The notes under the pieces: model-generated
Databases searched by the model: none
What the model was told of the DNA's origin: nothing
What the model saw: the letters and a program-made list of their open reading frames with translations, nothing else
Position numbers and translations under genes: made by a program
In this document: positions 1-64,000 of the stretch, piece by piece
Layout: each line of letters begins with the position of its first letter
How positions within the stretch are numbered: position 1 is the stretch's first letter
Assembly: GCF_001766675.1 (NCBI RefSeq)
Contig: NZ_MJLT01000045.1
Coordinates: forward strand, 62,001 to 126,000
Length of the DNA: 64,000 bases
Reading direction: 5' to 3'
DNA from: Arthrobacter sp. SW1
GTDB taxonomy: Bacteria; Actinomycetota; Actinomycetes; Actinomycetales; Micrococcaceae

Positions 1-641
1 GCCGCCTCGATCCCGTAGGCGTCCCGGTTGAAGAACACAATGTTGAGGTAGCCCTCGAGGATCTGTTCCTTCTCATGCGTCTTCTCCAGTTCCAAGGCGA
101 GCTTGATTTCCCGGAGCTTGTCCAGCATGGTCTTTTGGCCGCCGAGCACAATTTCCTCGGTGCGTCCCGCAGAGAGACGCTCCTCGTTGAGCACATTGGC
201 CACGTACTGCTGGGTGAGGGTCGAGGCGCCCTGCCGGTCGCCGCCGCTCAGATTGACGCGCACCGCACGGATGATGCCCTGCGGATCCACGCCGGGGTGC
301 TGGTAGAAACGGCTGTCCTCGACGGCGATCACCGCATTCCGGACGAACGGCGAGATGTCCTGGAGCTTCACCGGCACGCGGTTCTCGGCGAAGAAGGTGG
401 CAATCAGCTTGCCGTCGGCGCTGAGGACCTTGCTGCTTTGCGACGGCGGACCGACCTTCAGTTCCGCGGGAAGGCTGTTGAAGTAGGAGACCGAGCCCTT
501 CAGCGCCATGCCGGTGCCCGCAACCACCGGCACCACCAGGCTGGCGGATAAGAGGCCGCCCACAACGCTCAGGACTAAGTATCCGAAGACCCTCCCCAGG
601 GTCGCCGCCACAGTGAACCTTGGACCATTCCTCATCGTCAT
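1..641 (-). CDS. Class A penicillin-binding protein, N-terminal part (runs off the left edge)
   Basis: Peptidoglycan synthase with an N-terminal glycosyltransferase 51 domain that polymerises lipid II outside the membrane. Read on the minus strand, the visible 213 residues hold a short cytoplasmic start, one membrane anchor at about residues 12-37, and then GT51 motifs: EDSRFYQHPGVD with the probable catalytic Glu at residue 108, followed by QGASTLTQQYVAN. The transpeptidase domain would lie beyond base 1, so only this half is seen. The start is taken at the first of two nearby ATGs (641, or 635); neither has a strong ribosome binding site. The family call is secure; the exact paralogue is not. 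Confidence 0.9.
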   Translation of the reverse strand, partial: MTMRNGPRFTVAATLGRVFGYLVLSVVGGLLSASLVVPVVAGTGMALKGSVSYFNSLPAELKVGPPSQSSKVLSADGKLIATFFAENRVPVKLQDISPFVRNAVIAVEDSRFYQHPGVDPQGIIRAVRVNLSGGDRQGASTLTQQYVANVLNEERLSAGRTEEIVLGGQKTMLDKLREIKLALELEKTHEKEQILEGYLNIVFFNRDAYGIEA

Positions 642-698
642 GCCCCAGACTTCGCCCAGTTCCCAGCCATTGGCTCGTCCCGGATTCCGTACCTCCCG

Positions 699-719
699 GC
701 GTAAGGCCAGATTACGCCT
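699..719. terminator. Short inverted repeat between penicillin-binding protein and TetR genes
   Basis: GGCGTAA and TTACGCC form 7-bp arms separated by 7 bases, 55 bases past the tetR stop and 58 upstream of the penicillin-binding protein start. There is no U-tract, so it may instead be a protein site. Confidence 0.35.
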
Positions 720-773
720 TGGGTCCGGCGGATGGGGAGAGGGGTTTCCGTGGGACCGTGCGTGCGGCTGCGC

Positions 774-1418
774 CTAAGCGCCCAGCAGTTGCCCGAGGGT
801 CCGGCGCAGCCAGGCCCGGTACTGTTTGGTGCCCCAGCCGTGGGTCTGCCGCAGGAGCAGGCACGTTTCGGCCTGTACGGCGAGGGTGGCCGTAGCGGCC
901 AGCCAGTCCGGGTCGCTGCCTCCGGGAAGGAGGCGGTCGGCGTCGAGCTTGTCGACAAAGGCGCGCAGGTTGTCCCGCGTTGCCTCCCGCCCGCGCTGTG
1001 CCGCCTCCGCGATGAGCGGTTCCACCGGCTCGGCCTGGCGCGCGACGGCGAACAGCGCTCCCGCGCGTTCCATCAGTTCCGCTACTCCTTCGCTGAGCGC
1101 GTCGATCCGTTCCGCGGGCCGCGGCGCCGAGAGGGCGGTTTCGAACCAGTCGCGGTGCCGGACGTCGATGGGAAGGGCGTCGCCTGCCACAGCGATGTCC
1201 AGGGCGCGCTTGAGGAGTTCGGCCTTTGTGCCGAAGCGGACGTAGACGGTACGGTGCCCGACGCCGGCAGCTTCGGCGATTGCCGTGAGCGTGGTCGCCG
1301 CGTAGCCGTCCTTGGTGAACAGTTCCGCTGCGGCGTCCAGGATCCGCTGTTCGGTGTCGGCAACCCGGGAGGCGCGCAGCCCGGCCGGCCTCTGGGAGCC
1401 CTTGACTCCATCCTTCAT
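774..1418 (-). CDS. TetR/AcrR family transcriptional regulator
   Basis: One-component DNA-binding repressor of 214 residues. The N-terminal TetR helix-turn-helix is clear at residues 22-70 (ILDAAAELFTKDGYAATTLTAIAEAAG then VYVRFGTKAELL); the remaining three-quarters is the variable ligand and dimerisation part. The gene is divergent from the VOC protein gene at 1476, and the 57-base gap holds two perfect TGCAGT-N3-ACTGCA palindromes, so autoregulation and control of the neighbour are likely. A TTATAC hexamer at 1432-1427 would place transcription start almost at the ATG, giving a leaderless mRNA. The ligand is unknown. Confidence 0.88.
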   Translation of the reverse strand: MKDGVKGSQRPAGLRASRVADTEQRILDAAAELFTKDGYAATTLTAIAEAAGVGHRTVYVRFGTKAELLKRALDIAVAGDALPIDVRHRDWFETALSAPRPAERIDALSEGVAELMERAGALFAVARQAEPVEPLIAEAAQRGREATRDNLRAFVDKLDADRLLPGGSDPDWLAATATLAVQAETCLLLRQTHGWGTKQYRAWLRRTLGQLLGA

Positions 1419-1422
1419 GAGG

Positions 1423-1456
1423 TGCAGTATAACTGCATTATTGCAGTCGTACTGCA
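1423..1456. promoter_or_regulatory. Tandem TetR-type operators
   Basis: TGCAGT-ATA-ACTGCA at 1423-1437 and TGCAGT-CGT-ACTGCA at 1442-1456 are perfect palindromes with identical 6-bp arms, centres 19 bases apart. They fill the divergent gap between tetR and the VOC gene and overlap a possible -10 hexamer. Binding by the adjacent TetR is inference. Confidence 0.8.
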
Positions 1457-1475
1457 TTAAAAGGCTGGAGGAATC

Positions 1476-1994
1476 ATGGCCGCATCGGATGTTCCCCGCG
1501 ATGTTCCGCAACTGGACGGTGTCCACCACCTGAAGCTGCCGGTCAGCGACATCAAGCGTTCCGTGGAGTGGTACGGCTCCCGGCTTGGCTACCAGGTGAC
1601 CACCGAATTCACCGAGAAGGACAAGCTGGTGGGCGTGATCATGAACCACCCGGCAGGCGGTCCGGTGTTCGGGCTGCGCCTGGACCCGGAACTCGCGGCC
1701 CGGGCGGCTGGCTTCGACTATTTCTCCATCGGCGTGCCGACTAAGGAAGACCTCGAATCCCTCGCCGCCCGATTGAAGGACTTCGGTGACGGGCACGCCG
1801 GCGTCCACTTCGCCACGGTCGGCTGGATCCTTCCCGGCACCCACGACCCCGACGGCCACGAGGTCCGCTTCTACACCACCGAACAGCACACGGACTACGG
1901 CGACGGCGAGATCCGGCACGTGGAGAGCGCGGTCCGTTACGCGGCGGAGCGTGAACGGAACTACAAGGAATCCGGGCCCGGATCCGGGCGGTAA
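1476..1994 (+). CDS. VOC (glyoxalase/bleomycin resistance) family protein
   Basis: A 172-residue single-copy VOC protein. The typical opening LDGVHHLKLPVSDIKRSVEWYGSRLGY appears at residues 13-39, and the closing TVGWILPGTHDPDGHEVRFY is the usual metal or substrate-binding strand end with a His-x-Asp-Pro-Asp-Gly-His run. Members bind metals or drugs, or catalyse glyoxalase or dioxygenase reactions, so the substrate cannot be named. A GGAGGAATC ribosome binding site sits 4 bases before the ATG. It is the only gene divergent from the TetR at 774 and is its likely target. Confidence 0.85.
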   Translation: MAASDVPRDVPQLDGVHHLKLPVSDIKRSVEWYGSRLGYQVTTEFTEKDKLVGVIMNHPAGGPVFGLRLDPELAARAAGFDYFSIGVPTKEDLESLAARLKDFGDGHAGVHFATVGWILPGTHDPDGHEVRFYTTEQHTDYGDGEIRHVESAVRYAAERERNYKESGPGSGR

Positions 1995-2087
1995 GATCAT
2001 CGAAGTACCCCGCAGTTCGTGTCCGGAATCCATCCGCGCCATTTTTCGGCGCCCACGGCGGATGCGTGAGCAGAGAAGCCGGAGAGC

Positions 2088-2906
2088 ATGAACACCAGGA
2101 TTCCCAACGAGCCGCACAAGGCCGTCCTCCTTACCGCTGTCGGCACCACGGTGGTGATCGCCGTCGGCGCTTTCATCCTGTCCTTCGCCGCACTGACCGA
2201 CCTCGCTGAGCGTTCGGGCATCGAGGCGCACCTGGCCTGGATCTGGCCGATCATCGTGGACGGCATGATCGTGGCCGCGACCGTAGCCATCGTGGCCCTG
2301 AACGGGCACAGCCGCCGGGCCATGGTCTACCCGTGGACGCTGCTCTTCTTCGGCGCGATCGTCTCCACCGCGGCCAACTCGGTGCATGCCATCCTCACTG
2401 TGGACGCCATCCAGTCCGGCATCCCGCCTATTGTCTCCGCCCTCGTGGCCGCCATGCCCCCGGTGGTGCTGCTCGCCATCACCCACCTGACGGTGCACAT
2501 GTACCAGAAGCGCGCCGAAGTGGCCGAGCTGCACCGCGCGCAGGCTGCCGCCGAGCAGGCCGAACTCGCCCAGGCCGAAGCCGAGCGCGCCGCGCTTGAG
2601 GAGGCCTACCGCGCAGAGGCGTACTACGCTCCGGAATCCCACTACGCTCCGGAACAGGCAGCGCCCCGGGTGCCTGCCGCCGTCGCGCCCGTTCCGCAGG
2701 TTCCCGCACAGGCGCCGGCCGCGCAGGTTAACGCAGCTCAGGCGGGCGCCCCCGCCCAGCCGGCGGACGACGTCGTCCCGGCCCTTTATGAGGAAATGGT
2801 CCAGGCGCTGGAGCCGGTGGAGCCCGCCGTCACCCTCTCCGACGAGGAACTGAGCCAGGAAGACCTGCCCGACGACGACCCCCGGCTGGCGCAGGCCAAG
2901 GCGTAA
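2088..2906 (+). CDS. DUF2637 membrane protein
   Basis: A 272-residue protein with four predicted membrane segments in the first 140 residues (about 10-32, 46-66, 78-98, 112-132), matching the actinobacterial DUF2637 family. The family is known mostly from conjugative elements (spread proteins) and developmental loci. After the last segment comes a charged helical stretch rich in Ala, Glu and Gln (residues 139-180, a possible coiled coil), then a Pro/Ala/Gln linker and an acidic C-terminus. No other plasmid transfer gene is nearby, so the plasmid role should not be assumed here. Function unknown. Confidence 0.8.
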   Translation: MNTRIPNEPHKAVLLTAVGTTVVIAVGAFILSFAALTDLAERSGIEAHLAWIWPIIVDGMIVAATVAIVALNGHSRRAMVYPWTLLFFGAIVSTAANSVHAILTVDAIQSGIPPIVSALVAAMPPVVLLAITHLTVHMYQKRAEVAELHRAQAAAEQAELAQAEAERAALEEAYRAEAYYAPESHYAPEQAAPRVPAAVAPVPQVPAQAPAAQVNAAQAGAPAQPADDVVPALYEEMVQALEPVEPAVTLSDEELSQEDLPDDDPRLAQAKA

Positions 2907-2943
2907 CAGTTCCGGGCAGTAGCGCCGGCCGCGTCGTTGGCCG

Positions 2944-4569
2944 ATGATTGATCCCATGCCCCAAACGCCCTCCGCCGCGCGCTGTGCCGGCGTCCCCCGA
3001 CGCTCCGCGCTCCGGCGGTTGCTGGCGGTCCTTGTCTGCGCCGTCCTGCTCTCCTTCGGCGCCGTCCCCGCGGCCGCACCCGTCCAGGCCGCGGCCTACG
3101 GCGCACCCCGCTTTACTGACCCGATGGCGCTCTATGATGCGGCGACGGCGCGGGTTGCGCTGACCGCGGCCAACGGCAGCGTCAGCTACAGCGTCGCTTC
3201 AGCCGAGGGCGGGCTGCTCCGGCAGGGCACGGCCACCGTCAGCAGCGGAGCCGGCAGCATCGACCTGCGCACCCTTGGGCCCGGTTACTTCAAACTCACC
3301 GTACGGAACACGGCCGGAAGCGCCAGCACCGATCTTGGAATCGTCGCGCGGCTCGCCACAACGCCCACCACCAAGAGCCCGTTTGGCACCACCGCGCACC
3401 CAGGCATCCACTGGCAGCTCAATCACGCCGCCGCTTCACGTGCCCTGGGCCTGTCCACGACGCGCGTCGACTGGCGCTGGGAGCGGATGGCCACCTTCAT
3501 TTCCGGCTTCTACCGTTGGGACACCGTGGGCGAAGCTGAAATCAAGAGGCTGCGCGCGCTGGGCATTCGCCCCTCTTTGGTGATCGCCTACCACGGCCTC
3601 TGCGACGGCGCCCTCACACCTTCCAGCACCACCTGCATCAACGAATACGCCAAATTCGCCCGGGCCACCGCCCAGAGATTCGGCACCACGGTGGACTACG
3701 CGGTCTACAACGAATGGAACGCAGCCACCAACACCGGAAGCTGCGGCAGGAGCGCAGACTGCTACATGAAGCTGCTCAAACCAGCCGCCGCCGCGATCCG
3801 CGCGGCCGCCCCCGGCGCACGGGTCCTCGGCCCGGCCCTCGGAGCGGTGGACGACTGGTGGGCAGTGGATGGACCGGCGTACACCTGGTTCCAACGCTTC
3901 GTGCAACTGGGCGGGGCGGGGCACGTGGACCTGGTGACCATCCACAACTACTCCGTCACTACGGCCCCGGACGGCAAGGGAGAACGCGCGGTCCGCAACG
4001 CCAAGGCACTCCTGGCCGCGGCAGGGATCAGCAAACCGGTGGTGATGGAAGAAGCCGGCTACCCGACCGTTGCCGACGGCCTGCCCGAATACCTGCAGGC
4101 CGCATTCATGGCCCGGGATGCGGCCGCCGTGCTCACCGCAGGCGCCGCCACGTACATGCCCTACGGACTGGTGGACAACTACAACGACCGCGCCCATGCT
4201 GAAAGCAATTTCGGCCTGTTCCGGCACGAGGCCGTGAACGGCGGCCGCCTGGTTCCCAAGCAGGCGGCCGTCACCCAGGCCGTGCTTTCGCGCTTGCTTG
4301 CCGGCGCCGTATCCCGCGGCGAGGAAAAACTGGGAACAGGCACGCGATCCATGATGTGGCGCATGGCCGATGGCCGCACCCTCCGGATTGTCTGGACCAC
4401 GGACAAGACCCGGACTCTTGAGATCGGCGGAAGTACCGGCGTGGCGGCCACGGACTGGCTGGGTCGGCCCGTTCCTACCCTCCTGACCGGCGGCAAGCGC
4501 CAGATGGTCATCGGTGGCATCCCGGCCTTCGTCACCACTCCCGCCGGCACGACCGCCAGGGTGTTCTAG
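2944..4569 (+). CDS. Secreted cellulase-superfamily glycoside hydrolase
   Basis: A 541-residue exported protein with a signal sequence at residues 18-50 (basic RRSALRR, hydrophobic core, AAA cleavage region), a small beta domain, and then a TIM barrel of the GH-A clan starting near residue 135. The barrel carries YNEWNA with Glu257 as likely acid/base and VVMEEAGYP near residue 369 as likely nucleophile strand. A short beta domain closes the protein. The GH39/GH5-like clan points to retaining hydrolysis of a beta-linked polysaccharide; the substrate is unknown. No polysaccharide gene is adjacent. An in-frame ATG at 2956 is an equally weak alternative start. Confidence 0.78.
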   Translation: MIDPMPQTPSAARCAGVPRRSALRRLLAVLVCAVLLSFGAVPAAAPVQAAAYGAPRFTDPMALYDAATARVALTAANGSVSYSVASAEGGLLRQGTATVSSGAGSIDLRTLGPGYFKLTVRNTAGSASTDLGIVARLATTPTTKSPFGTTAHPGIHWQLNHAAASRALGLSTTRVDWRWERMATFISGFYRWDTVGEAEIKRLRALGIRPSLVIAYHGLCDGALTPSSTTCINEYAKFARATAQRFGTTVDYAVYNEWNAATNTGSCGRSADCYMKLLKPAAAAIRAAAPGARVLGPALGAVDDWWAVDGPAYTWFQRFVQLGGAGHVDLVTIHNYSVTTAPDGKGERAVRNAKALLAAAGISKPVVMEEAGYPTVADGLPEYLQAAFMARDAAAVLTAGAATYMPYGLVDNYNDRAHAESNFGLFRHEAVNGGRLVPKQAAVTQAVLSRLLAGAVSRGEEKLGTGTRSMMWRMADGRTLRIVWTTDKTRTLEIGGSTGVAATDWLGRPVPTLLTGGKRQMVIGGIPAFVTTPAGTTARVF

Positions 4570-4571
4570 GC

Positions 4572-4976
4572 TCAGGCGGCCTGGTTGAAGCGGACGTGGT
4601 TGCCGGACGGGTCGCGGAAGGCACAGTCGCGCGGTCCCCACGGCTGGTCGATCGGTTCCTGGAGCACCTCGGCGCCGGCGGCACGGAGCGTTTCGAAGGT
4701 GGCATCGACGTCGTCCGTGCGGAACACGATGACCGGCAGCACGCCCTTGGTCAGCAGCACCTGGAGGGCGTCGCCGTCGTCCTGGGAACGGCCGGCGTGC
4801 GGCTCTGACAGCACCAGTTCCAGGTCCGGCTGCGAGGCGCTGCCGAGGGTGACCCAGCGCTGGCCGTCGGAGCCGACGTCGTTGCGGACTTCGAGCCCCA
4901 GGGCGTCACGGTAGAAGGCGAGGGATTCGTCGAGGTTGTTGACGGTGATCTGTGCGTACTGAAGTGAAATGTTCAT
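4572..4976 (-). CDS. VOC family protein
   Basis: A compact 134-residue glyoxalase-fold protein. Residues 1-25 (SLQYAQITVNNLDESLAFYRD) and the C-terminal WGPRDCAFRDPSGNHVRF are diagnostic VOC motifs, with Glu and His positions kept. Second gene of a probable operon behind the AraC regulator at 5000 (23-base gap). It ends 2 bases from the stop of the convergent glycosidase. The activity is not predictable; many such AraC-linked proteins act on small reactive metabolites or confer resistance. Confidence 0.87.
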   Translation of the reverse strand: MNISLQYAQITVNNLDESLAFYRDALGLEVRNDVGSDGQRWVTLGSASQPDLELVLSEPHAGRSQDDGDALQVLLTKGVLPVIVFRTDDVDATFETLRAAGAEVLQEPIDQPWGPRDCAFRDPSGNHVRFNQAA

Positions 4977-4999
4977 GCCTCACACGCTATTGCGGGTGC

Positions 5000-5440
5000 T
5001 CAGGCGGACGCTTCTTCGATCCTGCTCGCTTTGTCCTGCGTGGCTTTGCGGTCCGGTTTGGTGCGCTGCCGCGCGATGCATGAAGGCATTGCCTTGACGG
5101 CGTGGTGCTCCCGGTCCCGGTAGGCGCTGGGGGTCATGCCCACCACCTCGGTGAAGCGTGAACTGAAGGAGCCCAGTGAAGTACAGCCGACCTCCATGCA
5201 GGCATCGGTCACGCTGCTGCCGGCGCGGAGCAGGGCCATGGCACGTTCGATCCGCCGGGTCATGAGGTAGTTGTACGGCGTCTCCCCATAGGCGGCCTTG
5301 AACTGGCGCGAGAAATGGGCCGGCGACATCAGTGCCCGCCCGGCCATGGTGGGCACATCCAGCGGCCGGGCGTATTCGCGGTCGATCAAATCCTTGGCCC
5401 GGCGCAGGTGGGCCAAGTTGGCCAGCTCCTGGGGATTCAC
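5000..5440 (-). CDS. AraC family regulator (DNA-binding domain only)
   Basis: A 146-residue regulator consisting essentially of the AraC double helix-turn-helix (residues 10-110: LDVPTMAGRALMSPAHFSRQFK, then SVTDACMEVGCTSLGSFSSRFTEVVGMTP). It lacks the usual effector-binding partner domain, which may instead be supplied by the VOC protein encoded 23 bases downstream. That idea is inference from operon structure. The basic C-terminal tail is unusual. The first copy of the 63-bp palindrome lies 15 bases upstream of its start. Confidence 0.88.
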   Translation of the reverse strand: MNPQELANLAHLRRAKDLIDREYARPLDVPTMAGRALMSPAHFSRQFKAAYGETPYNYLMTRRIERAMALLRAGSSVTDACMEVGCTSLGSFSSRFTEVVGMTPSAYRDREHHAVKAMPSCIARQRTKPDRKATQDKASRIEEASA

Positions 5441-5455
5441 AGGGCTATCCTAAGC

Positions 5456-5518
5456 CAACGCGGGGTCACTTACGGCCCATGTTTGGTGCAAACATGGGCC
5501 GTAAGTGACCCCGCGTTG
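5456..5518. repeat. 63-bp palindromic element, copy A
   Basis: Two perfect 30-base arms (CAACGCGGGGTCACTTACGG at the outer end, then CCCATGTTTG) around a GTG loop. It lies 17 bases past the amidase stop and before the AraC gene, both on the minus strand. Further copies are at 21322, 61141 and 63023. Confidence 0.95.
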
Positions 5519-5535
5519 GGGGCGGGGCGGAGTGC

Positions 5536-7254
5536 CTAGCCGAGGCGGGGCGTGCGGGGCGGTTCGCTGCGGCGGGTGCCCGTCGCTTCGAAGGCCGCGG
5601 CCAGGGTGAGCAGCGCGGTGTCGTCATAGGCGCGGCCGGCGAAGGTCAGGCCCACCGGCATGCCGGTATCGGCCATGGTGCCCATCGGGACCGTGACGGT
5701 CGGGATGCCGAGGTGGCGCGGGACCAGGTTGCCGTTGGCCACCCACACGCCGTTGCGCCAGCCGAGGTCCGCGGACGCCGGGTTCACGTCCATGTCCGCA
5801 GGCCCGACGTCGGCTACCGCGGGGAACAGCACGGCGTCCAGGCGCAGGCCGTCCATCCATTCCTCGAGGTCGAGCTTGCGCGTCAGCTCCAGCCCGCGCA
5901 CGCCCGCGGCCAGCTCCGGGATCTCCGTCACGGCGGAGACCGGGTTGGCCTGGACGTGCGCCGGGTATTCGGCGATGTCGTCGTCGAAGCCGGCGTAGCG
6001 GTCCGGGAGGGCGCCTTCCGGGTGCGGGAAGATCTGCGAGCCGTCAACCTGCGCCAGGGAATTGAGCGCAGGATCCCCGTTGGCGGCCAGGAAGTCGTCC
6101 CAGGACCAAGCGGAGAGGTCCACGATTTCGCGCTTCAGGTACTCCGGGCTGACCAGGCCGCGGGTGGCGATGGTGGGTGCGCCGGGCCGGTCGCCTTCGT
6201 AGTTGGAGACCACGGGGAAGTCCACCAGCACCACCTCGGCGCCGGCGGCTTCCAGGTCCCGCCGGGCCGCTTCCCAAAGCTCGATCACGGAGGCTCGGGT
6301 TTCGATCCGCTGCCCGGTCGGCCCGCCGATACCGGGCGAATCGGCAGTCCCGGCGTCGGGATCGGCGTTCACATACATGCGCGGCACCCCGAAGCGCTTG
6401 CCCCGCAGAGCCGCCCGTCCGCCGTCGGCGTCCCCGGGAGGCGGCGCGAGGGCCGGGTACGACTCAGGCCGCACCTCGGAGGCCTTCGGGATCTCCACCC
6501 ATGGCTGCACGCGCCAGAAATCGCCGCGGGTCTCGGCGTCGTCCGCAACCACCACGTCCAGGATTTCCAGAAGGTCAGCCATGGTGCGGGTGTGCGGAAC
6601 CACCACGTCCATAGTGGGGACCAGCGGCCAGTTGCCGCGCACCGAGATGACGCCGCGGGACGGCGTGTACGCGCACAGGGCATTGTTCGACGCCGGCGCA
6701 CGGCCGCTTGACCAGGTCTCCTCGCCCAGGCCGAAGGCCGCGAAGCTCGCCGCCGTCGCCGTGCCGGAACCGTTGGAAGAGCCGGAGCCGAAGGCGGCCG
6801 TGAGGAAGTCCGCGTTGTAGGGGCTTTCGGCACGGCCGTAGACGCCCCGCTGCATGCCGCCGTTGGCCATGGGCGGCATGTTGGTCAGGCCGATCAGCAC
6901 GGCGCCGGCTTCGCGCAGGCGCTCGATGGTGAAGGCATCCTTCTGCGCCACGAGGTCCTTGAACGCGGGGGAGCCGGCGGCGGCTGTGAGCCCCTTGGCC
7001 AGGTAGGAATCCTTGGCGGTGTATGGGATGCCGTCCAGCGGGCCGCGCACCTCGCCGCGGGCACGGCGCTCGTCGGAGGCGGCTGCGTCCGCACGCGCCT
7101 CCGGGTTCATGACCACCATGGCGTTCAGCTCGCCGTCGTACGCGTCGATCCGGGCGAGGTACGCGTCCAGGAGCTCGACGGCGGTCGTTTCGCCGGACTC
7201 CAGCGCCGCGCGCAGCTGCGCGATGGAGGCCTCGACGACGTCGATGCGCGCCAT
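5536..7254 (-). CDS. Amidase signature family enzyme
   Basis: A 572-residue amidase-signature hydrolase. It shows the Lys of the Ser-cisSer-Lys triad in PYTAKDS (residue about 80) and the Gly/Ser-rich GSGSSNGSG loop carrying the cis-Ser (about 157). The nucleophile region reads ETWSSGRAPASN where most members have GTDTGGSIRIPAS, so it is a divergent subgroup, although its serine is kept. The start ATG overlaps the stop of the agmatine deiminase gene (TAATG), implying translational coupling and a shared pathway, plausibly hydrolysis of N-carbamoylputrescine or another amide. The specific substrate is inference. Confidence 0.85.
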   Translation of the reverse strand: MARIDVVEASIAQLRAALESGETTAVELLDAYLARIDAYDGELNAMVVMNPEARADAAASDERRARGEVRGPLDGIPYTAKDSYLAKGLTAAAGSPAFKDLVAQKDAFTIERLREAGAVLIGLTNMPPMANGGMQRGVYGRAESPYNADFLTAAFGSGSSNGSGTATAASFAAFGLGEETWSSGRAPASNNALCAYTPSRGVISVRGNWPLVPTMDVVVPHTRTMADLLEILDVVVADDAETRGDFWRVQPWVEIPKASEVRPESYPALAPPPGDADGGRAALRGKRFGVPRMYVNADPDAGTADSPGIGGPTGQRIETRASVIELWEAARRDLEAAGAEVVLVDFPVVSNYEGDRPGAPTIATRGLVSPEYLKREIVDLSAWSWDDFLAANGDPALNSLAQVDGSQIFPHPEGALPDRYAGFDDDIAEYPAHVQANPVSAVTEIPELAAGVRGLELTRKLDLEEWMDGLRLDAVLFPAVADVGPADMDVNPASADLGWRNGVWVANGNLVPRHLGIPTVTVPMGTMADTGMPVGLTFAGRAYDDTALLTLAAAFEATGTRRSEPPRTPRLG

Positions 7255-8321
7255 TACGCCACGCTCCTGTTCGCGGGAGCCGGGTCAGTCGGAAGCAGCG
7301 AAGGCTGCTGCTGGGTGATGCAGTGGATGCCGCCGCCGCGGGCCAGGATGGGCCGGGCGTCCACGGTGACCACACGGCGGCCGGGGTAGGCCTCGGCGAG
7401 GATCTCGGCGGCGAGGGCATCGGCGCGTTCTTCGCCGTAGCCGCAGGCGATCACGCCGCCGTTGACCACCAGATGGTTCACGTAGCTCCAGTCCACGAAG
7501 CCTTCCTCGTCCCGCAGCGTTTCCGGGGCGGGCAGCTGGACGATCTCGAAGGGCTTGCCAGCGGCGTCGGTCTGGGTTTCCAGGAAGGCGTGCAGGCTGC
7601 GGCTGACCTCGTAGTCCGGGTGCTCCGGGTTGCTCTGGGAGTGCAGCAGGATGCGGCCGGGTGTGGGCAGGGTGGCCACCATGTCGATGTGGCCGCGGGT
7701 ACCCAGGTCCTCGTAGTCGCGGGTGAGGCCGCGCGGCACCCAGATCACCTTCGTGGCGCCGATGGTGCGGGCCAGTTCGGCTTCCACCCGGGCCTTGTCC
7801 GCGTGCGGGTTCCGGCCCGGGTCCAGCTGTACGGTTTCGGTGATGAGCACGGTGCCTTCGCCGTCTACGTGGATGGCGCCGCCTTCGTTGACCAGCAGGG
7901 AGCTCACCAGTTCGGCGCCGCTCTGTTCGGCGACGAAGCGCGCCATGCCGGCGCTCTTCTGCCACTCGGCCCACTGCGGGGCGCCCCAGCCGTTGAAGAT
8001 CCAGTCGACGGCGCCGAGCACGCCGGGGCGTTCGTCGTCGAGCACGAAGGTGGGTCCGACGTCGCGCATCCAGAATTCGTCCAGGGGAGCCTCGAGCTGC
8101 TCGATCCCGCTGCCGAGCATGCGCGCGGCGCGCTCGCGCTCGCTGGGGTCCACCACCATGGTGACGGGCTCGAATTCGGCAACCGCATGCGCGACGGCGG
8201 TCCAGGCCGCGTACGCTTCCTCGGCCGAGGCGGCGTCATTGCCGAGCGTCAGGCCGGTGCGCGGGAAGGCCATCCAGGTGCGGTCGTGGGGCGCGGTTTC
8301 GGCCGGCATGGTCCAAGCCAT
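7254..8321 (-). CDS. aguA: Agmatine deiminase family protein
   Basis: Guanidino-modifying enzyme related to agmatine deiminase and peptidyl-arginine deiminase, expected to convert agmatine to N-carbamoylputrescine and ammonia. Visible motifs: FWMRDVGPT, the His of RGHIDM, NEGG, and the catalytic Cys in GGGIHCITQQQP near the end. At 355 residues it is close to the family length. The ATG at 8321 is preferred over an in-frame upstream ATG (8351) because GAAGGAG lies 6 bases before it. First gene of an operon with the amidase, divergent from the TetR gene at 8390. Confidence 0.88.
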   Translation of the reverse strand: MAWTMPAETAPHDRTWMAFPRTGLTLGNDAASAEEAYAAWTAVAHAVAEFEPVTMVVDPSERERAARMLGSGIEQLEAPLDEFWMRDVGPTFVLDDERPGVLGAVDWIFNGWGAPQWAEWQKSAGMARFVAEQSGAELVSSLLVNEGGAIHVDGEGTVLITETVQLDPGRNPHADKARVEAELARTIGATKVIWVPRGLTRDYEDLGTRGHIDMVATLPTPGRILLHSQSNPEHPDYEVSRSLHAFLETQTDAAGKPFEIVQLPAPETLRDEEGFVDWSYVNHLVVNGGVIACGYGEERADALAAEILAEAYPGRRVVTVDARPILARGGGIHCITQQQPSLLPTDPAPANRSVA

Positions 8322-8343
8322 GGGAACTCCTTCGGAAAGCTTG

Positions 8344-8359
8344 TTGATCACTTGATCAA
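8344..8359. promoter_or_regulatory. Operator between agmatine deiminase and TetR genes
   Basis: TTGATCA-CT-TGATCAA is a perfect 7-bp inverted repeat in the 68-base divergent gap. Read rightwards, TTGATC (8352) and TACTTT (8374) are spaced 16 bases as a promoter, putting transcription start next to the tetR start codon. The operator covers the -35, so repression by the adjacent TetR is likely. Confidence 0.75.
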
Positions 8360-8389
8360 TAATGCTGAAAAGTTACTTTAGACTGTTCT

Positions 8390-9025
8390 GTGATGTCAAG
8401 CACCACGCAGAAACGCGCCACCCGGAAGTCCCCCGCCGAACGCGCCGCCGAAATCACCGAAGCCGCCCGCGGAATCGCCCTGGAGCAGGGGCTTTCCGCC
8501 ATCACCTTGCGCAGTGTGGCCGCCCGGGTGGGCGTGGCCTCGGGCCTGGTGGCGCACTACCAGCCGAACGTGGATGCCTTGGTGGCGGGGACGTTCACGG
8601 CGATCGTCGCGGCCGAAACCGAGGAGGTGGCCGGGATGCTCGCCGCCCTGCCCGGACCCGTGGAGCGCCTGGCGTTCCTGCTGGACACCCTCATGGACGG
8701 CAGCCGCCTGGACGTCACGGCGGTGTGGGTGGAAGCGTGGACCCTCGGCCGTCGGAATGAGGCGCTCGCCGCCTGCGTCCGCGAACAGATGGACGCCTGG
8801 CAGGCCGTGCTGCAGCGGGTGGTGGAGGACGGTGTGGCGTCCGGCGATTTCGACGCTGATGACCCCGCCTCCCTCGCGTGGCAGGTCCTCGGCATGATTG
8901 ACGGCCTCACCGCCCAGTCCCTGGTCCGCTGGGGCGGCGTCAGCGACCGTGGCACGCACTTGGCGCGCGCCGTGGAAGGCATGGTGGGGGCGGCGCGGGG
9001 ATCGCTGCGGACGCCCTCCCGCTGA
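8390..9025 (+). CDS. TetR/AcrR family regulator (BetI-like)
   Basis: A 211-residue repressor with an N-terminal helix-turn-helix (residues 18-62, AARGIALEQGLSAITLRSVAARVGVASGLVAHYQPNVDAL) and a BetI-like C-terminal ligand domain. It is divergent from the agmatine deiminase-amidase operon and probably controls it through the TTGATCA palindrome. Starts GTG 8390 and ATG 8393 are adjacent; no Shine-Dalgarno precedes them, consistent with a leaderless transcript from the TTGATC/TACTTT promoter. A strong hairpin terminator follows at 9126. Confidence 0.87.
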   Translation: MMSSTTQKRATRKSPAERAAEITEAARGIALEQGLSAITLRSVAARVGVASGLVAHYQPNVDALVAGTFTAIVAAETEEVAGMLAALPGPVERLAFLLDTLMDGSRLDVTAVWVEAWTLGRRNEALAACVREQMDAWQAVLQRVVEDGVASGDFDADDPASLAWQVLGMIDGLTAQSLVRWGGVSDRGTHLARAVEGMVGAARGSLRTPSR

Positions 9026-9125
9026 GCGCACATGTCCGTCTGCCGCATCGAAGGATGGACGTAGCGGTGATATGTCCACTCCCGGGGCTTGACGGTGGAC
9101 ATGTCCTGTAGCCGCAGTAAACAGC

Positions 9126-9162
9126 AGCGGACGACGGCGGGTACCTCCCGCCGTCGTCCGCT
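9126..9162. terminator. Strong hairpin terminator (GACGACGGCGGG type)
   Basis: Perfect 16-base arms around a 5-base loop, followed by CGCTTTTA on the plus strand. It separates the convergent TetR (ends 9025) and reductase (ends 9178) genes. Its core is nearly identical to the hairpin at 23326. Confidence 0.9.
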
Positions 9163-9177
9163 CGCTTTTACCGGGTG

Positions 9178-9819
9178 TCAGACTGTCCGCGTCGCCTTGG
9201 CGAGGTTCGCCTCCAGTTCCGCGGCGTCCTGCCGGATGACGTAGGCCGGGCGGTCCCGCTCCACGCGCCAACTCTCGGAGAGCGGGCCGATGTTCACGGT
9301 GTCGAAACCGAATTCGTCGTAGAGCCGGGTGACCAGGTCGCTGGCTTCGTCGAAGTCGCTGGCGGTGGCCAAGGCGCGGCGGCCCGGGGTCCCGGCGGGC
9401 GTACCGTCCGTGGTGATGTCGGCGGCCATGATGTGGTTGAAGCCTTTGGCCACCTTGGACTCGGTGAGGTGCTCCTGCACCAGCCCGGAGGTGGTGGCCT
9501 CGCCGGCGTCGAGTGCCGGGAAGCGGCCGTCGCGCTCCCAGTAGTAGTTGTTGGTGTCGATGACCACCTTGCCGGCCAGCGGTTCCGCCGGGAGCTCCCG
9601 GTAGTTCTTCAGCGGGACGGTCACGACGGCGAAATCGCCTGCCGCTGCCGCCTCCGCCGGGGTTGCGGCCCGGGCCTTGGGGCCCAGTTCCGCTACGAGC
9701 TCCGTGAGCGTTTCCGGCCCGCGCGAGTTGCTGATGACTACCTCGTAGCCAAGCTCCACGGCCTTGCGTGCCACCTGGCTGCCGATGTGTCCAGCACCGA
9801 TGATTCCGATTGTCGTCAT
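9178..9819 (-). CDS. NAD(P)-binding protein, F420-dependent NADP reductase-like
   Basis: A 213-residue Rossmann protein. GIIGAGHIGSQVARKAVELGYEVVISNSRGPETL (residues 4-37) is the dinucleotide-binding motif, with the SNSRG loop typical of NADP(H) binding. The central DTNNYYWERDG and the C-terminal region resemble the NADPH-dependent F420 reductase/NADP oxidoreductase coenzyme F420 family. It could instead be a general NADP-linked oxidoreductase, since no F420 gene is adjacent. Monocistronic by appearance. Confidence 0.8.
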   Translation of the reverse strand: MTTIGIIGAGHIGSQVARKAVELGYEVVISNSRGPETLTELVAELGPKARAATPAEAAAAGDFAVVTVPLKNYRELPAEPLAGKVVIDTNNYYWERDGRFPALDAGEATTSGLVQEHLTESKVAKGFNHIMAADITTDGTPAGTPGRRALATASDFDEASDLVTRLYDEFGFDTVNIGPLSESWRVERDRPAYVIRQDAAELEANLAKATRTV

Positions 9820-9917
9820 GTACCGGGCAACCGGCGCCGGCCGCAGGGCATTCCGGATGTTACGGGATATTTCGTCCGACGCCGGATATTAGCGGGCGCC
9901 GCCTAGTTCTTGGAAGC

Positions 9918-11210
9918 CTAGTTCGCGGACGCCTGGTTCTTCGACGCGGTGCTCGGGCTGAGGACGGCGTGGAAGTGGCTGCGGGACATCTCGCCGAATT
10001 CGTAAGCGGTTTCGGCGTGCTCGGAGAGATCCACACCGACGGTCTCGGCTTCGTGGCTGACGCGGAAGCCCATCACTTTGTTGATGGCCAGGCCGATCGC
10101 TGCGGTCATGCCTGCGGACACCACCACGGTGATGATGACGGCCACGGTCTGGGCCGTGAGCTGGCCGAAGCCGCCGCCGTAGAAAAGGCCGCCGCCCACA
10201 CCGTCCACGGGAAGGGCGATGAAACCAAGGGCCAAGGTGCCGATCAGGCCGGCGCCCAGGTGCACGCCCACAACGTCCAGCGAGTCGTCGAAGCCGAACT
10301 TGTACTTCAGGTCCACGAACACCGCGCAGGCGGCACCGGCCACCAGGCCCAGGCCGAGGGCGGCCGCCGGGCTGATGTTCGCGCAGGACGGGGTGATGGC
10401 CACGAGGCCCGCGACGACGCCGGATGCCGCCCCCAGCGACGTGGGGTGGCCGTGGCGGACCTTCTCGGTGACGAGCCAGCCGATCATGGCGGCGCACGGT
10501 GCCAGCATGGTGTTGACCCAGATCAGTCCGGCCTGTTCCGCAGTGGTGGCGGCGCCGCCGTTGAAGCCGAACCAGCCGAACCACAGCAGGGCCGCGCCGA
10601 GCATGATGAAGGGGATATTGTGCGGGCGGTGGCCGGGGTCCTTGCCGAAGCCGTGGCGCTTGCCGAGGATCAGGGCCAGGACGAAGGCCGCGGTACCGGA
10701 GCTGATCTCCACCACCGTGCCGCCGGCGAAGTCGATCACCTGGCCGAACACCGCGGTGAGGGCGCCGCCGGCGCTCATCAGGCCGCCGCCCCACACCATG
10801 TAGGCGAGCGGGCAGTACACCAGGGTGACCCAGACGGGAACGAAGACCGCCCAGGCGCTGAACTTGGCGCGGTCCGCAATGGCGCCGCTGATCAGGGCGA
10901 CAGTGATGATGGCAAAGGTGGCGCTGTAGCCCACCTTGATGAGGTCCGGGGAGAATGTGAGGTCACTGAGCCCGAAGTGCGCGAAGGGATTGCCGAAGAG
11001 GCCGAGGAAGCCTTCGCCGCCGATCATCGAATAGCCCCACAGCGCCCAGACCGCACCGACGATCGCCGCGGACAGGAAGCTCATCATGATCATGTTGAGG
11101 GAGGACTTGGCGCGGGTCATGCCGCCGTAGAAGAGGCCGAGGGCCGGGGTCATCATGAGGGTGAGGGCTGCTGCCACCATCATCCAAATATGTTCCGCAG
11201 TGATATGCAC
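9918..11210 (-). CDS. amt: Ammonium transporter
   Basis: A 430-residue Amt/MEP/Rh channel that moves ammonium across the cytoplasmic membrane. It has about eleven hydrophobic segments with recognisable family stretches (LFYGGMTRAKSSLNMIMMS near the start; DFAGGTVVEISSG; GAASGVVAGLVAITPSC with the pore-lining His region GVHLGAG). The start is GTG with AAGG 8 bases upstream. No glnK follows, unlike the common amtB-glnK pair. The upstream leader has GTTTC repeats that resemble a GlnR-type nitrogen operator. Confidence 0.93.
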   Translation of the reverse strand: MHITAEHIWMMVAAALTLMMTPALGLFYGGMTRAKSSLNMIMMSFLSAAIVGAVWALWGYSMIGGEGFLGLFGNPFAHFGLSDLTFSPDLIKVGYSATFAIITVALISGAIADRAKFSAWAVFVPVWVTLVYCPLAYMVWGGGLMSAGGALTAVFGQVIDFAGGTVVEISSGTAAFVLALILGKRHGFGKDPGHRPHNIPFIMLGAALLWFGWFGFNGGAATTAEQAGLIWVNTMLAPCAAMIGWLVTEKVRHGHPTSLGAASGVVAGLVAITPSCANISPAAALGLGLVAGAACAVFVDLKYKFGFDDSLDVVGVHLGAGLIGTLALGFIALPVDGVGGGLFYGGGFGQLTAQTVAVIITVVVSAGMTAAIGLAINKVMGFRVSHEAETVGVDLSEHAETAYEFGEMSRSHFHAVLSPSTASKNQASAN

Positions 11211-11530
11211 GTGCGTATCCCTTCTCCGTCAGAAGTCCGTCCGGGGGAGGCGTTCCCTCCCGCTGCTTTTCCCCGGATTCAATGGTTCAGGGCTTGTGTT
11301 TCAGGAAATGCGGGGAAAAATTGCGCCAGCGTTACAGAAATCCGGCCTGCGTGAAGAGCGGATGACGCCGATGTTTCCGTCATGTTTCAAAGTTCTTTTC
11401 GACGCCGTTTCGCCGGGTTGCCGAGCCTGACGTTTCCCCCGTGTAAACCCCGGCTCACCCGGGCTTCCGCCTCTGGCGCAGCGTACCCAGCCCTCTGGCG
11501 CGGCGTGCGGGACGGGCGCAGACTTGCTGT
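11211..11530. promoter_or_regulatory. Divergent leader of amt and the glutamine amidotransferase gene
   Basis: No gene in 320 bases. GTTTC occurs at 11298-11302, 11373-11377 and 11384-11388, the last two separated by exactly 6 bases; read towards amt this is GAAAC-N6-GAAAC, and GTTAC is at 11331. That spacing resembles actinobacterial GlnR sites (5-base half-sites at 11-base intervals). The assignment is tentative. Confidence 0.4.
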
Positions 11531-12262
11531 GTGAAGCCGTTCCTGTTGCTCGCCTCCCGCGCCGAAGACGTCGCCGCCGAGGAGGAATACCGTTCCTACC
11601 TGCGTTTCGGCGGTCTGGATGAAGCCCAACTGAGACGCGTCCGCCTGGAGGCCGCGCCGCTGCCGGAGCTGGACCTGGCGGACTATTCGGGCGTCATAGT
11701 GGGCGGCAGTCCCTTCACGTCCAGCGACCCCGAGGAGCAGAAAAGCGATGCGCAGCGCCGCGTTGAACGCGAGTTGGCGGGCCTGCTGGACCGGATCGTG
11801 GAATTGGACTTCCCGTTCCTCGGTGCCTGCTACGGGGTGGGCACGCTGGGCCGGCACCAGGGCGCCGTCATCGACCGCACCTACGGGGAGGGTCTGGGTG
11901 CGGTGACCATCAAGCTCACCGCTGACGGCCTGCAGGATCCGCTGCTCGTGGGCCTGAGCGAACGGTTCGCCGCCTTCGTCGGCCACAAGGAAGCCTGCAC
12001 GGTGCTGCCCGGCCATGCCGTGCTGCTGGCCGGTTCGGCCACGTGCCCGGTGCAGATGTTCAGGATCAAACGGAACCTGTACGCCACCCAGTTCCACCCG
12101 GAGCTCGACGTCGACGGGCTGGCGTTGCGGATCAATACGTACCGGCACGCGGGGTACTTTCCGCCGGACGACGCCAGCCGCCTGATCGCCGAGGCCCGGA
12201 AGCAGGCGGTGACCGAACCGATGAAGATCCTGCGGAACTTCGTGCAGCGCTACGCCGCCTGA
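11531..12262 (+). CDS. Class I glutamine amidotransferase (GMP synthase-like)
   Basis: A stand-alone GATase1 domain of 243 residues. The nucleophile Cys is in FLGACYGVG (about residue 98) and the His-x-Glu pair in ATQFHPEL (about 190). Such solitary proteins supply ammonia from glutamine to an unidentified partner or hydrolyse gamma-glutamyl compounds, as in PuuD relatives. The start is GTG. It overlaps the 3' end of the convergent MFS gene by 13 bases. It should not be read as GuaA, which would need a synthetase domain. Confidence 0.85.
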   Translation: MKPFLLLASRAEDVAAEEEYRSYLRFGGLDEAQLRRVRLEAAPLPELDLADYSGVIVGGSPFTSSDPEEQKSDAQRRVERELAGLLDRIVELDFPFLGACYGVGTLGRHQGAVIDRTYGEGLGAVTIKLTADGLQDPLLVGLSERFAAFVGHKEACTVLPGHAVLLAGSATCPVQMFRIKRNLYATQFHPELDVDGLALRINTYRHAGYFPPDDASRLIAEARKQAVTEPMKILRNFVQRYAA

Positions 12263-13494
12263 CGCACCAGCAGCCGGCGCATCGCGAGGAGTCCGAGCAC
12301 CGGCCCCGGGACCAAAAGCCACACCGCATTCACGCCCCACACAGTCATGGCTTGCTGCAGCACCACAATGCTCACCACGGTCAGGAGGAAGCCGGCGCTG
12401 TTCTGCGTGGTCAGTGCCGTGCCCACCATTCCCGGTGGAACGTAGCCGGCAGTCATGGAGGAAAACTGCGGCGAATCCGCGACGACGAAGAATCCCCAGA
12501 GCGCCAGGGCCGCCATCTTCAGGGCATCCGCCTCTGCCGGGAGCAGGGGATACAGCAGGCAGATTGCCCCGGAGGAGGCAAGGGCCGCGGCGGCGACGGC
12601 TTCGCTGCCGAACCGCCTGCTCAGCGTTCCGCCAAGAACGCAGCCCAGGCTGCCTGCCGCAATGACGACGGCGCTCAGCGCGGCGACCCCGCCGACGTCG
12701 TCCGGCCGGGAAGCGATGTCCGCGCACAGCCGGGGGACGACGCTCCAGAACGCGTAAAGCTCCCACATGTGCCCGAGGTAGCCGCCGCAGGAGGCCCGGA
12801 AGGCGGGCAGCCCGATGAGGGTCCGGATGGCCGCCGGGCCAGGCACTGTCGAACCCCGCACCGTCGAACCCTGCACCGTCGAACCCTGCACAGCAGATCC
12901 GACCGCCACCCGCACATGCCCGGCCTGGATCAGCAGGATCAGCACGGCCCCGGCCACGGCCAGCACCGAGGCGCCCAGGATGACGGACTGCCACGGCAGG
13001 GACGCGCCCGCGGCCCGGAGGATGTGCGGCATCGCGGTGCCCAGCGTCAGCATGGCCACCAGCCAACCCAGGGCCCATCCGGAGCCGCCGCCCACACGCT
13101 GCACGATCATCTTCATGCCCATCGGATAGATCCCGGCCAGGGCCACCCCGACGCCGAATCGCGCCACCCACGCCAGGGCGAACGCCGGCTCCGCCCAGGT
13201 CCAGAAGGAATTCAAGGCGGCGCCGGCCAGGCTGCTGACGGCGAAAATGCGCTCGGGCGGAAAACGGTCTGCCGCGCCGCTCAGCGCGGAAGCCAGGGTC
13301 CCGGCAATGAAGCCAAGCTGCGTGGCGGCCAGCAACCAGCCGAAGCCGCCGGGGGTCAGGTCCAGCCAGGCCGACAGGTCTTCGGCAGCCCCGCTCGGGC
13401 TGAACCACAACGACGTGCCGAGCCACTGCGCCAGTACGATCGCCGCCACGGCGAAGCCCGCGCCACGCCCGGCTCCGGACACCACGGAACTCAT
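12250..13494 (-). CDS. MFS transporter
   Basis: A 414-residue, 12-segment major facilitator with the motif-A-like loop shortened after segment 2 (GAADRFPPER). The central cytoplasmic loop between segments 6 and 7 carries a 15-base tandem repeat (12844-12888) that encodes GSTVQ-GSTVR-GSTVP. Its ATG overlaps the stop of the upstream 104-residue protein gene (ATGA), so the two are translationally coupled; that gene in turn follows the SulP-carbonic anhydrase gene by 17 bases. The substrate is unknown; the family resembles NNP/CynX-type and drug exporters. Confidence 0.85.
   Translation of the reverse strand: MSSVVSGAGRGAGFAVAAIVLAQWLGTSLWFSPSGAAEDLSAWLDLTPGGFGWLLAATQLGFIAGTLASALSGAADRFPPERIFAVSSLAGAALNSFWTWAEPAFALAWVARFGVGVALAGIYPMGMKMIVQRVGGGSGWALGWLVAMLTLGTAMPHILRAAGASLPWQSVILGASVLAVAGAVLILLIQAGHVRVAVGSAVQGSTVQGSTVRGSTVPGPAAIRTLIGLPAFRASCGGYLGHMWELYAFWSVVPRLCADIASRPDDVGGVAALSAVVIAAGSLGCVLGGTLSRRFGSEAVAAAALASSGAICLLYPLLPAEADALKMAALALWGFFVVADSPQFSSMTAGYVPPGMVGTALTTQNSAGFLLTVVSIVVLQQAMTVWGVNAVWLLVPGPVLGLLAMRRLLVRQAA
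12844..12888. repeat. 15-bp tandem repeat inside MFS gene
   Basis: Three units of CACYGTCGAACCCYG, in phase with the codons and lying in the central loop. A related 15-bp unit occurs at 27910 in the histidine kinase gene. Confidence 0.85.
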
Positions 13495-13805
13495 GCGGCG
13501 CCGCCGTCGAGCATCCGCCCTATCTTCAGTTCCATGCCGCCGCCGGACGTCCGTTCGGCCGTCACTGTCCAGGTCTTTTCAGGGATGACCGTCCCCGATG
13601 CCGTCCGGTAGCGCGCCACGTCCAGGGCCGCTCCGCGGTCGGAGGCCGCAAGCAGGAGTTCCGCCGTCGTGAGCGAACCGTCCGCGAAATGCAGGCGCAG
13701 GCCCAGCGGCTCCAGGGCGCCCGTGAAACCGGACATGTCCACCCGGACACGGGCACCCCGGAACAAATGGCTGTGCGAGGCGAAGGCGTCGTACGTGGTG
13801 CTCAT
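13491..13805 (-). CDS. Small uncharacterised protein, possible DUF-type beta-rich protein
   Basis: A 104-residue soluble protein with no recognised motif, encoded between the SulP fusion (17-base gap) and the MFS gene (4-base ATGA overlap). The spacing strongly suggests a three-gene transcript. The composition predicts beta strands (RVRVDMSGFTGALEPLGLRLHFADGSL, then TVTAERTSGGGMELKIGRML). No signal peptide or membrane segment. Function unknown. Confidence 0.7.
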   Translation of the reverse strand: MSTTYDAFASHSHLFRGARVRVDMSGFTGALEPLGLRLHFADGSLTTAELLLAASDRGAALDVARYRTASGTVIPEKTWTVTAERTSGGGMELKIGRMLDGGAA

Positions 13806-13822
13806 CTGCCATTCATAGCAGT

Positions 13823-16105
13823 TCAGCCGACCGCCATGCTTGGGTCCAGCTGCTCGATACCCTCCGGGGTTACCAGCACAACGCGGGCCGTGCGGATGTC
13901 GTAGAACAAGCCGGTGGCCTGGAGCCGGCCGGAAGCGAGTGCCGGCCCGGTCACGGGATGTTCTTCCAGCTTCCGGAGCTGCACGGCCACGTTCACCATG
14001 CTGAGCTGGTCGAGGCGACTGTAGCCTGCGGCTTCGGCAGCCAGGGCCACGGGGTGGCCGGCCAACAAGGCACGGTAGCTCGGACGGGAATGCTCCAGCC
14101 AGGTATTGAAGCCGGCACCCAAGGCTGCGTTGCCGGCTCCTTCTGCGTCCGCCAGGACCGCCTTCATCGCCCCGCAGTTGGAGTGGCCGCACACCACGAT
14201 CGAGTCCACGGACAGGCCCTTGACGGCGAAGGACAGCGTGGAATCGATGGACGCATCATGGCCGTCCTTGCAAACCACGTTGCCGATGTTCCGGAGCGTC
14301 AACAGGTCGCCGGGACCGCTGCTGGTGATGAGGTTGGGGTTCACCCGGGAGTCCACGCAGGCCACGAACAGGGTGTCCGGGTTCTGCGAGTCGGCCAGGT
14401 CCTGGACCAGCGGGCGGACCTTGTCCGCATAGCGCCGGTGGTACTTGTCGATTCCGAGAAGGATCGAGCGCAGCGGTAGTTGCCGGCCGTCGTCGTCTCC
14501 GGCATGGCCGGCGTCCTGCACGGCCGCGGCCTGCCAGGAATTCCGGGGCGGCAGCGGAAACTCGCGCGGATCCTGCCGCTGCGGCGTAGTGTTTTCGGCA
14601 TCGCTGAACGCAGTGGTGCCGTGTTCTTCGATGGTCACGGACGCGCCGGAACTCCGGTGCTGGGACCGCCAGGCGAGCAGGGCCTCGCGGAAGGCGTGGT
14701 CGAGGTAGTCGGCATTCAGCTCGAGTACCACATCCACGCCGGCGGGCACGGAATGGAGAACCCGGTTGAGGCGTGGCAAGGCGAAGAAGCTGCAGGATCC
14801 GGCGATGGTGACGCGCCATGGATGATGTGCGGCCGAGGGCTGGTGCGCGTGGATCTGCGCCCGGAGCACCCGCCACAGTACGCACAGGGCAGCCAGCACC
14901 AGGCCGATGATGACGCCTTCGAGCAGGTTGAGGAACACGACGCAGCCCAGGGTGACCACGTAGACCAAGAGGTCGCCGGTGCGGCGGCTGGTCCGGATAT
15001 CGGCCACCTTGATGAGTTTCGCACCGATCACCAAGAGAAGGCCGGCCAGCACCGCCAATGGAATGAGCTGGATCAGGCCGGCGAACAAGGCAGAGAAGAC
15101 CAGCACCCAGACGCCGTGCAGGATCGCAGAAGCCCGGCTAGCAGCACCGGCTTCCACGTTCGTGGCACTGCGGACGATCACGCCCGTCACGGGGAGGCCA
15201 CCCAGCATGCCGGACACCATGTTGGCGGAGCCTTGGCCCACGAGTTCGCGGTTGAGCTGGGTGCGCGCCCCCGAGTGCATCTTGTCCACGGCCACGGCGG
15301 ACAGCAGTGACTCGATGCTCGCAATCAGTGCCACGGTGAGCACGGCCATGGCGGCGGCCCGCCAGTTGCCGTCCGGCAGGCTCGGCAGCGCGACGGCGTC
15401 GAACAGGGAACCGCTGAAGCTGATCCGTTCCACTGCCGGCGCCACCGCCACGGACAATGCGGTGACCAGGACCACGGCGGCCAGCGGACCGGGCACTTTC
15501 CGCACCGCCGGGGGCAGGAACTTCCAGGCGAGGAGGATCGCCACGACAGCAAGGCCCAGCAGTGCCGAATGCAGTTCCACGTTGGTGATGGCAGCGGGGA
15601 GCGCGGCGAGGTTCTCCACCGCGGAACCGGCGGCCCGGCCGCCCAGGAGTACATGCAACTGCTGGAGGATGATCGTGATGCCGATTCCTGCCAGCATTGC
15701 CTTTACCACCACGGGGGAGACGGCCAGTGCGGCGCGTCCCACTCGGCTGATGCCCAGGAGCAATTGCACGACGCCGGCGCCCACCGTGATCGCGCAGGTG
15801 ACCTGCCAGCCGAACTCCTCGACCAGGCCGGCGACTACCACTGTCAGCCCGGCGGCGGGGCCACTCACCTGCAGGGGCGAGCCGCCCAGGCTGCCGACGA
15901 CGATGCCTCCGACGGCCGCTGCGATGAGGCCCGCCATGACCGGTGCCCCGGAAGCGGCAGCGATGCCGAGGGACAGGGGCAGGGCTACCAGGAAGACAAC
16001 GAGCGATGCCGGGAGGTCGGCACCGAGAGTGTTAAGGAACGGGAACTTGCGGGGCGGGCTGTGGGCGTCGTTGGGGACCGCGGCCGAAGCTGATGAATGT
16101 GGCAT
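13823..16105 (-). CDS. SulP transporter fused to beta-carbonic anhydrase
   Basis: A 760-residue fusion. Residues 20-430 form a SulP anion transporter (PLSLGIAAASGAPVMAGL, then many membrane segments), residues about 445-500 a short STAS-like remnant, and residues 540-755 a beta-class carbonic anhydrase. All zinc and active-site residues are present: Cys583, Asp585, Arg587 (CVDSR), His641 and Cys644 (GHSNCGAMKA). The design suggests bicarbonate import coupled to CO2/bicarbonate interconversion at the inner membrane face. AAGGAG lies 5 bases before the ATG. The SulP-carbonic anhydrase architecture is known in bacteria; transport specificity is inferred. Confidence 0.92.
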   Translation of the reverse strand: MPHSSASAAVPNDAHSPPRKFPFLNTLGADLPASLVVFLVALPLSLGIAAASGAPVMAGLIAAAVGGIVVGSLGGSPLQVSGPAAGLTVVVAGLVEEFGWQVTCAITVGAGVVQLLLGISRVGRAALAVSPVVVKAMLAGIGITIILQQLHVLLGGRAAGSAVENLAALPAAITNVELHSALLGLAVVAILLAWKFLPPAVRKVPGPLAAVVLVTALSVAVAPAVERISFSGSLFDAVALPSLPDGNWRAAAMAVLTVALIASIESLLSAVAVDKMHSGARTQLNRELVGQGSANMVSGMLGGLPVTGVIVRSATNVEAGAASRASAILHGVWVLVFSALFAGLIQLIPLAVLAGLLLVIGAKLIKVADIRTSRRTGDLLVYVVTLGCVVFLNLLEGVIIGLVLAALCVLWRVLRAQIHAHQPSAAHHPWRVTIAGSCSFFALPRLNRVLHSVPAGVDVVLELNADYLDHAFREALLAWRSQHRSSGASVTIEEHGTTAFSDAENTTPQRQDPREFPLPPRNSWQAAAVQDAGHAGDDDGRQLPLRSILLGIDKYHRRYADKVRPLVQDLADSQNPDTLFVACVDSRVNPNLITSSGPGDLLTLRNIGNVVCKDGHDASIDSTLSFAVKGLSVDSIVVCGHSNCGAMKAVLADAEGAGNAALGAGFNTWLEHSRPSYRALLAGHPVALAAEAAGYSRLDQLSMVNVAVQLRKLEEHPVTGPALASGRLQATGLFYDIRTARVVLVTPEGIEQLDPSMAVG

Positions 16106-16251
16106 GGTTCTCCTTGGTTCGGGAATGCGTTCCGTTTAAGCCAAGGGAATTTCCGCAGATAGTGACAACAAAGTGTGATTCTTATGACAAAACTTGTGAA
16201 TATGACTGTAGCGCGGCGTTAAAGAGGAACCGCTGCCCCGCTCCGCGCGTT

Positions 16252-16290
16252 GGAGGGCAGGTGCGCAGGGATGCGGCGCACCTGCCCTCC
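16252..16290. terminator. Hairpin terminator after phoD
   Basis: Perfect 15-base arms (GGAGGGCAGGTGCGC and its complement) around a 9-base loop, 15 bases past the phoD stop and before the SulP promoter region. There is no clear U-tract. Confidence 0.8.
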
Positions 16291-16304
16291 GCCATCAGCC
16301 CGGA

Positions 16305-17888
16305 CTAGCCGCGCGCCTGCAGCCCCGGCACGGTGTCCTGGATCTCGAAGGAAGCCCGGGTCCGCGCCTGGGCGCCGCCGGTGTTGACGTAGTCCAGCAC
16401 CCGGAAGTCGGCCCGCATGGCGTCCTTGGTGATCTTCGTGTTCACGTAGCCACGCTGGTCGTTGAAGAACTTCAGGTGCGGGTTCCAGGCCATGATCGGA
16501 TCCGTTGCGGCGGCGTTGCCGTTGCCGCCCGAGGTGATGGAGCTGCACACCAGTTCGGAGCCCACCACGGGGGATTCGGGATCCTTGTAGTCCACCTTCA
16601 CGTCGCTGGCCCAGTGCCGGTGCACGTCGCCGGTGAGGACGACGGCGTTGCGCACCCCGGCGTCCACCCAGCCCTGGGTGATGCGGCGGCGGGAGGCCGC
16701 GTAGCCGTCCCAGCCGTCCATGGACACATCGTCCACGTCGAGGGCCTGGGCGCGGTCGCGTTCGGCGAAGAACACCTGCTGGCCCAGCACGTCCCAGCGG
16801 GCCTCGGAGGCGCGGAAACCGTCCAGCAGCCACTTCTCCTGCTCGGCACCGGTGATGCTGCGGTTCTCGTCGAAGCGCTCCATGATGTTCTTCTTCCAGC
16901 CGTCGCCGGCCAGCTGATCATCGCGGTACTGCCGGGTGTCCATCATGTGGAAGTTGGCCAGGCGGCCCCACTGCACGCGGCGGTAGATGGTCATGTCCGC
17001 ACCGGAGGGCAGCGACGACGGCCGCAACGGCATGTTCTCGTAGTACGCCTGGAAAGCGGCGGCGCGCCGCTGCAGGAACCGTTCGGTGGTGTCGTTCATC
17101 TGGCCGGGGTCCAGGTTTTCCGGGATGTCGTCCGCCCAGTTGTTGTCCACCTCATGGTCGTCCCACACCACCAGCCACGGTGCCACGGCGTGCGCGGCCT
17201 GCAGGTCGGCGTCGGCCTTGTACTGGGCGTGCCGCTGGCGGTAGTTCTCCAGGGTGACGGTCTCCGGGCCGTCGTGGTCGCGGACGTTGCCGCCGCCGAT
17301 CACGTACGAATCCTTCTTGTATTCGTACTGGTAGTCGCCCAGGTGCAGCACCAGGTCCGGCTGGTCTTCGGCCATGCGCTTGTACGCGGTGAAGAAGCCG
17401 TGTTCGTACTGGGCGCAGCTGGCGAAGGCCATGGCCAGGGCGGCCGGCATTTCGTGCGGTGCCGGGCTGGTGAGCGTGCGGCCTACCGGGCTGATGTAGC
17501 GGCCCGAGCGGAAGCGGTAGAAGTACTCGCGGCCGGGCTGCAGGCCGCGCAGTTCCACGTGCACGGAGTGGGCGGAGGAGATCGACGCGATGGCCACGCC
17601 GCGGCGCACCACGCGGGCCATGCGTTCGTCTTCGGCCACCTCCCATTCGACGGGAACATCGCGCGAAGGCATGCCGCCCAGGCCGTCCTCGGCCAGCGGA
17701 TCCACGGCCAAGCGGGTCCAGAGGACGAAACCGTCCGGCCACGGCTCGCCGGAGGCGATGCCCAGGCTGAACGGGTCGGTACGGAGACCGCCCAAGGAGG
17801 GAGCGGCGGCGTTGGCGATTCCGGGGACCGCGACAATGAGGCCGGCACCGAGGCCGGCAGTGAGCAGGGACCTGCGGGAAATAGTCAT
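16305..17888 (-). CDS. phoD: Alkaline phosphatase D / phosphodiesterase, Tat-exported
   Basis: A 527-residue secreted metallophosphoesterase of the PhoD family, which cleaves phosphate mono- and diesters outside the cell. ISRRSLLTAGLGAGLIVAVPGIANA (residues 3-27) is a twin-arginine signal. An N-terminal Ig-like domain follows, then metal-binding motifs: ASCAQYEHG, HLGDYQYEYK, WDDHEVDNNW and LTGDVHRHWASD. Export folded by Tat fits the iron/calcium cofactor known for PhoD. A direct-repeat element at 17928-17950 resembles a PhoP box, so phosphate starvation control is plausible. Confidence 0.93.
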   Translation of the reverse strand: MTISRRSLLTAGLGAGLIVAVPGIANAAAPSLGGLRTDPFSLGIASGEPWPDGFVLWTRLAVDPLAEDGLGGMPSRDVPVEWEVAEDERMARVVRRGVAIASISSAHSVHVELRGLQPGREYFYRFRSGRYISPVGRTLTSPAPHEMPAALAMAFASCAQYEHGFFTAYKRMAEDQPDLVLHLGDYQYEYKKDSYVIGGGNVRDHDGPETVTLENYRQRHAQYKADADLQAAHAVAPWLVVWDDHEVDNNWADDIPENLDPGQMNDTTERFLQRRAAAFQAYYENMPLRPSSLPSGADMTIYRRVQWGRLANFHMMDTRQYRDDQLAGDGWKKNIMERFDENRSITGAEQEKWLLDGFRASEARWDVLGQQVFFAERDRAQALDVDDVSMDGWDGYAASRRRITQGWVDAGVRNAVVLTGDVHRHWASDVKVDYKDPESPVVGSELVCSSITSGGNGNAAATDPIMAWNPHLKFFNDQRGYVNTKITKDAMRADFRVLDYVNTGGAQARTRASFEIQDTVPGLQARG

Positions 17889-17927
17889 GCCGCCACGCTA
17901 GGGACCGTGCTTGGCCGTGCCCTGAAG

Positions 17928-17950
17928 CCCTTGTGAATACAGGTTTAACA
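17928..17950 (-). promoter_or_regulatory. Possible PHO box upstream of phoD
   Basis: Read towards phoD, GTTAAACCTGT is followed directly by ATTCACAAGGG, two 11-base units of the GTTCACC type recognised by actinobacterial PhoP. The site ends about 40 bases before the ATG. Match quality is moderate. Confidence 0.45.
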
Positions 17951-17952
17951 GC

Positions 17953-17992
17953 AAAGGACCGGCGTCCCGTGGGTACGGGACACCGGTCCTTT
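17953..17992. terminator. Hairpin terminator of the MFS-racemase operon
   Basis: AAAGGACCGG-N20-CCGGTCCTTT with an inner TCCCGT/ACGGGA stem, 10 bases past the racemase-like gene stop. It lies immediately beside the possible PHO box. Confidence 0.82.
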
Positions 17993-18001
17993 GGTGGTGG
18001 A

Positions 18002-18724
18002 TCAGGCTGCCGGAACCTCCAGCCTTTCCAGCAGCAGCGCGCAGGCGCTGGAGATGGGCTGGATGATCTCCGCGGAGGTGGTTTCCGCCAGCCGGCGGGC
18101 CGTCTCGCTGAGCGGCCCGCCCGCGATGATCACCGCGTCTGCGCCGTCCACCGTGGTGGAATCGCCGACGGCGGCGGCTAGCTCCTGGTACTGCCGTTCC
18201 GGATCGGCGGCGAGCACCAGGGGTTCGGAGGCGGTGAGCCGGACCCCGCTGAAGGTATCCGACTTGCCGTGCGAAGCGACCAGGGCTGCCAGCGAATCCG
18301 CCAGCAGCGGGGTGCTGGTCGCCATGCCGAAGCGCCGCCCGCCCTTCGCCGCCTGATGGATGGAGCCTTGCCCGATGCCGAGCACCTGGACCTCCGGGTA
18401 CTGCTCCCGCAGTTCCCGTTCCAGGGCCTCCCGGCCCGGGTCCCCGATGGCCGAGACGATCACCGCAACCACCGTGCCGCCGTCGGGCCCTTCCAGGTAG
18501 TCCAGCACCGCGGTGCGGACGTGCGCCGCGGAAGCGGCCAGCGAGTCGGGGTCGATGATCATGGCCGGCCCGGCGGCCGCCGTGAGCCCGACCACGCTGA
18601 AGCCGTGCGGCGCGAGGGCCTCGGTGGCGAGCTCGGCCATCATGGCGGTGGTGCGGGTGTTGCTGTTCGGGTTGACCAGCAACACCATGCCGCGCGCCGC
18701 CGCCGGAGCGGAATCAGTGGCCAT
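18002..18724 (-). CDS. Asp/Glu/hydantoin racemase-fold protein lacking both catalytic cysteines
   Basis: A 240-residue protein of the Asp/Glu/hydantoin racemase superfamily (NPNSNTRTT near residue 18, GDPG at 94-97, GGPLSET near 203). In hydantoin and allantoin racemases a Cys precedes the GDPG loop and a second Cys lies in a GCAG motif. Here the matching positions are Ala92 (preceded by Ser91) and Gly202, so the usual two-thiol racemisation cannot occur. Its start overlaps the MFS transporter gene end by 11 bases, so both act on the same imported compound. It may be an isomerase, decarboxylase or binding protein. Confidence 0.8.
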   Translation of the reverse strand: MATDSAPAAARGMVLLVNPNSNTRTTAMMAELATEALAPHGFSVVGLTAAAGPAMIIDPDSLAASAAHVRTAVLDYLEGPDGGTVVAVIVSAIGDPGREALERELREQYPEVQVLGIGQGSIHQAAKGGRRFGMATSTPLLADSLAALVASHGKSDTFSGVRLTASEPLVLAADPERQYQELAAAVGDSTTVDGADAVIIAGGPLSETARRLAETTSAEIIQPISSACALLLERLEVPAA

Positions 18725-20174
18725 AGATCGCGGCCTCTTCTTCCTCGGAACCGTCCTCTTCCATCGGCTTGCCGAAGGTTTCCGGCGGGAACTGGACCGC
18801 GATGGCCAGGACCACGAACAGGCCGGCCAGGGTGGCGAACATGCCGCCGAGGCCTGCGGAGTCGAAGATGGCGCCGGAGATCAGCGGGAACAGGCCACCG
18901 GAGAGCGAGCCTGCGGCGAGGATGATGGAGGTGCCGAAGCCGCGGGTGCGGGTGGGGTAGAGCTCCGGGGCGAACAGCCAGATGGTGGTGTTCAGGATGA
19001 TCACGGAGAAGTTGAACAGCACACCGAAGATGATCACCAAGGTGATGTTGCTGGCCAGGAACGCCATGGACAGGCCGGCGATGCAACCCAGCGCGGCGGC
19101 ACCGGTGAGCACCTTCTTGCGCGGCAGGCGGCTGGCGAGGAACGCCGCGGTGCAGGCGCCCAGCAGGGAGCCGGACTGCATGATCAGCGTGAACCAGAGG
19201 CTGGTCTTCACCTCGAAGCCCTGGGCAACAAGGATGGTGGGCATCAGGGTCAGCATGGAGATCTGGGCTGCGTAGGACATGCAGACGGCGATGCAGAGGA
19301 GGATGGTGCGCTTGGCGAGCTTGCCGCGGAGGGCGTCCTTCCAGTGGCCGGTGGACTTGGCCTCCACCGGGTCCGGAGCCGCGGTGATGAACTGTTCGGG
19401 ATCGTTGATGGGGCCGGAGAGCTTGCCGCGGGCCAGGCGCGTGATGACCAGGTTCGCTTCATCGAGACGGCCCTTGGAGGCCAGGAAGCGCGGCGTTTCA
19501 GGGACGTACCGCCGGAAGAACATCACCAGCAGGGCCGGGATGAAGAGCAGGCCGAAGACCCAGCGCCACTTGTCCGGGCCGTCGAAGAGCGTGAAGACCA
19601 GGATGCCGAAAGCGGGGGCGAGCATGTTGCCCAGGCCCGCTGCCGTGACGTTGATGAGGCCGACGGCGGTGCCGCGGTGCCGGGCCGAGAAGAACTCGGC
19701 CATCATGATGACGGCGACGGCGATCTCGCCGCCCAGGCCGAAGCCGACGATGAAGCGGCCGGCGGCAAGCACGGGATAGTTGGGCGCGATGGCGCAGAGG
19801 AGGGAACCGCCCGCGAAGATGATCAGGTTGATCATGAGCATCTGGCGGCGGCCGTACTTGTCCACGATCAGGCCGGTTGCCACGCGGCCAAGGGCGGTGG
19901 CGGTGAAGGTCATGGTGTTGAGCAGGCCGATCTCGGTGCCGCCCAGTCCCCACGCTTCACGCAGGATGGGTCCGGTGATGCCGACGGCGTTCTGTTCCAG
20001 GGCGTCGAAGAACACGCCGAGGAGGATCATGAAGACGATGCTGCGGTGGGCGCCGGTGACGCCGATCTTTTGGTATGCACCTTCGATCTGCTGCGCCAGG
20101 GAACCCTTGCGGGGGCCGGTGCCCGTTCCGCTGGCTGGTGTTGTTGCGGCCCCCCGGGAAGCGTTGCTGTCCAC
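18714..20174 (-). CDS. MFS transporter (organic acid/aromatic acid symporter-like)
   Basis: A 486-residue, 12-segment MFS protein with DKYGRRQMLM after segment 2, RFIVGFGLGGEIAVAVIM in segment 4 and PETPRFLASKGR in the central loop, a pattern shared by sugar and aromatic-acid:H+ symporters. GTG 20174 is chosen over an in-frame ATG at 20270 because AAGGAG lies 5 bases before it; the 32 upstream codons are atypical. It is the first gene of an operon with the racemase-fold protein. Two TTGG-N4-CCAA palindromes lie upstream (20300, 20323). The acidic C-terminus is EEDGSEEEEAA. Confidence 0.87.
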   Translation of the reverse strand: MDSNASRGAATTPASGTGTGPRKGSLAQQIEGAYQKIGVTGAHRSIVFMILLGVFFDALEQNAVGITGPILREAWGLGGTEIGLLNTMTFTATALGRVATGLIVDKYGRRQMLMINLIIFAGGSLLCAIAPNYPVLAAGRFIVGFGLGGEIAVAVIMMAEFFSARHRGTAVGLINVTAAGLGNMLAPAFGILVFTLFDGPDKWRWVFGLLFIPALLVMFFRRYVPETPRFLASKGRLDEANLVITRLARGKLSGPINDPEQFITAAPDPVEAKSTGHWKDALRGKLAKRTILLCIAVCMSYAAQISMLTLMPTILVAQGFEVKTSLWFTLIMQSGSLLGACTAAFLASRLPRKKVLTGAAALGCIAGLSMAFLASNITLVIIFGVLFNFSVIILNTTIWLFAPELYPTRTRGFGTSIILAAGSLSGGLFPLISGAIFDSAGLGGMFATLAGLFVVLAIAVQFPPETFGKPMEEDGSEEEEAAIYGH

Positions 20175-20299
20175 GGTGTGCTCCTTACTGAGCTCTGAAG
20201 AAGGGATTGTCCGTGCCTCCGGACTATTCCAGGATGTGGGAACTTTCATGATGCGAAAACTAAATTTCACAACTGGGATCGTGTGATTCAGGTTACATC

Positions 20300-20336
20300 T
20301 TGGGATCCCAATAATTCAATGCTTTGGTATGCCAAA
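20300..20336. promoter_or_regulatory. Two GntR-type palindromes upstream of the MFS operon
   Basis: TTGGGATCCCAA (20300-20311, perfect) and TTTGGTATGCCAAA (20323-20336, 5-base arms) both fit TTGG-N4-CCAA. The same motif is at 61344 upstream of dctA. The form suits GntR/FadR-family regulators; no such regulator is encoded in the window. Confidence 0.6.
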
Positions 20337-20362
20337 TTTTTGTAACGCTGCCGTCAACGAAA

Positions 20363-20399
20363 AATGACCGCCGGCTCACCTTGTGAGCCGGCGGTCATT
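20363..20399. terminator. Hairpin terminator after the alpha/beta hydrolase
   Basis: Perfect 17-base arms (AATGACCGCCGGCTCAC and complement) around a 3-base loop, 38 bases past the hydrolase stop. Confidence 0.85.
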
Positions 20400-20419
20400 C
20401 CGGGGTGCGTTCGCTCCGT

Positions 20420-21315
<896 letters not shown>

Positions 21316-21321
21316 CTAAGT

Positions 21322-21384
21322 CAACGCGGGGTCACTTAGGGCCGCTTTGAGGGCCTGGAATGGGCCGTATGTGACCCCGCGTTG
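21322..21384. repeat. 63-bp palindromic element, copy B (degenerate core)
   Basis: Same length and outer arms as the other copies (14 outer bases perfectly paired), but the inner arms have diverged, leaving CTTTGAG-GGC-CTGGAAT at the centre. It starts 12 bases past the stop of the small gene at 21396. Confidence 0.9.
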
Positions 21385-21395
21385 CTTGGACTGCC

Positions 21396-21569
21396 TTAGG
21401 CGGCGACCGAAACGGTGAAGGTGCCGGGGCCGCTGGCGGTGACGGCGATCTTGGTGGGGCAGATGCTGTGGCGGGCCGAGAGCTCATTGACGACGGAGTC
21501 GAGCGTGTGGTGCACGGCGTTGCGGTCCCAGATCTTGAGGGTGACGGATTCTGCGGTTTCAAACGTCAT
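21396..21569 (-). CDS. Small uncharacterised protein
   Basis: A 57-residue protein beginning MTFETAESVTLKIWDRNAVHHTL and ending in a beta-like SGPGTFTVSVAA. An upstream in-frame ATG at 21638 would give 80 residues; the shorter form is preferred because GGAAG precedes it and the extra 23 residues look unlike a folded start. No motif is recognised. Possibly a stress or regulatory small protein; coding status is moderately supported by actinobacterial codon use. Confidence 0.5.
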   Translation of the reverse strand: MTFETAESVTLKIWDRNAVHHTLDSVVNELSARHSICPTKIAVTASGPGTFTVSVAA

Positions 21570-21812
21570 TGTTCGGCTTCCAATCATGAATGCGGTTGCC
21601 GGCCCTGCGCCAATGCAGAGCCGGATGGTCTGATCCATGAACGCCCCGTGCCTCCGGGCGGCTCTGCGAGCTCACCGGTTTGGCCTCGTTGCGTCCACCA
21701 GATGAAGGATTGGCCTGGAGCGGGTCCGGGCCAACTTTTCCATGGTGCACGGAGGGCGGCGGGCCGCTCAATCGACTGCGTCACATGGCGGGGTGATCCT
21801 GATCACAGCGCC

Positions 21813-22379
21813 TCACGGCAGCCGCGACGGCCGCAGCACCACAGCCTCGCCGGCCCGTGGCGGATCCAGCGGAACGGGGCTGATCAACACCGCCGGGCCG
21901 CGGTGCAGCGCGCCGTCGGAGAGCACCCGGCAGCGGACGCCGCCGCGCCCGCGCATTGCCTTATGGGCTCCGGGTGCCAGCATCCGGTCCATCCAAGCGC
22001 ACGGATGGGCGGCCCGCCCGGCGTGCAGGCGGACCAGGCCGCCGCCGGACTCCAGGGCGAAGTCGTGGCCGAGCAGCGGCGCCAGCTCGGCGCCGCGCAG
22101 GAAAACGTTGCGCCGGGTCAGCAGCGGGTCCAGCGGACCGGCGCCGAGTTCCGCCGCGATCGCTTCGAGAGCCTCGACGGCGAAGAGCGTGACCGCCGCG
22201 TCCATGTGCGCCGCCTTGCCGAAGAAGCGGTCGGCCACGATTCCCTTGCCTGCCACCAGTTCCACGGCGTCAGCGTCCACGGCGGGAACATCGGCCGCGC
22301 CGTCGCGCGCCCGGCCGAAGTAGGCATGCTCCGGCGAAACCAGCAGGTGCAGCACGTCCACGTCGTAGCGGTAACTCAT
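21813..22379 (-). CDS. MOSC domain protein
   Basis: A 188-residue protein matching the MOSC fold: VELVAGKGIVADRFFG, RRNVFLRGAELAPLLGHDF, and VRLHAGRAAHPCAWMDRM with the conserved Cys (about residue 127), then MRGRGGVRCRVLSDGAL. MOSC domains bind sulfur-carrying molybdenum cofactor and deliver sulfur to, or reduce N-hydroxylated substrates with, molybdoenzymes. It stands alone here, divergent from the ArsR gene at 22462; a link to the molybdoenzyme at 52269 is only a possibility. Confidence 0.82.
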   Translation of the reverse strand: MSYRYDVDVLHLLVSPEHAYFGRARDGAADVPAVDADAVELVAGKGIVADRFFGKAAHMDAAVTLFAVEALEAIAAELGAGPLDPLLTRRNVFLRGAELAPLLGHDFALESGGGLVRLHAGRAAHPCAWMDRMLAPGAHKAMRGRGGVRCRVLSDGALHRGPAVLISPVPLDPPRAGEAVVLRPSRLP

Positions 22380-22424
22380 GCCATCAAATTATCCTCCGCC
22401 AAGTTTTTCTCCGTCCGCCAACCA

Positions 22425-22477
22425 TTGACACCGTCTGCGCTCTGGAATAATCTACAACCAAATGGTTGTAGATTATT
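22425..22477 (+). promoter_or_regulatory. Leaderless ArsR promoter with a 14-bp-arm operator spanning the start codon
   Basis: TTGACA (22425-22430) and TAATCT (22448-22453) are spaced 17 bases. Transcription would start at about 22460-22462, on the ATG itself. AATAATCTACAACC (22446-22459) and its exact complement (22464-22477) flank the 4 bases AAAT, so the operator covers the -10, the start site and the first five codons. Confidence 0.85.
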
Positions 22478-22821
22478 TGGACGAAGCCGGGATCGACCGC
22501 CTGTTCCAGGCGCTTGCGGATCCCACCCGCCGGGACATTGTTCGCCGGGTGACGCTGGGCGAGTACTCAGTGTCAGGCCTCGCCGCGTTGTACGCCATGA
22601 GCTTTGCCGCCGTCCAGAAACATGTGGCGGTACTGGAACGTGCCTCCCTGGTCAGCAAGGAGAAGCGCGGAAGGGAGCAGATTGTGCGGGGGAACCACGA
22701 AGGGCTGCAGAACGTCCGCCGGCTGCTTGAGGAATACGAGGAGATCTGGCGGCAACGCGCCGCCCAGATCGCAGACATCCTCGCCGAAGAACCAAAACAC
22801 AACGGAAGGGTTCAGCAATGA
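22462..22821 (+). CDS. ArsR family regulator
   Basis: A 119-residue winged-helix repressor. LFQALADPTRRDIVRRV (residues 14-30) and SVSGLAALYAMSFAAVQKHVAVLERASLV (residues 37-65) are the classic ArsR/SmtB elements. No metal-site cysteines are present, so it belongs to the non-metal subgroup found with AHSA1 (SRPBCC) proteins. It overlaps the next gene by 4 bases (ATGA). It almost certainly represses its own operon through the palindrome spanning its start codon. Confidence 0.9.
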   Translation: MVVDYLDEAGIDRLFQALADPTRRDIVRRVTLGEYSVSGLAALYAMSFAAVQKHVAVLERASLVSKEKRGREQIVRGNHEGLQNVRRLLEEYEEIWRQRAAQIADILAEEPKHNGRVQQ

Positions 22822-23315
22822 CTGTCATCAGTTCCACCACGAATCCCGAGGCACTCAGCCTGACGCTTGTCACGGAGTTCGATGCCGACGTCGAACGCGT
22901 CTGGCAGATCTGGGAAGATCCGCGCCAGCTGGAACGCTGGTGGGGCCCTCCCGGCTACCCGGCCACCTTCGAAAAGCACGAGTTCACGCCCGGCGGCGAG
23001 GCCGGCTACTACATGACCACGCCCGAAGGCGAGAAGCCCCGCGGCTGGTGGCGCTTCACGCGGATCGAGCGGCCGAACCGGCTTGAGCTCGAGGACGGCT
23101 TCGCGGACGAGAACGGTGAACCTGTCGAGAGCATCGGCTCCGGCCAGGTGATCGTCACGCTGGAGGACATCGGCGGCCGCACCCGGATGACCATCCAGAA
23201 CAACTTCGCCTCCGAGGAGCAGATGACCACCATGCTCCAGATGGGCATGGAAGAAGGCATGAAGGAAGCGGCAGGGCAGATCGACGATCTGCTCGCCGAA
23301 CACTCGCGCGCCTGA
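22818..23315 (+). CDS. SRPBCC (AHSA1-like) protein
   Basis: A 165-residue START/Bet v1-like protein. LVTEFDADVERVWQIWEDPRQLERWWGPPGYPATFEKHEF at residues 17-56 is diagnostic of the AHSA1 subfamily, followed by the closing helix (MLQMGMEEGMKEAAGQIDDLL). Members bind hydrophobic ligands or interact with partner proteins; the ligand is unknown. It is co-transcribed with the ArsR repressor (ATGA overlap), a common pair in actinobacteria in which the ligand protein is induced together with its regulator. Confidence 0.87.
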   Translation: MTVISSTTNPEALSLTLVTEFDADVERVWQIWEDPRQLERWWGPPGYPATFEKHEFTPGGEAGYYMTTPEGEKPRGWWRFTRIERPNRLELEDGFADENGEPVESIGSGQVIVTLEDIGGRTRMTIQNNFASEEQMTTMLQMGMEEGMKEAAGQIDDLLAEHSRA

Positions 23316-23325
23316 CGCGCAAGGA

Positions 23326-23364
23326 CAGCCGACGACGGCGGGAGCCTCCCGCCGTCGTCGGCTG
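23326..23364. terminator. Strong hairpin terminator (GACGACGGCGGG type)
   Basis: Nineteen complementary bases on each side (CAGCCGACGACGGCGGGAG and its complement). It shares the 12-base GACGACGGCGGG core with the terminator at 9126 and follows the SRPBCC gene by 10 bases. Confidence 0.88.
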
Positions 23365-23388
23365 CCGTTAAGCTCCCGGCAGTACGCT

Positions 23389-24000
23389 GTGGTTATGGAC
23401 GGGGAGGCCGCCGAATCCGGTGCCAGGCGCCGGCTGGAACGGGCGGCGGAGCTGCGGGCTGCGCGCTCGTCCGGGAAGCTGACGCCGGAGGAAGCCGAGT
23501 GGCTCGCGGCGGAAGACGAGCTGCAGGAGAAGCGCCGGAAGATCGGCAGTGCCGCGCGCGCCGACTACCTGGTGCGGGACGCGATGGCCCAGGGCAAGTT
23601 CGACAACCTCAAGTACGCCGGCAAGCCGATTCCGGGCCTCGGCGAAAGCTACGATCCTGACTGGTGGATCAAAGGGCTCATCCAGCGGGAGCAACTCAGC
23701 GGCCTGGCTCCGGAGGCGATCCTGCTGCGTAGGGACGATGCGGAACTGGACGCCGTGCTGGACGGGCAGCCCACGGAGGACCGGGTCCGGGCTGTCCTCG
23801 AGGAATTCAACGCCCGCGTCATCAATGCGCGGCGGCAGCTGCAGGGCGGTCCGCCCGTTGTTACCAAAACCCGGGACATCGACGGCGAGCTGGAACGTTG
23901 GCATGCCCGGCGCGCCGCTGCGGCCGCCGAACGCACAACGCCGCCACCGGAGCCCCGAAGGCCCTGGTGGCGGCGCCGGCCACGCGAAGGCGGTGCCTAG
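23389..24000 (+). CDS. DUF1992 protein (DnaJ subfamily C member 28-like)
   Basis: A 203-residue protein with the DUF1992 core: DYLVRDAMAQGKFDNLKYAGKPIPGLGESYDPDWWIKGLIQREQLSGLAPEAILLRRD at residues 59-116. The family resembles a DnaJ-linked domain but no J domain is present here. Function unknown. Ends in a basic, Pro-rich tail (PPPEPRRPWWRRRPRE). The start is GTG 23389 or ATG 23395. Its stop overlaps the stop of the convergent symporter gene in the 4 bases CTAG. Confidence 0.82.
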   Translation: MVMDGEAAESGARRRLERAAELRAARSSGKLTPEEAEWLAAEDELQEKRRKIGSAARADYLVRDAMAQGKFDNLKYAGKPIPGLGESYDPDWWIKGLIQREQLSGLAPEAILLRRDDAELDAVLDGQPTEDRVRAVLEEFNARVINARRQLQGGPPVVTKTRDIDGELERWHARRAAAAAERTTPPPEPRRPWWRRRPREGGA

Positions 24001-25325
24001 CTCACCGGATTGCCGAGTTCACGCAGCGGAGTCTTGTGCGTCTCCCGTGCCCAGAGCGCACCGGCTACGGCCAGCACGGTGGAGGCCGCCACGATCCACG
24101 CTGCCGGGCCCCAGTTCGCCTTGTCGCCGCCGACCAGGGCGGTGCCCAGCAGGGGAGTGAAGCCGGCGCAGAGGATGCCGATCTGCAGGCCGATGGCCAT
24201 GCCGGAGTAGCGGACTTTCACGTTGAACAGCTCCGAGAACCATGCGGGGTAGATGGCGTTGGACATCGAGTAGGTGCCGGCGGTGATCAGGGTGCTGGCC
24301 AGGAAGATCATGGGGATGTTGCCGGTGGAGATCACCGAGAAGTACACGAAGATCATGGCGCCGGAGCCGAGGACGCCGCCGATGAACACGGGGCGCCGGC
24401 CGAACTTGTCGGACAGGGCGGCGAAGAACGGCTGCGAGGCAATGGCGATCACGTTGCCCAGGATGCTCACCCACAGCATGGTGGACGCCGGAACGCCAAC
24501 GGACACCGCATACGCCAGGCCGAAGGACTGCATGAAGGTGTTGGTGACCGTCTCGAAGGACATCAGAGCCACCTGGAAGAACTGTGCCGGGTGGGTGGCG
24601 AACATCTTGGCGAAAGGCAGCTTCACGAGCTCGCCGTGATCGTGCTTTTCCTCGAACACCTCCGGCTCATCCAGCGAACGGCGCACCAGGTAGGCCACCA
24701 CCAGCACCACCAGGGAAAGCCAGAAGGGGATGCGCCAGCCCCAGGCCAGGCGTTCGGCCTCGCCCATCGCGGCGACCGGCAGGAATGCCAGCGAGGCAAG
24801 GACGATGCCGGCGGAGATGCCGCTCATGGCGAAGCTCGCGAAGAAGCCGCGCTTTCCTTCCGGGGCTTCCTCGGTGGAGAGCGCCGAGGCGCCCGCGGTT
24901 TCGGCGCCGGCGGACAGGCCCTGCAGGAGGCGGAGGACCACCAGCAGGGTGGGCGCCAGGTAGCCGGCGGCGGTGAAGTCCGGCAGGATGCCGATGGCGA
25001 ACGTCGCCGTTCCCATCAGCGCCAGCGTGAGGACCAGGGTGTTCTTGCGGCCGATCTTGTCGCCGAGGTGGCCGAAGACGATTGCGCCGAAGGGCCGCGC
25101 CACGTAGGCCACGCCGAACGTGGCGAAGGAAGCGATCAAGGCAATGGTGGGGTCGCCGGCCGGGAAGAAGATCTTGGAGAAGACCAGGGACGCCGCCGTG
25201 GCGTAGATGAAGAAGTCGTAGTACTCCAGGGCGCCGCCAAGGAATGCCGCGAGGGCTGCTTTCCTGGCCCGCTTGAGCTGGCGCTCGTCGGCCGTGGTTG
25301 CCGGGCCGCTTGCGAGATTGGTCAT
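23997..25325 (-). CDS. MHS-family (metabolite:H+ symporter) MFS transporter
   Basis: A 442-residue MFS carrier of the metabolite:H+ symporter subfamily (citrate, shikimate or proline-betaine type). LGGALEYYDFFIYATAASLVFSKIFFP after residue 25 and GHLGDKIGRKNTL after segment 2 are diagnostic, as is the RSLDEPEVFEE loop. ATG 25325 is preferred to an upstream ATG at 25439 because AAGGA lies about 8 bases before it and the upstream codons look non-coding. The leader carries GTTCG-N5-CGAAC at 25372, a possible IclR-type operator. Confidence 0.87.
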   Translation of the reverse strand: MTNLASGPATTADERQLKRARKAALAAFLGGALEYYDFFIYATAASLVFSKIFFPAGDPTIALIASFATFGVAYVARPFGAIVFGHLGDKIGRKNTLVLTLALMGTATFAIGILPDFTAAGYLAPTLLVVLRLLQGLSAGAETAGASALSTEEAPEGKRGFFASFAMSGISAGIVLASLAFLPVAAMGEAERLAWGWRIPFWLSLVVLVVAYLVRRSLDEPEVFEEKHDHGELVKLPFAKMFATHPAQFFQVALMSFETVTNTFMQSFGLAYAVSVGVPASTMLWVSILGNVIAIASQPFFAALSDKFGRRPVFIGGVLGSGAMIFVYFSVISTGNIPMIFLASTLITAGTYSMSNAIYPAWFSELFNVKVRYSGMAIGLQIGILCAGFTPLLGTALVGGDKANWGPAAWIVAASTVLAVAGALWARETHKTPLRELGNPVS

Positions 25326-25371
25326 TGGGGGTCCTTCCGCGCTGAAAGACGGTGGTGGATTCTTGGAAGAT

Positions 25372-25386
25372 GTTCGTATTGCGAAC
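25372..25386. promoter_or_regulatory. GTTCG-N5-CGAAC palindrome upstream of the symporter
   Basis: A perfect 5-bp inverted repeat with a 5-base AT-rich spacer, 47 bases before the symporter start. The form is like IclR-type or other dimeric regulator sites. Confidence 0.5.
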
Positions 25387-25608
25387 GCATGTACGCGATG
25401 TGATCTGAAAAGAGAGTAGCGTACGGTGAGGTGGCTCACAAGATGCCGGCGTTCCGGTATGCCGTGGGCGTCACGGTTTCGCGCCTTCCGAAAGCGCTGT
25501 GGTTAGCTTCGTCACCTCTTCCCCGGAACGGTGAAAACGGGCCGTTCTCCCGCTGCATACTTGATCTGGTTGTTGTGAAATCCAGGCGTTGAAGATGGGG
25601 TTCGGCTG

Positions 25609-25929
25609 ATGGAAAAACTGATGCGTGTGGTGCGCAGTGAATACTTTCCCGCAGGGCTTGTGCTCGGCGGAGTCTTGTTGTTCTGGACGGTGGGATTGCT
25701 CGGCGGGCTGAGCTGGCTCAGTGGCGGACAGTCGCCTTTGACCGTGCTCGCCTGGATGATCTTCATCTACGCCGCCGTAGTGCTTTCCCCGGTTGCGATC
25801 GCCCTGGCCGTGCTGGACATCAGCCGCCGTTACCGCGGCACGCACGACGCCGGAATCGCCGCGCCGCTCCTGAAGAACCTTGCGGACCTCCGCCGTGCGG
25901 TGACGGCGCGCCTGCAGCGCGAAGACTGA
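25609..25929 (+). CDS. Small two-segment membrane protein
   Basis: A 106-residue protein with two hydrophobic helices (residues 15-38 and 45-70) and a basic cytoplasmic tail (ISRRYRGTHDAG to the C-terminus). It lies 120 bases upstream of the histidine kinase gene at 26050 in the same orientation and could be linked to it, but there is no overlap and no motif. Function unknown. Confidence 0.7.
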   Translation: MEKLMRVVRSEYFPAGLVLGGVLLFWTVGLLGGLSWLSGGQSPLTVLAWMIFIYAAVVLSPVAIALAVLDISRRYRGTHDAGIAAPLLKNLADLRRAVTARLQRED

Positions 25930-26049
25930 CTGCAGCGCAAAGACTGAGCCGCCGCTTCCGGCGGGATAACCGGAAAATGCCGCTGGATTTCCTGTAGCCC
26001 GCCGCCCTCCGGCGTGGGAATCTTAAGCCGTGGCGGAGGGGGTTGCGCC

Positions 26050-27963
26050 GTGGCTGCTCAGCAGATGACTCCACGGCAGACGGCGCTGGTGTTGGGGGTG
26101 ACCGCCGCCCTGGCGCTGCTGGTGGCGTTCGCCGTCGACTGGTCGCCCCTCGCCGTGCAGGACCCCGCCCGGACCCTTGGCCTCCTGAACGCCCAGGGCA
26201 TTGTGCATCTCGGCGGCATCGCGGACCGGGCGCCGTTCACGGTTTTTGAGTTCGCCATGTTCCTGGCCGTCGGCCTGGGACTGGTTCTTTCCGGCGTGGC
26301 CGCGTGGCGCAGCCAGCCGAGCTGGCGGCCAGGTTTCCTGCTGGTCTTGGCGGGGTGGCTGTGGCTGGCGGCCGGCCTGCGCCGCTCCAGCGATCCGCTT
26401 GCCTTCACAGCCGGCGTCGCGCTCACGCTGATGTACCAGCCGCCATTGCTGCAACTGGCGCTGAGCTTCCCCACGGGCAAGCTGGCAAACCGTTTCCAGA
26501 AGGCAGCCGTGGGCTTCTTCTTTTCCCTTTGGCTGCTTGCTGCCGCCGCCAACTGGGCCTTCTTCGATCCGCGCCTCCATGTTGCGGCCGGCGAATCGAA
26601 CTCGCGGAACCTGCTCCTGCTGTGGGACGATCCTGCGCTCACTACGGCGATCGGCAACGTGGCCCGGGTCGTGCAGGTCTGCGTAGGCCTGGCCATCGTG
26701 GTGGTCCTGGCGGTGCGCTGGCATTCCGGCACCCCGGCGTACCGGAGCGCGTTCCTGCCCCTGGGCTTCGCCTTGGTCCTCAAAACGGCGGCGACAGTCT
26801 GGGTGGCGGCCGCCGTCGTGCAGTTGTCCGGACCGCAGGTATCGGAAGCGCTGCTGTGGCAATACCCCGCGACGGCGGTGATCCCCTTGGCGGTGCTGCT
26901 GGGCTTGTGGCGGTACCGCTTTGCCCGCGGCTCCCTGGGGGAGCTGATGGTGGAGATCGGTGCCGCCCCGCTCAACGAACGCCTCACCGGCGCACTGCGG
27001 AAAACCGTCCGCGATCCCAGCCTTGAGTTGTGGCAATGGTCCGCTGCGGGTGCGGCTTTCGTCGACGGGCATGGCAGGGCCCGCGAACTCCCCGAAGAAC
27101 ACAGCGGCCGGGCCGCGATGGTCCTGGAACGCAACGGCGCCCCTGTGGGAGCGCTCGTGTTCGACCAGGCCCTGCGCGACCAGCCCCGGCTCCTCGACGC
27201 CGTCCGCAGCGCCACCTCGCTCACCCTCGAAAACCGCAGCATGGAGCAGCAACTGCGCGAACAGCTGGTCGAGGTCCGGCGCTCCCGCGAACGCATCGTC
27301 ACCGCCGGCGACGCGCGGCGCCGCCAGCTGGAACGGGACCTGCACGACGGCGCCCAGCAGCGGCTCGTGGCCGTCACCATGGAACTCGCCCGGGCCAGGC
27401 GGCTGGTCCCCGACGGCGAAGCCCGGGAACTGATCACCCGTGCCGCGGTGGAACTCCACGAAGCCCTGCAGGAGCTCCGCGAACTTGCCCGCGGCGTGTA
27501 CCCGCCGTCGCTGCGGGAACGCGGGCTGGCCGGCTCCCTGACCGCACTCGCCGAACGGACCACGGTGCCCGTGGATGTCGAGGTGAGGCTCGAGGCCCCG
27601 CTGCCGCCCGCCGTCGAACTCGCCGCCTATTTCATCTGCGCCGAAGCCGTGACCAACAGCGCGAAGTACGCGGCCGCCGGCATGGTCCGCGTGCGGGCCA
27701 CCGGTACGGCCGGGGAGCTGACGGTGGTGGTCGCCGACGACGGCCGGGGCGGCGCCGTGCCCGGTCCCGACGGCGGCCTGATGGGGCTCGCGGACCGTGC
27801 GGCTGCGCTGGGCGGAACGTTCGACGTCGACAGCCCGCCGGGGCGGGGAACCACCGTTACGGCGGTGCTTCCGTTCGCCGCGGATGGCATTGCGGGTACG
27901 GCGCCTGAGGAAAGCGGCACGGTTGAAAGCGGCACAGTTGAAAGGGGTACGGTGCGGCCATGA
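26050..27963 (+). CDS. Membrane-bound sensor histidine kinase (NarL type)
   Basis: A 637-residue kinase. Residues 8-300 contain about eight hydrophobic helices forming a membrane sensor. RRRQLERDLHDGAQQRLVAVTMELARARRL carries the phosphoacceptor His at about residue 432 (HisKA_3), and EAVTNSAKYA, VADDGRGGA and PPGRGTTVTAVLPF are the ATP-binding boxes. The C-terminus is a 15-base tandem repeat encoding ESGTV-ESGTV-ERGTV. GTG 26050 is chosen because GGAGGGG lies about 10 bases before it. The response regulator gene overlaps by 4 bases. Confidence 0.9.
   Translation: MAAQQMTPRQTALVLGVTAALALLVAFAVDWSPLAVQDPARTLGLLNAQGIVHLGGIADRAPFTVFEFAMFLAVGLGLVLSGVAAWRSQPSWRPGFLLVLAGWLWLAAGLRRSSDPLAFTAGVALTLMYQPPLLQLALSFPTGKLANRFQKAAVGFFFSLWLLAAAANWAFFDPRLHVAAGESNSRNLLLLWDDPALTTAIGNVARVVQVCVGLAIVVVLAVRWHSGTPAYRSAFLPLGFALVLKTAATVWVAAAVVQLSGPQVSEALLWQYPATAVIPLAVLLGLWRYRFARGSLGELMVEIGAAPLNERLTGALRKTVRDPSLELWQWSAAGAAFVDGHGRARELPEEHSGRAAMVLERNGAPVGALVFDQALRDQPRLLDAVRSATSLTLENRSMEQQLREQLVEVRRSRERIVTAGDARRRQLERDLHDGAQQRLVAVTMELARARRLVPDGEARELITRAAVELHEALQELRELARGVYPPSLRERGLAGSLTALAERTTVPVDVEVRLEAPLPPAVELAAYFICAEAVTNSAKYAAAGMVRVRATGTAGELTVVVADDGRGGAVPGPDGGLMGLADRAAALGGTFDVDSPPGRGTTVTAVLPFAADGIAGTAPEESGTVESGTVERGTVRP
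27910..27954. repeat. 15-bp tandem repeat at the 3' end of the kinase gene
   Basis: Units GAAAGCGGCACGGTT, GAAAGCGGCACAGTT and GAAAGGGGTACGGTG encode ESGTV, ESGTV and ERGTV in frame. The GCACNGTYGAA core also occurs in the repeat at 12844. Confidence 0.85.
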
Positions 27964-28634
27964 CATTGCGGGTGGCGATTGCGGATGACTCGGCCCTGCT
28001 GCGGAGGGGACTGGCCGCGCTGCTGGAAGCCGAGGGAATGGCCGTCGTGTGTGAGGCGGCCGATGCCGCGGAGCTCCTGGCCTGCGTGGACCGCGAACTC
28101 CCGGACGCCGCCGTGGTGGACATCCGCATGCCGCCGGCTTTCAGCACGGAGGGGATCGAGGCCGCCAAGGAAATCAGGCGCAGGCATCCCGACATCGGCG
28201 TGCTGTTGCTGTCCCAGTACGTGGAGACCGAGAACGCGATGTCCCTGTTCGGCGGGAATCCTGATGGTGCGCGCGGCCTCGGCTACCTGCTGAAGGAACG
28301 GGTTTCGGACATTGACGAGTTCATTGATGCCCTGCGGCGCGTGGCTGCCGGCGGGACCGCCGTCGATCCGGACCTGGTGGCCCGCATGGTGTCGCGGCCG
28401 CAGGGCGGCAGGAACATGGGCGAGGAGCTGAGCAGCCGCGAACGGGACGTCCTGGAGCTCATGGCGGAGGGCCGGACCAACCAGGCGATCAGCCGCAGCC
28501 TGTTCCTGGGCGAACGGACGGTGGAGGCCCATATCCGCAGCATCTTCCTGAAGTTCAACCTGCGGCCCGAGCCCGAGGACCACCGCAGGGTCCTGGCCGT
28601 ACTCAGTTACCTGCGGGCAGGCGGCGGGCACTAG
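27960..28634 (+). CDS. LuxR/NarL-family response regulator
   Basis: A 224-residue regulator. The receiver domain has Asp9/Asp10 (IADDS), phosphoacceptor Asp54 in VVDIRMPP, and Lys near residue 113 (LLKERV). The C-terminal NarL-type helix-turn-helix (residues 160-205) reads LSSRERDVLELMAEGRTNQAISRSLFLGERTVEAHIRSIFLKFNL. It is translationally coupled to the kinase (ATGA). Its target genes are unknown; a terminator at 28646 ends the transcript. Confidence 0.92.
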   Translation: MTLRVAIADDSALLRRGLAALLEAEGMAVVCEAADAAELLACVDRELPDAAVVDIRMPPAFSTEGIEAAKEIRRRHPDIGVLLLSQYVETENAMSLFGGNPDGARGLGYLLKERVSDIDEFIDALRRVAAGGTAVDPDLVARMVSRPQGGRNMGEELSSRERDVLELMAEGRTNQAISRSLFLGERTVEAHIRSIFLKFNLRPEPEDHRRVLAVLSYLRAGGGH

Positions 28635-28645
28635 CCCATGCAGAC

Positions 28646-28687
28646 ACAGAAACGGCCCGGCACTGTGCTTGCCGGGCCGGTTTCTGT
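28646..28687. terminator. Terminator between the response regulator and secreted protein genes
   Basis: ACAGAAACGGCCCGGCA pairs with TGCCGGGCCGGTTTCTGT, one unpaired base, around a short loop. It serves convergent genes ending at 28634 and 28703. Confidence 0.85.
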
Positions 28688-28702
28688 TGGGGGCGGTGGG
28701 GC

Positions 28703-29182
28703 TCAGTTCGAGATCGACAGTTGCGAGCTCGTGTGCCAGCCGGTCCAGCCGGACCAGACGCCGCCGCTGCCTACCTTGAAGCGGATCTTCTGGTAGACCT
28801 CCTCGTAGCCGATTTCGCCGTCCACCAGGGTCCGGTAGTTGTGGATGGTGGTGCTGGTGCCGGCGCTCAGGTACTTGCTGAAGTACGAGGTGCCCAGGTA
28901 GTCGTCACCGTTGGGCCAGGCGTCGGATTCCCAGCGTTCCTGCTGGATGTAGAGCGAGCGGCTTCCGGAGCAGCTGGCGGTGATGCGGTAGTCCAGGACC
29001 TTCACGCCGCTGCTGTTGAAGTGCGAGAAGACCGGCTTCAGCGGCTCCACCGTACAGGTGTAGGCGGTGTGTGCCTGGGCCGGAGCGCCGAGGGCGACGC
29101 CAGCGCCGGCGAGGGCAAGGGTTGCGGCGAGGACGGGGACGATCCGGGCACGGGTACGCCGGGACATGGTGTTGGTGCGCAT
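28703..29182 (-). CDS. Secreted protein of unknown function
   Basis: A 159-residue exported protein. Residues 7-36 are a signal sequence (RRTRARIVPVLAATLALAGAGVALGAPAQA). The mature part has two cysteines (about 43 and 71, a probable disulfide) and repeated Tyr/Trp-rich strands (YEEVYQKIRFKVGSGGVWSGWTGWHTSSQLSISN). ATG 29182 is chosen because AGGAG lies 5 bases before it. No family recognised; a small extracellular beta protein. Confidence 0.7.
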   Translation of the reverse strand: MRTNTMSRRTRARIVPVLAATLALAGAGVALGAPAQAHTAYTCTVEPLKPVFSHFNSSGVKVLDYRITASCSGSRSLYIQQERWESDAWPNGDDYLGTSYFSKYLSAGTSTTIHNYRTLVDGEIGYEEVYQKIRFKVGSGGVWSGWTGWHTSSQLSISN

Positions 29183-29609
29183 TTCTCTCCTGAGGTGTGA
29201 TGTTGACCGGACGGTGCGGGCGTGAACGGCGGTCCGCTGCCGGGCGTCTTTGCCCGGCTGTCCGGTGATCCGTGGAGCTCCCGCAACGCCTGCGGTTCCT
29301 CCTCGTGGTCCAGGGGTTCCTGGCCCGAAATCAATGGTGCTCCGGGTCCGCATGGCGCCGCTTCCGTGCTAGCACGTATTTAGTGCAGCGACTGGATAAA
29401 TACCGGGCGACCTCTTTTCGTTTCGTTTCCCGCGGAGACCCCGTATTGCGAAGTGGTTAATTCTTGTGACAAATGCTGTCAATTTCTTGGAAATGCTGGA
29501 TATGCTCCAGCCATAGCTGTCGGGCATGGGGGACTGCGGCTTGAATCCCTGGCCTGCCGGCGCAGCTCACGTCGGTCCTGACAACGGACCCAACATGAAA
29601 GGCGCACCA
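29183..29609. promoter_or_regulatory. Divergent non-coding region between the secreted protein and aquaporin genes
   Basis: No convincing gene in 427 bases. It holds GCCGGGC-N6-GCCCGGC at 29239-29258 in the leader of the secreted protein, a 12-base palindrome CGTGCTAGCACG at 29365, and TGACA-N5-TGTCA at 29467-29481 in the AT-rich part upstream of aqpZ. The last is the best promoter or operator candidate for aqpZ. Confidence 0.4.
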
Positions 29610-30386
29610 ATGGCTAAGAATGACATCCAGACCGCTCCGCGCTCCGCAGCGCTCGACGGCGGCCCCTCACTTACCGCGAAGCTCGGCGCCGAAGCGCTGG
29701 GCACCTTCGTCCTCGTCTTCGGCGGCGTGGGAACGGCGTTGTTTGCCGCGAAATTCCCGGATGCCGCGAACCCGCTCGGCGTCGGCTTCCTGGGCGTGGC
29801 GCTCGCTTTCGGCCTCACGGTGGTGGCCGGGGCCTACGCCTTCGGACCCATCTCCGGCGGCCACTTCAACCCTGCCGTCACCATTGGTGCCGCAGTGGCG
29901 GGACGCCTTCCCGCGAAGGACATCGGCCCGTACATCGTCGCCCAGATCGTCGGTGGCGCGTTGGCCAGCAGCCTGCTTGCCGCGATCATCGCGGGCGGTC
30001 CGGACGGAGCCTTCGACGCCGCCCGTGCGGGTGGTTTCGCCTCCAACGGCTTCGGTGAGCACTCGCCCGGCGGATTCGGCCTCGTCTCGGCCCTGCTGAT
30101 CGAGTTCATCCTGACCGCCGTGTTCCTCTTCGTCATCCTCGGTGCCACGGACGGCCGCGCCACTCCGGCGCTGGCCGGGCTCGCCATCGGCCTGACGCTG
30201 ACCCTGATCCACCTCATCAGCATCCCTGTCACCAACACCTCGGTGAACCCGGCCCGGTCCATCGCGACGGCGATCTACGCCGAAGGCTGGGCGTTCGGCC
30301 AGCTGTGGGTCTTCATCGTGGCGCCGATTGCCGGCGCCGCCGTGGCAGGCGTGCTGCACAAGGCGGTCTTCGCCAGCAAGGGCTGA
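29610..30386 (+). CDS. aqpZ: Aquaporin Z-like MIP channel
   Basis: A 258-residue MIP-family channel with six membrane helices and two half-helices. The two NPA motifs are intact: HFNPAVTIG near residue 88 and SVNPARSIA near 213. The selectivity-filter region and [15 protein letters not shown] match water-selective AqpZ rather than glycerol facilitators, which carry an extended Asp after the second NPA. ATG 29610 is preferred (AAAGG 8 bases before); a longer frame from 29526 exists but adds a non-family N-terminus. A terminator hairpin at 30442 lies inside the convergent gene. Confidence 0.9.
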
Positions 30387-30403
30387 CCGTTCCTCGCGGG
30401 ACC

Positions 30404-31252
30404 TCAGTTCCGCGAGGAAAGCCAATGACGCGGAACTTCAAGCGACGCCGGCACTTTGGTGCCGGCGTCGCCTTTTGCTGCGTTCAGCTGAGGCTGCGTC
30501 AGGAAGAGGCTCGTCGACAGATCGGCTCCGCGGACGTCCGCATCGCGCAGGTCGGCGCCGATCATGTCGGCCAGGCGGAGGTCGGCGTCGCGCAGCTCCG
30601 CTGCGATCAGCCAGGCTCCCCGGAGGTTCGCGCCCCGCAAGTCCGTCCCCTTGAGCCTGGCACCCATGAGATCCGCCCCGCCGAGTTCCGCGCCCTGTTT
30701 GCCGTTGCGGCGGCCGCCCGTGTGCGGGGCGCGTGCCAGGGCGCTCGCCTCCAGCAGGAGGGTGTTGACACGCCCGCGGTGCGCATCGACGTCGAGCTCC
30801 AGGAGCGCCTCGGCGGGGCTGAGCGTGAGCCGGAGGGTGGAGTCGACGGCGGACCGGAGTTTTGTGCGCAGCCCGGCTCCCGCCGGGGCCGCGACGGCGG
30901 GGAAGCCAAGCGCTCCGTTGACGTACCAGAGCAGTTCGTGGAGCTGGCGCATGACCCCGAAGGTGCTGAACATGGTTCCGGCGGTCTCCGGAGCGTCCCG
31001 CCAGCTTGTTCCCCCGAAGGTGTGACGGGAGATTTTCTGGCCTGCGCCGAAGCACTCGAAAACGGTGCAGCCTTTCCAGCCGTCGGTGCGCAGCCGCTTG
31101 TGGATACCGCAACGGAAATCGTCCTGAAGGTTCCGGCAGGGCGTTCCGCCGTCCTTGTTTCGGGCGAAATCCGTGGACGCCTGGAAGGGGAGGGCAACAC
31201 AGCACAGGCCAAAACAACTGCCGCAATCGGCTTTCAAGACATCCGGATCCAC
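30404..31252 (-). CDS. Pentapeptide-repeat protein with Cys-rich N-terminal domain
   Basis: A 282-residue protein. The first 75 residues hold a Cys cluster (Cys10, 13, 17, 18, then further Cys near 39, 48, 62 and 67), which could bind a metal. The C-terminal third is a pentapeptide repeat run (ADLMGARLKGTDLRGANLRGAWL..., A(D/N)LXX pattern) expected to form a right-handed beta helix. GTG 31252 is the start. The last residues before the stop are encoded by a transcription-terminator hairpin (30442-30471). Role unknown; pentapeptide proteins often mimic DNA or act as scaffolds. Confidence 0.85.
   Translation of the reverse strand: MDPDVLKADCGSCFGLCCVALPFQASTDFARNKDGGTPCRNLQDDFRCGIHKRLRTDGWKGCTVFECFGAGQKISRHTFGGTSWRDAPETAGTMFSTFGVMRQLHELLWYVNGALGFPAVAAPAGAGLRTKLRSAVDSTLRLTLSPAEALLELDVDAHRGRVNTLLLEASALARAPHTGGRRNGKQGAELGGADLMGARLKGTDLRGANLRGAWLIAAELRDADLRLADMIGADLRDADVRGADLSTSLFLTQPQLNAAKGDAGTKVPASLEVPRHWLSSRN
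30442..30471. terminator. Terminator hairpin overlapping the pentapeptide gene 3' end
   Basis: GCGACGCCGGCAC pairs perfectly with its complement around a TTTG loop and is followed by CTTTTG on the plus strand, an aqpZ terminator. The same DNA is codons of the minus-strand pentapeptide protein (30404-31252). Confidence 0.85.
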
Positions 31253-31320
31253 CCGAACAATCTACCGGGGTTGCGGATCCGCTCTGGCAGTTCCCCGTGC
31301 ACAGGAGAACAATTGATGGC

Positions 31321-31536
31321 ATGGCGAGCTATTCAGCTCTCGAGAAAGCGTCAAGCAAACATCCCCACGACTGGGGCCGAGCCGTGGCCACGGCGATGAC
31401 CCGTTTGGTGGAGGCCGCCCGGCTGGACGGCCGCACCTTCGAGAACGAGTTCCTTTTTGGCGAGGAACTCCAACTCTGCATCGAAGAAGACGAGAACGGC
31501 GCCACCATCCGGCTCAGCTGGGCTCCCGCGGACTAA
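31321..31536 (+). CDS. Small protein of unknown function
   Basis: A 71-residue acidic, soluble protein (ASYSALEKASSKHPHDWGRAVATAMTRLVEAARLDGRTFENEFLFGEELQLCIEEDENGATIRLSWAPAD). Helix-then-strand pattern, no motif. It starts at an ATG 14 bases after AGGAG, diverges from the pentapeptide gene, and overlaps the 3' end of the convergent AAA ATPase gene by 23 bases. Its codon use fits the genome. Confidence 0.6.
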   Translation: MASYSALEKASSKHPHDWGRAVATAMTRLVEAARLDGRTFENEFLFGEELQLCIEEDENGATIRLSWAPAD

Positions 31537-33001
31537 TCCCACCGCCTCCCTCGACGCGCTCCGCGTGGCCGGCCACGAAGCCGAAGTCCACACCGCCGTG
31601 GGCGGCAGCTCCGCCGTCGGGATGCTGTCCGTTGCTGCCCAGCAGGCTGCGGGTGAGGGCCTCCCCGTCGGCCATCAGTTGTCCCACGGCGCCCGCAAGA
31701 TGAGCGTCCGACGGTGCCTCCCCGGCGAGTGCCGCGGTGACCACCGCGCGGCGCACCAGTTCCTTGGTGAACGACGCCGTGGTGCCGGCGGCGCGGGCGG
31801 CCGCCGCTTTGACCGATCCGGCGGAGAAGCCGAGTCCTTTCGAGTACAGCTGCAGTAGCCGCTCGCGCTCCTCTTCGGACGGCAAGGGAATTTCGACGGC
31901 GAGGTCCACCCGGCCGGGCCGCTGCGCGAGCGCCCGCTCCAGCATGTCCACCCGGTTGGTGGTGAGGACAAAGGCGACGTCGGCATCGCTGTCCAGGCCG
32001 TCCATCGCGTCCAGCACTTCGAAGAGCAAAGGCTTGGGGCCGTGTCCGTAGCTGCGGTCCTCGGCGATCAGGTCGCAGTCCTCCAGGACCACGATCGACG
32101 GCGCCAAAGCCCGCGCGATGCCGGCCGCTTCCGAAATCCGGGCGAGGGTGCCGCCCGAGAGGAGGACCGCCGTCGTTCCTTCGCTCTGGCTCAGCAGGTA
32201 CCGGACGGTGTGCGTCTTGCCGGTGCCGGGCGGACCGTACAGCAGGAGGCCCCGCTTGAGGTGCTGGCCGTGTTCCTGGAGGACCGCCGACTGGCGGGCG
32301 ATGCCGAGCGCATGGTCCTCCACCCGGTCCAGCAGCCCCTCCGGAAGGATCACGTCCTGCCGGTCCAGCCCCGGGCGGCGGACGAAGGTTACCCCGCCCA
32401 TGTGCGGGCCGTAATCGCCCATGGTGAGGGCAATGACCTGGCCCTTGAAGACGCTGGTGTGTTCGAGGCCGGCCCGGATTTCGGCGAGGAGCGCGGTGGT
32501 GGCCGCGGGCCCGGGGGAGATGAGTTCGAGGGTTGCCATGTGCCGGCCGTACTGCGGATTGGCCTCGCGCTGCAGGACCGCGCAAGGTACGCCGTCATAG
32601 CTGAAGAGCCGTAGCCCGGAAGCGAGTACCTGCCGCTGTTCATCGGGCCCGACGGCGAGGTTGCTGTAGTCCGGCTGGGCCAGGGGAAACCCTTGGAACA
32701 TCCGTGAGTGCTGGAGCATGTCGCTGAAAGAAGAGTGGTTGCGCTGGTTCCCGCCGCCGATCCCCAGCAGCCGATGCTCCGGATCCTTCGCCGCGACGGA
32801 TTCCAGCAGGATGTCCAAGTCCACCAGCCGGTGCGATGGGAACTCCTCGGTCACGACCGGCAAGTCCACCGCTTCCCGGCCAAAATGCCCGTTCAGTGTT
32901 TCAAGAAGCTGGTTTCCGTTGGGAAGGTTTTCCCGCTCTTCCTGGGCCAAGCGTGCCAAAACGCCGAAGTCTTTGATGAATTTCCCCAAATTTTCATCCA
33001 T
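31514..33001 (-). CDS. AAA family ATPase
   Basis: A 495-residue protein: an N-terminal uncharacterised region of about 230 residues, then one AAA domain. Walker A is LLYGPPGTGKTHTVRYL (about residues 254-270), Walker B IVVLEDCDLIAEDR (about 300-312), followed by FVLTTNRVDMLERALAQRPGRVD with sensor 1 Asn and the arginine-finger region. The C-terminal lid has an Ala-rich helical end. The architecture recalls Cdc48/FtsH-like remodelling ATPases; substrate unknown. It overlaps the gene at 31321 by 23 bases, tail to tail. Confidence 0.87.
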   Translation of the reverse strand: MDENLGKFIKDFGVLARLAQEERENLPNGNQLLETLNGHFGREAVDLPVVTEEFPSHRLVDLDILLESVAAKDPEHRLLGIGGGNQRNHSSFSDMLQHSRMFQGFPLAQPDYSNLAVGPDEQRQVLASGLRLFSYDGVPCAVLQREANPQYGRHMATLELISPGPAATTALLAEIRAGLEHTSVFKGQVIALTMGDYGPHMGGVTFVRRPGLDRQDVILPEGLLDRVEDHALGIARQSAVLQEHGQHLKRGLLLYGPPGTGKTHTVRYLLSQSEGTTAVLLSGGTLARISEAAGIARALAPSIVVLEDCDLIAEDRSYGHGPKPLLFEVLDAMDGLDSDADVAFVLTTNRVDMLERALAQRPGRVDLAVEIPLPSEEERERLLQLYSKGLGFSAGSVKAAAARAAGTTASFTKELVRRAVVTAALAGEAPSDAHLAGAVGQLMADGEALTRSLLGSNGQHPDGGAAAHGGVDFGFVAGHAERVEGGGGISPREPS

Positions 33002-33074
33002 GCACAGACCCTAGCCCATCCATGCGCCCCGGCAGGGCATTGCCGGGAATTCCGGGCGATGCCACAGTGGGCGC

Positions 33075-33383
33075 ATGGCCAGCGAAAACGATGTCCGCAG
33101 GATCTGCCTGGAATTCGCCGGAGTGAGCGAAAGGTCAAGCTGGGGCCGGCCTGCATGGTTCGCGAAGACGTTGATGGCCCGGATGTGGGACGACGGCATT
33201 CTTACCGTGAAAAGCGAAGAACGCGAAGCACTCGCGGCGATGGAGCCTGATACGTATTTCTGGACCCCGCATCATGACCGTTCCCCGCAGCTCCTGCTCG
33301 TCCGGCTGGAGCGGATCGACGCCGTCGAACTCAAGGAATTGCTGGAGGAGTCGTACCGGTTAGCGGGCGGGGCGGAGGCGTAA
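33075..33383 (+). CDS. MmcQ/YjbR family protein
   Basis: A 102-residue DNA-binding-fold protein (CyaY-like MmcQ/YjbR). Typical features: DVRRICLEFAGVSERSSWGRPAWFAK near the start and DTYFWTPHHDRSPQLLLVRLERI in the middle, then LEELLEESYR at the end. The family is widespread in actinobacteria with no settled function. Monocistronic. Confidence 0.85.
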   Translation: MASENDVRRICLEFAGVSERSSWGRPAWFAKTLMARMWDDGILTVKSEEREALAAMEPDTYFWTPHHDRSPQLLLVRLERIDAVELKELLEESYRLAGGAEA

Positions 33384-33533
33384 AAGTTTTTCTGAACTGG
33401 AAAGTTTTCCGGACCGGCAAGAATTCATGACGGGCTTGGGGGGATCATTTCTCCATCGCTTCGAATTTTCCCGGGAATGGCTATAACATGCCCCTTGTGG
33501 ATTTGACTTGAATCTACAAGTTCTTTCGTACTC

Positions 33534-34163
33534 ATGGGGGCAAAAGTGAGTCAACTTTTCGTGCCGGAAACAGACCCGGCGCACCAAGTAATTTCCGGAG
33601 TTCCTCAGCGGACCCGTTCCGTCCGGAGTAATTTCGCAGTCATCGCTGCAGGCGCAGCACTTCTCTTCGGACTGGCAGCGTGCGGATCACCCGGTCCCCG
33701 CGACCGCAGCACCGCGGATGAGCCGACGCCCGTGGTCTCCGCAAGCGAGGAACCGTCAGCGACGCCGAGTCCGTCAGCAACGACGGCCAGCGCCACGCCG
33801 ACGCCGACTCCCACGCCGAAGGCCACCAAGCCGCCTGCTGTTCCGGGAGCCGCGGGCGCCGGAGCAGGCGCAGTGGTTGGCGGAAATGTACCGGCACCAC
33901 TGGTCAAGGTGCCGGTCCAAAAGCCGCCTGCACCGGCTCCGAAGCCCGCGCCGCCGGCACCGAAGCCCGTGGCTCCCGCTCCGAAACCGGTGGCACCCGC
34001 GCCTGCGCCGCCTAAGCCGGCAGTTCCCGCTCCTGCGCCGCCAGCGGCCTACTTCTCCAGTTGCGCCGATGCCCGCGCAGCCGGCGCCGCGCCGCTATAC
34101 GCAGGGCAGCCCGGCTACCGTGCCGGTTTGGACCGGGACAAGGACGGCGTCGCCTGCGAGTAA
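33534..34163 (+). CDS. Lipoprotein with Pro-rich linker and excalibur calcium-binding domain
   Basis: A 209-residue secreted lipoprotein. After a basic start, the hydrophobic stretch ends LFGLAACGS (lipobox, Cys near residue 47). A long linker rich in Pro, Ala and Thr follows (residues 60-170, PAPKPAPPAPKPVAPAPKP type). The C-terminal excalibur domain (YFSSCADARAAGAAPLYAGQPGYRAGLDRDKDGVACE) carries the DxDxDG calcium-binding loop and two Cys. Excalibur domains are extracellular; the linker suggests spanning the cell wall. The start may instead be GTG 33546. Confidence 0.87.
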   Translation: MGAKVSQLFVPETDPAHQVISGVPQRTRSVRSNFAVIAAGAALLFGLAACGSPGPRDRSTADEPTPVVSASEEPSATPSPSATTASATPTPTPTPKATKPPAVPGAAGAGAGAVVGGNVPAPLVKVPVQKPPAPAPKPAPPAPKPVAPAPKPVAPAPAPPKPAVPAPAPPAAYFSSCADARAAGAAPLYAGQPGYRAGLDRDKDGVACE

Positions 34164-34201
34164 GGGTTCAGTCCTGACCGAAGTCGCCGTAGCGCTGCGG
34201 G

Positions 34202-34241
34202 GTCGCCGGAACATTGCGGCGACCAGCAGTGTTCCGGCGAC
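34202..34241. terminator. Terminator after the excalibur lipoprotein
   Basis: GTCGCCGGAACA pairs perfectly with TGTTCCGGCGAC (12 bp) across a 16-base loop, 38 bases past the lipoprotein stop. Confidence 0.7.
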
Positions 34242-34288
34242 TTCGTGCGTTAAAGCCTGCCCGACGGCGGCGCTGTTAGTCTGCGGGC

Positions 34289-34867
34289 ATGGATTCTTTG
34301 GGGGACAACACTGAACCGGGCGAACCTCAGCAGCCCGGCGGGAAGCCGGGTGGCGGGCGCAAGGCGACGGCCGCCGTCGCACCTTTGCTCGCACCTTTGC
34401 TGGGACTGGCGGTGGTCATCTCAGGAGTGGTGACCGCCTGGGCAGGCAAGAAGCAGCCGTTCGATTTCGGCTTCGTGTCGCCGCTACCGGATTCCTTCAG
34501 CCTGTCCGGAGCCGCTTTCCTTGGTCCTTTGACGCAGGCCGGCTATGTGATCGCCCTGCTCGGACTGCTGCTCCTGGCGGTGTGGGCCGGACTCCGCAGA
34601 GGCGCCAAGGCACGGACGAATGTCATCTTGCTCCTGCTGGGGCTGGCCGTGGTGAGCGGCGGGCTGGTGACCGCGCAGATCGGGAGAAGCGAGCGGTTCT
34701 CGTTTGGCTGGTTCGCTTATGCACCGCTGTCCAACGAAACCTTCAGTTCCCAAAGCCTCCTCATCCTCGGCCCGGTGACGAAGGCAGGCTACCTGATCGC
34801 CGCCGTCGGGCTCTTGGTCCTGGCTTTCTGGGCAGGGCGCCGCCTTCGCCGTCCGGTACCAGCCTAA
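34289..34867 (+). CDS. Membrane protein with an internal duplication
   Basis: A 192-residue, four-helix membrane protein built from two homologous halves. Each half has LLGLAVVxSGxVTA, then a hydrophilic loop with FxFGxxxPL, then a LGPxTxAGYxIA helix, and ends in AVWAGLRRG or AFWAGRRLRR (residues about 30-112 and 113-190). No family is recognised. Its stop lies 18 bases from a terminator shared with the convergent ureidoglycine aminohydrolase gene. Confidence 0.78.
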   Translation: MDSLGDNTEPGEPQQPGGKPGGGRKATAAVAPLLAPLLGLAVVISGVVTAWAGKKQPFDFGFVSPLPDSFSLSGAAFLGPLTQAGYVIALLGLLLLAVWAGLRRGAKARTNVILLLLGLAVVSGGLVTAQIGRSERFSFGWFAYAPLSNETFSSQSLLILGPVTKAGYLIAAVGLLVLAFWAGRRLRRPVPA

Positions 34868-34885
34868 AACCCGCCACAACGACAA

Positions 34886-34918
34886 GGGCCGCCGGATCCA
34901 CAAAGGATCCGGCGGCCC
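34886..34918. terminator. Bidirectional terminator
   Basis: GGGCCGCCGGATCC and its complement, 14-base perfect arms with an ACAAA loop, between the convergent genes ending at 34867 and 34933. It ends the malic enzyme-ureidoglycine aminohydrolase operon. Confidence 0.87.
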
Positions 34919-34932
34919 AAGAGCCTGAAAGC

Positions 34933-35763
34933 CTAGCCCGGCAGCGGTGCGCCGGTGAGCTTGATCTGGCGGTTCTGGTCCTTGTACAGCAGGTACCGGA
35001 AGCGGCCCGGGCCGCTGGCGTAGCAGGCCTGCGGGCAGAAGGCGCGCAGCCACATGTAGTCGCCGGCTTCCACCTCGACCCAGTCCTTGTTGAGCAGGTA
35101 CATGGCCTTGCCTTCGAGGACGTAGAGGCCGTGCTCCATGACGTGGGTCTCCGGGAACGGAATCACGCCGCCCGGCTGGAAGGTGACGATGTTGACCTGC
35201 ATGTCGTGGGCCAGGTCGTCCGAGGGCACGAAGCGCTGGGTGCTCCACACGCCGTCGGTGTCCGGCATCGCAACGCCTTCAACGTCCTTCTCGTTGGTGA
35301 CGAAGGACTTGGCTTCGTAACCTTCAAGGCGGTCGTAGGCCTTGCGGATCCAGTGGAAGGTGGCGATGTCGTCCGAGGTGTTCTCGATGCCCCACTCGTC
35401 GCCGGCGGCCAGGTACGCGTAGCCGCCTTCTTCCATGATGTGCTTCTCGCCCTTGAGGTCCAGGTTCAGGGTGCCCTTGACCACGAAGATCACGCCTTCG
35501 ACGCCGGACTCGAACTCCGCCTTCGGAGCGCCGCCGCCGGGGGCAACCTCAACGATCAGCTGCGAGAAGGTGGTGGCGAAGCCGGAGATCGGGCGGGCAA
35601 TGATCCACGAACGGGTCTTCGTGAAGCCCGGCAGGAGGCTGGTGACGATGTCAGTCAGCACACCCTTCGGGATCACCGTGTAGGCCTCGGTGACGATCGC
35701 ACGCTCGGTGGTGAGGTGGGTCTGCGGCGGCAGGCCGCCGGCGGGGTAGTAGTAGTCGCTCAT
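34933..35763 (-). CDS. allE: (S)-ureidoglycine aminohydrolase
   Basis: Converts (S)-ureidoglycine, the allantoate breakdown product, to (S)-ureidoglycolate and ammonia. The 276-residue, bi-cupin protein has the manganese site in the C-terminal cupin: Glu205, His207, His211 (PETHVMEHGLYVLEGKAMY) and Gln245 (FCPQACYASG), the same spacing as Glu235/His237/His241/Gln275 of the Arabidopsis enzyme. It is the last gene of the operon malic enzyme-malate synthase-CitE-like protein-allE (12-base gap), which couples ureide breakdown to glyoxylate use. Confidence 0.93.
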   Translation of the reverse strand: MSDYYYPAGGLPPQTHLTTERAIVTEAYTVIPKGVLTDIVTSLLPGFTKTRSWIIARPISGFATTFSQLIVEVAPGGGAPKAEFESGVEGVIFVVKGTLNLDLKGEKHIMEEGGYAYLAAGDEWGIENTSDDIATFHWIRKAYDRLEGYEAKSFVTNEKDVEGVAMPDTDGVWSTQRFVPSDDLAHDMQVNIVTFQPGGVIPFPETHVMEHGLYVLEGKAMYLLNKDWVEVEAGDYMWLRAFCPQACYASGPGRFRYLLYKDQNRQIKLTGAPLPG

Positions 35764-35775
35764 CGATGAGTCCCT

Positions 35776-37056
35776 TTAGCTCGAAGTGGTGGAGTTCGAC
35801 GTGGTGGCGAGCCGCGGATGTGCCAGGACGGTCAGGCGGGGGAGTTCGACGCCGGCAAGGGCCAGGACTTCCTCGGTACCCACCGCGCCGCACTGGACGC
35901 CGCGCAGGATGAACGCGGCCAAGGCGCGTGCCGTTGCCGGCTCGTCCATGACGCCGCCTTCGGTGCGCTCCACGTAGTTGCGCAGGCGGGCCGCCGCGGC
36001 CGGGAGGCCTTCGCGGTAGAAGGCGTACGTGGCGGCGAAGCGGCTGGCCAGCTGGTTGGCCTGCAGGTCCCAGCCCTGGTAGTAGCCGCGCTCCAGGGAG
36101 CGGCGGACCAGGCGGCCGTGCAGCTTCCAGGCGTTCTCCACGTTGTCACCCACGGGGATGATGTTCGTGGAACCGTCCGAAAGCCGGATCCCGGTGCCCG
36201 CCACCGCCAGCTGCATGACTTCCTTGGCGAAGTCCGCCACCGGGTGCTCCATGGACTGGTACTCGGCTGCGATCTGCAGCGACGCCGAGTAGTCGTAGGT
36301 TCCGTAGTGCAGGCCGCTGATGCGTCCAGGTACCGCGTGCGGCAGCTGGGCCACCGGGGAAGTGCCTTCCGGGCCGAGGATCAGCTGCGGCGTTTCCACC
36401 TGGACCTCGAACCGCAGGCGGCCGGCGGGCAGCGAGTGGATCTCTTCCAGGCGGGAGACCGCGAAGTCCATGGCCTTGACCTGGGCCACCGTGGTGACCT
36501 TGGGCAGCGTCAGCACCAGGCCCTCGGGCAGTTCGCCCGCGGAGGCCAGGGTGGAGACGAACAGGTCCAGCGTCTTCAGGCCGCGGGCCCGGGTGGGGGC
36601 CTCGAAGCACTTGAAGCGGATGCCGATGAACGGCGGAGCCGAACCGGCAGCCACGGCTTCGCTGACGGCCTGGGCCGCGGCCACTGCAGCCACGTCTTCG
36701 GCGTCATCGCCACGGTCGCCGTAGCCGTCTTCGAAGTCCAGGCGCAGGTCCTCGATCGGTTCGCTGCGCAGCTTGGCGGAAACCCGGCCGGCGACGGCGG
36801 CCGCCAGCTCGGGCTCCTGGCCCAGCAGCGCGCCGAGCTTCTCGAGACCGCCGTGCTCCTCCGCCGTCGCGAGCGCCTGGGCGCCCCATTCGGCGGCGAG
36901 CGACGGCGTGAAACGGTCCGCAGGCACGTACACGGTGTGCACGGGCTGGCGGCTGCCGCTGTCGCCGGGGTAGTTGCGTTCCAGCAGCTGGTCGGTCTCG
37001 GCCAGCTGGGAATCGATGGCGGCGAAGTCGGCCGCGTTGAGGGAGTGTGCTGCCAT
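35776..37056 (-). CDS. CitE/HpcH-aldolase-like protein of unknown function (DUF6986 type)
   Basis: A 426-residue protein without characterised homologues known to me, resembling actinobacterial DUF6986/aldolase proteins. Lyase-fold signs: LRLDFEDGYG (residues 104-113, with a metal-type Asp/Glu pair), LTLPKV (183-188) and RFEVQVETPQLIL (215-227, candidate metal-binding Glu), spaced as in CitE and malate synthase barrels. It starts 3 bases after the malate synthase stop and ends 12 bases before allE, so it is part of the glyoxylate pathway. Candidate roles: a second glyoxylate-condensing or -releasing enzyme. ATG 37056 lacks a separate strong ribosome site, consistent with coupling. Confidence 0.75.
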   Translation of the reverse strand: MAAHSLNAADFAAIDSQLAETDQLLERNYPGDSGSRQPVHTVYVPADRFTPSLAAEWGAQALATAEEHGGLEKLGALLGQEPELAAAVAGRVSAKLRSEPIEDLRLDFEDGYGDRGDDAEDVAAVAAAQAVSEAVAAGSAPPFIGIRFKCFEAPTRARGLKTLDLFVSTLASAGELPEGLVLTLPKVTTVAQVKAMDFAVSRLEEIHSLPAGRLRFEVQVETPQLILGPEGTSPVAQLPHAVPGRISGLHYGTYDYSASLQIAAEYQSMEHPVADFAKEVMQLAVAGTGIRLSDGSTNIIPVGDNVENAWKLHGRLVRRSLERGYYQGWDLQANQLASRFAATYAFYREGLPAAAARLRNYVERTEGGVMDEPATARALAAFILRGVQCGAVGTEEVLALAGVELPRLTVLAHPRLATTSNSTTSS

Positions 37057-37058
37057 CC

Positions 37059-38654
37059 CTACACCAGCTCGTAGGCGGGGGTGGTCAGGAAGTCCGTGTA
37101 GTCCTCCGAGAGACAGATGTCCGCGATCAGGCGGCTGGCCGGCTCGTAGTACTTGGTGAAGGACTCGGCGTCCACTTCGCCGCGCAGGCGCTCGGTTTCC
37201 TCGGCCAGGACCTTGGTGACGAGCTCGCGGGTGACGGTGTTCCCGGTGTCCGCAAGGACGGACTTGTTGCGGATCTGCTGCCACACCTGCGAACGGGAGA
37301 TTTCCGCCGTCGCGGCGTCTTCCATCAGGTTGTGGATGGCGACGGCGCCGCTGCCGGAGAGCCACACCGCGGTGTAGGCGACGGCGACGTACAGGTTCAG
37401 GTGCAGGCCGGCTTCGGTGACGTCACCTTCGGCGGAGCGGACGTCCAGGAGCTGCTCAGCCGTGACGGAAACCTCCGGGCGCTGCTTGTCGAGCTGGTTC
37501 GGCTTGCTGCCGAGCACAGAGTCGAACACTTCCTGGCAGGTGGAAACCAGGTCCGGGTGGGCAACCCAGGAACCGTCGAAGCCGTCGTTCGCCTCGCGGG
37601 TCTTGTCCGCACGGACCTTTTCGAAGGCCTGGGCGGTGACTTCCGGTTCGCGGCGGTTCGGGATGACGGCGGCCATGCCGCCCATCGCGAAGGCGCCGCG
37701 CTTGTGGCAGGTCTTGACCAGCAGCTCGGTGTAGGCCCGCATGAACGGCGCGGTCATGGAGACGGAAGCGCGGTCCGGCAGGATGAAGGACTCGCCGCCG
37801 TCGCGGAAGTACTTCACGATGCTGAACAGGTAGTCCCAACGGCCGGCGTTCAGGCCGGAAGCGTGGTCGCGCAGCTCGTAGAGGAACTCTTCCATCTGGA
37901 AGGCGGCCGGGATGGTCTCGATCAGCATGGTGCCGCGGATGCTGCCCTGCGGGATGCCGATGTAGTCCTGGGCGAAGACGAAGATGTCGTTCCAGAGGCG
38001 GACCTCCAGGTAGCTCTCCATCTTGGGCAGGTAGTAGAACGGGCCATGGCCGTTCTCAAGGAGCTGCTTGGCGGTGTGGAAGAAGTGCAGGCCGAAGTCC
38101 ACCAAGGCACCCACGGTGGGTTCGCCGTCGATCAGCAGGTGGCGTTCGTCCATGTGCCAGCCACGGGGGCGGGTGACCACGACTGCCAGCGGAGCGTCGG
38201 TGCGCAGGCGGTATTCCTTGCCCTCCGGGGAGGTGTATTCCAAGGTGCCGCGGGCGGCGTCGCGCAGGTTCAGGATGGCGTCGATGACGTTCGCCCAGGT
38301 GGGGGTGCTGGCGTCCTCGAGGTCCGCGAGCCACACCTTGGCGCCCGAGTTGAGGGCGTTGATGGCCATCTTGGCCGGGGAAGCGGGGCCGGTCATTTCA
38401 ACGCGGCGGTCCTGCAGGGCGGCCGGAGCCTCGGCGACCTTCCAGTCGCCTTCGCGGACTTCCTTGGTTTCGGGAAGGAAATCCAGCTTGCCGGTGCGGG
38501 CCACTTCCTCGCGCTTGGCGGTGCGGGCCGCCAGGAGTTCGTTGCGGGTGCCGGCGAAGCGCTTGTGCAGTTCCTCCACGAAGGCCAGGGCCTCGGGGGT
38601 CAGGATTTCTTCGGCGCGTTCGATCGGCTGGGGATCGGTGACGGTAAGAGCCAT
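37059..38654 (-). CDS. aceB: Malate synthase
   Basis: Condenses glyoxylate with acetyl-CoA to malate. The 531-residue protein is A-type: TGPASPAKMAINALNSGAKVWLADLEDA, TRPRGWHMDE with an arginine of the active site, KMESYLEVRLWNDIF, GTMLIETIPAAFQMEEFLYELRDH with catalytic Glu and Asp, and the C-terminal GSGAVAIHNLMEDAATAEISRSQVWQ with the catalytic-base Asp. Its operon position (between malic enzyme and ureide genes) indicates it serves the glyoxylate produced from purines, rather than acetate growth alone. Confidence 0.95.
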   Translation of the reverse strand: MALTVTDPQPIERAEEILTPEALAFVEELHKRFAGTRNELLAARTAKREEVARTGKLDFLPETKEVREGDWKVAEAPAALQDRRVEMTGPASPAKMAINALNSGAKVWLADLEDASTPTWANVIDAILNLRDAARGTLEYTSPEGKEYRLRTDAPLAVVVTRPRGWHMDERHLLIDGEPTVGALVDFGLHFFHTAKQLLENGHGPFYYLPKMESYLEVRLWNDIFVFAQDYIGIPQGSIRGTMLIETIPAAFQMEEFLYELRDHASGLNAGRWDYLFSIVKYFRDGGESFILPDRASVSMTAPFMRAYTELLVKTCHKRGAFAMGGMAAVIPNRREPEVTAQAFEKVRADKTREANDGFDGSWVAHPDLVSTCQEVFDSVLGSKPNQLDKQRPEVSVTAEQLLDVRSAEGDVTEAGLHLNLYVAVAYTAVWLSGSGAVAIHNLMEDAATAEISRSQVWQQIRNKSVLADTGNTVTRELVTKVLAEETERLRGEVDAESFTKYYEPASRLIADICLSEDYTDFLTTPAYELV

Positions 38655-38668
38655 GGGAAGGGTCCTTC

Positions 38669-40105
38669 CTAGTGTGCGCCGGCCGGAACGGCGGCGTTGG
38701 ACTGGGTAGCAGCAGACTGGGCGGCGGCGTGTGCTGCGTTCGCAACTGCGGTTGCGACATCGGCCGTCACGTGCGGGTCGAAAATGCTGGGAATAATGTA
38801 GCTCGCATTGAGCTCATCGTCAGCGACGCGGTTGGCGATTGCCTCGGCGGCGGCCACCAGCATGTCCGGGGTGATGTCGCTCGCGCCGGCGTCGAGCAGG
38901 CCGCGGAACAGGCCCGGGAAGGCCAGGACGTTGTTGATCTGGTTCGGGAAGTCGCTGCGGCCGGTTGCCACGACGGCGGCGTGCTTGGACGCGATGGACG
39001 GATCCACCTCGGGGGTGGGGTTGGCCATGGCGAAGACGATGGCGTCGCTGGCCATCGAGGCGACGTGCTCTTCGCTGAGGATGTTCGGGGCGGAGACGCC
39101 GATGAAGACGTCCGCGCCGACGAGGGCCTCGTGCAGGGTTCCGGAGAAGCCTTCTTCGTTGGTGTTTTCCGCGATCCAGGTGCGGTGCTGGTCGTCGTAG
39201 CTCTCGCCGTGGTGGATGGCGCCGGAGCGGCCGGCGGCAATGATGTGCTGCGCGCCCTGGGCCTTGAGGAGCTGGATGATGGCGGAGCCGGCAGCGCCGA
39301 CGCCGGAGACGACGATCTTGACGTCGGAAATCTTCTTGTCCACAACGCGCAGGGCGTTGACCAGGGCGGCCAGGGTGACGATGGCGGTGCCGTGCTGGTC
39401 ATCGTGGAAGACCGGGATGTCGAGTTCTTCACGCAGGCGTGCCTCGATTTCGAAGCAGCGGGGAGCGGCGATGTCCTCCAGGTTTACGCCGCCGAACACC
39501 GGAGCCAGGAGCTTGACGGTGCGGATGATTTCCTCGGTGTCCTGGGTGTCCAGGCAGACCGGCCAGGCGTCCACGTTGGCGAACTGCTTGAAGAGGGCGG
39601 CCTTGCCTTCCATGACCGGCAGGGCGGCGGCGGGGCCGATGTTGCCCAGGCCCAGCACTGCGGAACCGTCGGTGACGACGGCGACCGTGTTGCGCTTGAC
39701 CGTCAGGTTGCGGGCCGCGGACGGGTCCTCGGCGATGGCCAGGCAGACGCGTGCGACGCCGGGGGTGTAGGCGCGGGAAAGATCGTCGCGGTTGCGCAGC
39801 GGCACCTTCGGGACAACCTCGAGCTTGCCGCCCAGGTGCATGAGGAAGGTGCGGTCGGAAACGTGCTGGACCGTGACGCCGTCGAGCGCGTTCAGGGCCG
39901 CCTTGACCTGTTCGGCGTGTTCTTCGCCGGTGGTGTTGCAGGTGACGTCGACGACGATCGTGTCGTGGTGGGACTCTGCGACGTCCAGCGCGGTGACGGC
40001 TGCTCCTGCTGCCGCGACTGCGGCTGCGATCTCACTGGTGGCAGTGAAGTTCGACGGCGCGGCGACGCGCAGGGTGATTGAGTTTCCGGGGCCCGGGTTC
40101 GCCAT
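38669..40105 (-). CDS. NAD(P)-dependent malic enzyme with N-terminal ACT domain
   Basis: Decarboxylates malate to pyruvate. Of 478 residues, the first ~95 form an ACT-like regulatory domain (TLRVAAPSNFTATSEIAAAVAAAG); the rest is a short-form malic enzyme: SRAYTPGVARVC with catalytic Tyr, VTDGSAVLGLGNIGPAAALPVMEGKAALFKQF with the Lys, GGVNLEDIAAPRCFEIE and PVFHDDQHGTA with metal Asp residues, and the Rossmann motif VVSGVGAAGSA. It has no phosphotransacetylase-like extension. It leads the glyoxylate operon, completing glyoxylate to malate to pyruvate, and is divergent from the IclR gene. Confidence 0.93.
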   Translation of the reverse strand: MANPGPGNSITLRVAAPSNFTATSEIAAAVAAAGAAVTALDVAESHHDTIVVDVTCNTTGEEHAEQVKAALNALDGVTVQHVSDRTFLMHLGGKLEVVPKVPLRNRDDLSRAYTPGVARVCLAIAEDPSAARNLTVKRNTVAVVTDGSAVLGLGNIGPAAALPVMEGKAALFKQFANVDAWPVCLDTQDTEEIIRTVKLLAPVFGGVNLEDIAAPRCFEIEARLREELDIPVFHDDQHGTAIVTLAALVNALRVVDKKISDVKIVVSGVGAAGSAIIQLLKAQGAQHIIAAGRSGAIHHGESYDDQHRTWIAENTNEEGFSGTLHEALVGADVFIGVSAPNILSEEHVASMASDAIVFAMANPTPEVDPSIASKHAAVVATGRSDFPNQINNVLAFPGLFRGLLDAGASDITPDMLVAAAEAIANRVADDELNASYIIPSIFDPHVTADVATAVANAAHAAAQSAATQSNAAVPAGAH

Positions 40106-40189
40106 TGAATGTCCTCCTGTTGCGGGTCCTGTTAAGGACCGGTGTGCCTCGCTAGTGTTTTCGTATTATGGATATTATTATCTACAAAG

Positions 40190-40207
40190 TGGAAACACAA
40201 GCTTTCC
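40190..40207. promoter_or_regulatory. TGGAAAC/CTTTCC site between malic enzyme and IclR genes
   Basis: TGGAAAC-N5-CTTTCC lies in the 210-base divergent gap (40106-40315), near AT-rich stretches that could hold promoters for both directions. The half-site GGAAA recurs in other purine-region leaders (48577, 61371). Regulation by the adjacent AllR-like IclR protein is inferred. Confidence 0.5.
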
Positions 40208-40315
40208 GCCGAAGGTGACCGCAGGGGTGTTTGGTGCGGTATCTTGAAGACCTAAACAACTTTTTTCACGATGCGGATAACAGTTGTCGGATTCCGAGCC
40301 ATAGGAGACAACGGA

Positions 40316-41071
40316 ATGGCCGAAAAACCCTCGGGAGGCGTGCAGTCCGTCGAGCGCGTCTTCGAACTGCTGGAACTCATCACGGACGCCGGCGGTGACG
40401 TTACGCTCAGCGAACTGTCGTCGTCGACCGATCTTCCCCTGCCCACCATCCACCGCCTGCTGCGCACGCTCGTGGCACTCGGCTACGTGCGGCAGCTTCC
40501 CAACCGGCGCTACGCCCTGGGTCCGCGCCTGATCCGCCTCGGCGACGGCGCCAACAAGCAGCTCGGCGCACTGGCGCGCCCGCAGCTGAAGTCCCTCGTG
40601 GACCGGCTGGGGGAGACCTCCAACATGGCCGTGCTCGATTCGGACATGGTCATCTACGTGGCCCAGGTTCCGTCCCCGCACTCCATGCGTATGTTCACGG
40701 AGGTGGGCCGCCGCGCCCACACCCACGACACCGGCGTCGGCAAGGCCATCCTCGCCCAGCTGGACGACGAGGTGGTCCGCGGCATCGTGGCCCGCACCGG
40801 CATGCCCACGCCCACGGCCAAGAGCATCGGCGACATCGATTCGCTGCTGCATGACCTCAAGCTCATCCGCGAACGCGGCTATTCCATTGACGAAGAAGAG
40901 CAGGAACTGGGTGTCCGCTGCTTCGCCATGGCCGTGCCGAACGCCCCGACGCCCACGGCGATCTCCGTGTCCGGCCCGATCACCCGTGTGGACCAGGACT
41001 TCGCGGACCGCGCCGTTCCCATGCTGCGCGAAGCTGCCGAGGCCCTCTCGATCGAGCTGAACCGCAACTGA
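40316..41071 (+). CDS. IclR family regulator, AllR-like
   Basis: A 251-residue IclR protein: N-terminal winged helix (VQSVERVFELLELITDAGGDVTLSELSSSTDLPLPTIHRLLRTLVALGYVR, residues 9-59) and the C-terminal effector domain (MAVLDSDMVIYVAQV, HTHDTGVGKAILA). The effector region resembles AllR, which senses glyoxylate/allantoin intermediates. It diverges from the malic enzyme-allE operon, which it probably represses. ATG 40316 follows AGGAGA by 8 bases. Confidence 0.9.
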   Translation: MAEKPSGGVQSVERVFELLELITDAGGDVTLSELSSSTDLPLPTIHRLLRTLVALGYVRQLPNRRYALGPRLIRLGDGANKQLGALARPQLKSLVDRLGETSNMAVLDSDMVIYVAQVPSPHSMRMFTEVGRRAHTHDTGVGKAILAQLDDEVVRGIVARTGMPTPTAKSIGDIDSLLHDLKLIRERGYSIDEEEQELGVRCFAMAVPNAPTPTAISVSGPITRVDQDFADRAVPMLREAAEALSIELNRN

Positions 41072-41111
41072 CCTTCCGGCGCTGCACCAAATCGTGCTGC
41101 ACCAAGCAGCG

Positions 41112-41169
41112 CGAGCGTACAGTTGAGGCCCTGGAATCCGCGGATTCCAGGGCCTCAACTGTACGCTCG
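41112..41169. repeat. 58-bp perfect palindrome
   Basis: Two 29-base arms with no spacer and no mismatch (CGAGCGTACAGTTGAGGCCC at the outer left, TGGAATCCG at the centre). It lies between the convergent IclR (ends 41071) and NCS1 (ends 41188) genes. It has similar architecture to the 63-bp elements but a different sequence. Confidence 0.95.
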
Positions 41170-41187
41170 GCATAGTGCGTGTGGTGC

Positions 41188-42729
41188 CTAGTCGTCGCTG
41201 AGTGAACCGTCGTTCACGTCGACGCCGTCGTCAGCCAGGTTGATCATGGGCGAGGTCTTCTCGAGCTGGCGGAAGACCACCAGGCCCAGGCCGCAGCCGA
41301 TGAACCAGCTGTAGTTGCCCAGCCAGGTGAAGTCCACCGTGGTGGCCCCGGTGTCCAGGAGCAGCTTGGGGATGATCACCGAGGCGACCGATACCGCGCC
41401 GCTGATGGCCACGGCCTTGATGGCGTTGGGGTTGTAGCCGTTCTTGAACCAGTACTTGCCTTTCGGGTCCATGGTGTACATCTCGTCCACCCAGACCTTC
41501 TGGCGGCTCACCAGGTAGTAGCCGGCAATCAGGATGCCGAACAGCGGGCCGATCAGTGCGCCCAGGATGCCCAGCGAGTAGTGGATGGCGGTGGCGTTGC
41601 TGTACCAGTTCCACGGAAGCAGGATCACGGAGCCGACGGCGGCGATCATGCCGCCGGTGCGCCAGCTGATCTTGTGCGGGGCAACGTTGGAGAAGTCGAA
41701 GGCCGGGGAGATGAAGTTGGCCACGATGTTGATGCCTACCGTGGCGGTGACGAAGGTCAGGCCGCCCAGCAGGATGGCGAACGGGGTGTCGATCCGCTCC
41801 ACGGTGTGGATGGGGTCGGTGATGAGTTCTCCGAACACCGGGACGGTGGCCGAGGCCGTGATGACCGTCAGCAGCGAGAAGAACAGGAAGTTGATCGGCA
41901 GGCCGAGGAAGTTGCCCTTCTTGACCGCCTTGAAGGACTTGCCGTAGCGGGCGAAGTCGCCGAAGTTCAGCATGGGGCCGGAGAAGTAGGACACCACGAT
42001 GGCGATGGCGCTGAGCATGACCGGGATGGAGGCCCAGAAGTCCAGCGGTTCGCCGGCGGAGAGGTCCAGGCTGACCTTGTCCCAGCCTGCCTGGGAGACC
42101 AGGTAGATGGCCAGGACGATCATGACGACGTACACGGCGGGGCCGGCGAAGTCGATGAACTTGCGGATGGTTTCCATGCCGTTCCAGAACACGGCGGCCT
42201 GCGCAACCCAGAGGATGGCGTAGGAGATCCAGCCCAGCGCGGAGAGCCCGAGGAAGGAGTAGTCCGTGGCCAGGGCGTGGGTGGCCGGGATGAACTTCAG
42301 GAAGATGATGTTCAGCGATTCCGCGGCCAGGAAGGTCTGCACCCCGTACCAGGCGATGGCGATGGCGCCGCGGATGATGGCCGGGATGTTGGCGCCCTTG
42401 ATGCCGAAGATGGCGCGGTTGATGACCGGGTATGGAACACCGGTCTTCTGGCTGGGCTTGGCCACCAGGTTGGTGAAGACCTGGACGATCACAATGCCGA
42501 TGATCAGGGCAAGGAGAACCTGCCAGCTGGCGATGCCGAGGGCGAAAAGGCTGCCGGCGGTCACGTAGCCGCCGACGCTATGCACATCGGACATCCAGAA
42601 GGCGAAGATGTTGTAGGCGCCCCACTTCTGGTGCTTGAGCGGGACGAGGTCCTCGTTGGCGAGGCGGTGGTCATAGTGGGGCTTGACGGCTTCGGCGCCA
42701 GTGCCGGCAGCGGTCTCAAGTTCAGCCAT
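41188..42729 (-). CDS. NCS1-family permease (probable allantoin/purine-related carrier)
   Basis: A 513-residue, 12-helix nucleobase:cation symporter-1 protein. N-terminal NEDLVPLKHQKWGAYNIFAFWMSDVHSVGGY and GVQTFLAAESLNIIF are typical, and the Na+/substrate helices PAIIRGAIAIAWYG and GPMLNFGDFARYG are intact. The position beside IclR/ureide genes suggests allantoin as substrate (PucI/AllW type), but uracil or hydantoin cannot be excluded from sequence. AAGGAAC is 5 bases before the ATG. RpiR regulator gene lies just upstream. Confidence 0.88.
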   Translation of the reverse strand: MAELETAAGTGAEAVKPHYDHRLANEDLVPLKHQKWGAYNIFAFWMSDVHSVGGYVTAGSLFALGIASWQVLLALIIGIVIVQVFTNLVAKPSQKTGVPYPVINRAIFGIKGANIPAIIRGAIAIAWYGVQTFLAAESLNIIFLKFIPATHALATDYSFLGLSALGWISYAILWVAQAAVFWNGMETIRKFIDFAGPAVYVVMIVLAIYLVSQAGWDKVSLDLSAGEPLDFWASIPVMLSAIAIVVSYFSGPMLNFGDFARYGKSFKAVKKGNFLGLPINFLFFSLLTVITASATVPVFGELITDPIHTVERIDTPFAILLGGLTFVTATVGINIVANFISPAFDFSNVAPHKISWRTGGMIAAVGSVILLPWNWYSNATAIHYSLGILGALIGPLFGILIAGYYLVSRQKVWVDEMYTMDPKGKYWFKNGYNPNAIKAVAISGAVSVASVIIPKLLLDTGATTVDFTWLGNYSWFIGCGLGLVVFRQLEKTSPMINLADDGVDVNDGSLSDD

Positions 42730-42924
42730 GGTCGTTCCTTAGGGCCGGAGTTCTCGGCCGAGCCGGCCGTTTCATGAACTCAAGTTTGTGGAACGGATGT
42801 TACATAGCTGTTTCCGCTTGAAGAAGAGCCTGTGTATTACGAAATTGCTTCAGGGCAAAGTCAAATCGCTGGAGCCGCGGTTTTCCGCGGGTCCACCCCG
42901 CGTATGCGCAAATTGTGACTGGCG

Positions 42925-43743
42925 TCACTCATCCAGTTCGCCCAGTGCGCCGAAGACCGCGGTTGCTTCGCGGATCCGGTCCCGGCCCGCTTTCGATAGC
43001 CGGGTCAGCACGCCGTTGGCCAGGGCGCTCATGAGGCTCATCGCCGAGGCGTAGCTGTCGAACGCCGAGGCGCTCTCCACCGGGCATTCCAGCCAGATGC
43101 CCGCCTGCGCCGCGTAGCGCCGGGCGCTCGGATCGCCGATCAGGATTGTGGTGGCGCCGCACGCGGCAGCGGACTGCAGGATTGCGCCGAAAGTCGCCGG
43201 CCGGCGTCGGAATCCCATCAGGAGGACGACGTCGCCAGGCCCGCATCCTGCCAATTCCTCGCCGATGCTCTGGCCCGGCTGAGGGGCAGCGGCCACGCGC
43301 CCGCGGCACTGCAGGAGCTGCTGCCGCAGGTGCAGCGCGAGCGGAAAACTGTTGCGGTAGCCGATCAGCAGGAGCTGCCGGCCGGCGGCGAGGGCTTCCG
43401 TCGCGGCGGTGAACTGGCCGGCGTCGAGCTTTTCGAAGGTGCGGCGGACGGCCTCCAGTTCATGGGCCAGATGGACGGCGAGGTCGCTCTCATCATGGGT
43501 GGCCACCGGGATGCCGCTGGCGCGCAACTGCCGCGTGTGCTCCTTGACCTCGGTGAAATCGGCGAAGCCCAGCCGGCGGAACAGCCGGCTCATGGTCGCC
43601 TTGGAGACTCCGCTGAGCCGGGCAAGTTCGGCGGCGTTGTAGACCGCGAGGTCGCCCAGATGGTCCAGGAGCGTGTCCGCCGCCTTCTGTTCCTGCGGTC
43701 CCAGGTCCGGGTAGTGCTGCCCGATGCGCTCATCGATCCTCAT
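42925..43743 (-). CDS. MurR/RpiR family regulator with SIS domain
   Basis: A 272-residue repressor: N-terminal RpiR helix-turn-helix (LGPQEQKAADTLLDHLGDLAVYNAAELARLSGVSKATMSRLFRRLGF, residues 14-60) and C-terminal sugar isomerase (SIS) fold (RQLLLIGYRNSFPLAL; GDVVLLMGFRRRP; GATTILIGD). In actinobacteria such regulators often sit by purine or ureide transporters (including HpxU types), so a purine-related ligand is possible despite the sugar-phosphate fold. It lies immediately upstream of the NCS1 permease gene, same strand, 195-base gap. Confidence 0.87.
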   Translation of the reverse strand: MRIDERIGQHYPDLGPQEQKAADTLLDHLGDLAVYNAAELARLSGVSKATMSRLFRRLGFADFTEVKEHTRQLRASGIPVATHDESDLAVHLAHELEAVRRTFEKLDAGQFTAATEALAAGRQLLLIGYRNSFPLALHLRQQLLQCRGRVAAAPQPGQSIGEELAGCGPGDVVLLMGFRRRPATFGAILQSAAACGATTILIGDPSARRYAAQAGIWLECPVESASAFDSYASAMSLMSALANGVLTRLSKAGRDRIREATAVFGALGELDE

Positions 43744-43766
43744 GAAACAACCGTCTCACGAAGCGG

Positions 43767-43793
43767 GCCGCCGGACGCGGTGCGTCCGGCGGC
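43767..43793. terminator. Terminator after the NCS2 permease
   Basis: GCCGCCGGACGC and its complement (12-base perfect arms, 3-base loop), 53 bases past the NCS2 stop and upstream of the RpiR start. Confidence 0.85.
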
Positions 43794-43846
43794 TCTTACC
43801 ATTCAAAACTGAAGCTTCGTCGTTGAAACCTCCTCTTTGCTCGGGG

Positions 43847-45334
43847 TCAGTGGTCGTGGGCGGAGGTCTTGACCGGGACTTCGTTGCCGTCGCAGTCGAT
43901 CAGCTTGCCGTTTTCGAAACGGTCGCCTTCGGCCAGGCAGGCGATGTCGGCCTCGGTGAGCACGCGGTCCGTTCCGGCCACGAACGTCGACTGGTTGTCC
44001 GAGTTCCCCTTCTTGATGTGGTTGAACAGGATGTTCAGGAGGATGGCCATGACGGCTGCGGAGCTGATGCCGGAGTGGAAGATGGTCTCGAACCAGGACG
44101 GGAACTGGTCGTAGAACTTGGGCGCGGCGATCGGGATCATGCCGAAGCCGATCGACGCGGCAACGATGATCAGGTTCATGTTGTTGCGGTACTCCACCTT
44201 GGCCAGGGTGCGGATGCCGCTGGCGGCCACGGTGCCGAAGAGGACCACGCCCGCACCGCCCAGGACGGGAGTGGGGACGGCTGCGATCACGCGGCCCAGC
44301 ACGGGCAGCAGGCCCAGGACCACCAGGATCACGCCGCCGGCGGTGACCACGAAGCGGCTCTTGACGCCCGTGATGGCCACAAGGCCCACGTTCTGGGCGA
44401 AGGCGCTCTGCGTGAAGGAGTTGAACATGGGCGAGATGACGCTGGAGAGCATGTCCGCACGCAGGCCGTTGCCGATGCGCTTGGAATCGACCTTGGTGTC
44501 CACGATCTCGCCGACGGCGATGATGTCCGCCGAGGTTTCGGTCAGGGTGACCAGGATGACGATCAGCATGGAGATGATCGCGGCGATTTCAAAGGTGGGG
44601 GCACCGAACGCGAAGGGGGTGGGGAATGCGACCACATCGCCCTGGCCCACCTTGGAGAAGTCCGCCATGCCGGTGACGGTGGCGATGATGGTGCCGATGA
44701 CCATGGCCAGCAGGATGGAAAGCCGCGAGATGGCCGCGTTGCCCACCTTGCTCAGGATCAGGACCACGGCCATGGTGGCCGCGGCCAGGCCGATGTTGGC
44801 CATGCTGCCGTAGTTCTCGGCCTTGGCGTTGCCGCCCATGGCCCAGTTCGCGGCGACCGGCATGAGCGTCAGGCCGATCGTGGTGATGACCACGCCGGTG
44901 ACCACCGGCGGGAAGAACTTGATGATCTTGGAGAACAGGGGCGTGATGATCAGGCCGATCAACGAGGCGACCATGACGGAGCCAAAGACCGACTGGATGC
45001 CGCCACCGCCGTTGACGATGGCCACCATGGTGGAGACGCCGGCGAAGGAGACGCCCTGGACCAGGGGAAGCTGCGAGCCGAAGAAGGGAATGCCCACGGT
45101 CTGCAGGATGGTGGCGAGGCCGCCGACGAAGAGGCAGGCGGCGATCAGCAGGCCGATGTCCTGCGAGGAGAGGCCGGCGGCGGCGCCGATGATGAGGGGC
45201 GGGGCGATGATTCCGCCGTACATGGTGAGGACGTGCTGGAAACCGTAGGCGAAGGAGCTGCCGATCGACAGGCGTTGGTCTTCGGGGCGGGTGCTCTGGG
45301 TTCCCGCGGGGCGGTTTTTCTTCTTGGTGTTCAT
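43847..45334 (-). CDS. NCS2-family urate/xanthine permease
   Basis: A 495-residue, 14-helix nucleobase:cation symporter-2 (UapA/UacT/PbuX type). Motifs: ARLSIGSSFAYGFQHVLTMYGG, TLTETSADIIAVGEIVDTK with the Glu/Gln-type TM8 substrate loop and FNSFTQSAFAQNVGL in TM10. TM8/TM10 Gln-rich and Asn residues (SAFAQNVG) match urate or xanthine carriers. It sits 163 bases upstream of the urate oxidase stop, both minus, with a hairpin between, so it is separately transcribed but functionally paired with uricase. AGGAAG precedes the ATG. Confidence 0.9.
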   Translation of the reverse strand: MNTKKKNRPAGTQSTRPEDQRLSIGSSFAYGFQHVLTMYGGIIAPPLIIGAAAGLSSQDIGLLIAACLFVGGLATILQTVGIPFFGSQLPLVQGVSFAGVSTMVAIVNGGGGIQSVFGSVMVASLIGLIITPLFSKIIKFFPPVVTGVVITTIGLTLMPVAANWAMGGNAKAENYGSMANIGLAAATMAVVLILSKVGNAAISRLSILLAMVIGTIIATVTGMADFSKVGQGDVVAFPTPFAFGAPTFEIAAIISMLIVILVTLTETSADIIAVGEIVDTKVDSKRIGNGLRADMLSSVISPMFNSFTQSAFAQNVGLVAITGVKSRFVVTAGGVILVVLGLLPVLGRVIAAVPTPVLGGAGVVLFGTVAASGIRTLAKVEYRNNMNLIIVAASIGFGMIPIAAPKFYDQFPSWFETIFHSGISSAAVMAILLNILFNHIKKGNSDNQSTFVAGTDRVLTEADIACLAEGDRFENGKLIDCDGNEVPVKTSAHDH

Positions 45335-45431
45335 GGCAGACTTCCTGATTTGGGGCAGACACCTTTGTCTGGCTGATATGTCTGGCTAACAATCCGGGCC
45401 GAAGATCGGCATTTTTGGGTATGGCTAAGGG

Positions 45432-45482
45432 CCGGGGTGGCCGGGTCCAAGGGCTGTGCAGCGCTGGTCCCGGCCGCCCCGG
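45432..45482. terminator. Hairpin between uricase and the urate permease gene
   Basis: CCGGGGTGGCCGGG and CCCGGCCGCCCCGG, 14-base arms with one mismatch, 16 bases past the uricase stop. Confidence 0.75.
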
Positions 45483-45497
45483 TGCGTCATGGACGGC

Positions 45498-46409
45498 TTA
45501 GCAGAAGCCGGCGATGCCGTCCCAGGCGTTGCCCGGGTCCGAGATCAGGTCGCGCTCGAAGTTGGCTTCGATCAGGCCGTACGGGCGGTCGGCTGCGAAG
45601 AAGACCTCGTTGGGGTTGTCCAGGCCGAACGGGCTCAGGTCCACTACGAAGTGGTGCTTGTTCGGGGTGGAGAAGCGGAGCTCATCGATTTCCGGGTGGG
45701 CGTCCAGGACCTTCTGGGCCATCTGGTAGAGGGTCTCCTGGAGTGCCTTGGAGTACTGCTCGGAGAAGCCTTCCAGCAGGAGGGCCTTCACGGATTCGTA
45801 GGCGGCGTTGTAGTCGATCTTGCCTTCGGCCACGGCGTCGTTGTTGTAGCGCCAGCGGGCGGACACGGCAGTGGCCAGGATGCGGTCCGAGGTTTCCTGC
45901 AGGGTGGTGTACTTGTCCTTGGGGTAGCCCTCGAAGCCGGATTCGGTGGACTTGAGCACCGTGAGGTCGGTCAGGCCGGAGATGACGTACGTGGCTTCGC
46001 CTTCGCGGACGACGACGGCGGTGCGGACTTCCTGGCCCTTGCGGACGAAGGAGTGGTTGTGCTCCTTGCCGTTGGCGATGATGCGCTCCCAGGCGTACTG
46101 TTCGGCTTCCCAGCGGCCGCCGGTGATCCAGTCGAATTCGCCGGTGAAGTGGTCCGCCAGGCGGAGCAGGAACTGCTCCGGGGAACCGATGCCTTCACGG
46201 GCGAAAGCGTAGACGGTGTTCTTCTGGGTATCGGTGGGGACAACGTGGCTGTTGTCGCCCTCGAAGTGTGCTGCGGCGAGGTCGCCGCGCAGCTGCGACG
46301 TGATGTTGAGGTCCTCGATTTCGTGACGGTCGGTATCGCGGGTGATCTTGACGACGCGGTTTTCCGCCTTGCCGTACTGGTTCTTGCCGAGGACGATCTT
46401 GCTGCTCAT
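45498..46409 (-). CDS. uox: Urate oxidase
   Basis: Cofactor-free uricase: urate plus O2 to 5-hydroxyisourate. 303 residues, typical for actinobacterial uricases (two T-fold domains). Key residues: IVLGKNQYGKAENRVVKI with the active-site Lys, VVPTDTQKNTVYAFA with the catalytic Thr (about residue 62), and the C-terminal KHHFVVDLSPFG with His. ATG 46409 is preferred to an in-frame TTG at 46421. The enzymes for the next two steps (hydroxyisourate hydrolase and OHCU decarboxylase) are not in the window. Confidence 0.95.
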   Translation of the reverse strand: MSSKIVLGKNQYGKAENRVVKITRDTDRHEIEDLNITSQLRGDLAAAHFEGDNSHVVPTDTQKNTVYAFAREGIGSPEQFLLRLADHFTGEFDWITGGRWEAEQYAWERIIANGKEHNHSFVRKGQEVRTAVVVREGEATYVISGLTDLTVLKSTESGFEGYPKDKYTTLQETSDRILATAVSARWRYNNDAVAEGKIDYNAAYESVKALLLEGFSEQYSKALQETLYQMAQKVLDAHPEIDELRFSTPNKHHFVVDLSPFGLDNPNEVFFAADRPYGLIEANFERDLISDPGNAWDGIAGFC

Positions 46410-46459
46410 GGTCTGTCTCAACTTTCTTGGGGTGGACCAGGCTAACGATCCACCAGGGT

Positions 46460-46501
46460 TGTTTCGCGCGGATCACACACTGTCTCGTGTCTGTTTCGCG
46501 C
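46460..46501. promoter_or_regulatory. Direct repeats TGTTTCGCGC upstream of uricase
   Basis: TGTTTCGCGC at 46460-46469 and 46492-46501, starts 32 bases apart (about three helical turns), 51-92 bases before the uricase start. A repressor or activator could bind both from one face. Confidence 0.5.
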
Positions 46502-46526
46502 TTATTTCTGGATGGATGCCGGCAAC

Positions 46527-46558
46527 AAAAAAGAGCCGGCATCCGTTGATGCCAGCTC
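46527..46558 (-). terminator. Intrinsic terminator oriented towards uricase
   Basis: Read on the minus strand: GAGCTGGCATC, AACG loop, GATGCCGGCTC, then six Ts. It ends 118 bases before the uricase ATG with no minus-strand gene before it, implying an upstream sRNA or an attenuated leader. Confidence 0.75.
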
Positions 46559-46570
46559 ATTACGACCCTG

Positions 46571-46625
46571 CCTGCTGCTCCCAGGTTTCGTGACCTGAGT
46601 CACGAGTTGCTGAAAAGACTAGCGC
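46571..46625 (-). ncRNA. Candidate structured RNA ahead of the uricase terminator
   Basis: Directly upstream of the intrinsic terminator, the minus strand reads CGTGAC-TCAG-GTCACG, a perfect 6-bp hairpin (46589-46604), then a CCTG/CAGG pairing across GGAGCAG. No known riboswitch class is recognised. It may be a small RNA or a uricase leader aptamer. Confidence 0.35.
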
Positions 46626-46807
46626 GGGAATCCGTCCTTGTGAAGGGGGTCACGGAATTGTCCAAAGTTTTTCGAATATGACCGGCTGCTGTGGCGCGCG
46701 TCATGAACATCTCTTGACGCGGACGCCGAAGCTGCCTACGCTTTCCACATATCAATAAAAGTTTTCCGAAGTGCGGAAAGCGCGGAACGATGAACGAGGA
46801 GGAACAG

Positions 46808-46984
46808 ATGGACCCGCAGGAGAACAAGAACGTCGTGGAATTCCCGGCACCCGGTCAGGAGCTGTACCTGCCGTTCGGCTCCACCGATCCGGACTTCTAC
46901 ATTCCGGCCGACTGCGACCGCAAAGCCGGCGGCTTTTCCCGCTGGCTCCGCGCGCTCCCGGTGTTCGGCCGGCAGCGTCCCTGA
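46808..46984 (+). CDS. Small protein of unknown function
   Basis: A 58-residue protein, MDPQENKNVVEFPAPGQELYLPFG at the start and a basic GGFSRWLRALPVFGRQRP at the end. No recognised family. ATG 46808 is chosen because GAGGAGG lies about 6 bases before it; an upstream ATG at 46790 would place that ribosome site inside the gene. It has its own terminator (47031), and a hairpin in its leader may regulate it. Confidence 0.6.
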   Translation: MDPQENKNVVEFPAPGQELYLPFGSTDPDFYIPADCDRKAGGFSRWLRALPVFGRQRP

Positions 46985-47030
46985 AGTCCTGCCTTCAGGA
47001 GACGCACGGACTCTGCGCAACAGAGCCTGA

Positions 47031-47062
47031 AGCGGGCGGCATCTGGGGAGGTGCCGCCCGCT
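47031..47062 (+). terminator. Terminator after the small gene
   Basis: AGCGGGCGGCA pairs with TGCCGCCCGCT (11 bp), loop TCTGGGGAGG, followed by TTTTCC, 46 bases past the small gene stop. Confidence 0.85.
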
Positions 47063-47071
47063 TTTCCGTGC

Positions 47072-48448
47072 CTACCCGCTGATCAGTTTCCGTGCGGCGG
47101 CCGAGTGCCTTGCCATCAACCCCGCCACATCCAGGCCCGGAATGGAACCGTCCACCACCCGCCATTCGCCGCCCACCATCACGCGGTCCGCACGGTCCGC
47201 GCCGCACAGCAGCAGCGCGGCCACGGGATCGTGGCTGCCCGAGAACCGCAGCTCGTCCAGCGTGAACATGGCCAGGTCCGCCTGCAGGCCCGGGGCCAGC
47301 TGCCCGATATCGGAACGGCCCAGCACTGCTGCCGAACCACGCGTTGCCCATCCCAGTGCCCGCTCCACCGGAACGTCCGCGCCGTAGCGCAGCCGCTGCA
47401 GATACAGCGCTTGCCGCGCCTCGAGGATCATGTTTGAGGCGTCGTTGGACGCCGAGCCGTCCACGCCCAATCCCACCGGAACCCCGGCGTCCTCAAGTTC
47501 CAGCACGCGTGCGGTTCCGGACGCCAGCCGCATGTTCGACGTCGGGCAGTGCGCGACGGCGGTGCCCGCGGCTCCCAGCCGGGCGATCTCGCCGTCGTCG
47601 AAATGGATGCCGTGGCCCAGCCAGGTGCGCTTGCCCAGCCAGCCGACGCTCTCCAGGTAATCGACGGTGCGCAGGCCGAAGGTTTCCCGGCAGAAGTCTT
47701 CCTCGTCAAGGGTTTCGGCCAGGTGGGTGTGCAGGCGGACATCGTGCTTCTCGGCGAGGGCCGCGCTTTCGGCCATGATCTCCTTGGTGACCGAGAACGG
47801 CGAGCACGGTGCCAGCGCAATCTGGATCACGGCGCCGTCGCCGGGCTCGTGGTACTGCCGGATCAAGCGCTCGCTGTCGGCCAGGATCTCCTCCGGGCGC
47901 TGCACCGTGGACTGCGGCGGCAGTCCGCCGTCGTCCTCGCCGAGGGTCATGGATCCGCGGGTGAGCGTGGCACGCATGCCCATGCGCCGCACCACGGCGG
48001 CCTCGATGTCGATCGCATCGTCCATTCCGGCAGGGAACAGGTAGTGGTGGTCGGCGGCGGTGGTGCAGCCGGAGAGCAGCAGTTCGGCGAGGGCCACTTC
48101 GACGGCGGCCTCCAGGCTTTCCGGGGTCAGTCGCGCCCAGACGGGGTAGAGGTTCTGCAGCCACGGGAAGAGCGGGGCGTTCGCCACCGGGCTCCAGGCA
48201 CGGGTGAGCGTTTGGTAAAAGTGGTGGTGCGTGTTGACCAGGCCGGGCAGCAGGACGTGCCGGCCGGCGTCGAACACCTCATCGCAGGGTGCGGAAGGCT
48301 GCCCGCCCGCAGGGACGAGCTCCGTGATTTTCCCTTCGCTGACCACCAGGCCGCCGCGGGCGTCGAGGTCATTGGCGGTGAAAACCGCGAGGGGGTTCTT
48401 GATCCAGAGCCTGGACGGGGCGGGTTTTTCGGGCGTGGCAGGGGCCAT
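47072..48448 (-). CDS. Amidohydrolase, probable 8-oxoguanine deaminase
   Basis: A 458-residue cyclic amidohydrolase (guanine deaminase/ATZ-TRZ group). Metal ligands: HHHFYQ (residues 74-76), HTHLAET (about 238), GHGIHFDD (about 268) and the Asp of GVDGSASND (about 328). Together with NTHHHFYQTLTRAW and CPTSNMRLASG it matches 8-oxoguanine deaminase (to urate), though guanine or s-triazine deaminases share the fold. Divergent from the guanine deaminase gene; both feed the purine pathway. AGGAG is 6 bases before the ATG. Confidence 0.82.
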   Translation of the reverse strand: MAPATPEKPAPSRLWIKNPLAVFTANDLDARGGLVVSEGKITELVPAGGQPSAPCDEVFDAGRHVLLPGLVNTHHHFYQTLTRAWSPVANAPLFPWLQNLYPVWARLTPESLEAAVEVALAELLLSGCTTAADHHYLFPAGMDDAIDIEAAVVRRMGMRATLTRGSMTLGEDDGGLPPQSTVQRPEEILADSERLIRQYHEPGDGAVIQIALAPCSPFSVTKEIMAESAALAEKHDVRLHTHLAETLDEEDFCRETFGLRTVDYLESVGWLGKRTWLGHGIHFDDGEIARLGAAGTAVAHCPTSNMRLASGTARVLELEDAGVPVGLGVDGSASNDASNMILEARQALYLQRLRYGADVPVERALGWATRGSAAVLGRSDIGQLAPGLQADLAMFTLDELRFSGSHDPVAALLLCGADRADRVMVGGEWRVVDGSIPGLDVAGLMARHSAAARKLISG

Positions 48449-48808
48449 GGAGCTCTCCTTTGGCTGTTGACGGTATGCGTTCCAGCTCAGTTAGGCCCTG
48501 TCTGCTGATCCAGGTGGTACGGCGCCAGCGTACGTTCGGCGCCCATTGCGGTCAATGTGACCGGGCCGTGAGCGCCTGGAAACACGGATTTCACATGGCG
48601 AAATTAAGTTTCCAGAAAGCTATGGCGCCGCCCACAGTGTGATGCTAATCTCTAACTGCCAAAGGCGGGCACCCGGACTCCGGGAAGCTATCTACCAGGC
48701 GCAACTCAACCTTCATCGCACATGCTGAAGCCTGGTAACCGCGGCACAGTTCCGTTCCCTTGGTGTTTTCGGTCGCCAGCGCTTCCACAGCAAAAAGGAA
48801 GTCGCACA
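48449..48808. promoter_or_regulatory. Divergent leader of the 8-oxoguanine and guanine deaminase genes
   Basis: No gene in 360 bases. A nested palindrome at 48577-48614 reads TGGAAAC-N4-ATTTC-N7-GAAAT-N3-GTTTCCA, with complementary halves in both the outer and inner pairs. This fits a dimeric or tetrameric regulator acting on both divergent units. Confidence 0.6.
48577..48614. promoter_or_regulatory. Nested palindrome, candidate purine-regulon operator
   Basis: Outer TGGAAAC/GTTTCCA (7 bp) enclosing ATTTC/GAAAT (5 bp), placed between the divergent deaminase operons. Shares the TGGAAAC half-site with the malic enzyme/IclR gap. Confidence 0.55.
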
Positions 48809-49300
48809 ATGAGTACAACCGTCACGGCCGAAACGTTCCTGGCCACCTCCATCGAACTGGCAACTGCCAATGTCCTCAACAGCGGCGGGCCGTTCGGCGC
48901 CGTCATTGTCACCGCGGACGGCAGGGCCTTCGAAGGCGTCAACCGCGTCACCGCCAGCAACGATCCCACGGCCCACGCCGAAGTCACCGCCATCCGCAAC
49001 GCCTGCCGCGAACTGGGCACCTTCGACCTGAGCGGCGCCACCCTTTACACCAGCTGCGAACCGTGCCCCATGTGCCTTGCCTCGGCGCTCTGGGCACGGA
49101 TCGATAACGTGGTGTTCGCCGCCGACCGGCACGACGCCGCCTCGGTCGGTTTCGATGACGCCGTCTTCTACGAATACTTCGACAACAAGGACCGCGACCG
49201 GCTCATGCCGGTCCGCAAGCTCAGCCTCTCCGAAGGCGCACCGGACATCCTCCAGCCGTTCAACACCTGGAACACCCTCGACTCCAGGATTGACTACTAA
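48809..49300 (+). CDS. guaD: Guanine deaminase (cytidine deaminase superfamily)
   Basis: Deaminates guanine to xanthine. A 163-residue zinc protein: PTAHAEVTAIRNAC (HAE at about residues 53-55) and TSCEPCPMCLASALWARIDNVVFAADRHDAASVGFDDAVFYEY (PCPMC at about 81-85). The FDDAVFYEY tail is typical of Bacillus GuaD type, distinguishing it from tRNA adenosine deaminase. ATG 48809 follows AAAAGGAAG by about 8 bases. It begins the operon guaD-azgA type permease-xdhC-xdh. Confidence 0.92.
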   Translation: MSTTVTAETFLATSIELATANVLNSGGPFGAVIVTADGRAFEGVNRVTASNDPTAHAEVTAIRNACRELGTFDLSGATLYTSCEPCPMCLASALWARIDNVVFAADRHDAASVGFDDAVFYEYFDNKDRDRLMPVRKLSLSEGAPDILQPFNTWNTLDSRIDY

Positions 49301-49306
49301 GGCCCG

Positions 49307-50890
49307 GTGTCTGAAATGACAATCCTGGACAACTCCCCGGAGAAGCACCTGGCCGAAGATGCCTCAGCGCAAACGGCCACGGCACAGCAAGCGGCCCGCA
49401 AGGCCGCCAAGAAAGCCGCGAAAGCGGCCAACGCAGCGCCGGCCCCCAATCCGGCACAGCCCACCTCCTTCCTGGATGCCTTCTTCCAGATCACCAAGCG
49501 GGGATCCACGCTGGCCCGTGAATTCCGCGGCGGCGTGGTCACCTTCTTCACCATGGCGTACATCGTCATCCTCAACCCGCTGATCCTGGGCGGGTTCTCG
49601 GCAGCCAATGCCCCCGCCGACGTCGCCGGCGGCTGGCTGCCCGCAGCGCAGGTGGGTGCCGTCACAGGCCTCACCGCCGGCGTCATGACCATCGTCTTCG
49701 GCCTCGTGGCGAACCTCCCGTTCGGCCTCGCCGCGGGCCTGGGCATCAACTCCTTCCTGGCCGTGGCCGTGATCCGCGAGGTCACCTGGGCCGAGGCCAT
49801 GGGGCTGGTGGTCATCAACGGCATCCTGATCGTCCTCTTCGGCATCACCGGGGCCCGGACCGCCATCTTCAAGGCCGTGCCCAAGGAGCTGAAGGCCGCC
49901 ATCACCGTGGGCATCGGGCTCTTCATCGCCTTCATCGGCTTTGTGGACTCGGGCTTCGTGCGCCCCACCGCGGGCGGCCCGCCCGTGCAGCTCGGCACGG
50001 ACGGCTCCATCACCACGGTGCCCACCCTCGTCTTCATTGCGGGCCTGCTGGTGATGGGCATCCTGGTAGCCCGCAAGATCCAGGGCGGGCTGCTGATCGG
50101 CATCGTCGCCACCACGGTGCTGGCCGCCGTCGTCGAAGGGATCATGCACCTTGGCCCCGGCGGCAAGGACAACCCCGGCGGCTGGCACCTGAACACCCCG
50201 GTCCTTTCCGGGCAACTGGTGGCCTTGCCGGACCTTGGACTCGTGGGCCAGTTCGACCTCTTCGGCTCCTTCGCCCGGATTGGCGGGCTGGCGGCGACCA
50301 TGCTGGTGTTCACCCTGGTGTTCACCAACTTCTTCGACGCGATGGGCACCATGACGGGCCTGGCCAAGAGCTCCGGCGTGGCCTACAAGGACGGCACGTT
50401 CCCGCGGTTGAAGTCGGCGTTCATCGTCGAAGGCATGGGCGCGGTGATGGGCGGAGCCACCTCCGGCTCGTCCAACACGGTGTACATCGACTCGGCGGCG
50501 GGCATCGGCGAAGGTGCCCGGACCGGCCTGGCCTCGGTGGTCACCGGAGCGCTGTTCCTGGGCTCGATGTTCTTCACCCCGCTCACCTCAGTGGTCCCCA
50601 TCGAGGTGGCCGCCGCGGCCCTCGTGGTGGTCGGCGCGATGATGATGGCCCAGATCCGGGAGATCAACTTCAGCAAGTTCTCCGTGGCGCTGCCGGCGTT
50701 CCTGACCATCGTCACCATGCCGCTGAGCTACTCGATCGCCAACGGCATCGGCGTCGGATTCGTCTCCTACGCGGTGGTCAGCGCGGCGTCCGGCCGGGCC
50801 CGGAAAGTGCACCCGCTCATGTGGGTGGTCACCGCCGGATTCCTGGTCTACTTCGCAAGGGGTCCCATCAACGCCCTGCTGGGTGTATAG
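49307..50890 (+). CDS. AzgA/PbuG-family purine permease
   Basis: A 527-residue carrier for adenine, guanine and hypoxanthine: EFRGGVVTFFTMAYIVILNP, FGLAAGLGINSFLAVAVI and TNFFDAMGTMTGLAK, GATSGSSNTVYIDSAAGIGEGARTGLASVVTG are diagnostic. Twelve to fourteen helices. The N-terminal 50 residues are a soluble Ala/Lys-rich stretch (AARKAAKKAAKAANAAPAP) unusual for the family. It begins at GTG 49307 (or ATG 49316), 7 bases after the guaD stop, so it feeds imported guanine to that enzyme. Confidence 0.9.
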   Translation: MSEMTILDNSPEKHLAEDASAQTATAQQAARKAAKKAAKAANAAPAPNPAQPTSFLDAFFQITKRGSTLAREFRGGVVTFFTMAYIVILNPLILGGFSAANAPADVAGGWLPAAQVGAVTGLTAGVMTIVFGLVANLPFGLAAGLGINSFLAVAVIREVTWAEAMGLVVINGILIVLFGITGARTAIFKAVPKELKAAITVGIGLFIAFIGFVDSGFVRPTAGGPPVQLGTDGSITTVPTLVFIAGLLVMGILVARKIQGGLLIGIVATTVLAAVVEGIMHLGPGGKDNPGGWHLNTPVLSGQLVALPDLGLVGQFDLFGSFARIGGLAATMLVFTLVFTNFFDAMGTMTGLAKSSGVAYKDGTFPRLKSAFIVEGMGAVMGGATSGSSNTVYIDSAAGIGEGARTGLASVVTGALFLGSMFFTPLTSVVPIEVAAAALVVVGAMMMAQIREINFSKFSVALPAFLTIVTMPLSYSIANGIGVGFVSYAVVSAASGRARKVHPLMWVVTAGFLVYFARGPINALLGV

Positions 50891-50915
50891 AGCAGAGTAA
50901 GCGGAAGGAGGAGGG

Positions 50916-52139
50916 ATGCTGGAACTCGGAAGGCAAGTAGGCAGCTGGGGCCCGGCGCTGGCCGGCACCGAGCTGGTGGTGGCCACGATCGTGGCCGCGA
51001 ACGGCTCCACGCCGCGCCCGGCCGGCACCTCGATGCTGATTGCCGCCGATGGCCAGGTCCTTGGCAGCCTCTCCGGCGGATGCGTGGAGGGTGCCGTCGT
51101 CGCCGCAGCCCAGGAAGTCCTGGCCTGCGGCGGCGACCGCCGCGAACGCTTCGGCTATAGCGCCGAGGACGCGTTCGCCGTCGGGCTCACGTGCGGGGGC
51201 GAACTCGAAGTGCACCTCGGACGGCTCGATTCCCGGGCCCGCGCGGCGCTCGCGGCGGAACCGGTGGCGCTGCTCCGCCGCCTGGATCCGCCCGCGGACA
51301 GCCGGAAGCACGACGACGACGGCGCGGTCCTGGCCGTTCCCTCGCCGGACGCCGTGCGCACCGTACCCCGGGCCGCCTTGGCGGGACTGCTCGGCCTGGA
51401 CCTCGAGGACGTCGACCTTCGCGGTGATGCCGCCGCGTCCGGCGACATGCTGGAGCGGGCCTTCACCCAGGTGGAGGCACTCATCCGGCAGGGCCGCTCC
51501 GGCCTGGTGCGGGTGGCCCCGCCGCAGGGCTGTTTTCTCGACGAACAGCCCGTGGAACTGTTCGTGGAAAGCCGCCTGCCCGCGCCCCGTGCCGTGGTGG
51601 TTGGCGCCAACGATTTCTCCGAAGCGCTCATTCCCGCTCTGAAGCTCCTTGGCTACCACGTCACCCTGTGCGACGCCAGGCCACACTTCGCAGCACAGGA
51701 ACGCTTTGCCGCCGCGGATGCCGTGGAACGTGCCTGGCCGCACCGGTACCTGGCGGAACAGGCGCGGCAGGGACTGCTGGATGAACGCAGCATCCTGTGC
51801 GTGCTGTCCCACGACCCCAAGTTCGACATCCCGCTCCTGGGCGAAGGCCTTCGGCTGGACCTGGCCTACGTGGGCGCCCTTGGTTCCCGGCGCAGCGGCC
51901 GGCACCGGCGGCAGGCGCTGCTGGAACAGGGCCTGGAGCCCGGGCTGCTGGACCGCCTGCATTCACCCATCGGCCTGGACCTGGGTGCCGTCACCCCCGG
52001 CGAAGTGGCGGTCTCGATCGCCGCCGAGCTGGTGGCGGTGCTGCGCCGCAAGCAGGAACCGGGGCAGGAACCGGGGCACGGGCCGGGATCGCCCGCGTAC
52101 GGCTCCCTCTCGCGGGGCGCGGGGCCAATCCACCACTAA
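50916..52139 (+). CDS. xdhC: XdhC-family molybdenum cofactor maturation protein
   Basis: A 407-residue XdhC/CoxI protein that sulfurates and inserts the molybdenum cofactor into xanthine dehydrogenase. The N-terminal GSTPRPAGTSMLIAADGQVLGSLSGGCVEG and the Rossmann-like C-terminal part (SRLPAPRAVVVGANDFSEALIPALKLLGYHVTLCD; AYVGALGSRRSGRHRRQALLEQGL) are typical. GGAGGAGGG lies 5 bases before the ATG. Followed after 129 bases by the dehydrogenase gene, its client. Confidence 0.9.
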   Translation: MLELGRQVGSWGPALAGTELVVATIVAANGSTPRPAGTSMLIAADGQVLGSLSGGCVEGAVVAAAQEVLACGGDRRERFGYSAEDAFAVGLTCGGELEVHLGRLDSRARAALAAEPVALLRRLDPPADSRKHDDDGAVLAVPSPDAVRTVPRAALAGLLGLDLEDVDLRGDAAASGDMLERAFTQVEALIRQGRSGLVRVAPPQGCFLDEQPVELFVESRLPAPRAVVVGANDFSEALIPALKLLGYHVTLCDARPHFAAQERFAAADAVERAWPHRYLAEQARQGLLDERSILCVLSHDPKFDIPLLGEGLRLDLAYVGALGSRRSGRHRRQALLEQGLEPGLLDRLHSPIGLDLGAVTPGEVAVSIAAELVAVLRRKQEPGQEPGHGPGSPAYGSLSRGAGPIHH

Positions 52140-52176
52140 TGCCGCTCCACCACTGATGCCGCTCCACCACTGATCC
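52130..52176. repeat. 17-bp tandem repeat at the xdhC 3' end
   Basis: CCACCACTAATGCCGCT, CCACCACTGATGCCGCT, then CCACCACTGATCC. The first unit contains the xdhC stop codon. Confidence 0.85.
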
Positions 52177-52268
52177 AACCCACGTACGAAACGACACGAG
52201 ATACGAAAGCCGCCGGCGCAGCCAAGACTCAAGCGCCGGGCAGGCATTGCAACACCAAGGAGGATTCC

Positions 52269-55200
52269 ATGGACATGAACACCATCGAGCACGTGGTGGC
52301 CACCGCCGACCCCGCCCAGTGGCGGGAAGGAGATGCCTGGCTTGCGGGTGGGACGGTCCTGTACTCCTACGGCAGCAGCACCCTCACCAGGCTCCTGAGC
52401 CTCCATCAGGCCGGGTGGGAAGCCGTCACCGTGCACCCCGACGGCCTGGAACTCGCCGCCACGTGCACCGTGGCCCGGGTGTATTCGCTGCCGGATGAGC
52501 TCGCCGGGCAGGGGCCGGAAGGCACAGATTGGCCCGGCCTCTCCCTGTTCCGTCCATGCTGCGACTCCTTCGTGGCGTCCTTCAAGATCTGGAACATGTC
52601 CACCCTGGGCGGCAACATCTGCACCTCGCTGCCGGCCGGGCCCATGATCTCCCTGGCCGCCGGCCTGGACGGCCGGGCCCTCATCCTTTCCCCGGACGGT
52701 TCCTCGCGCGAAGTCCCCGTGGTGGACTTCGTCACCGGGGAAATGGAGAACGTCCTTGCCCCAGGGGAATTGCTGCGCAGTGTCTTCCTTCCGGCCGCAG
52801 CTCTCCGCGCCCGGGTGGCCTTCCGCCGGCTTTCGCTGAGCAAGCTGGGCCGCTCCGGCGTCCTCCTGATCGGCCGGGCCAACGAGGACGGCTCCTTCGT
52901 CCTGACCATCACGGCCTCCACCCGGCGCCCGGTCCAGCTGCGCTTCGCCGCCGTTCCCACGGCTGCGGCGCTCGCCGGCGCCATCGATGGCGCGGTCCCG
53001 GAGACCCTCTGGCATGACGACATCCACGGCCTGCCTGCCTGGCGCCGGGACATGACCCACCGCCTCTCCCGCGAGATCCTTGCCGAACTCGGCGGCGAGG
53101 CGCTCGCCGAACTGCCGCGCACTGACGCTGACGCACAGCTCCCAGACGCACAGCAGGACGGAATCACGACGGCGGAAGGCGGCAGCGCCGTCGTCGTCTC
53201 CGGAGACTTCTGGCCGCCGGTGTCCGCGGCCGAGGCGCGCGCCGAACTCGCCGCCGTCGGGCTCGATGCTCAGAGCCCGGATGCCGCGGAGGGGAGCGGA
53301 ACAGCGAGCGGGATTGTCATCAACGGTGCTCCCGCAACGGCCGAACCGCGGCCCGGGCAATGCCTGCGCACCTTCCTGCGGGAGCAGGGCAATACCGGTG
53401 TGAAGAAGGGCTGCGACGGCGGAGACTGCGGTGCCTGCACCGTGCACGTGGACGGCAAGCCCGTGCACTCGTGCATCTACCCGGCAGCGGTAGCGGATGG
53501 CCACGAGATCACCACCATCGAGGGCCTCGCCGCCACGTGCTCACACGATGACCGCGATACCGCGGACAGCCTCCACCCGGTGCAGCGGCAGTTCCTTGAA
53601 GCCCAGGGCTTCCAATGCGGTTTCTGCACCGCCGGCATGATCATGACGGCGGCCACCTTCAGCGAGGAACAAAAGGACAACCTGCCCCGCAACCTCAAGG
53701 GCAACCTGTGCCGCTGCACCGGCTACCGGGCCATCGCGGACGCCATCGCGGGCGACCCCGAAGGGGAGAACCGCGGCTGCAGCGGCGGCATGGGGGACAA
53801 CGTTCCCGCCCCGGCAGGCCCCGGGGTGGTCACGGGCCAGGTCAAGTACACGCTGGACGTGGACCCCTCGGAATTCCCGGGCCTGCTGCACATGAAACTG
53901 CTGCGCTCCCCGCACGCCCACGCCCGGATCCTCTCCATCGATACTTCGGCGGCGCTCAAGGTGCCCGGCGTGGTGCGCGTCTTCACCCACGAGGACGTGC
54001 CGGATCTGTACTACTCCACCGCCCAGCACGAACTGGTGGAGGATGATCCGGATGACATGCGGATGCTGGACACCGTGGTGCGGTTCATCGGGCAGCGGGT
54101 GGCCGCCGTCGTCGCCGATTCCGTGCAGGCCGCTGAGGCGGGCGTCCGGGCGATCGAGGTGGAGTACGAGGTGCTGCCCGCCGTCTTCACCCCGGAGGAC
54201 GCCATCCTGCCCGGGGCGCCCACCGTGCACGGCGGGAAGGACGGCGCGGTGGCCCGCATCGCCCGGCCGAAGGACAACGTCCTGGCCGAGTTGCATTCCG
54301 AACTGGGCGATGTGGAGGCCGCCTTCGCGGAAGCCGACGTGGTGCACGAAAAGGAATACCGGACCCACCGCGTGCAGCACGTGGCGCTCGAGACACACTG
54401 CTCCATCGCCTGGGTGGAGGACGGCGTGCTGACTGTCCGTTCCTCCACGCAGGTCCCGTTCCTGGCCCAGCGCACCCTGGCCCGCATCTTCGACCGTCCG
54501 CGCGAGTCCGTGCGCGTCTTCACCGGCCGGGTGGGCGGCGGCTTCGGGGGAAAGCAGGAAGTCATCACGGAGGACCTGGCCTCACTGGCGGCCTTGGAGC
54601 TCGGCGTTCCCGTGCAACTCGAATTCACCCGGACCGAGCAGTTCACGGCCACCACCACCCGGCACCCCTTCCACATGAAAGTCAAGGCCGCGGCGGCCAA
54701 GGACGGCACCCTCACCGCGCTGCAGCTGGACGTGCTCACCAACACCGGCGCCTACGGCAACCACGGACCCGGCGTCATGTTCCACGGCTGCGGCGAATCC
54801 GTGGCCGTGTACAACTGCGCCAACAAGAAACTGGATGCCCGGGCCGTTTACACGCACACCCTGCCCGCCGGTGCCTTCCGCGGCTACGGGCTCAGCCAGA
54901 TGATCTTCGCCGTGGAATCCGCCATGGACGAACTGGCCCACGGCATCGGCATGGACCCGTGGGAGTTCCGCCGCAAGAACATGGTCCGCAAGGGCGATCC
55001 CATGTTGTCCTCCCACAGCGAGCCGGAAGAGGACGTGCTCTACGGCAGCTACGGACTGGACCAGTGCGTGGAACTGGCCGAGGACGCCCTGCGCCGCGGT
55101 GCCAAGCGCGAGGCCGCCTTCGGTGAAGAGCTCGGCGGCGAGTGGATGGTGGGGGAGGGCAGCGCACTCTCCATGATCGATACGGTTCCGCCGCGCGGGC

Positions 55201-56102
55201 ACTACTCGCACAGCCGCGTTTCGCTCACGGAAGACGGCCGCTACCTGGTGGAATTCGGCACCGCGGAGTTCGGCAACGGCACCACCACCGTGCACACCCA
55301 GCTGGCTGCCGAAGCCCTGGGCACCTCTTCGGACCGGATCTCCTTCCGCCAATCGGACACCGCACTGACCGGCCATGACACCGGCGCCTTCGGTTCCACC
55401 GGAACCGTGGTGGCAGGCAAGGCAACGCTCGCCGCCGCCACGGCGCTCGCCGAACGGCTCCGCGCCCTGGGCGCGGAACTGCTCGGTGCCCCGGCCGCCG
55501 AGTGCACCCTGGGGCCCGACGGCGTCACGCACCCGGGCGGCACCGGAACCGCTGCGTCGGTGGGCCTTTCCGGCCTGCACGCGGCCGCCGTCGAACGCGG
55601 AATCTCCCTGGTGGCGGACGGCGAATGGGGCGGCACGCCGCGCTCGGTGGCGTTCAACGTCCATGGTTTCCGCGTGGCGGTGAGCCGGGTGACCGGCGAG
55701 ATCCGGATCCTGCAGAGCGTCCAGTCCGCCGACGCCGGCAAGGTGGTCAACCCGCGGCAGTGCCGGGGCCAGGTGGAAGGCGGCATTGCCCAGGCCCTGG
55801 GTGCTGCGCTGTATGAGGAAGTGCGGATCGACGATACGGGCCGGGTGTTCACCGACATCCTGCGCCAGTACCACATCCCCACCTTCGCAGATACGCCGCG
55901 CAGCGAGGTGTACTTCGCGCAGACCGAGGACGCCACCGGCCCGCTCGGCGCCAAGTCCATGAGCGAAAGCCCCTTCAACCCGGTGGCTCCGGCCCTGGCC
56001 AACGCCCTCCGGAATGCCACCGGCCTGCGCTTCGCCGAGCTGCCGATCACCCAGGACAAGGTGTACCTGGCGCTTAAGGAGGCCGGGCTGGCACTGGCCT
56101 GA
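52269..56102 (+). CDS. xdh: Xanthine dehydrogenase, single-chain FAD-FeS-Mo fusion
   Basis: A 1277-residue molybdoenzyme oxidising hypoxanthine/xanthine to urate. Domains in order: FAD-binding and CO-dehydrogenase flavoprotein domains (residues 1-285, [25 protein letters not shown]); 2Fe-2S domains (about 345-495, [23 protein letters not shown], then CGFCTAGM near 450 and CRCTGYR near 480); molybdopterin domains (about 500-1277, [10 protein letters not shown] near 755, GAFRGYG near 868, and GAKSMSESP near 1230 with the probable catalytic Glu). Eukaryotic enzymes use FeS-FAD-Mo order. GGAGG lies 6 bases before ATG 52269. Confidence 0.93.
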
Positions 56103-56261
56103 TGATTGTCCCGCGGCTATTTGACGCGCGGCACCGGGAAATCCTCTCCCTGCATTCCGGAAATGCATTGTGTTGGCCATTCATTAAGTGCTAATACTGT
56201 GCGCGGGGGAGCTTGGTGAAATAAGAGGTCCCTCAGGCCAAAACCTTGAAAGGGGACTTCG

Positions 56262-56927
56262 ATGAAAGTTTCAGGCCGGCTCAATACCCGTTTTTTCCCG
56301 AAAATCGCGGCCGCGGGATCCGCTGTTGTTTTGCTCGGCCTGGGCTTGGCTTCGCCCGCCCAGGCCGAGGATGTTGCACTCGTCGCGGTCGACGTGATCG
56401 TGGACGGAACTTTCAGCGCTCCTGAAGCGCCGGAGGGATCCTTTGCCACGTACGGTGCCGGGACCCGCTTCGGCGGGCTTACCGGCACCGCATGGGTGGT
56501 GACCGGCGGAAGCATCGATCATCTTTCGGAAGCCTGGAATCCGCCCCCGGCGGGAACTCCTGAGGGCACGCAAAGCGTCGACCTGAACGGCACCGGCCCG
56601 GGGACCCTGGCCCAGAGCATCGGGACAGTTCCCGCGGCGAAGTACACGGTTTCCTTTGCTTACAAGGGCAATACCGATCCGGGGTGCTTCGCAGGTCCCG
56701 CGGTCAAGACGGCGTCCCTTGCCTTCGGCGGGGTCCAAGGGCCGGCGGCCGTGCAGTTTGCTCCGCAGGGCAGCAATGTTGCGTGGCAGAACTACAGCGC
56801 CACGTTCACCGCGTCGGGATGGGCAAGCGACCTGGTCCTTGCAGGAACCAACCCGAGCGCGTGCGGAATGTTTGTCAGCGATGTGAAGGTGACCCTGGTT
56901 CCGGTGCTGACCGTATCGGTTCCGTAG
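56262..56927 (+). CDS. Secreted choice-of-anchor C/DUF642-like protein
   Basis: A 221-residue exported protein: signal sequence at residues 8-35 (FFPKIAAAGSAVVLLGLGLASPAQA), then a single DUF642-like beta-sandwich, recognised by TGTAWVVTGGSIDHLSEAWNPPPAGTPEGTQSVDLNGTGPGTLAQSIG and AKYTVSFAYKGNTDPG. A pair of Cys (about 147 and 202) may form a disulfide. Such domains bind glycans or serve in extracellular adhesion. It has a good AAAGGGG ribosome site. No link to purine metabolism is apparent. Confidence 0.78.
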   Translation: MKVSGRLNTRFFPKIAAAGSAVVLLGLGLASPAQAEDVALVAVDVIVDGTFSAPEAPEGSFATYGAGTRFGGLTGTAWVVTGGSIDHLSEAWNPPPAGTPEGTQSVDLNGTGPGTLAQSIGTVPAAKYTVSFAYKGNTDPGCFAGPAVKTASLAFGGVQGPAAVQFAPQGSNVAWQNYSATFTASGWASDLVLAGTNPSACGMFVSDVKVTLVPVLTVSVP

Positions 56928-57055
56928 CGGTTCCCGGCATCGGTTGATCCTTGTTTCGGTAAATCCGTGAATTGAGGGAAATGTCTTATATTCCTTCCGC
57001 GGAAAGAATTATTCGAGAGCGGTTTCCCACTAATGTGAATATTCCGGTTCCCGGT

Positions 57056-57078
57056 CCCGTGAATTAGTCCTTCACGGG
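57056..57078. terminator. Terminator between the DUF642-like and MocA-like genes
   Basis: CCCGTGAA and TTCACGGG (8-bp arms, 7-base loop), 129 bases past the secreted-protein stop and 38 before the mocA-like stop, in an AT-rich gap. Confidence 0.6.
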
Positions 57079-57116
57079 TCCGGGAATTCTTCTTTGGAGG
57101 CCACTTCTTCGGGTCC

Positions 57117-57725
57117 TCATCCCAGTAGGTGGAGGTCCGCCTTGGTGTCCACGTCGCCGCCGTCGGAGAGGTCGCCGCAATCCACCAGGTCCACCAGCCC
57201 GGGGTGGGCTTTGAGGAAATGCCGGGCTCCGGCGTCGCCCGCTGCCGAGGCCGCCACCTGCTCCCGCAAGGCGGCGTCGATGATGAGCGGGTGCCCCCGG
57301 CGGAGTGTTCCGGAGAGGTCCGGATAGGCTGCCGCCGTCACGCGGCCCGGGCGGTGCCGGGCGATCAGGCGCGAGACGATTTCGGCGCCGAGTCCAGGCT
57401 GGTCTACGAGGGCCAGGAGTGCGTCGTTTCCCGGGGCGGCCGCTTCGAGTCCGGCCCGGAACGACCCTGCCATGCCGTCCGCCCAGTGCGGATTGCGGAC
57501 CACGCGGCAGGACGAGAGTCCGGGAAGGGCGGCGACCTTGTCCGCCTCCGCGCCGACCACGACGACGACCTCAGCGCAGCCGCCGTCGTGCAGGGTATCG
57601 GCGAGCACCTCCGCCAGGCTCCGGTCCCGGAAAGGCAGGAGGGCTTTGGGGCCGAGGCCCAGGCGGGTCCCGGCGCCGGCTGCGAGCAGGACGCCGCTGA
57701 CGGCGTTCCGGGGCGTGGCAGGCAT
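57117..57725 (-). CDS. mocA: MocA-like molybdenum cofactor nucleotidyltransferase
   Basis: A 202-residue (from ATG 57725) nucleotidyltransferase of the MobA-like family. GVLLAAGAGTRLGLGPKALLPF is the NTP-binding signature, followed by VVVGAEADKVAALPGL and DALLALVDQPGLG. In context with XdhC and the molybdenum hydroxylase it is most likely MocA, which transfers CMP to form the cytidine dinucleotide cofactor. The start is uncertain: ATG 57725 or 57737. Divergent from the NCS1 permease gene. Confidence 0.8.
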   Translation of the reverse strand: MPATPRNAVSGVLLAAGAGTRLGLGPKALLPFRDRSLAEVLADTLHDGGCAEVVVVVGAEADKVAALPGLSSCRVVRNPHWADGMAGSFRAGLEAAAPGNDALLALVDQPGLGAEIVSRLIARHRPGRVTAAAYPDLSGTLRRGHPLIIDAALREQVAASAAGDAGARHFLKAHPGLVDLVDCGDLSDGGDVDTKADLHLLG

Positions 57726-57931
57726 GTGGCAAACCATACCCGCAGCACGCCCGTTTGTGACCAGTGAGGCCTGGGTCACCTTGACGCGAGGGTGACCGCG
57801 GTCATATCGTTATTTCACCATTCAAAAATCCGCTTCCGCCATATGGAAACCGAAGCTGGAGAAGAGCTCATCGATGAGCCGCTCAGCCTGGCGGAAACGC
57901 AGTGAAGCAACGTTAGAAGTGGAGACCCACG

Positions 57932-59500
57932 ATGCAAACGACTCCCCAGGTCGCAAATACATCGGCTCCGGAACGGGCACCGCAGCCCGACCATTCCGTT
58001 CAGCACGCTGCGGGCAACGATGCCCTCTGCGAAGCGGCCTCTGCCGCAGCAGGCCGCACCATCAGCCCCGCCCTGTACAACCTTGACCTCGCGCCCACCA
58101 AGAAGGAAGGGCGCAAGTGGACCGGGTACAGCATCTTCACCCTCTGGGCCAATGACGTCCACAGCCTCGGCAACTACGCGTTCGCCGTCGGCCTCTTCTC
58201 GCTCGGCCTCGGCGGCTGGCAGATCCTGGTGGCCCTCGGCATCGGCGCCGCCCTGCTCTTCGCCCTCCTGAACTTCTCCGGGTTCATGGGCTACAAGACC
58301 GGCGTCCCGTTCCCCGTCATGAGCCGCATCAGCTTCGGCATCCGCGGCGCCCAGCTTGCCAGCCTCCTCCGCGGCGCAGTCGCCGTCGCATGGTTCGGCA
58401 TCCAGACCTACCTCGCCTCCGTGGTGTTCCGCGTGATGCTCGTGGCCATGTTCCCGGGCCTGAAGGAACTGGACGGCAACTCCCTGCTCGGCCTCTCCAC
58501 CCTCGGCTGGATCACCTTCGTGGCCCTGTGGATCGTGCAGCTGGTCATTGTCAGCTTCGGCATGGAAATGATCCGCAAGTACGAGGCCTTCGCCGGGCCC
58601 GTCATCCTGGTGACCATGGTGCTCCTGGCCATCTGGATCTTCTTCGAAGCCCAGGGCTCCATCCAGTGGACCGGCATCAAGGGCCTGGAAGGCGCCGAAA
58701 TGTGGCGGACCATCTTCGCCGGCGGTGCCCTGTGGGTGTCCATCTACGGCACCTTCGTCCTGAACTTCTGCGACTTCACCCGTTCCTCCACCACCAAGCA
58801 GTCGATCGTCCGCGGCAACTTCTGGGGCATCCCGATCAACATGCTCGTCTTCGGCGCCATCGTGGTGGTCCTGGCCGGCGGCCAGTACAAGATCAACGGC
58901 ACGGTCATCGAAAGCCCGTCGCAGATCATCGAGAGCATCCCGAACACTTTCCTGCTGGTCCTGGCCTGCCTCGCGGTCCTCATCCTCACCATCGCGGTGA
59001 ACCTGATGGCCAACTTCGTGGCCCCGGTCTACGCCCTGACCAACCTGTTCCCGAAGCACCTCGACTTCCGCAAGGCCGCCTGGGTCAGCGGAACCATCGG
59101 CCTGATCATCCTGCCGTGGAACCTCTACAACAACCCGCTGGTCATCGTGTACTTCCTCGGCGGCCTCGGCGCACTCCTCGGCCCGCTGTTCGGCGTCGTC
59201 ATGGCCGACTACTGGCTGATCCGCCGCGGCAAGATCGACGTTCCGGCGCTCTACAGCGACACCCCGGGAAGCGCCTACTTCTACAAGAAGGGCGTCAACC
59301 CGAAGGCCATCACCGCCATGATCCCGGCCGCCGTCGTCGCGATCCTGCTGGCCTTCATTCCGGCATTCGAAGCCGTGGCCCCGTTCTCCTGGTTCTTCGG
59401 TGCCGGCGTCGCCGCCATTGCGTACTATCTGGTCTCGGACCGGAAGCAGAACCACGACGACGTCTCCGGCGAGCCGATCGCCGTCGACAGCACCCACTAA
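57932..59500 (+). CDS. NCS1-family permease (hydantoin/allantoin/nucleobase type)
   Basis: A 522-residue, 12-helix carrier of the NCS1 family: SIFTLWANDVHSLGNYAFAVGLF, SLLRGAVAVAWFGIQTYLASVVFRVM with the conserved Trp and Gln of the substrate site, and CDFTRSSTTKQS. NCS1 includes Mhp1, which carries hydantoins. It opens an operon with a racemase-fold protein and an SDR, so an imported cyclic or ureide substrate is likely processed by them. GGAG lies 9 bases before the ATG. TTCC-N7-GGAA at 57834 is a possible operator. Confidence 0.88.
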   Translation: MQTTPQVANTSAPERAPQPDHSVQHAAGNDALCEAASAAAGRTISPALYNLDLAPTKKEGRKWTGYSIFTLWANDVHSLGNYAFAVGLFSLGLGGWQILVALGIGAALLFALLNFSGFMGYKTGVPFPVMSRISFGIRGAQLASLLRGAVAVAWFGIQTYLASVVFRVMLVAMFPGLKELDGNSLLGLSTLGWITFVALWIVQLVIVSFGMEMIRKYEAFAGPVILVTMVLLAIWIFFEAQGSIQWTGIKGLEGAEMWRTIFAGGALWVSIYGTFVLNFCDFTRSSTTKQSIVRGNFWGIPINMLVFGAIVVVLAGGQYKINGTVIESPSQIIESIPNTFLLVLACLAVLILTIAVNLMANFVAPVYALTNLFPKHLDFRKAAWVSGTIGLIILPWNLYNNPLVIVYFLGGLGALLGPLFGVVMADYWLIRRGKIDVPALYSDTPGSAYFYKKGVNPKAITAMIPAAVVAILLAFIPAFEAVAPFSWFFGAGVAAIAYYLVSDRKQNHDDVSGEPIAVDSTH

Positions 59501-59516
59501 GACCCCAGCAAGTGCA

Positions 59517-59551
59517 GCAGTCGGCCCGTCCCGGAAGGGGCGGGCGGCTGT
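59517..59551. terminator. Weak intraoperonic hairpin
   Basis: AGTCGGCCCGTCCC and GGGGCGGGCGGCT pair imperfectly between the NCS1 permease and racemase-like genes. It may trim expression downstream; no U-tract. Confidence 0.45.
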
Positions 59552-59567
59552 GTTGAGAGGAAAAACC

Positions 59568-60308
59568 ATGCGCATCCTTGTCGCAAACGTCAACACCACC
59601 CAGTCCATGACCGACTCCATCGCGGCGCAGGCAGCGGCCGCCGCCGCGCCCGGCACCGAGATCGTCGGCCTGACCCCGCGCTTCGGCGCAGATTCCTGCG
59701 AAGGCAACTTCGAAAGCTACCTGGCGGCCATCGCCGTCATGGACAAGGTGCTCAGCTACCCGGAGCCCTTCGACGCCGTCGTCCAGGCCGGGTACGGCGA
59801 GCACGGCCGCGAAGGCCTGCAGGAACTCCTGGACGTGCCGGTGGTCGACATCACCGAAGCTGCCGCCAGCACCGCCATGTTCCTGGGCCACAAGTACTCC
59901 GTGGTCACCACCCTGGACCGCGCCGTTCCGCTGATCGAAGACCGCCTCAAGCTGGCCGGCCTGGACGCCCGCTGCGCCTCCGTCCGCGCCAGCGGCATGG
60001 CCGTGCTGGAGCTCGAGGAGCACCCGGACCGGGCCGTGGAGGCCATCGTGGAGCAGGCCGAGCGTGCCGTCCGCGACGACAAAGCAGAAGTCATCGTCCT
60101 GGGCTGCGGCGGCATGGCCGGCCTGGACGAGCAGATCCGCCAGCGCTGCGGCGTTCCCGTGGTGGACGGCGTCGCCGCCGCGGTGACCATCGCCGAGTCG
60201 CTGGTCCGCCTCGGCCTGTCCACGTCCAAGGTCCGTACCTACGCGGCACCGCGGCCCAAGACTGTCCTAGGCTGGCCCCTGGTTTCGGACGAAGCCCCCG
60301 TTCGCTGA
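59568..60308 (+). CDS. Asp/Glu/hydantoin racemase-fold protein with one catalytic Cys
   Basis: A 246-residue protein of the Asp/Glu/hydantoin racemase superfamily (NVNTTQSMTDSI at residues 8-18, second motif VLGCGGMAGL). The first catalytic Cys position is Gly75 (AGYGEHG), while the second Cys is kept at 180. Arylmalonate decarboxylase has the same arrangement (Gly74/Cys188), so this may be a decarboxylase or isomerase rather than an allantoin racemase. GAGAGG precedes the ATG. The middle gene of the operon with the NCS1 permease and SDR. Confidence 0.83.
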   Translation: MRILVANVNTTQSMTDSIAAQAAAAAAPGTEIVGLTPRFGADSCEGNFESYLAAIAVMDKVLSYPEPFDAVVQAGYGEHGREGLQELLDVPVVDITEAAASTAMFLGHKYSVVTTLDRAVPLIEDRLKLAGLDARCASVRASGMAVLELEEHPDRAVEAIVEQAERAVRDDKAEVIVLGCGGMAGLDEQIRQRCGVPVVDGVAAAVTIAESLVRLGLSTSKVRTYAAPRPKTVLGWPLVSDEAPVR

Positions 60309-60336
60309 TCTGCTCCGCAGTAGCCGGAAGGAAACC

Positions 60337-61095
60337 ATGACCGAAGCACAGACTCAGCGCGTCGCGGTCGTCACCGGAGCCGGTTCCGGCATCGGCCGGG
60401 CCGTGGCCCGGCTCCTGCTCGCCGAAGGCTGGTCAGTGGCGCTGGCCGGGCGCCGCGAGGCGCCGCTCAAGGAAACCGCGGCGGACCATCCGGAAGCGCT
60501 TGTGGTGCCCTGCGATGTGACAGTGCCCGACGGCGTCGGGCAGCTTTTCGAGGAAACCCGCCGGCGTTGGGGACGGGTGGACCTGCTGTTCAACAACGCC
60601 GGCATCTTCGGCCCCTCCGGCAGCGTGGACGAGATCGACCTCGCCGGCTGGGAAAGCACCTTGGCCGTCAACGTCACAGGTGCCATGCTGTGTGCCGCGG
60701 AAGCTGTCCGCACGATGAAGGCGCAGGAACCGCAGGGCGGGCGCATCATCAACAACGGCTCCATCTCGGCACATTCGCCGCGGCCGCTTTCGGTGGCGTA
60801 CACGGTGAGCAAGCACGCGATCAGCGGCCTGACGAAGAGCATCGAGCTGGACGGGCGCCCGTACGGGATCAGCTGCGGCCAGATCGATATCGGCAACACC
60901 CGTACCGAGATCATGGACACCATCGGCGTGGGCTCCGGTGCCCTCCAGGCGGACGGCTCGCGCAAGGTGGAGCCGATGTTCCCCGTGGAGGAAGCCGCGC
61001 GTGCCGTGCTGCTCATGGCACAGATGCCGGCCTCGGCCAATGTCGGCTCGCTGCTGGTGACTGCCGCAGGGATGCCCTTTATCGGCCGCGGCTGA
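60337..61095 (+). CDS. Short-chain dehydrogenase/reductase
   Basis: A 252-residue classical SDR. TGAGSGIGRAVARLLL is the NAD(P) motif, NNAGIFG the central Asn motif, and NGSISAHSPRPLSVAYTVSKHAISG the catalytic Ser-Tyr-Lys. The residue after the second strand (GRREAPL, Arg) suggests NADP(H) preference. Last gene of the operon, 28 bases after the racemase-like stop; it would act on the product of that enzyme. Substrate unknown. Confidence 0.87.
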   Translation: MTEAQTQRVAVVTGAGSGIGRAVARLLLAEGWSVALAGRREAPLKETAADHPEALVVPCDVTVPDGVGQLFEETRRRWGRVDLLFNNAGIFGPSGSVDEIDLAGWESTLAVNVTGAMLCAAEAVRTMKAQEPQGGRIINNGSISAHSPRPLSVAYTVSKHAISGLTKSIELDGRPYGISCGQIDIGNTRTEIMDTIGVGSGALQADGSRKVEPMFPVEEAARAVLLMAQMPASANVGSLLVTAAGMPFIGRG

Positions 61096-61140
61096 CGCTT
61101 CCTTCTGGCGCAACGCGTCCCTCTGCAACGCGTCCTTCCG

Positions 61141-61203
61141 CAACGCGGGGTCACTTACGGCCCATGTTGGCGCCAAACATGGGCCGTAACTGACCCCGCG
61201 TTG
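61141..61203. repeat. 63-bp palindromic element, copy C
   Basis: Same 63-base length and 30-base arms as copy A, with two mismatches between arms and a CGC loop; the left arm reads GTCACTTACGG while the right complements GTCAGTTACGG. It starts 46 bases past the SDR stop. Confidence 0.95.
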
Positions 61204-61235
61204 CCCGGTCAAGACAGCAACGTCCGCTGAAAAAG

Positions 61236-61266
61236 GCAGCGCCCCGCACTTGGTGCAGGGCGCTGC
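61236..61266. terminator. Hairpin terminator upstream of dctA
   Basis: GCAGCGCCCCGCAC pairs with GTGCAGGGCGCTGC across a TTG loop, one mismatch, followed by TTTGG. It ends the SDR operon. Confidence 0.75.
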
Positions 61267-61343
61267 TTTGGCGCGCCCGGGAACGGGTTGCTCCGGGCTG
61301 GGAGACGGCTTTCCCGCCTCGGTTCCATGCGCGCGGAATGCAA

Positions 61344-61357
61344 TTTGGGATACCAAA
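61344..61357. promoter_or_regulatory. GntR-type palindrome upstream of dctA
   Basis: TTTGGGATACCAAA (5-bp arms) matches TTGG-N4-CCAA at 20300 and 20323. Confidence 0.6.
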
Positions 61358-61370
61358 AGTTCCGTAGAAT

Positions 61371-61385
61371 GGAAATTAAATTTCC
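61371..61385. promoter_or_regulatory. GGAAATT-A-AATTTCC palindrome upstream of dctA
   Basis: A perfect 15-base palindrome with GGAAA half-sites, 83 bases before the dctA start. It may be the purine-region operator or a promoter feature. Confidence 0.5.
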
Positions 61386-61467
61386 CCTTGTGGAATTGTG
61401 TGATCGCCATTACATTGAAAACAGCCCCGAAAGCTGGGGATGTCCAAAACATGATTGGTTCAGATCA

Positions 61468-62958
61468 ATGAAGATCCCAGATTCCGCGGAGCTGAAGGCG
61501 AGTTCGGCCCCGCAGAAGAAGAAGCCACTGTACAAGTCGCTCTTCTTCCAAATTCTGATCGCCGTTGTCGCAGGTGTTCTGATTGGCCACTTCTGGCCGA
61601 GCATCGGTTCCGGCCTGCGTCCGTTGGGCGATGGCTTTATCCAACTCATCAAGATGATCATCGCCCCGTTGATCTTCCTGGTGATCGTCACCGGCATCTC
61701 CGCCGTCGGCGACGTCAAGGCCGTGGGCCGGGTCGGGGTCAAGGCCCTGCTCTACTTCACCGCAGCCACGCTCTTCGCCCTCGTCTTCGGCCTTTTAGTC
61801 GGAAACATCGTCCAGCCCGGCGCGGGCCTGAACATCGATCCCGCCACCCTGTCGCAGGAAGCTGTTGACGCCAAGACCGGCCACGCCCAGCCCAAGGACG
61901 CTGCATCGTTCCTCCTGGGCGTGATCCCCACCAGCGTGATCGGCGCGTTCGCCAACAACAGCCTGCTTCAGGTGCTCTTCTTCTCCGTGTTCTTCGGTGC
62001 GGCCATCGTGGTCATCGGCCGGCAGCGCTGCCTTCCCGTCATCCTCCTCATGGAGACCGTCCTTGAACTGATCTTCAAGATCATGTCCTGGATCATGAAA
62101 GTCGCCCCCATCGGTGCTTTCGGTGCCATGGGCTTCATCATCGGCCAGTACGGCCTGGACACCCTGGGCACCTACGCCCTGTTGATCGCCGCCTGCTACG
62201 GTGCCGCCGTCGTCTTCATTGCGCTGCTGTTCCTGGTCGCCTGGTCTTTCGCCCGGGTTCCGCTCTGGCAGTTCCTGAAGTACACCCGCGAGGAGTTCCT
62301 CCTGGCCCTCGGTACCGCTTCCACGGAGGCCGTGATGCCGCGCATCATGACCAAGCTGACCAACGCAGGGTGCTCCCGGGCCACCACCGGCCTGGTCATC
62401 CCCACCGGCTACTCCTTCAATCTGGACGGCGCCGCGATCTACCTGTCCATTTCCCTGCTGTTCCTGGCGCAGGCCTTCGGCCACAACCTGGACCTCGGCC
62501 AGCAGCTGGCCGCCCTGGGCGTGCTGCTCCTGACCTCCAAGGGCATGGCCGGCGTCCCCGGTTCCTCGTTCCTGGCGCTCTCCGCCACGGCGGCAGCCCT
62601 GGGAATCTTCCCGGTGGCCGGTGTGGCCCTGCTGCTCGGCGCGGACCGCCTCATGGACTCCATGCGCGTGGTGGTCAACCTGCTGGGCAACTGCGTGGCG
62701 ACCTTCGTGGTGGCCAAGTGGGAAGGCCAGTTCGACCGCAGCGTCATGGTGCGCGCCTTCAACGGCGAGATCACCAACGAAGACTCTGCCATCATGCTCG
62801 GCAAGGAAGAGGTCTTCGAAGAGCAGGAGCTCGAGCGCCTCAGTGAAGGCCAGGAGCCCTCGCCCAAGTTCCGCGGCGGCCCGGTGGCCGAAGACATTCC
62901 GCAGTTCGAAATGAGCAGGCCAAACCAGCGCCAGCAGGGTCCGGTTTCCCCGGACTAA
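61468..62958 (+). CDS. dctA: C4-dicarboxylate transporter
   Basis: A 496-residue dicarboxylate/amino acid:cation symporter, importing succinate, fumarate or malate. SLFFQILIAVVAGVLIGHFWP opens the membrane region, and PTGYSFNLDGAAIYLSISLLFLAQ is the DctA/GltP signature loop, with GMAGVPGSSFLALSATAAALG and LLGNCVATFVVAKWEG near the end. Start ATG 61468 has no convincing Shine-Dalgarno. It is separated from the SDR by palindrome C and a terminator, so has its own promoter with a GntR-type site. Confidence 0.92.
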   Translation: MKIPDSAELKASSAPQKKKPLYKSLFFQILIAVVAGVLIGHFWPSIGSGLRPLGDGFIQLIKMIIAPLIFLVIVTGISAVGDVKAVGRVGVKALLYFTAATLFALVFGLLVGNIVQPGAGLNIDPATLSQEAVDAKTGHAQPKDAASFLLGVIPTSVIGAFANNSLLQVLFFSVFFGAAIVVIGRQRCLPVILLMETVLELIFKIMSWIMKVAPIGAFGAMGFIIGQYGLDTLGTYALLIAACYGAAVVFIALLFLVAWSFARVPLWQFLKYTREEFLLALGTASTEAVMPRIMTKLTNAGCSRATTGLVIPTGYSFNLDGAAIYLSISLLFLAQAFGHNLDLGQQLAALGVLLLTSKGMAGVPGSSFLALSATAAALGIFPVAGVALLLGADRLMDSMRVVVNLLGNCVATFVVAKWEGQFDRSVMVRAFNGEITNEDSAIMLGKEEVFEEQELERLSEGQEPSPKFRGGPVAEDIPQFEMSRPNQRQQGPVSPD

Positions 62959-62975
62959 GCAGGCAGGCTGCAAAG

Positions 62976-63010
62976 AGGCGGCGGTTCCGGTACACCCGGA
63001 GCCGCCGCCT
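62976..63010. terminator. Terminator after dctA
   Basis: AGGCGGCGG-TTCCGG pairs with CCGGA-CCGCCGCCT (one bulge) around TACAC, 17 bases past the dctA stop and before palindrome D. Confidence 0.85.
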
Positions 63011-63022
63011 TCCGCTTTAACC

Positions 63023-63085
63023 CGACGCGGGGTCAGTTACGGCCCATGTTTGGCGTAAACATGGGCCGTAACTGACCCCGCGTTG
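63023..63085. repeat. 63-bp palindromic element, copy D
   Basis: CGACGCGGGGTCAGTTACGG at the outer left, with a GCG loop and near-perfect arms. It ends 3 bases before the sterol-carrier gene stop and lies just past the dctA terminator. Confidence 0.95.
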
Positions 63086-63088
63086 GGT

Positions 63089-63460
63089 TTAGAAGGGGAG
63101 CAGTTCGGACAGGTCTGCGCGCAATCCCGAGGCGGCGACCCGGCCGGCGTCGACCGCGTCCGCCCATCCCAACCGCCCGCTGACCAGGGCCAGCCAGGTG
63201 GCGGCGTCGCACTCGATCACGTTCGGGGGAGTGCCGCGCGTGTGCCGCGGGCCTTCCACGCACTGCGCGACGCCGAACGGCGGCACCCGCACTTCCACCG
63301 AGTTCCCGGGGGCGCGGGCGGTGAGTTCCTCAAGGGTGTAGCGGACTGCCGTCGCGAGGGTGTTGCGCGGCAACGCTGCATCCTCGCTGCCGCGTTCCTG
63401 CCATGCCGCCAGGGCGGCGCGGCCTTCCTCGAGCGGTACCCGACGCCGGGCAACAGCCAT
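63089..63460 (-). CDS. Sterol-carrier family protein
   Basis: A 123-residue protein of the actinobacterial sterol-carrier (SCP2-like) family: [63 protein letters not shown] is diagnostic. It likely binds hydrophobic ligands, function unproven. It follows the asparaginase gene by 33 bases on the same strand, suggesting co-transcription. Confidence 0.8.
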
Positions 63461-63493
63461 GGTGTGAAAACCTTTCGTGTAGTGCGGATCGCT

Positions 63494-64000
63494 TCAGTCC
63501 AGCAGGGACAGCAGGGCGCTGCCGAGCCGGATGCGTCCCACGGGGTGGCCACCGCCGAGGACCGGGTCGACCACCTTTTCGAGCACGCTGGACACCTCCG
63601 GAACGTCGACGGCGCCACTCACCGCGAGCAGGGTCAGGCCCACCAGGGTGGTGGCCCGGATGTTGCCGTCCAGCATCTTGACGGCGGCCGTGGCGCCGGT
63701 GGGGGTGGCCAGCACGAGGACGCCTTCGGCTCCGATCTTGGCGAGGATGCCCAGGTCATCCATGACGATGGTGTTGGCTTCGCCGCGGCCCTGGACGGCC
63801 CACGGGTAGTCAAGCATGGAGGTGGCGATGGTGGCCGCGCGGGCGTTGGAATTGGGGTCCTGCGGAGCCTTGGCCAGCCGGGAGTACGCACGGGCCAGCC
63901 CCGTCAGGGACAGCGCTGCCACGGGAGCGCCGCAGCCATCGATGCCCAGGTGCGCGATGGATTCTTCGCTGTATTCCTCGATCACCGCGCGTACCCGCTG
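63494..64000 (-). CDS. L-asparaginase (PF06089 type), C-terminal part (cut by the right edge)
   Basis: The visible 168 residues match the C-terminal portion of the Rhizobium-type L-asparaginase family: VIEEYSEESIAHLGIDGCGAPVAALSLTGLARAYSRLA, then MLDYPWAVQGRGEANTIVMDDLGILAKIGAEGVLVLATP and GHPVGRIRLGSALLSLL. It hydrolyses asparagine to aspartate and ammonia. The N-terminal half lies beyond the window. Confidence 0.88.
   Translation of the reverse strand, partial: QRVRAVIEEYSEESIAHLGIDGCGAPVAALSLTGLARAYSRLAKAPQDPNSNARAATIATSMLDYPWAVQGRGEANTIVMDDLGILAKIGAEGVLVLATPTGATAAVKMLDGNIRATTLVGLTLLAVSGAVDVPEVSSVLEKVVDPVLGGGHPVGRIRLGSALLSLLD

Follow-up and report, generated by a model that had tools for sequence, protein, structure and literature searches.

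A dispersed 63-bp palindrome and a nuclease-like gene look like a new kind of repeat-and-enzyme pair spreading within Arthrobacter chromosomes

Short palindromic repeats are an old puzzle of bacterial genomes, both for what makes them and for what lets them persist, and RAYTs are the answer for some bacteria. The same question is raised by a stretch of 64,000 nucleotides from Arthrobacter sp. SW1 (Arthrobacter s.l., genome of 4.12 Mb in 69 contigs), hereafter the window (G000:C45:62001-126000), in which four palindromes of one length lie close to gene ends:

5456..5518, no strand assigned: copy A, a 63-bp palindrome with perfect 30-bp arms and a 3-bp centre, amid the tandem genes 5000-5440 (minus) and the amidase gene 5536-7254 (minus)
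21322..21384, no strand assigned: copy B, a 63-bp palindrome with a degenerate interior and intact ends, scoring 63.2 bits with the covariance model
61141..61203, no strand assigned: copy C, a 63-bp palindrome
63023..63085, no strand assigned: copy D, a 63-bp palindrome amid the convergent genes 61468-62958 (plus) and 63089-63460 (minus)

The original prediction had described these palindromes as being all 63 bp long, sharing their outer ACGCGGGGTCA and lying less than 50 bases from a stop codon, with a degenerate interior in B and an imperfect position 14 in C. All of this was recovered: position 14 of C is a C/C mismatch, and the distances to the stop are 17, 11, 45 and 3 bp for A, B, C and D, using gene calls from our own codon-score script rather than a standard gene finder. 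A pattern made of the ends and their spacing has exactly four matches in the window, versus none in 100 shuffles, and the RNA folds of A, B, C and D reach -60.4, -43.4, -52.1 and -58.5 kcal/mol (z -7 to -14). No Rfam family was found in the window at gathering scores. Just before copy C, at 61111-61135, CAACGCGTCC occurs twice and shares CAACGCG with the start of the element; this pair may be a remnant.

Extending the search to the whole SW1 genome yielded 42 elements once two false pattern rows (L044:383 and window:59624) had been removed. Ends are exact in 37 of them and carry one mismatch in five; none carries two or three, in a search allowing up to three, and the reversed pattern used as a control matched once. 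Half-arms match at 82 places, every one inside the 42 elements (control 0), so that neither solo ends nor other lengths are seen in SW1, and the copies are neither chance matches nor, as detailed below, indifferent to gene 3' ends. Of the 61 genus genomes, 34 carry exact copies, the range being 0 to 75 per genome (reversed-pattern control 0). It is hardly conceivable that chance or an assembly artefact would produce this: one SW1 contig, C10, does end at an apparent element, but the genomes carrying copies include single-contig ones (G011 and G046), and shuffling the window never reproduced the pattern. A scan of 84,980 species gave at least 116 stretches with matches and, among the matches listed, all titles name Arthrobacter, Pseudarthrobacter, Paenarthrobacter or one Micrococcaceae MAG. 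The covariance model found matches at E<=0.01, many of them weak, in 27 of 30 genus genomes with few or no exact copies, and in six of 25 genomes of other genera. 

The layout of the element is CAACGCGGGGTCA, six variable bases, GCCCAT, a 13-bp centre and then the mirror image, its end bases being CAACG/CGTTG in most of the 42 SW1 copies and CGACG, AAACG or TAACG in some. The centre can have almost any sequence, and total length is nonetheless constant, at 63 bp in 42 of 42 SW1 elements. Among arm pairs in the fetched loci, 162 of 163 are at 63 bp and one is at 62; these loci were partly picked by a 63-bp pattern, and the SW1 count and the slot between rho and prfA are less biased. This slot could be fetched from 59 of the 61 genus genomes, and 13 of the 58 parsed hold a 63-bp element at the same point, while the unparsed one (G031) holds one element, judged by coordinates. 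Remnants of elements were found there in G022, G047 and G059 (42, 34 and 24 bits), and a further one was recognised in G040 by eye alone; in these decayed elements intact ends or exact length are gone. Inside the arms, 15 of 30 pairs have changed on both sides among 98 distinct copies (226 cells versus a shuffled mean of 126, reached in 0/500 shuffles), and the six-base modules of the two arms of one element agree at 0.80, versus 0.71 between elements of the same genome (0/2000). The left arm is the worse one in 16 SW1 elements and the right one in three (p 0.004, noticed post hoc), but this asymmetry was not repeated in other genomes (26 versus 32) and we treat it as chance.

The free centre makes it possible to trace the history of copies. 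At least 11 of 13 bases match the centre of another SW1 locus in 27 of the 42 elements. Centres at orthologous sites agree on average at 6.2 of 13 bases, versus 10.5 for the best SW1 partner, with 16 wins and three losses for the latter. The best-partner score is a maximum over 41 copies, and a foreign maximum over 41 copies averages 9.2 versus 10.9 within SW1 (all 42 elements), so that the excess is real, though less than the raw difference suggests. Four other genomes, each sampled at 7 to 11 copies, showed a small excess or none. Given that centres match within the genome and diverge between orthologues, copies are overwritten or re-laid within SW1 while their sites persist. The suggestion that these are mobile palindromic repeats, REP- or MITE-like, therefore stands as to their kind, as judged from dispersal, patchy copy number, copying of centres and 3'-end bias; the RAYT that the prediction wanted looked for was not found in SW1, as will be seen. 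Among orthologous slots, 131 aligned pairs hold the exact pattern and 30 do not, some of the latter being near-exact, and we found neither a target-site duplication nor a clean empty site; slots hold other hairpins or fail to align. In one such comparison (L095 versus L054), where SW1 has the 63-bp element, the other species has a palindrome, ATCGATTGCTCC..., that resembles a family bracketing homologues of the partner gene introduced below in G009, G041 and G046, so that one slot can be occupied by different palindrome families.

Position is biased. By our own gene calls, the 42 SW1 copies lie in 23 convergent, 16 tandem and 3 divergent gaps, in comparison with 12, 33 and 12 for the 57 gene gaps of the window, and 128 copies from other genomes are distributed as 66 convergent, 44 tandem, 5 divergent and 13 at the edge of a locus. 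At 89 convergent sites the copies lie a median of 13 bp from a stop; at 60 tandem sites the medians are 13.5 bp from the stop upstream and 66 bp from the start that follows. By eye, nothing recurrent was seen beside divergent copies that would suggest a gene for a self-regulator. Together with the very stable hairpin, such positions favour bidirectional intrinsic terminators, or the dedicated mRNA 3'-end element that the prediction had offered as its second reading, in which selection would act on the RNA and the nuclease-like gene described below would be incidental. Two further observations suit it: by eye, several element-free species carry another, plain hairpin in the orthologous slot, and T is enriched outside the element. 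The prediction had seen no U-tract, which is true of the window copies taken singly and fails for pooled flanks, where the frequency of T at +2 to +6 is 0.53, 0.41, 0.53, 0.43 and 0.35 (335 outward flanks of 168 copies). What is seen is a GC-rich hairpin with an imperfect T-bias, which is alike on both sides, in tandem copies too (2.43 T of 7 on the 3' side versus 2.22 on the 5' side, p 0.37). In the sense strand of the 60 tandem copies G.U pairs do not exceed A.C mismatches (23 versus 24), which, with the symmetry of the T-bias, points to a constraint on DNA rather than RNA. Terminators need neither sequence-conserved ends nor an exact length, a separate rho hairpin stands beside the element in the rho-prfA slot (by eye), and the paired genes would be left without an explanation. 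We thus regard an RNA-level origin as quite improbable, and terminator use as a plausible side role.

REPINs are REP doublets that go with a tyrosine transposase, the RAYT. In the relevant parts of PMC3116915 and PMC3733652, they have conserved ends, length-critical spacers with compensatory changes and sites next to gene 3' ends, and the element resembles them as a symmetric extragenic hairpin with conserved ends and fixed spacing, accompanied by an enzyme gene flanked by copies. It is nevertheless very unlikely that these are classical REPs or REPINs moved by a RAYT (a Y1 HUH transposase), or MITEs of a DDE transposon. The search for a RAYT-type transposase that the prediction had called for came out empty in SW1, the genome in which it was made: Y1_Tnp (PF01797) has 0 matches there despite the recent spread, while it matched 5 of 14 control genomes, and the ends lack the GTAG- or CGTC-footed form of REPs. 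A RAYT is therefore rejected for SW1. So is a DDE transposon, no parent with the same terminal repeats having been found there, nor the solo arms or long copies that would mark one. Lacking in SW1 both a Y1 transposase and a GTAG or CGTC foot, the element is not a member of the REPIN/RAYT class, and yet it would work like one, with a candidate partner that belongs to another protein family and whose C-terminus is predicted to be of VSR/EDxHD type. The main text of PMC3733652, which lists phyla with such repeats, does not name Actinobacteria. A phage or plasmid origin was rejected as well: the element was found in 0 phage records and 0 IMG/VR viral contigs, relatives of the partner protein in 0 viral contigs, and plasmid matches were confined to two megareplicons of Arthrobacter sp. 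StoSoilB13 (10 and 18 places, in a region without annotation).

The partner was traced through pairs of elements lying close together, which in several genomes enclose one and the same gene:

G000:C10:57683-58609, outside the window: the candidate partner gene of SW1, encoding a protein of about 310 aa

Homologues of this protein are present in 61 of 61 genus genomes, but the clade at 68% identity or above is found in 17 only, plus a partial homologue at 79% identity in G050. In 16 of these 17 loci, which were fetched by protein, the family pattern places an element on both sides, one of the two copies in G029 being apparently one arm base short. At the SW1 locus itself there is one element, and 75 bp upstream of the ATG the contig breaks off in bases that look like the start of another. 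Wherever the upstream element could be read, in 16 of 16 loci, 64-67 bp separate its end from the ATG. Among the 798 genes predicted in element-rich loci, five are flanked on each side, at no more than 150 bp, by an element of the 63-bp family (family 1), one of the five being the partner gene. The gene also goes with copy number: the 18 genomes with the clade (G050 included) carry 7-75 copies (median 17.5) and the 43 without it 0-28 (median 0), so that at least seven copies are found in 18 of 18 versus 7 of 43 (Fisher 3.7e-10, Mann-Whitney 1.6e-8, both ignoring kinship). The seven exceptions carry 7-28 copies, as in G049 (22), G060 (24) and G052 (28, in a 79% complete genome), which argues that the current presence of the gene is not needed for persistence. 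The flanks of several partner-gene loci align between species, so that the association of the gene with the elements around it may in part reflect common inheritance. The end of contig C10 at this locus resembles an element and one copy on C56 lies about 240 bp from a contig end; palindromes such as these may break short-read assembly.

Across the protein family, other clades are paired with other palindromes. The clade at 54-60% identity (n=11) has a different palindrome, with a core of 59 bp, on both sides in 11 of 11 loci by a pattern written post hoc, and in 8 of 11 under a strict automatic test for same-family palindromes on both sides. This test misses pairs that are visible, as it gives 15 of 17 for the clade at 68% or above versus 16 of 17 by family pattern; its background, from random 910-bp intervals, is 9 of 1988. 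Forty further homologues were selected from the protein-search list before their flanks were read, and the test was written after the first 20 of these extra homologues had been read and before the second batch. In the group at 35-41% identity, which comprises more than one clade, 18 of 31 loci are bracketed on both sides. The first batch contributes 9 of 11, among them the SW1 paralogue on C34 with its 57-bp palindromes; the second, the only one read after the test was written, contributes 9 of 20, so that support outside the main clades is weaker. Among the 11 failures of that second batch some are one-sided, some are bare, and in at least one a contig end truncates a flank; the test was also failed by L360, L120, L278, L399 and L259. 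A bare clade (nine homologues at 48-53% and L398 at 54%) is bracketed in 0 of 10 cases, with all its EDxHD residues kept. Support for monophyly is 0.90 for the clade at 68% or above and 0.99 for both the 54-60% clade and the bare clade. In other genera, four of six homologue loci are bracketed by families of their own under this test (G158, G254 and two in G330) and two are not (G299, G066); those of G158 and G254 were obtained through their palindromes and those of G330 from random samples. The palindromes of L357 came to light de novo, ahead of any knowledge of the gene. Among 43 non-redundant bracketed homologues, palindrome similarity follows protein identity (Mantel r 0.85, 0/2000), and 39 of the 43 share their palindrome family with their nearest relative.

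Within each of these other families, all copies that were read agree in length: 74 bp in G254 (8 of 8), a 60-bp core in G330 (3 of 3), and 63 bp in G413 (7 of 7), in which the partner gene was not located. The palindrome of the 54-60% clade is sparse, a 400-kb sample of G005 having a single degenerate copy. One family is present in the window itself:

41112..41169, no strand assigned: a member of a sister family, CGAGCGTACA...TGTACGCTCG, forming a perfect palindrome of 58 bp, amid the convergent genes 40316-41071 (plus) and 41188-42729 (minus)

Among the SW1 loci read, two more copies of it were found (L043 and L063), and in another genus (G330, L349) the same family brackets a homologue of the partner gene on both sides. 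Yet another palindrome, CGCAGTTGTTGTCG...CGACAACAACTGCG, with a core of 44 bp in 9 of 9 matches, occurs in L259, L261 (G046), L081, L088, L108, L111 and L147, and lies on either side of a partial homologue in L259.

What the partner protein does is suggested by its relatives and its predicted structure. The SW1 protein matches AbiEi in PADLOC (E 5.5e-10) through its N-terminus, whereas Pfam and NCBIfam gave nothing for it at E<=0.01. Among 22 homologues, Pfam at E<=0.05 finds MTES_1575 in 21, DUF559 in 16 (weak matches, to the C-terminus) and AbiEi_4 in four. AbiEi-plus-DUF559 proteins are common in Actinobacteria. An AlphaFold model built from four sequences has a pLDDT of 52 overall; it is below 50 over most of the N-terminal part and good at about 210-309, where the predicted order of helix, three strands, helix and strand is that of PD-(D/E)XK nucleases. 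The best match among solved structures is the catalytic domain of I-Bth0305I (Z 11.3, rmsd 2.6, 95 residues aligned), followed by VSR (Z 9.6); the E-value of Foldseek itself is 0.034 at best. The E, D, H and D of the EDxHD signature are present in 78, 78, 76 and 77 of 78 distinct homologues, and 55 of the 78 have Q or N in place of E before the Y(D/E)G motif. The fold that the model confidently predicts for the C-terminus is that of a VSR/EDxHD-type nuclease of the PD-(D/E)XK superfamily.

The 63-bp palindromes are thus probably the dispersed partner sites of one cognate AbiEi-like, nuclease-like protein, short non-autonomous repeats that this protein would spread and hold uniform in trans in the way RAYTs do with REPINs. 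Counting against this are the seven genomes that have copies and no gene of the clade at 68% or above, the bare clade with its full set of EDxHD residues, the Q or N before the Y(D/E)G motif, the SW1 protein's failure to match Pfam or NCBIfam, and slots that yielded no target-site duplication or clean empty site. For the further proposal that bacteria host a class of such pairs, in which a homing-endonuclease-like protein of AbiEi type spreads and overwrites its own target of about 60 bp inside the chromosome, and which radiated in the Micrococcaceae into many clade-specific pairs of protein and palindrome, convergent with RAYT-REPIN and unrelated to it, we see even chances. In such a mechanism two monomers would bind the two arms of about 25 bp, leaving the 13-bp centre unread as a spacer that sets distance and helical phase; if a dimer reads the arms and takes the centre as a distance only, the conservation of the ends, the freedom of the centre and the constancy of length would all follow. 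The nuclease would then cut or nick in or near the element, and repair would copy another element over the cut one, overwriting the centre and keeping the old site; the copying is observed, and it is the cutting as its driver that we infer. Under repair copying the arms would drift as a dialect of each genome, and rare off-target events would found new copies, tolerated at gene 3' ends, where the elements are indeed found and where they may serve as bidirectional terminators. At 10.5 bp per turn, lengths of 63 and 74 bp amount to about 6 and 7 turns, as would suit a pair of arms kept in phase on duplex DNA, but we give this little weight because the families of 57-62 bp fit less well.

I-Bth0305I, with which the modelled C-terminus shares its catalytic fold and E-D-H-D residues, dimerises on a target of nearly 60 bp according to the account of it in the review PMC3943268; that enzyme is of phage origin and of the group I intron kind, in contrast to a protein with an AbiEi-like N-terminus and tens of target-like copies per chromosome. 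AbiEi is the antitoxin of AbiE, a type IV toxin-antitoxin system. As described in the relevant part of PMC7319586, its DNA target is a pair of 23-bp inverted repeats separated by 3 bp, and its relative in M. tuberculosis binds repeat pairs with a 13-bp gap, which recalls the two arms of about 25 bp and the 13-bp centre. The partner protein shares N-terminal sequence similarity with AbiEi, and differs from it in having a nuclease-like domain in place of the antitoxin C-terminus and in the dispersal of its sites over the genome. The same paired repeats speak for an alternative in which the elements are operators that benefit the host: an AbiEi-like regulator or roadblock would bind them, copies would be selected at gene ends, and the nuclease domain would move nothing. 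Ends and length conserved at old orthologous sites, the element 64-67 bp upstream of the partner gene itself and the symmetric T-bias of the flanks would all agree with this. Selection alone, however, does not account for free centres that are near-identical between loci in 27 of 42 elements and differ between orthologues, as expected if they were copied, nor for an exact copy number ranging from 0 to 75 within one genus. We therefore hold operators to be rather unlikely, and retain the reading of partner sites spread in trans by a cognate nuclease-like protein.

Taken together, palindrome and nuclease-like protein resemble a partnership of repeat and enzyme of a new kind, spreading within bacterial chromosomes. 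In the open-licence PMC literature we found no description of the 63-bp element or of its pairing with a nuclease-like gene, so that one may exist in print elsewhere, and none of a palindrome partner for MTES_1575/DUF559 proteins, which the C-terminus resembles through its weak Pfam matches. Our findings point to a second, unrelated enzyme solution to the puzzle of short palindromic repeats, in Actinobacteria. They also offer a concrete role for the AbiEi/DUF559-like group of proteins, candidate nucleases with sites of about 60 bp and, in the diverging pairs of protein and site, a panel for studying how DNA specificity evolves.

Some observations concern neighbouring features. GC-skew, read for a bias towards origin or terminus in 11 samples of G046, was too noisy to interpret. 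The rho-prfA spacers (L195-L253) revealed by eye, in the loop of the rho terminator hairpin, a second and unrelated palindromic element (GGGAGTGGCATCGGGCCTG...variable hairpin...GGGGCGG), present in many genomes of the genus. Rfam gave one chance-level match for it on seven loci, far below the gathering score. SW1 has three good copies (L285, L286 and L287), and that in L285 is apparently in frame inside a coding sequence. In the window, the hairpins at 9120-9162 and 23327-23369, with GACGACGGCGGG arms, have sequence in common, and similar GACGGCGG hairpins occur in the samples of G330 and G005.
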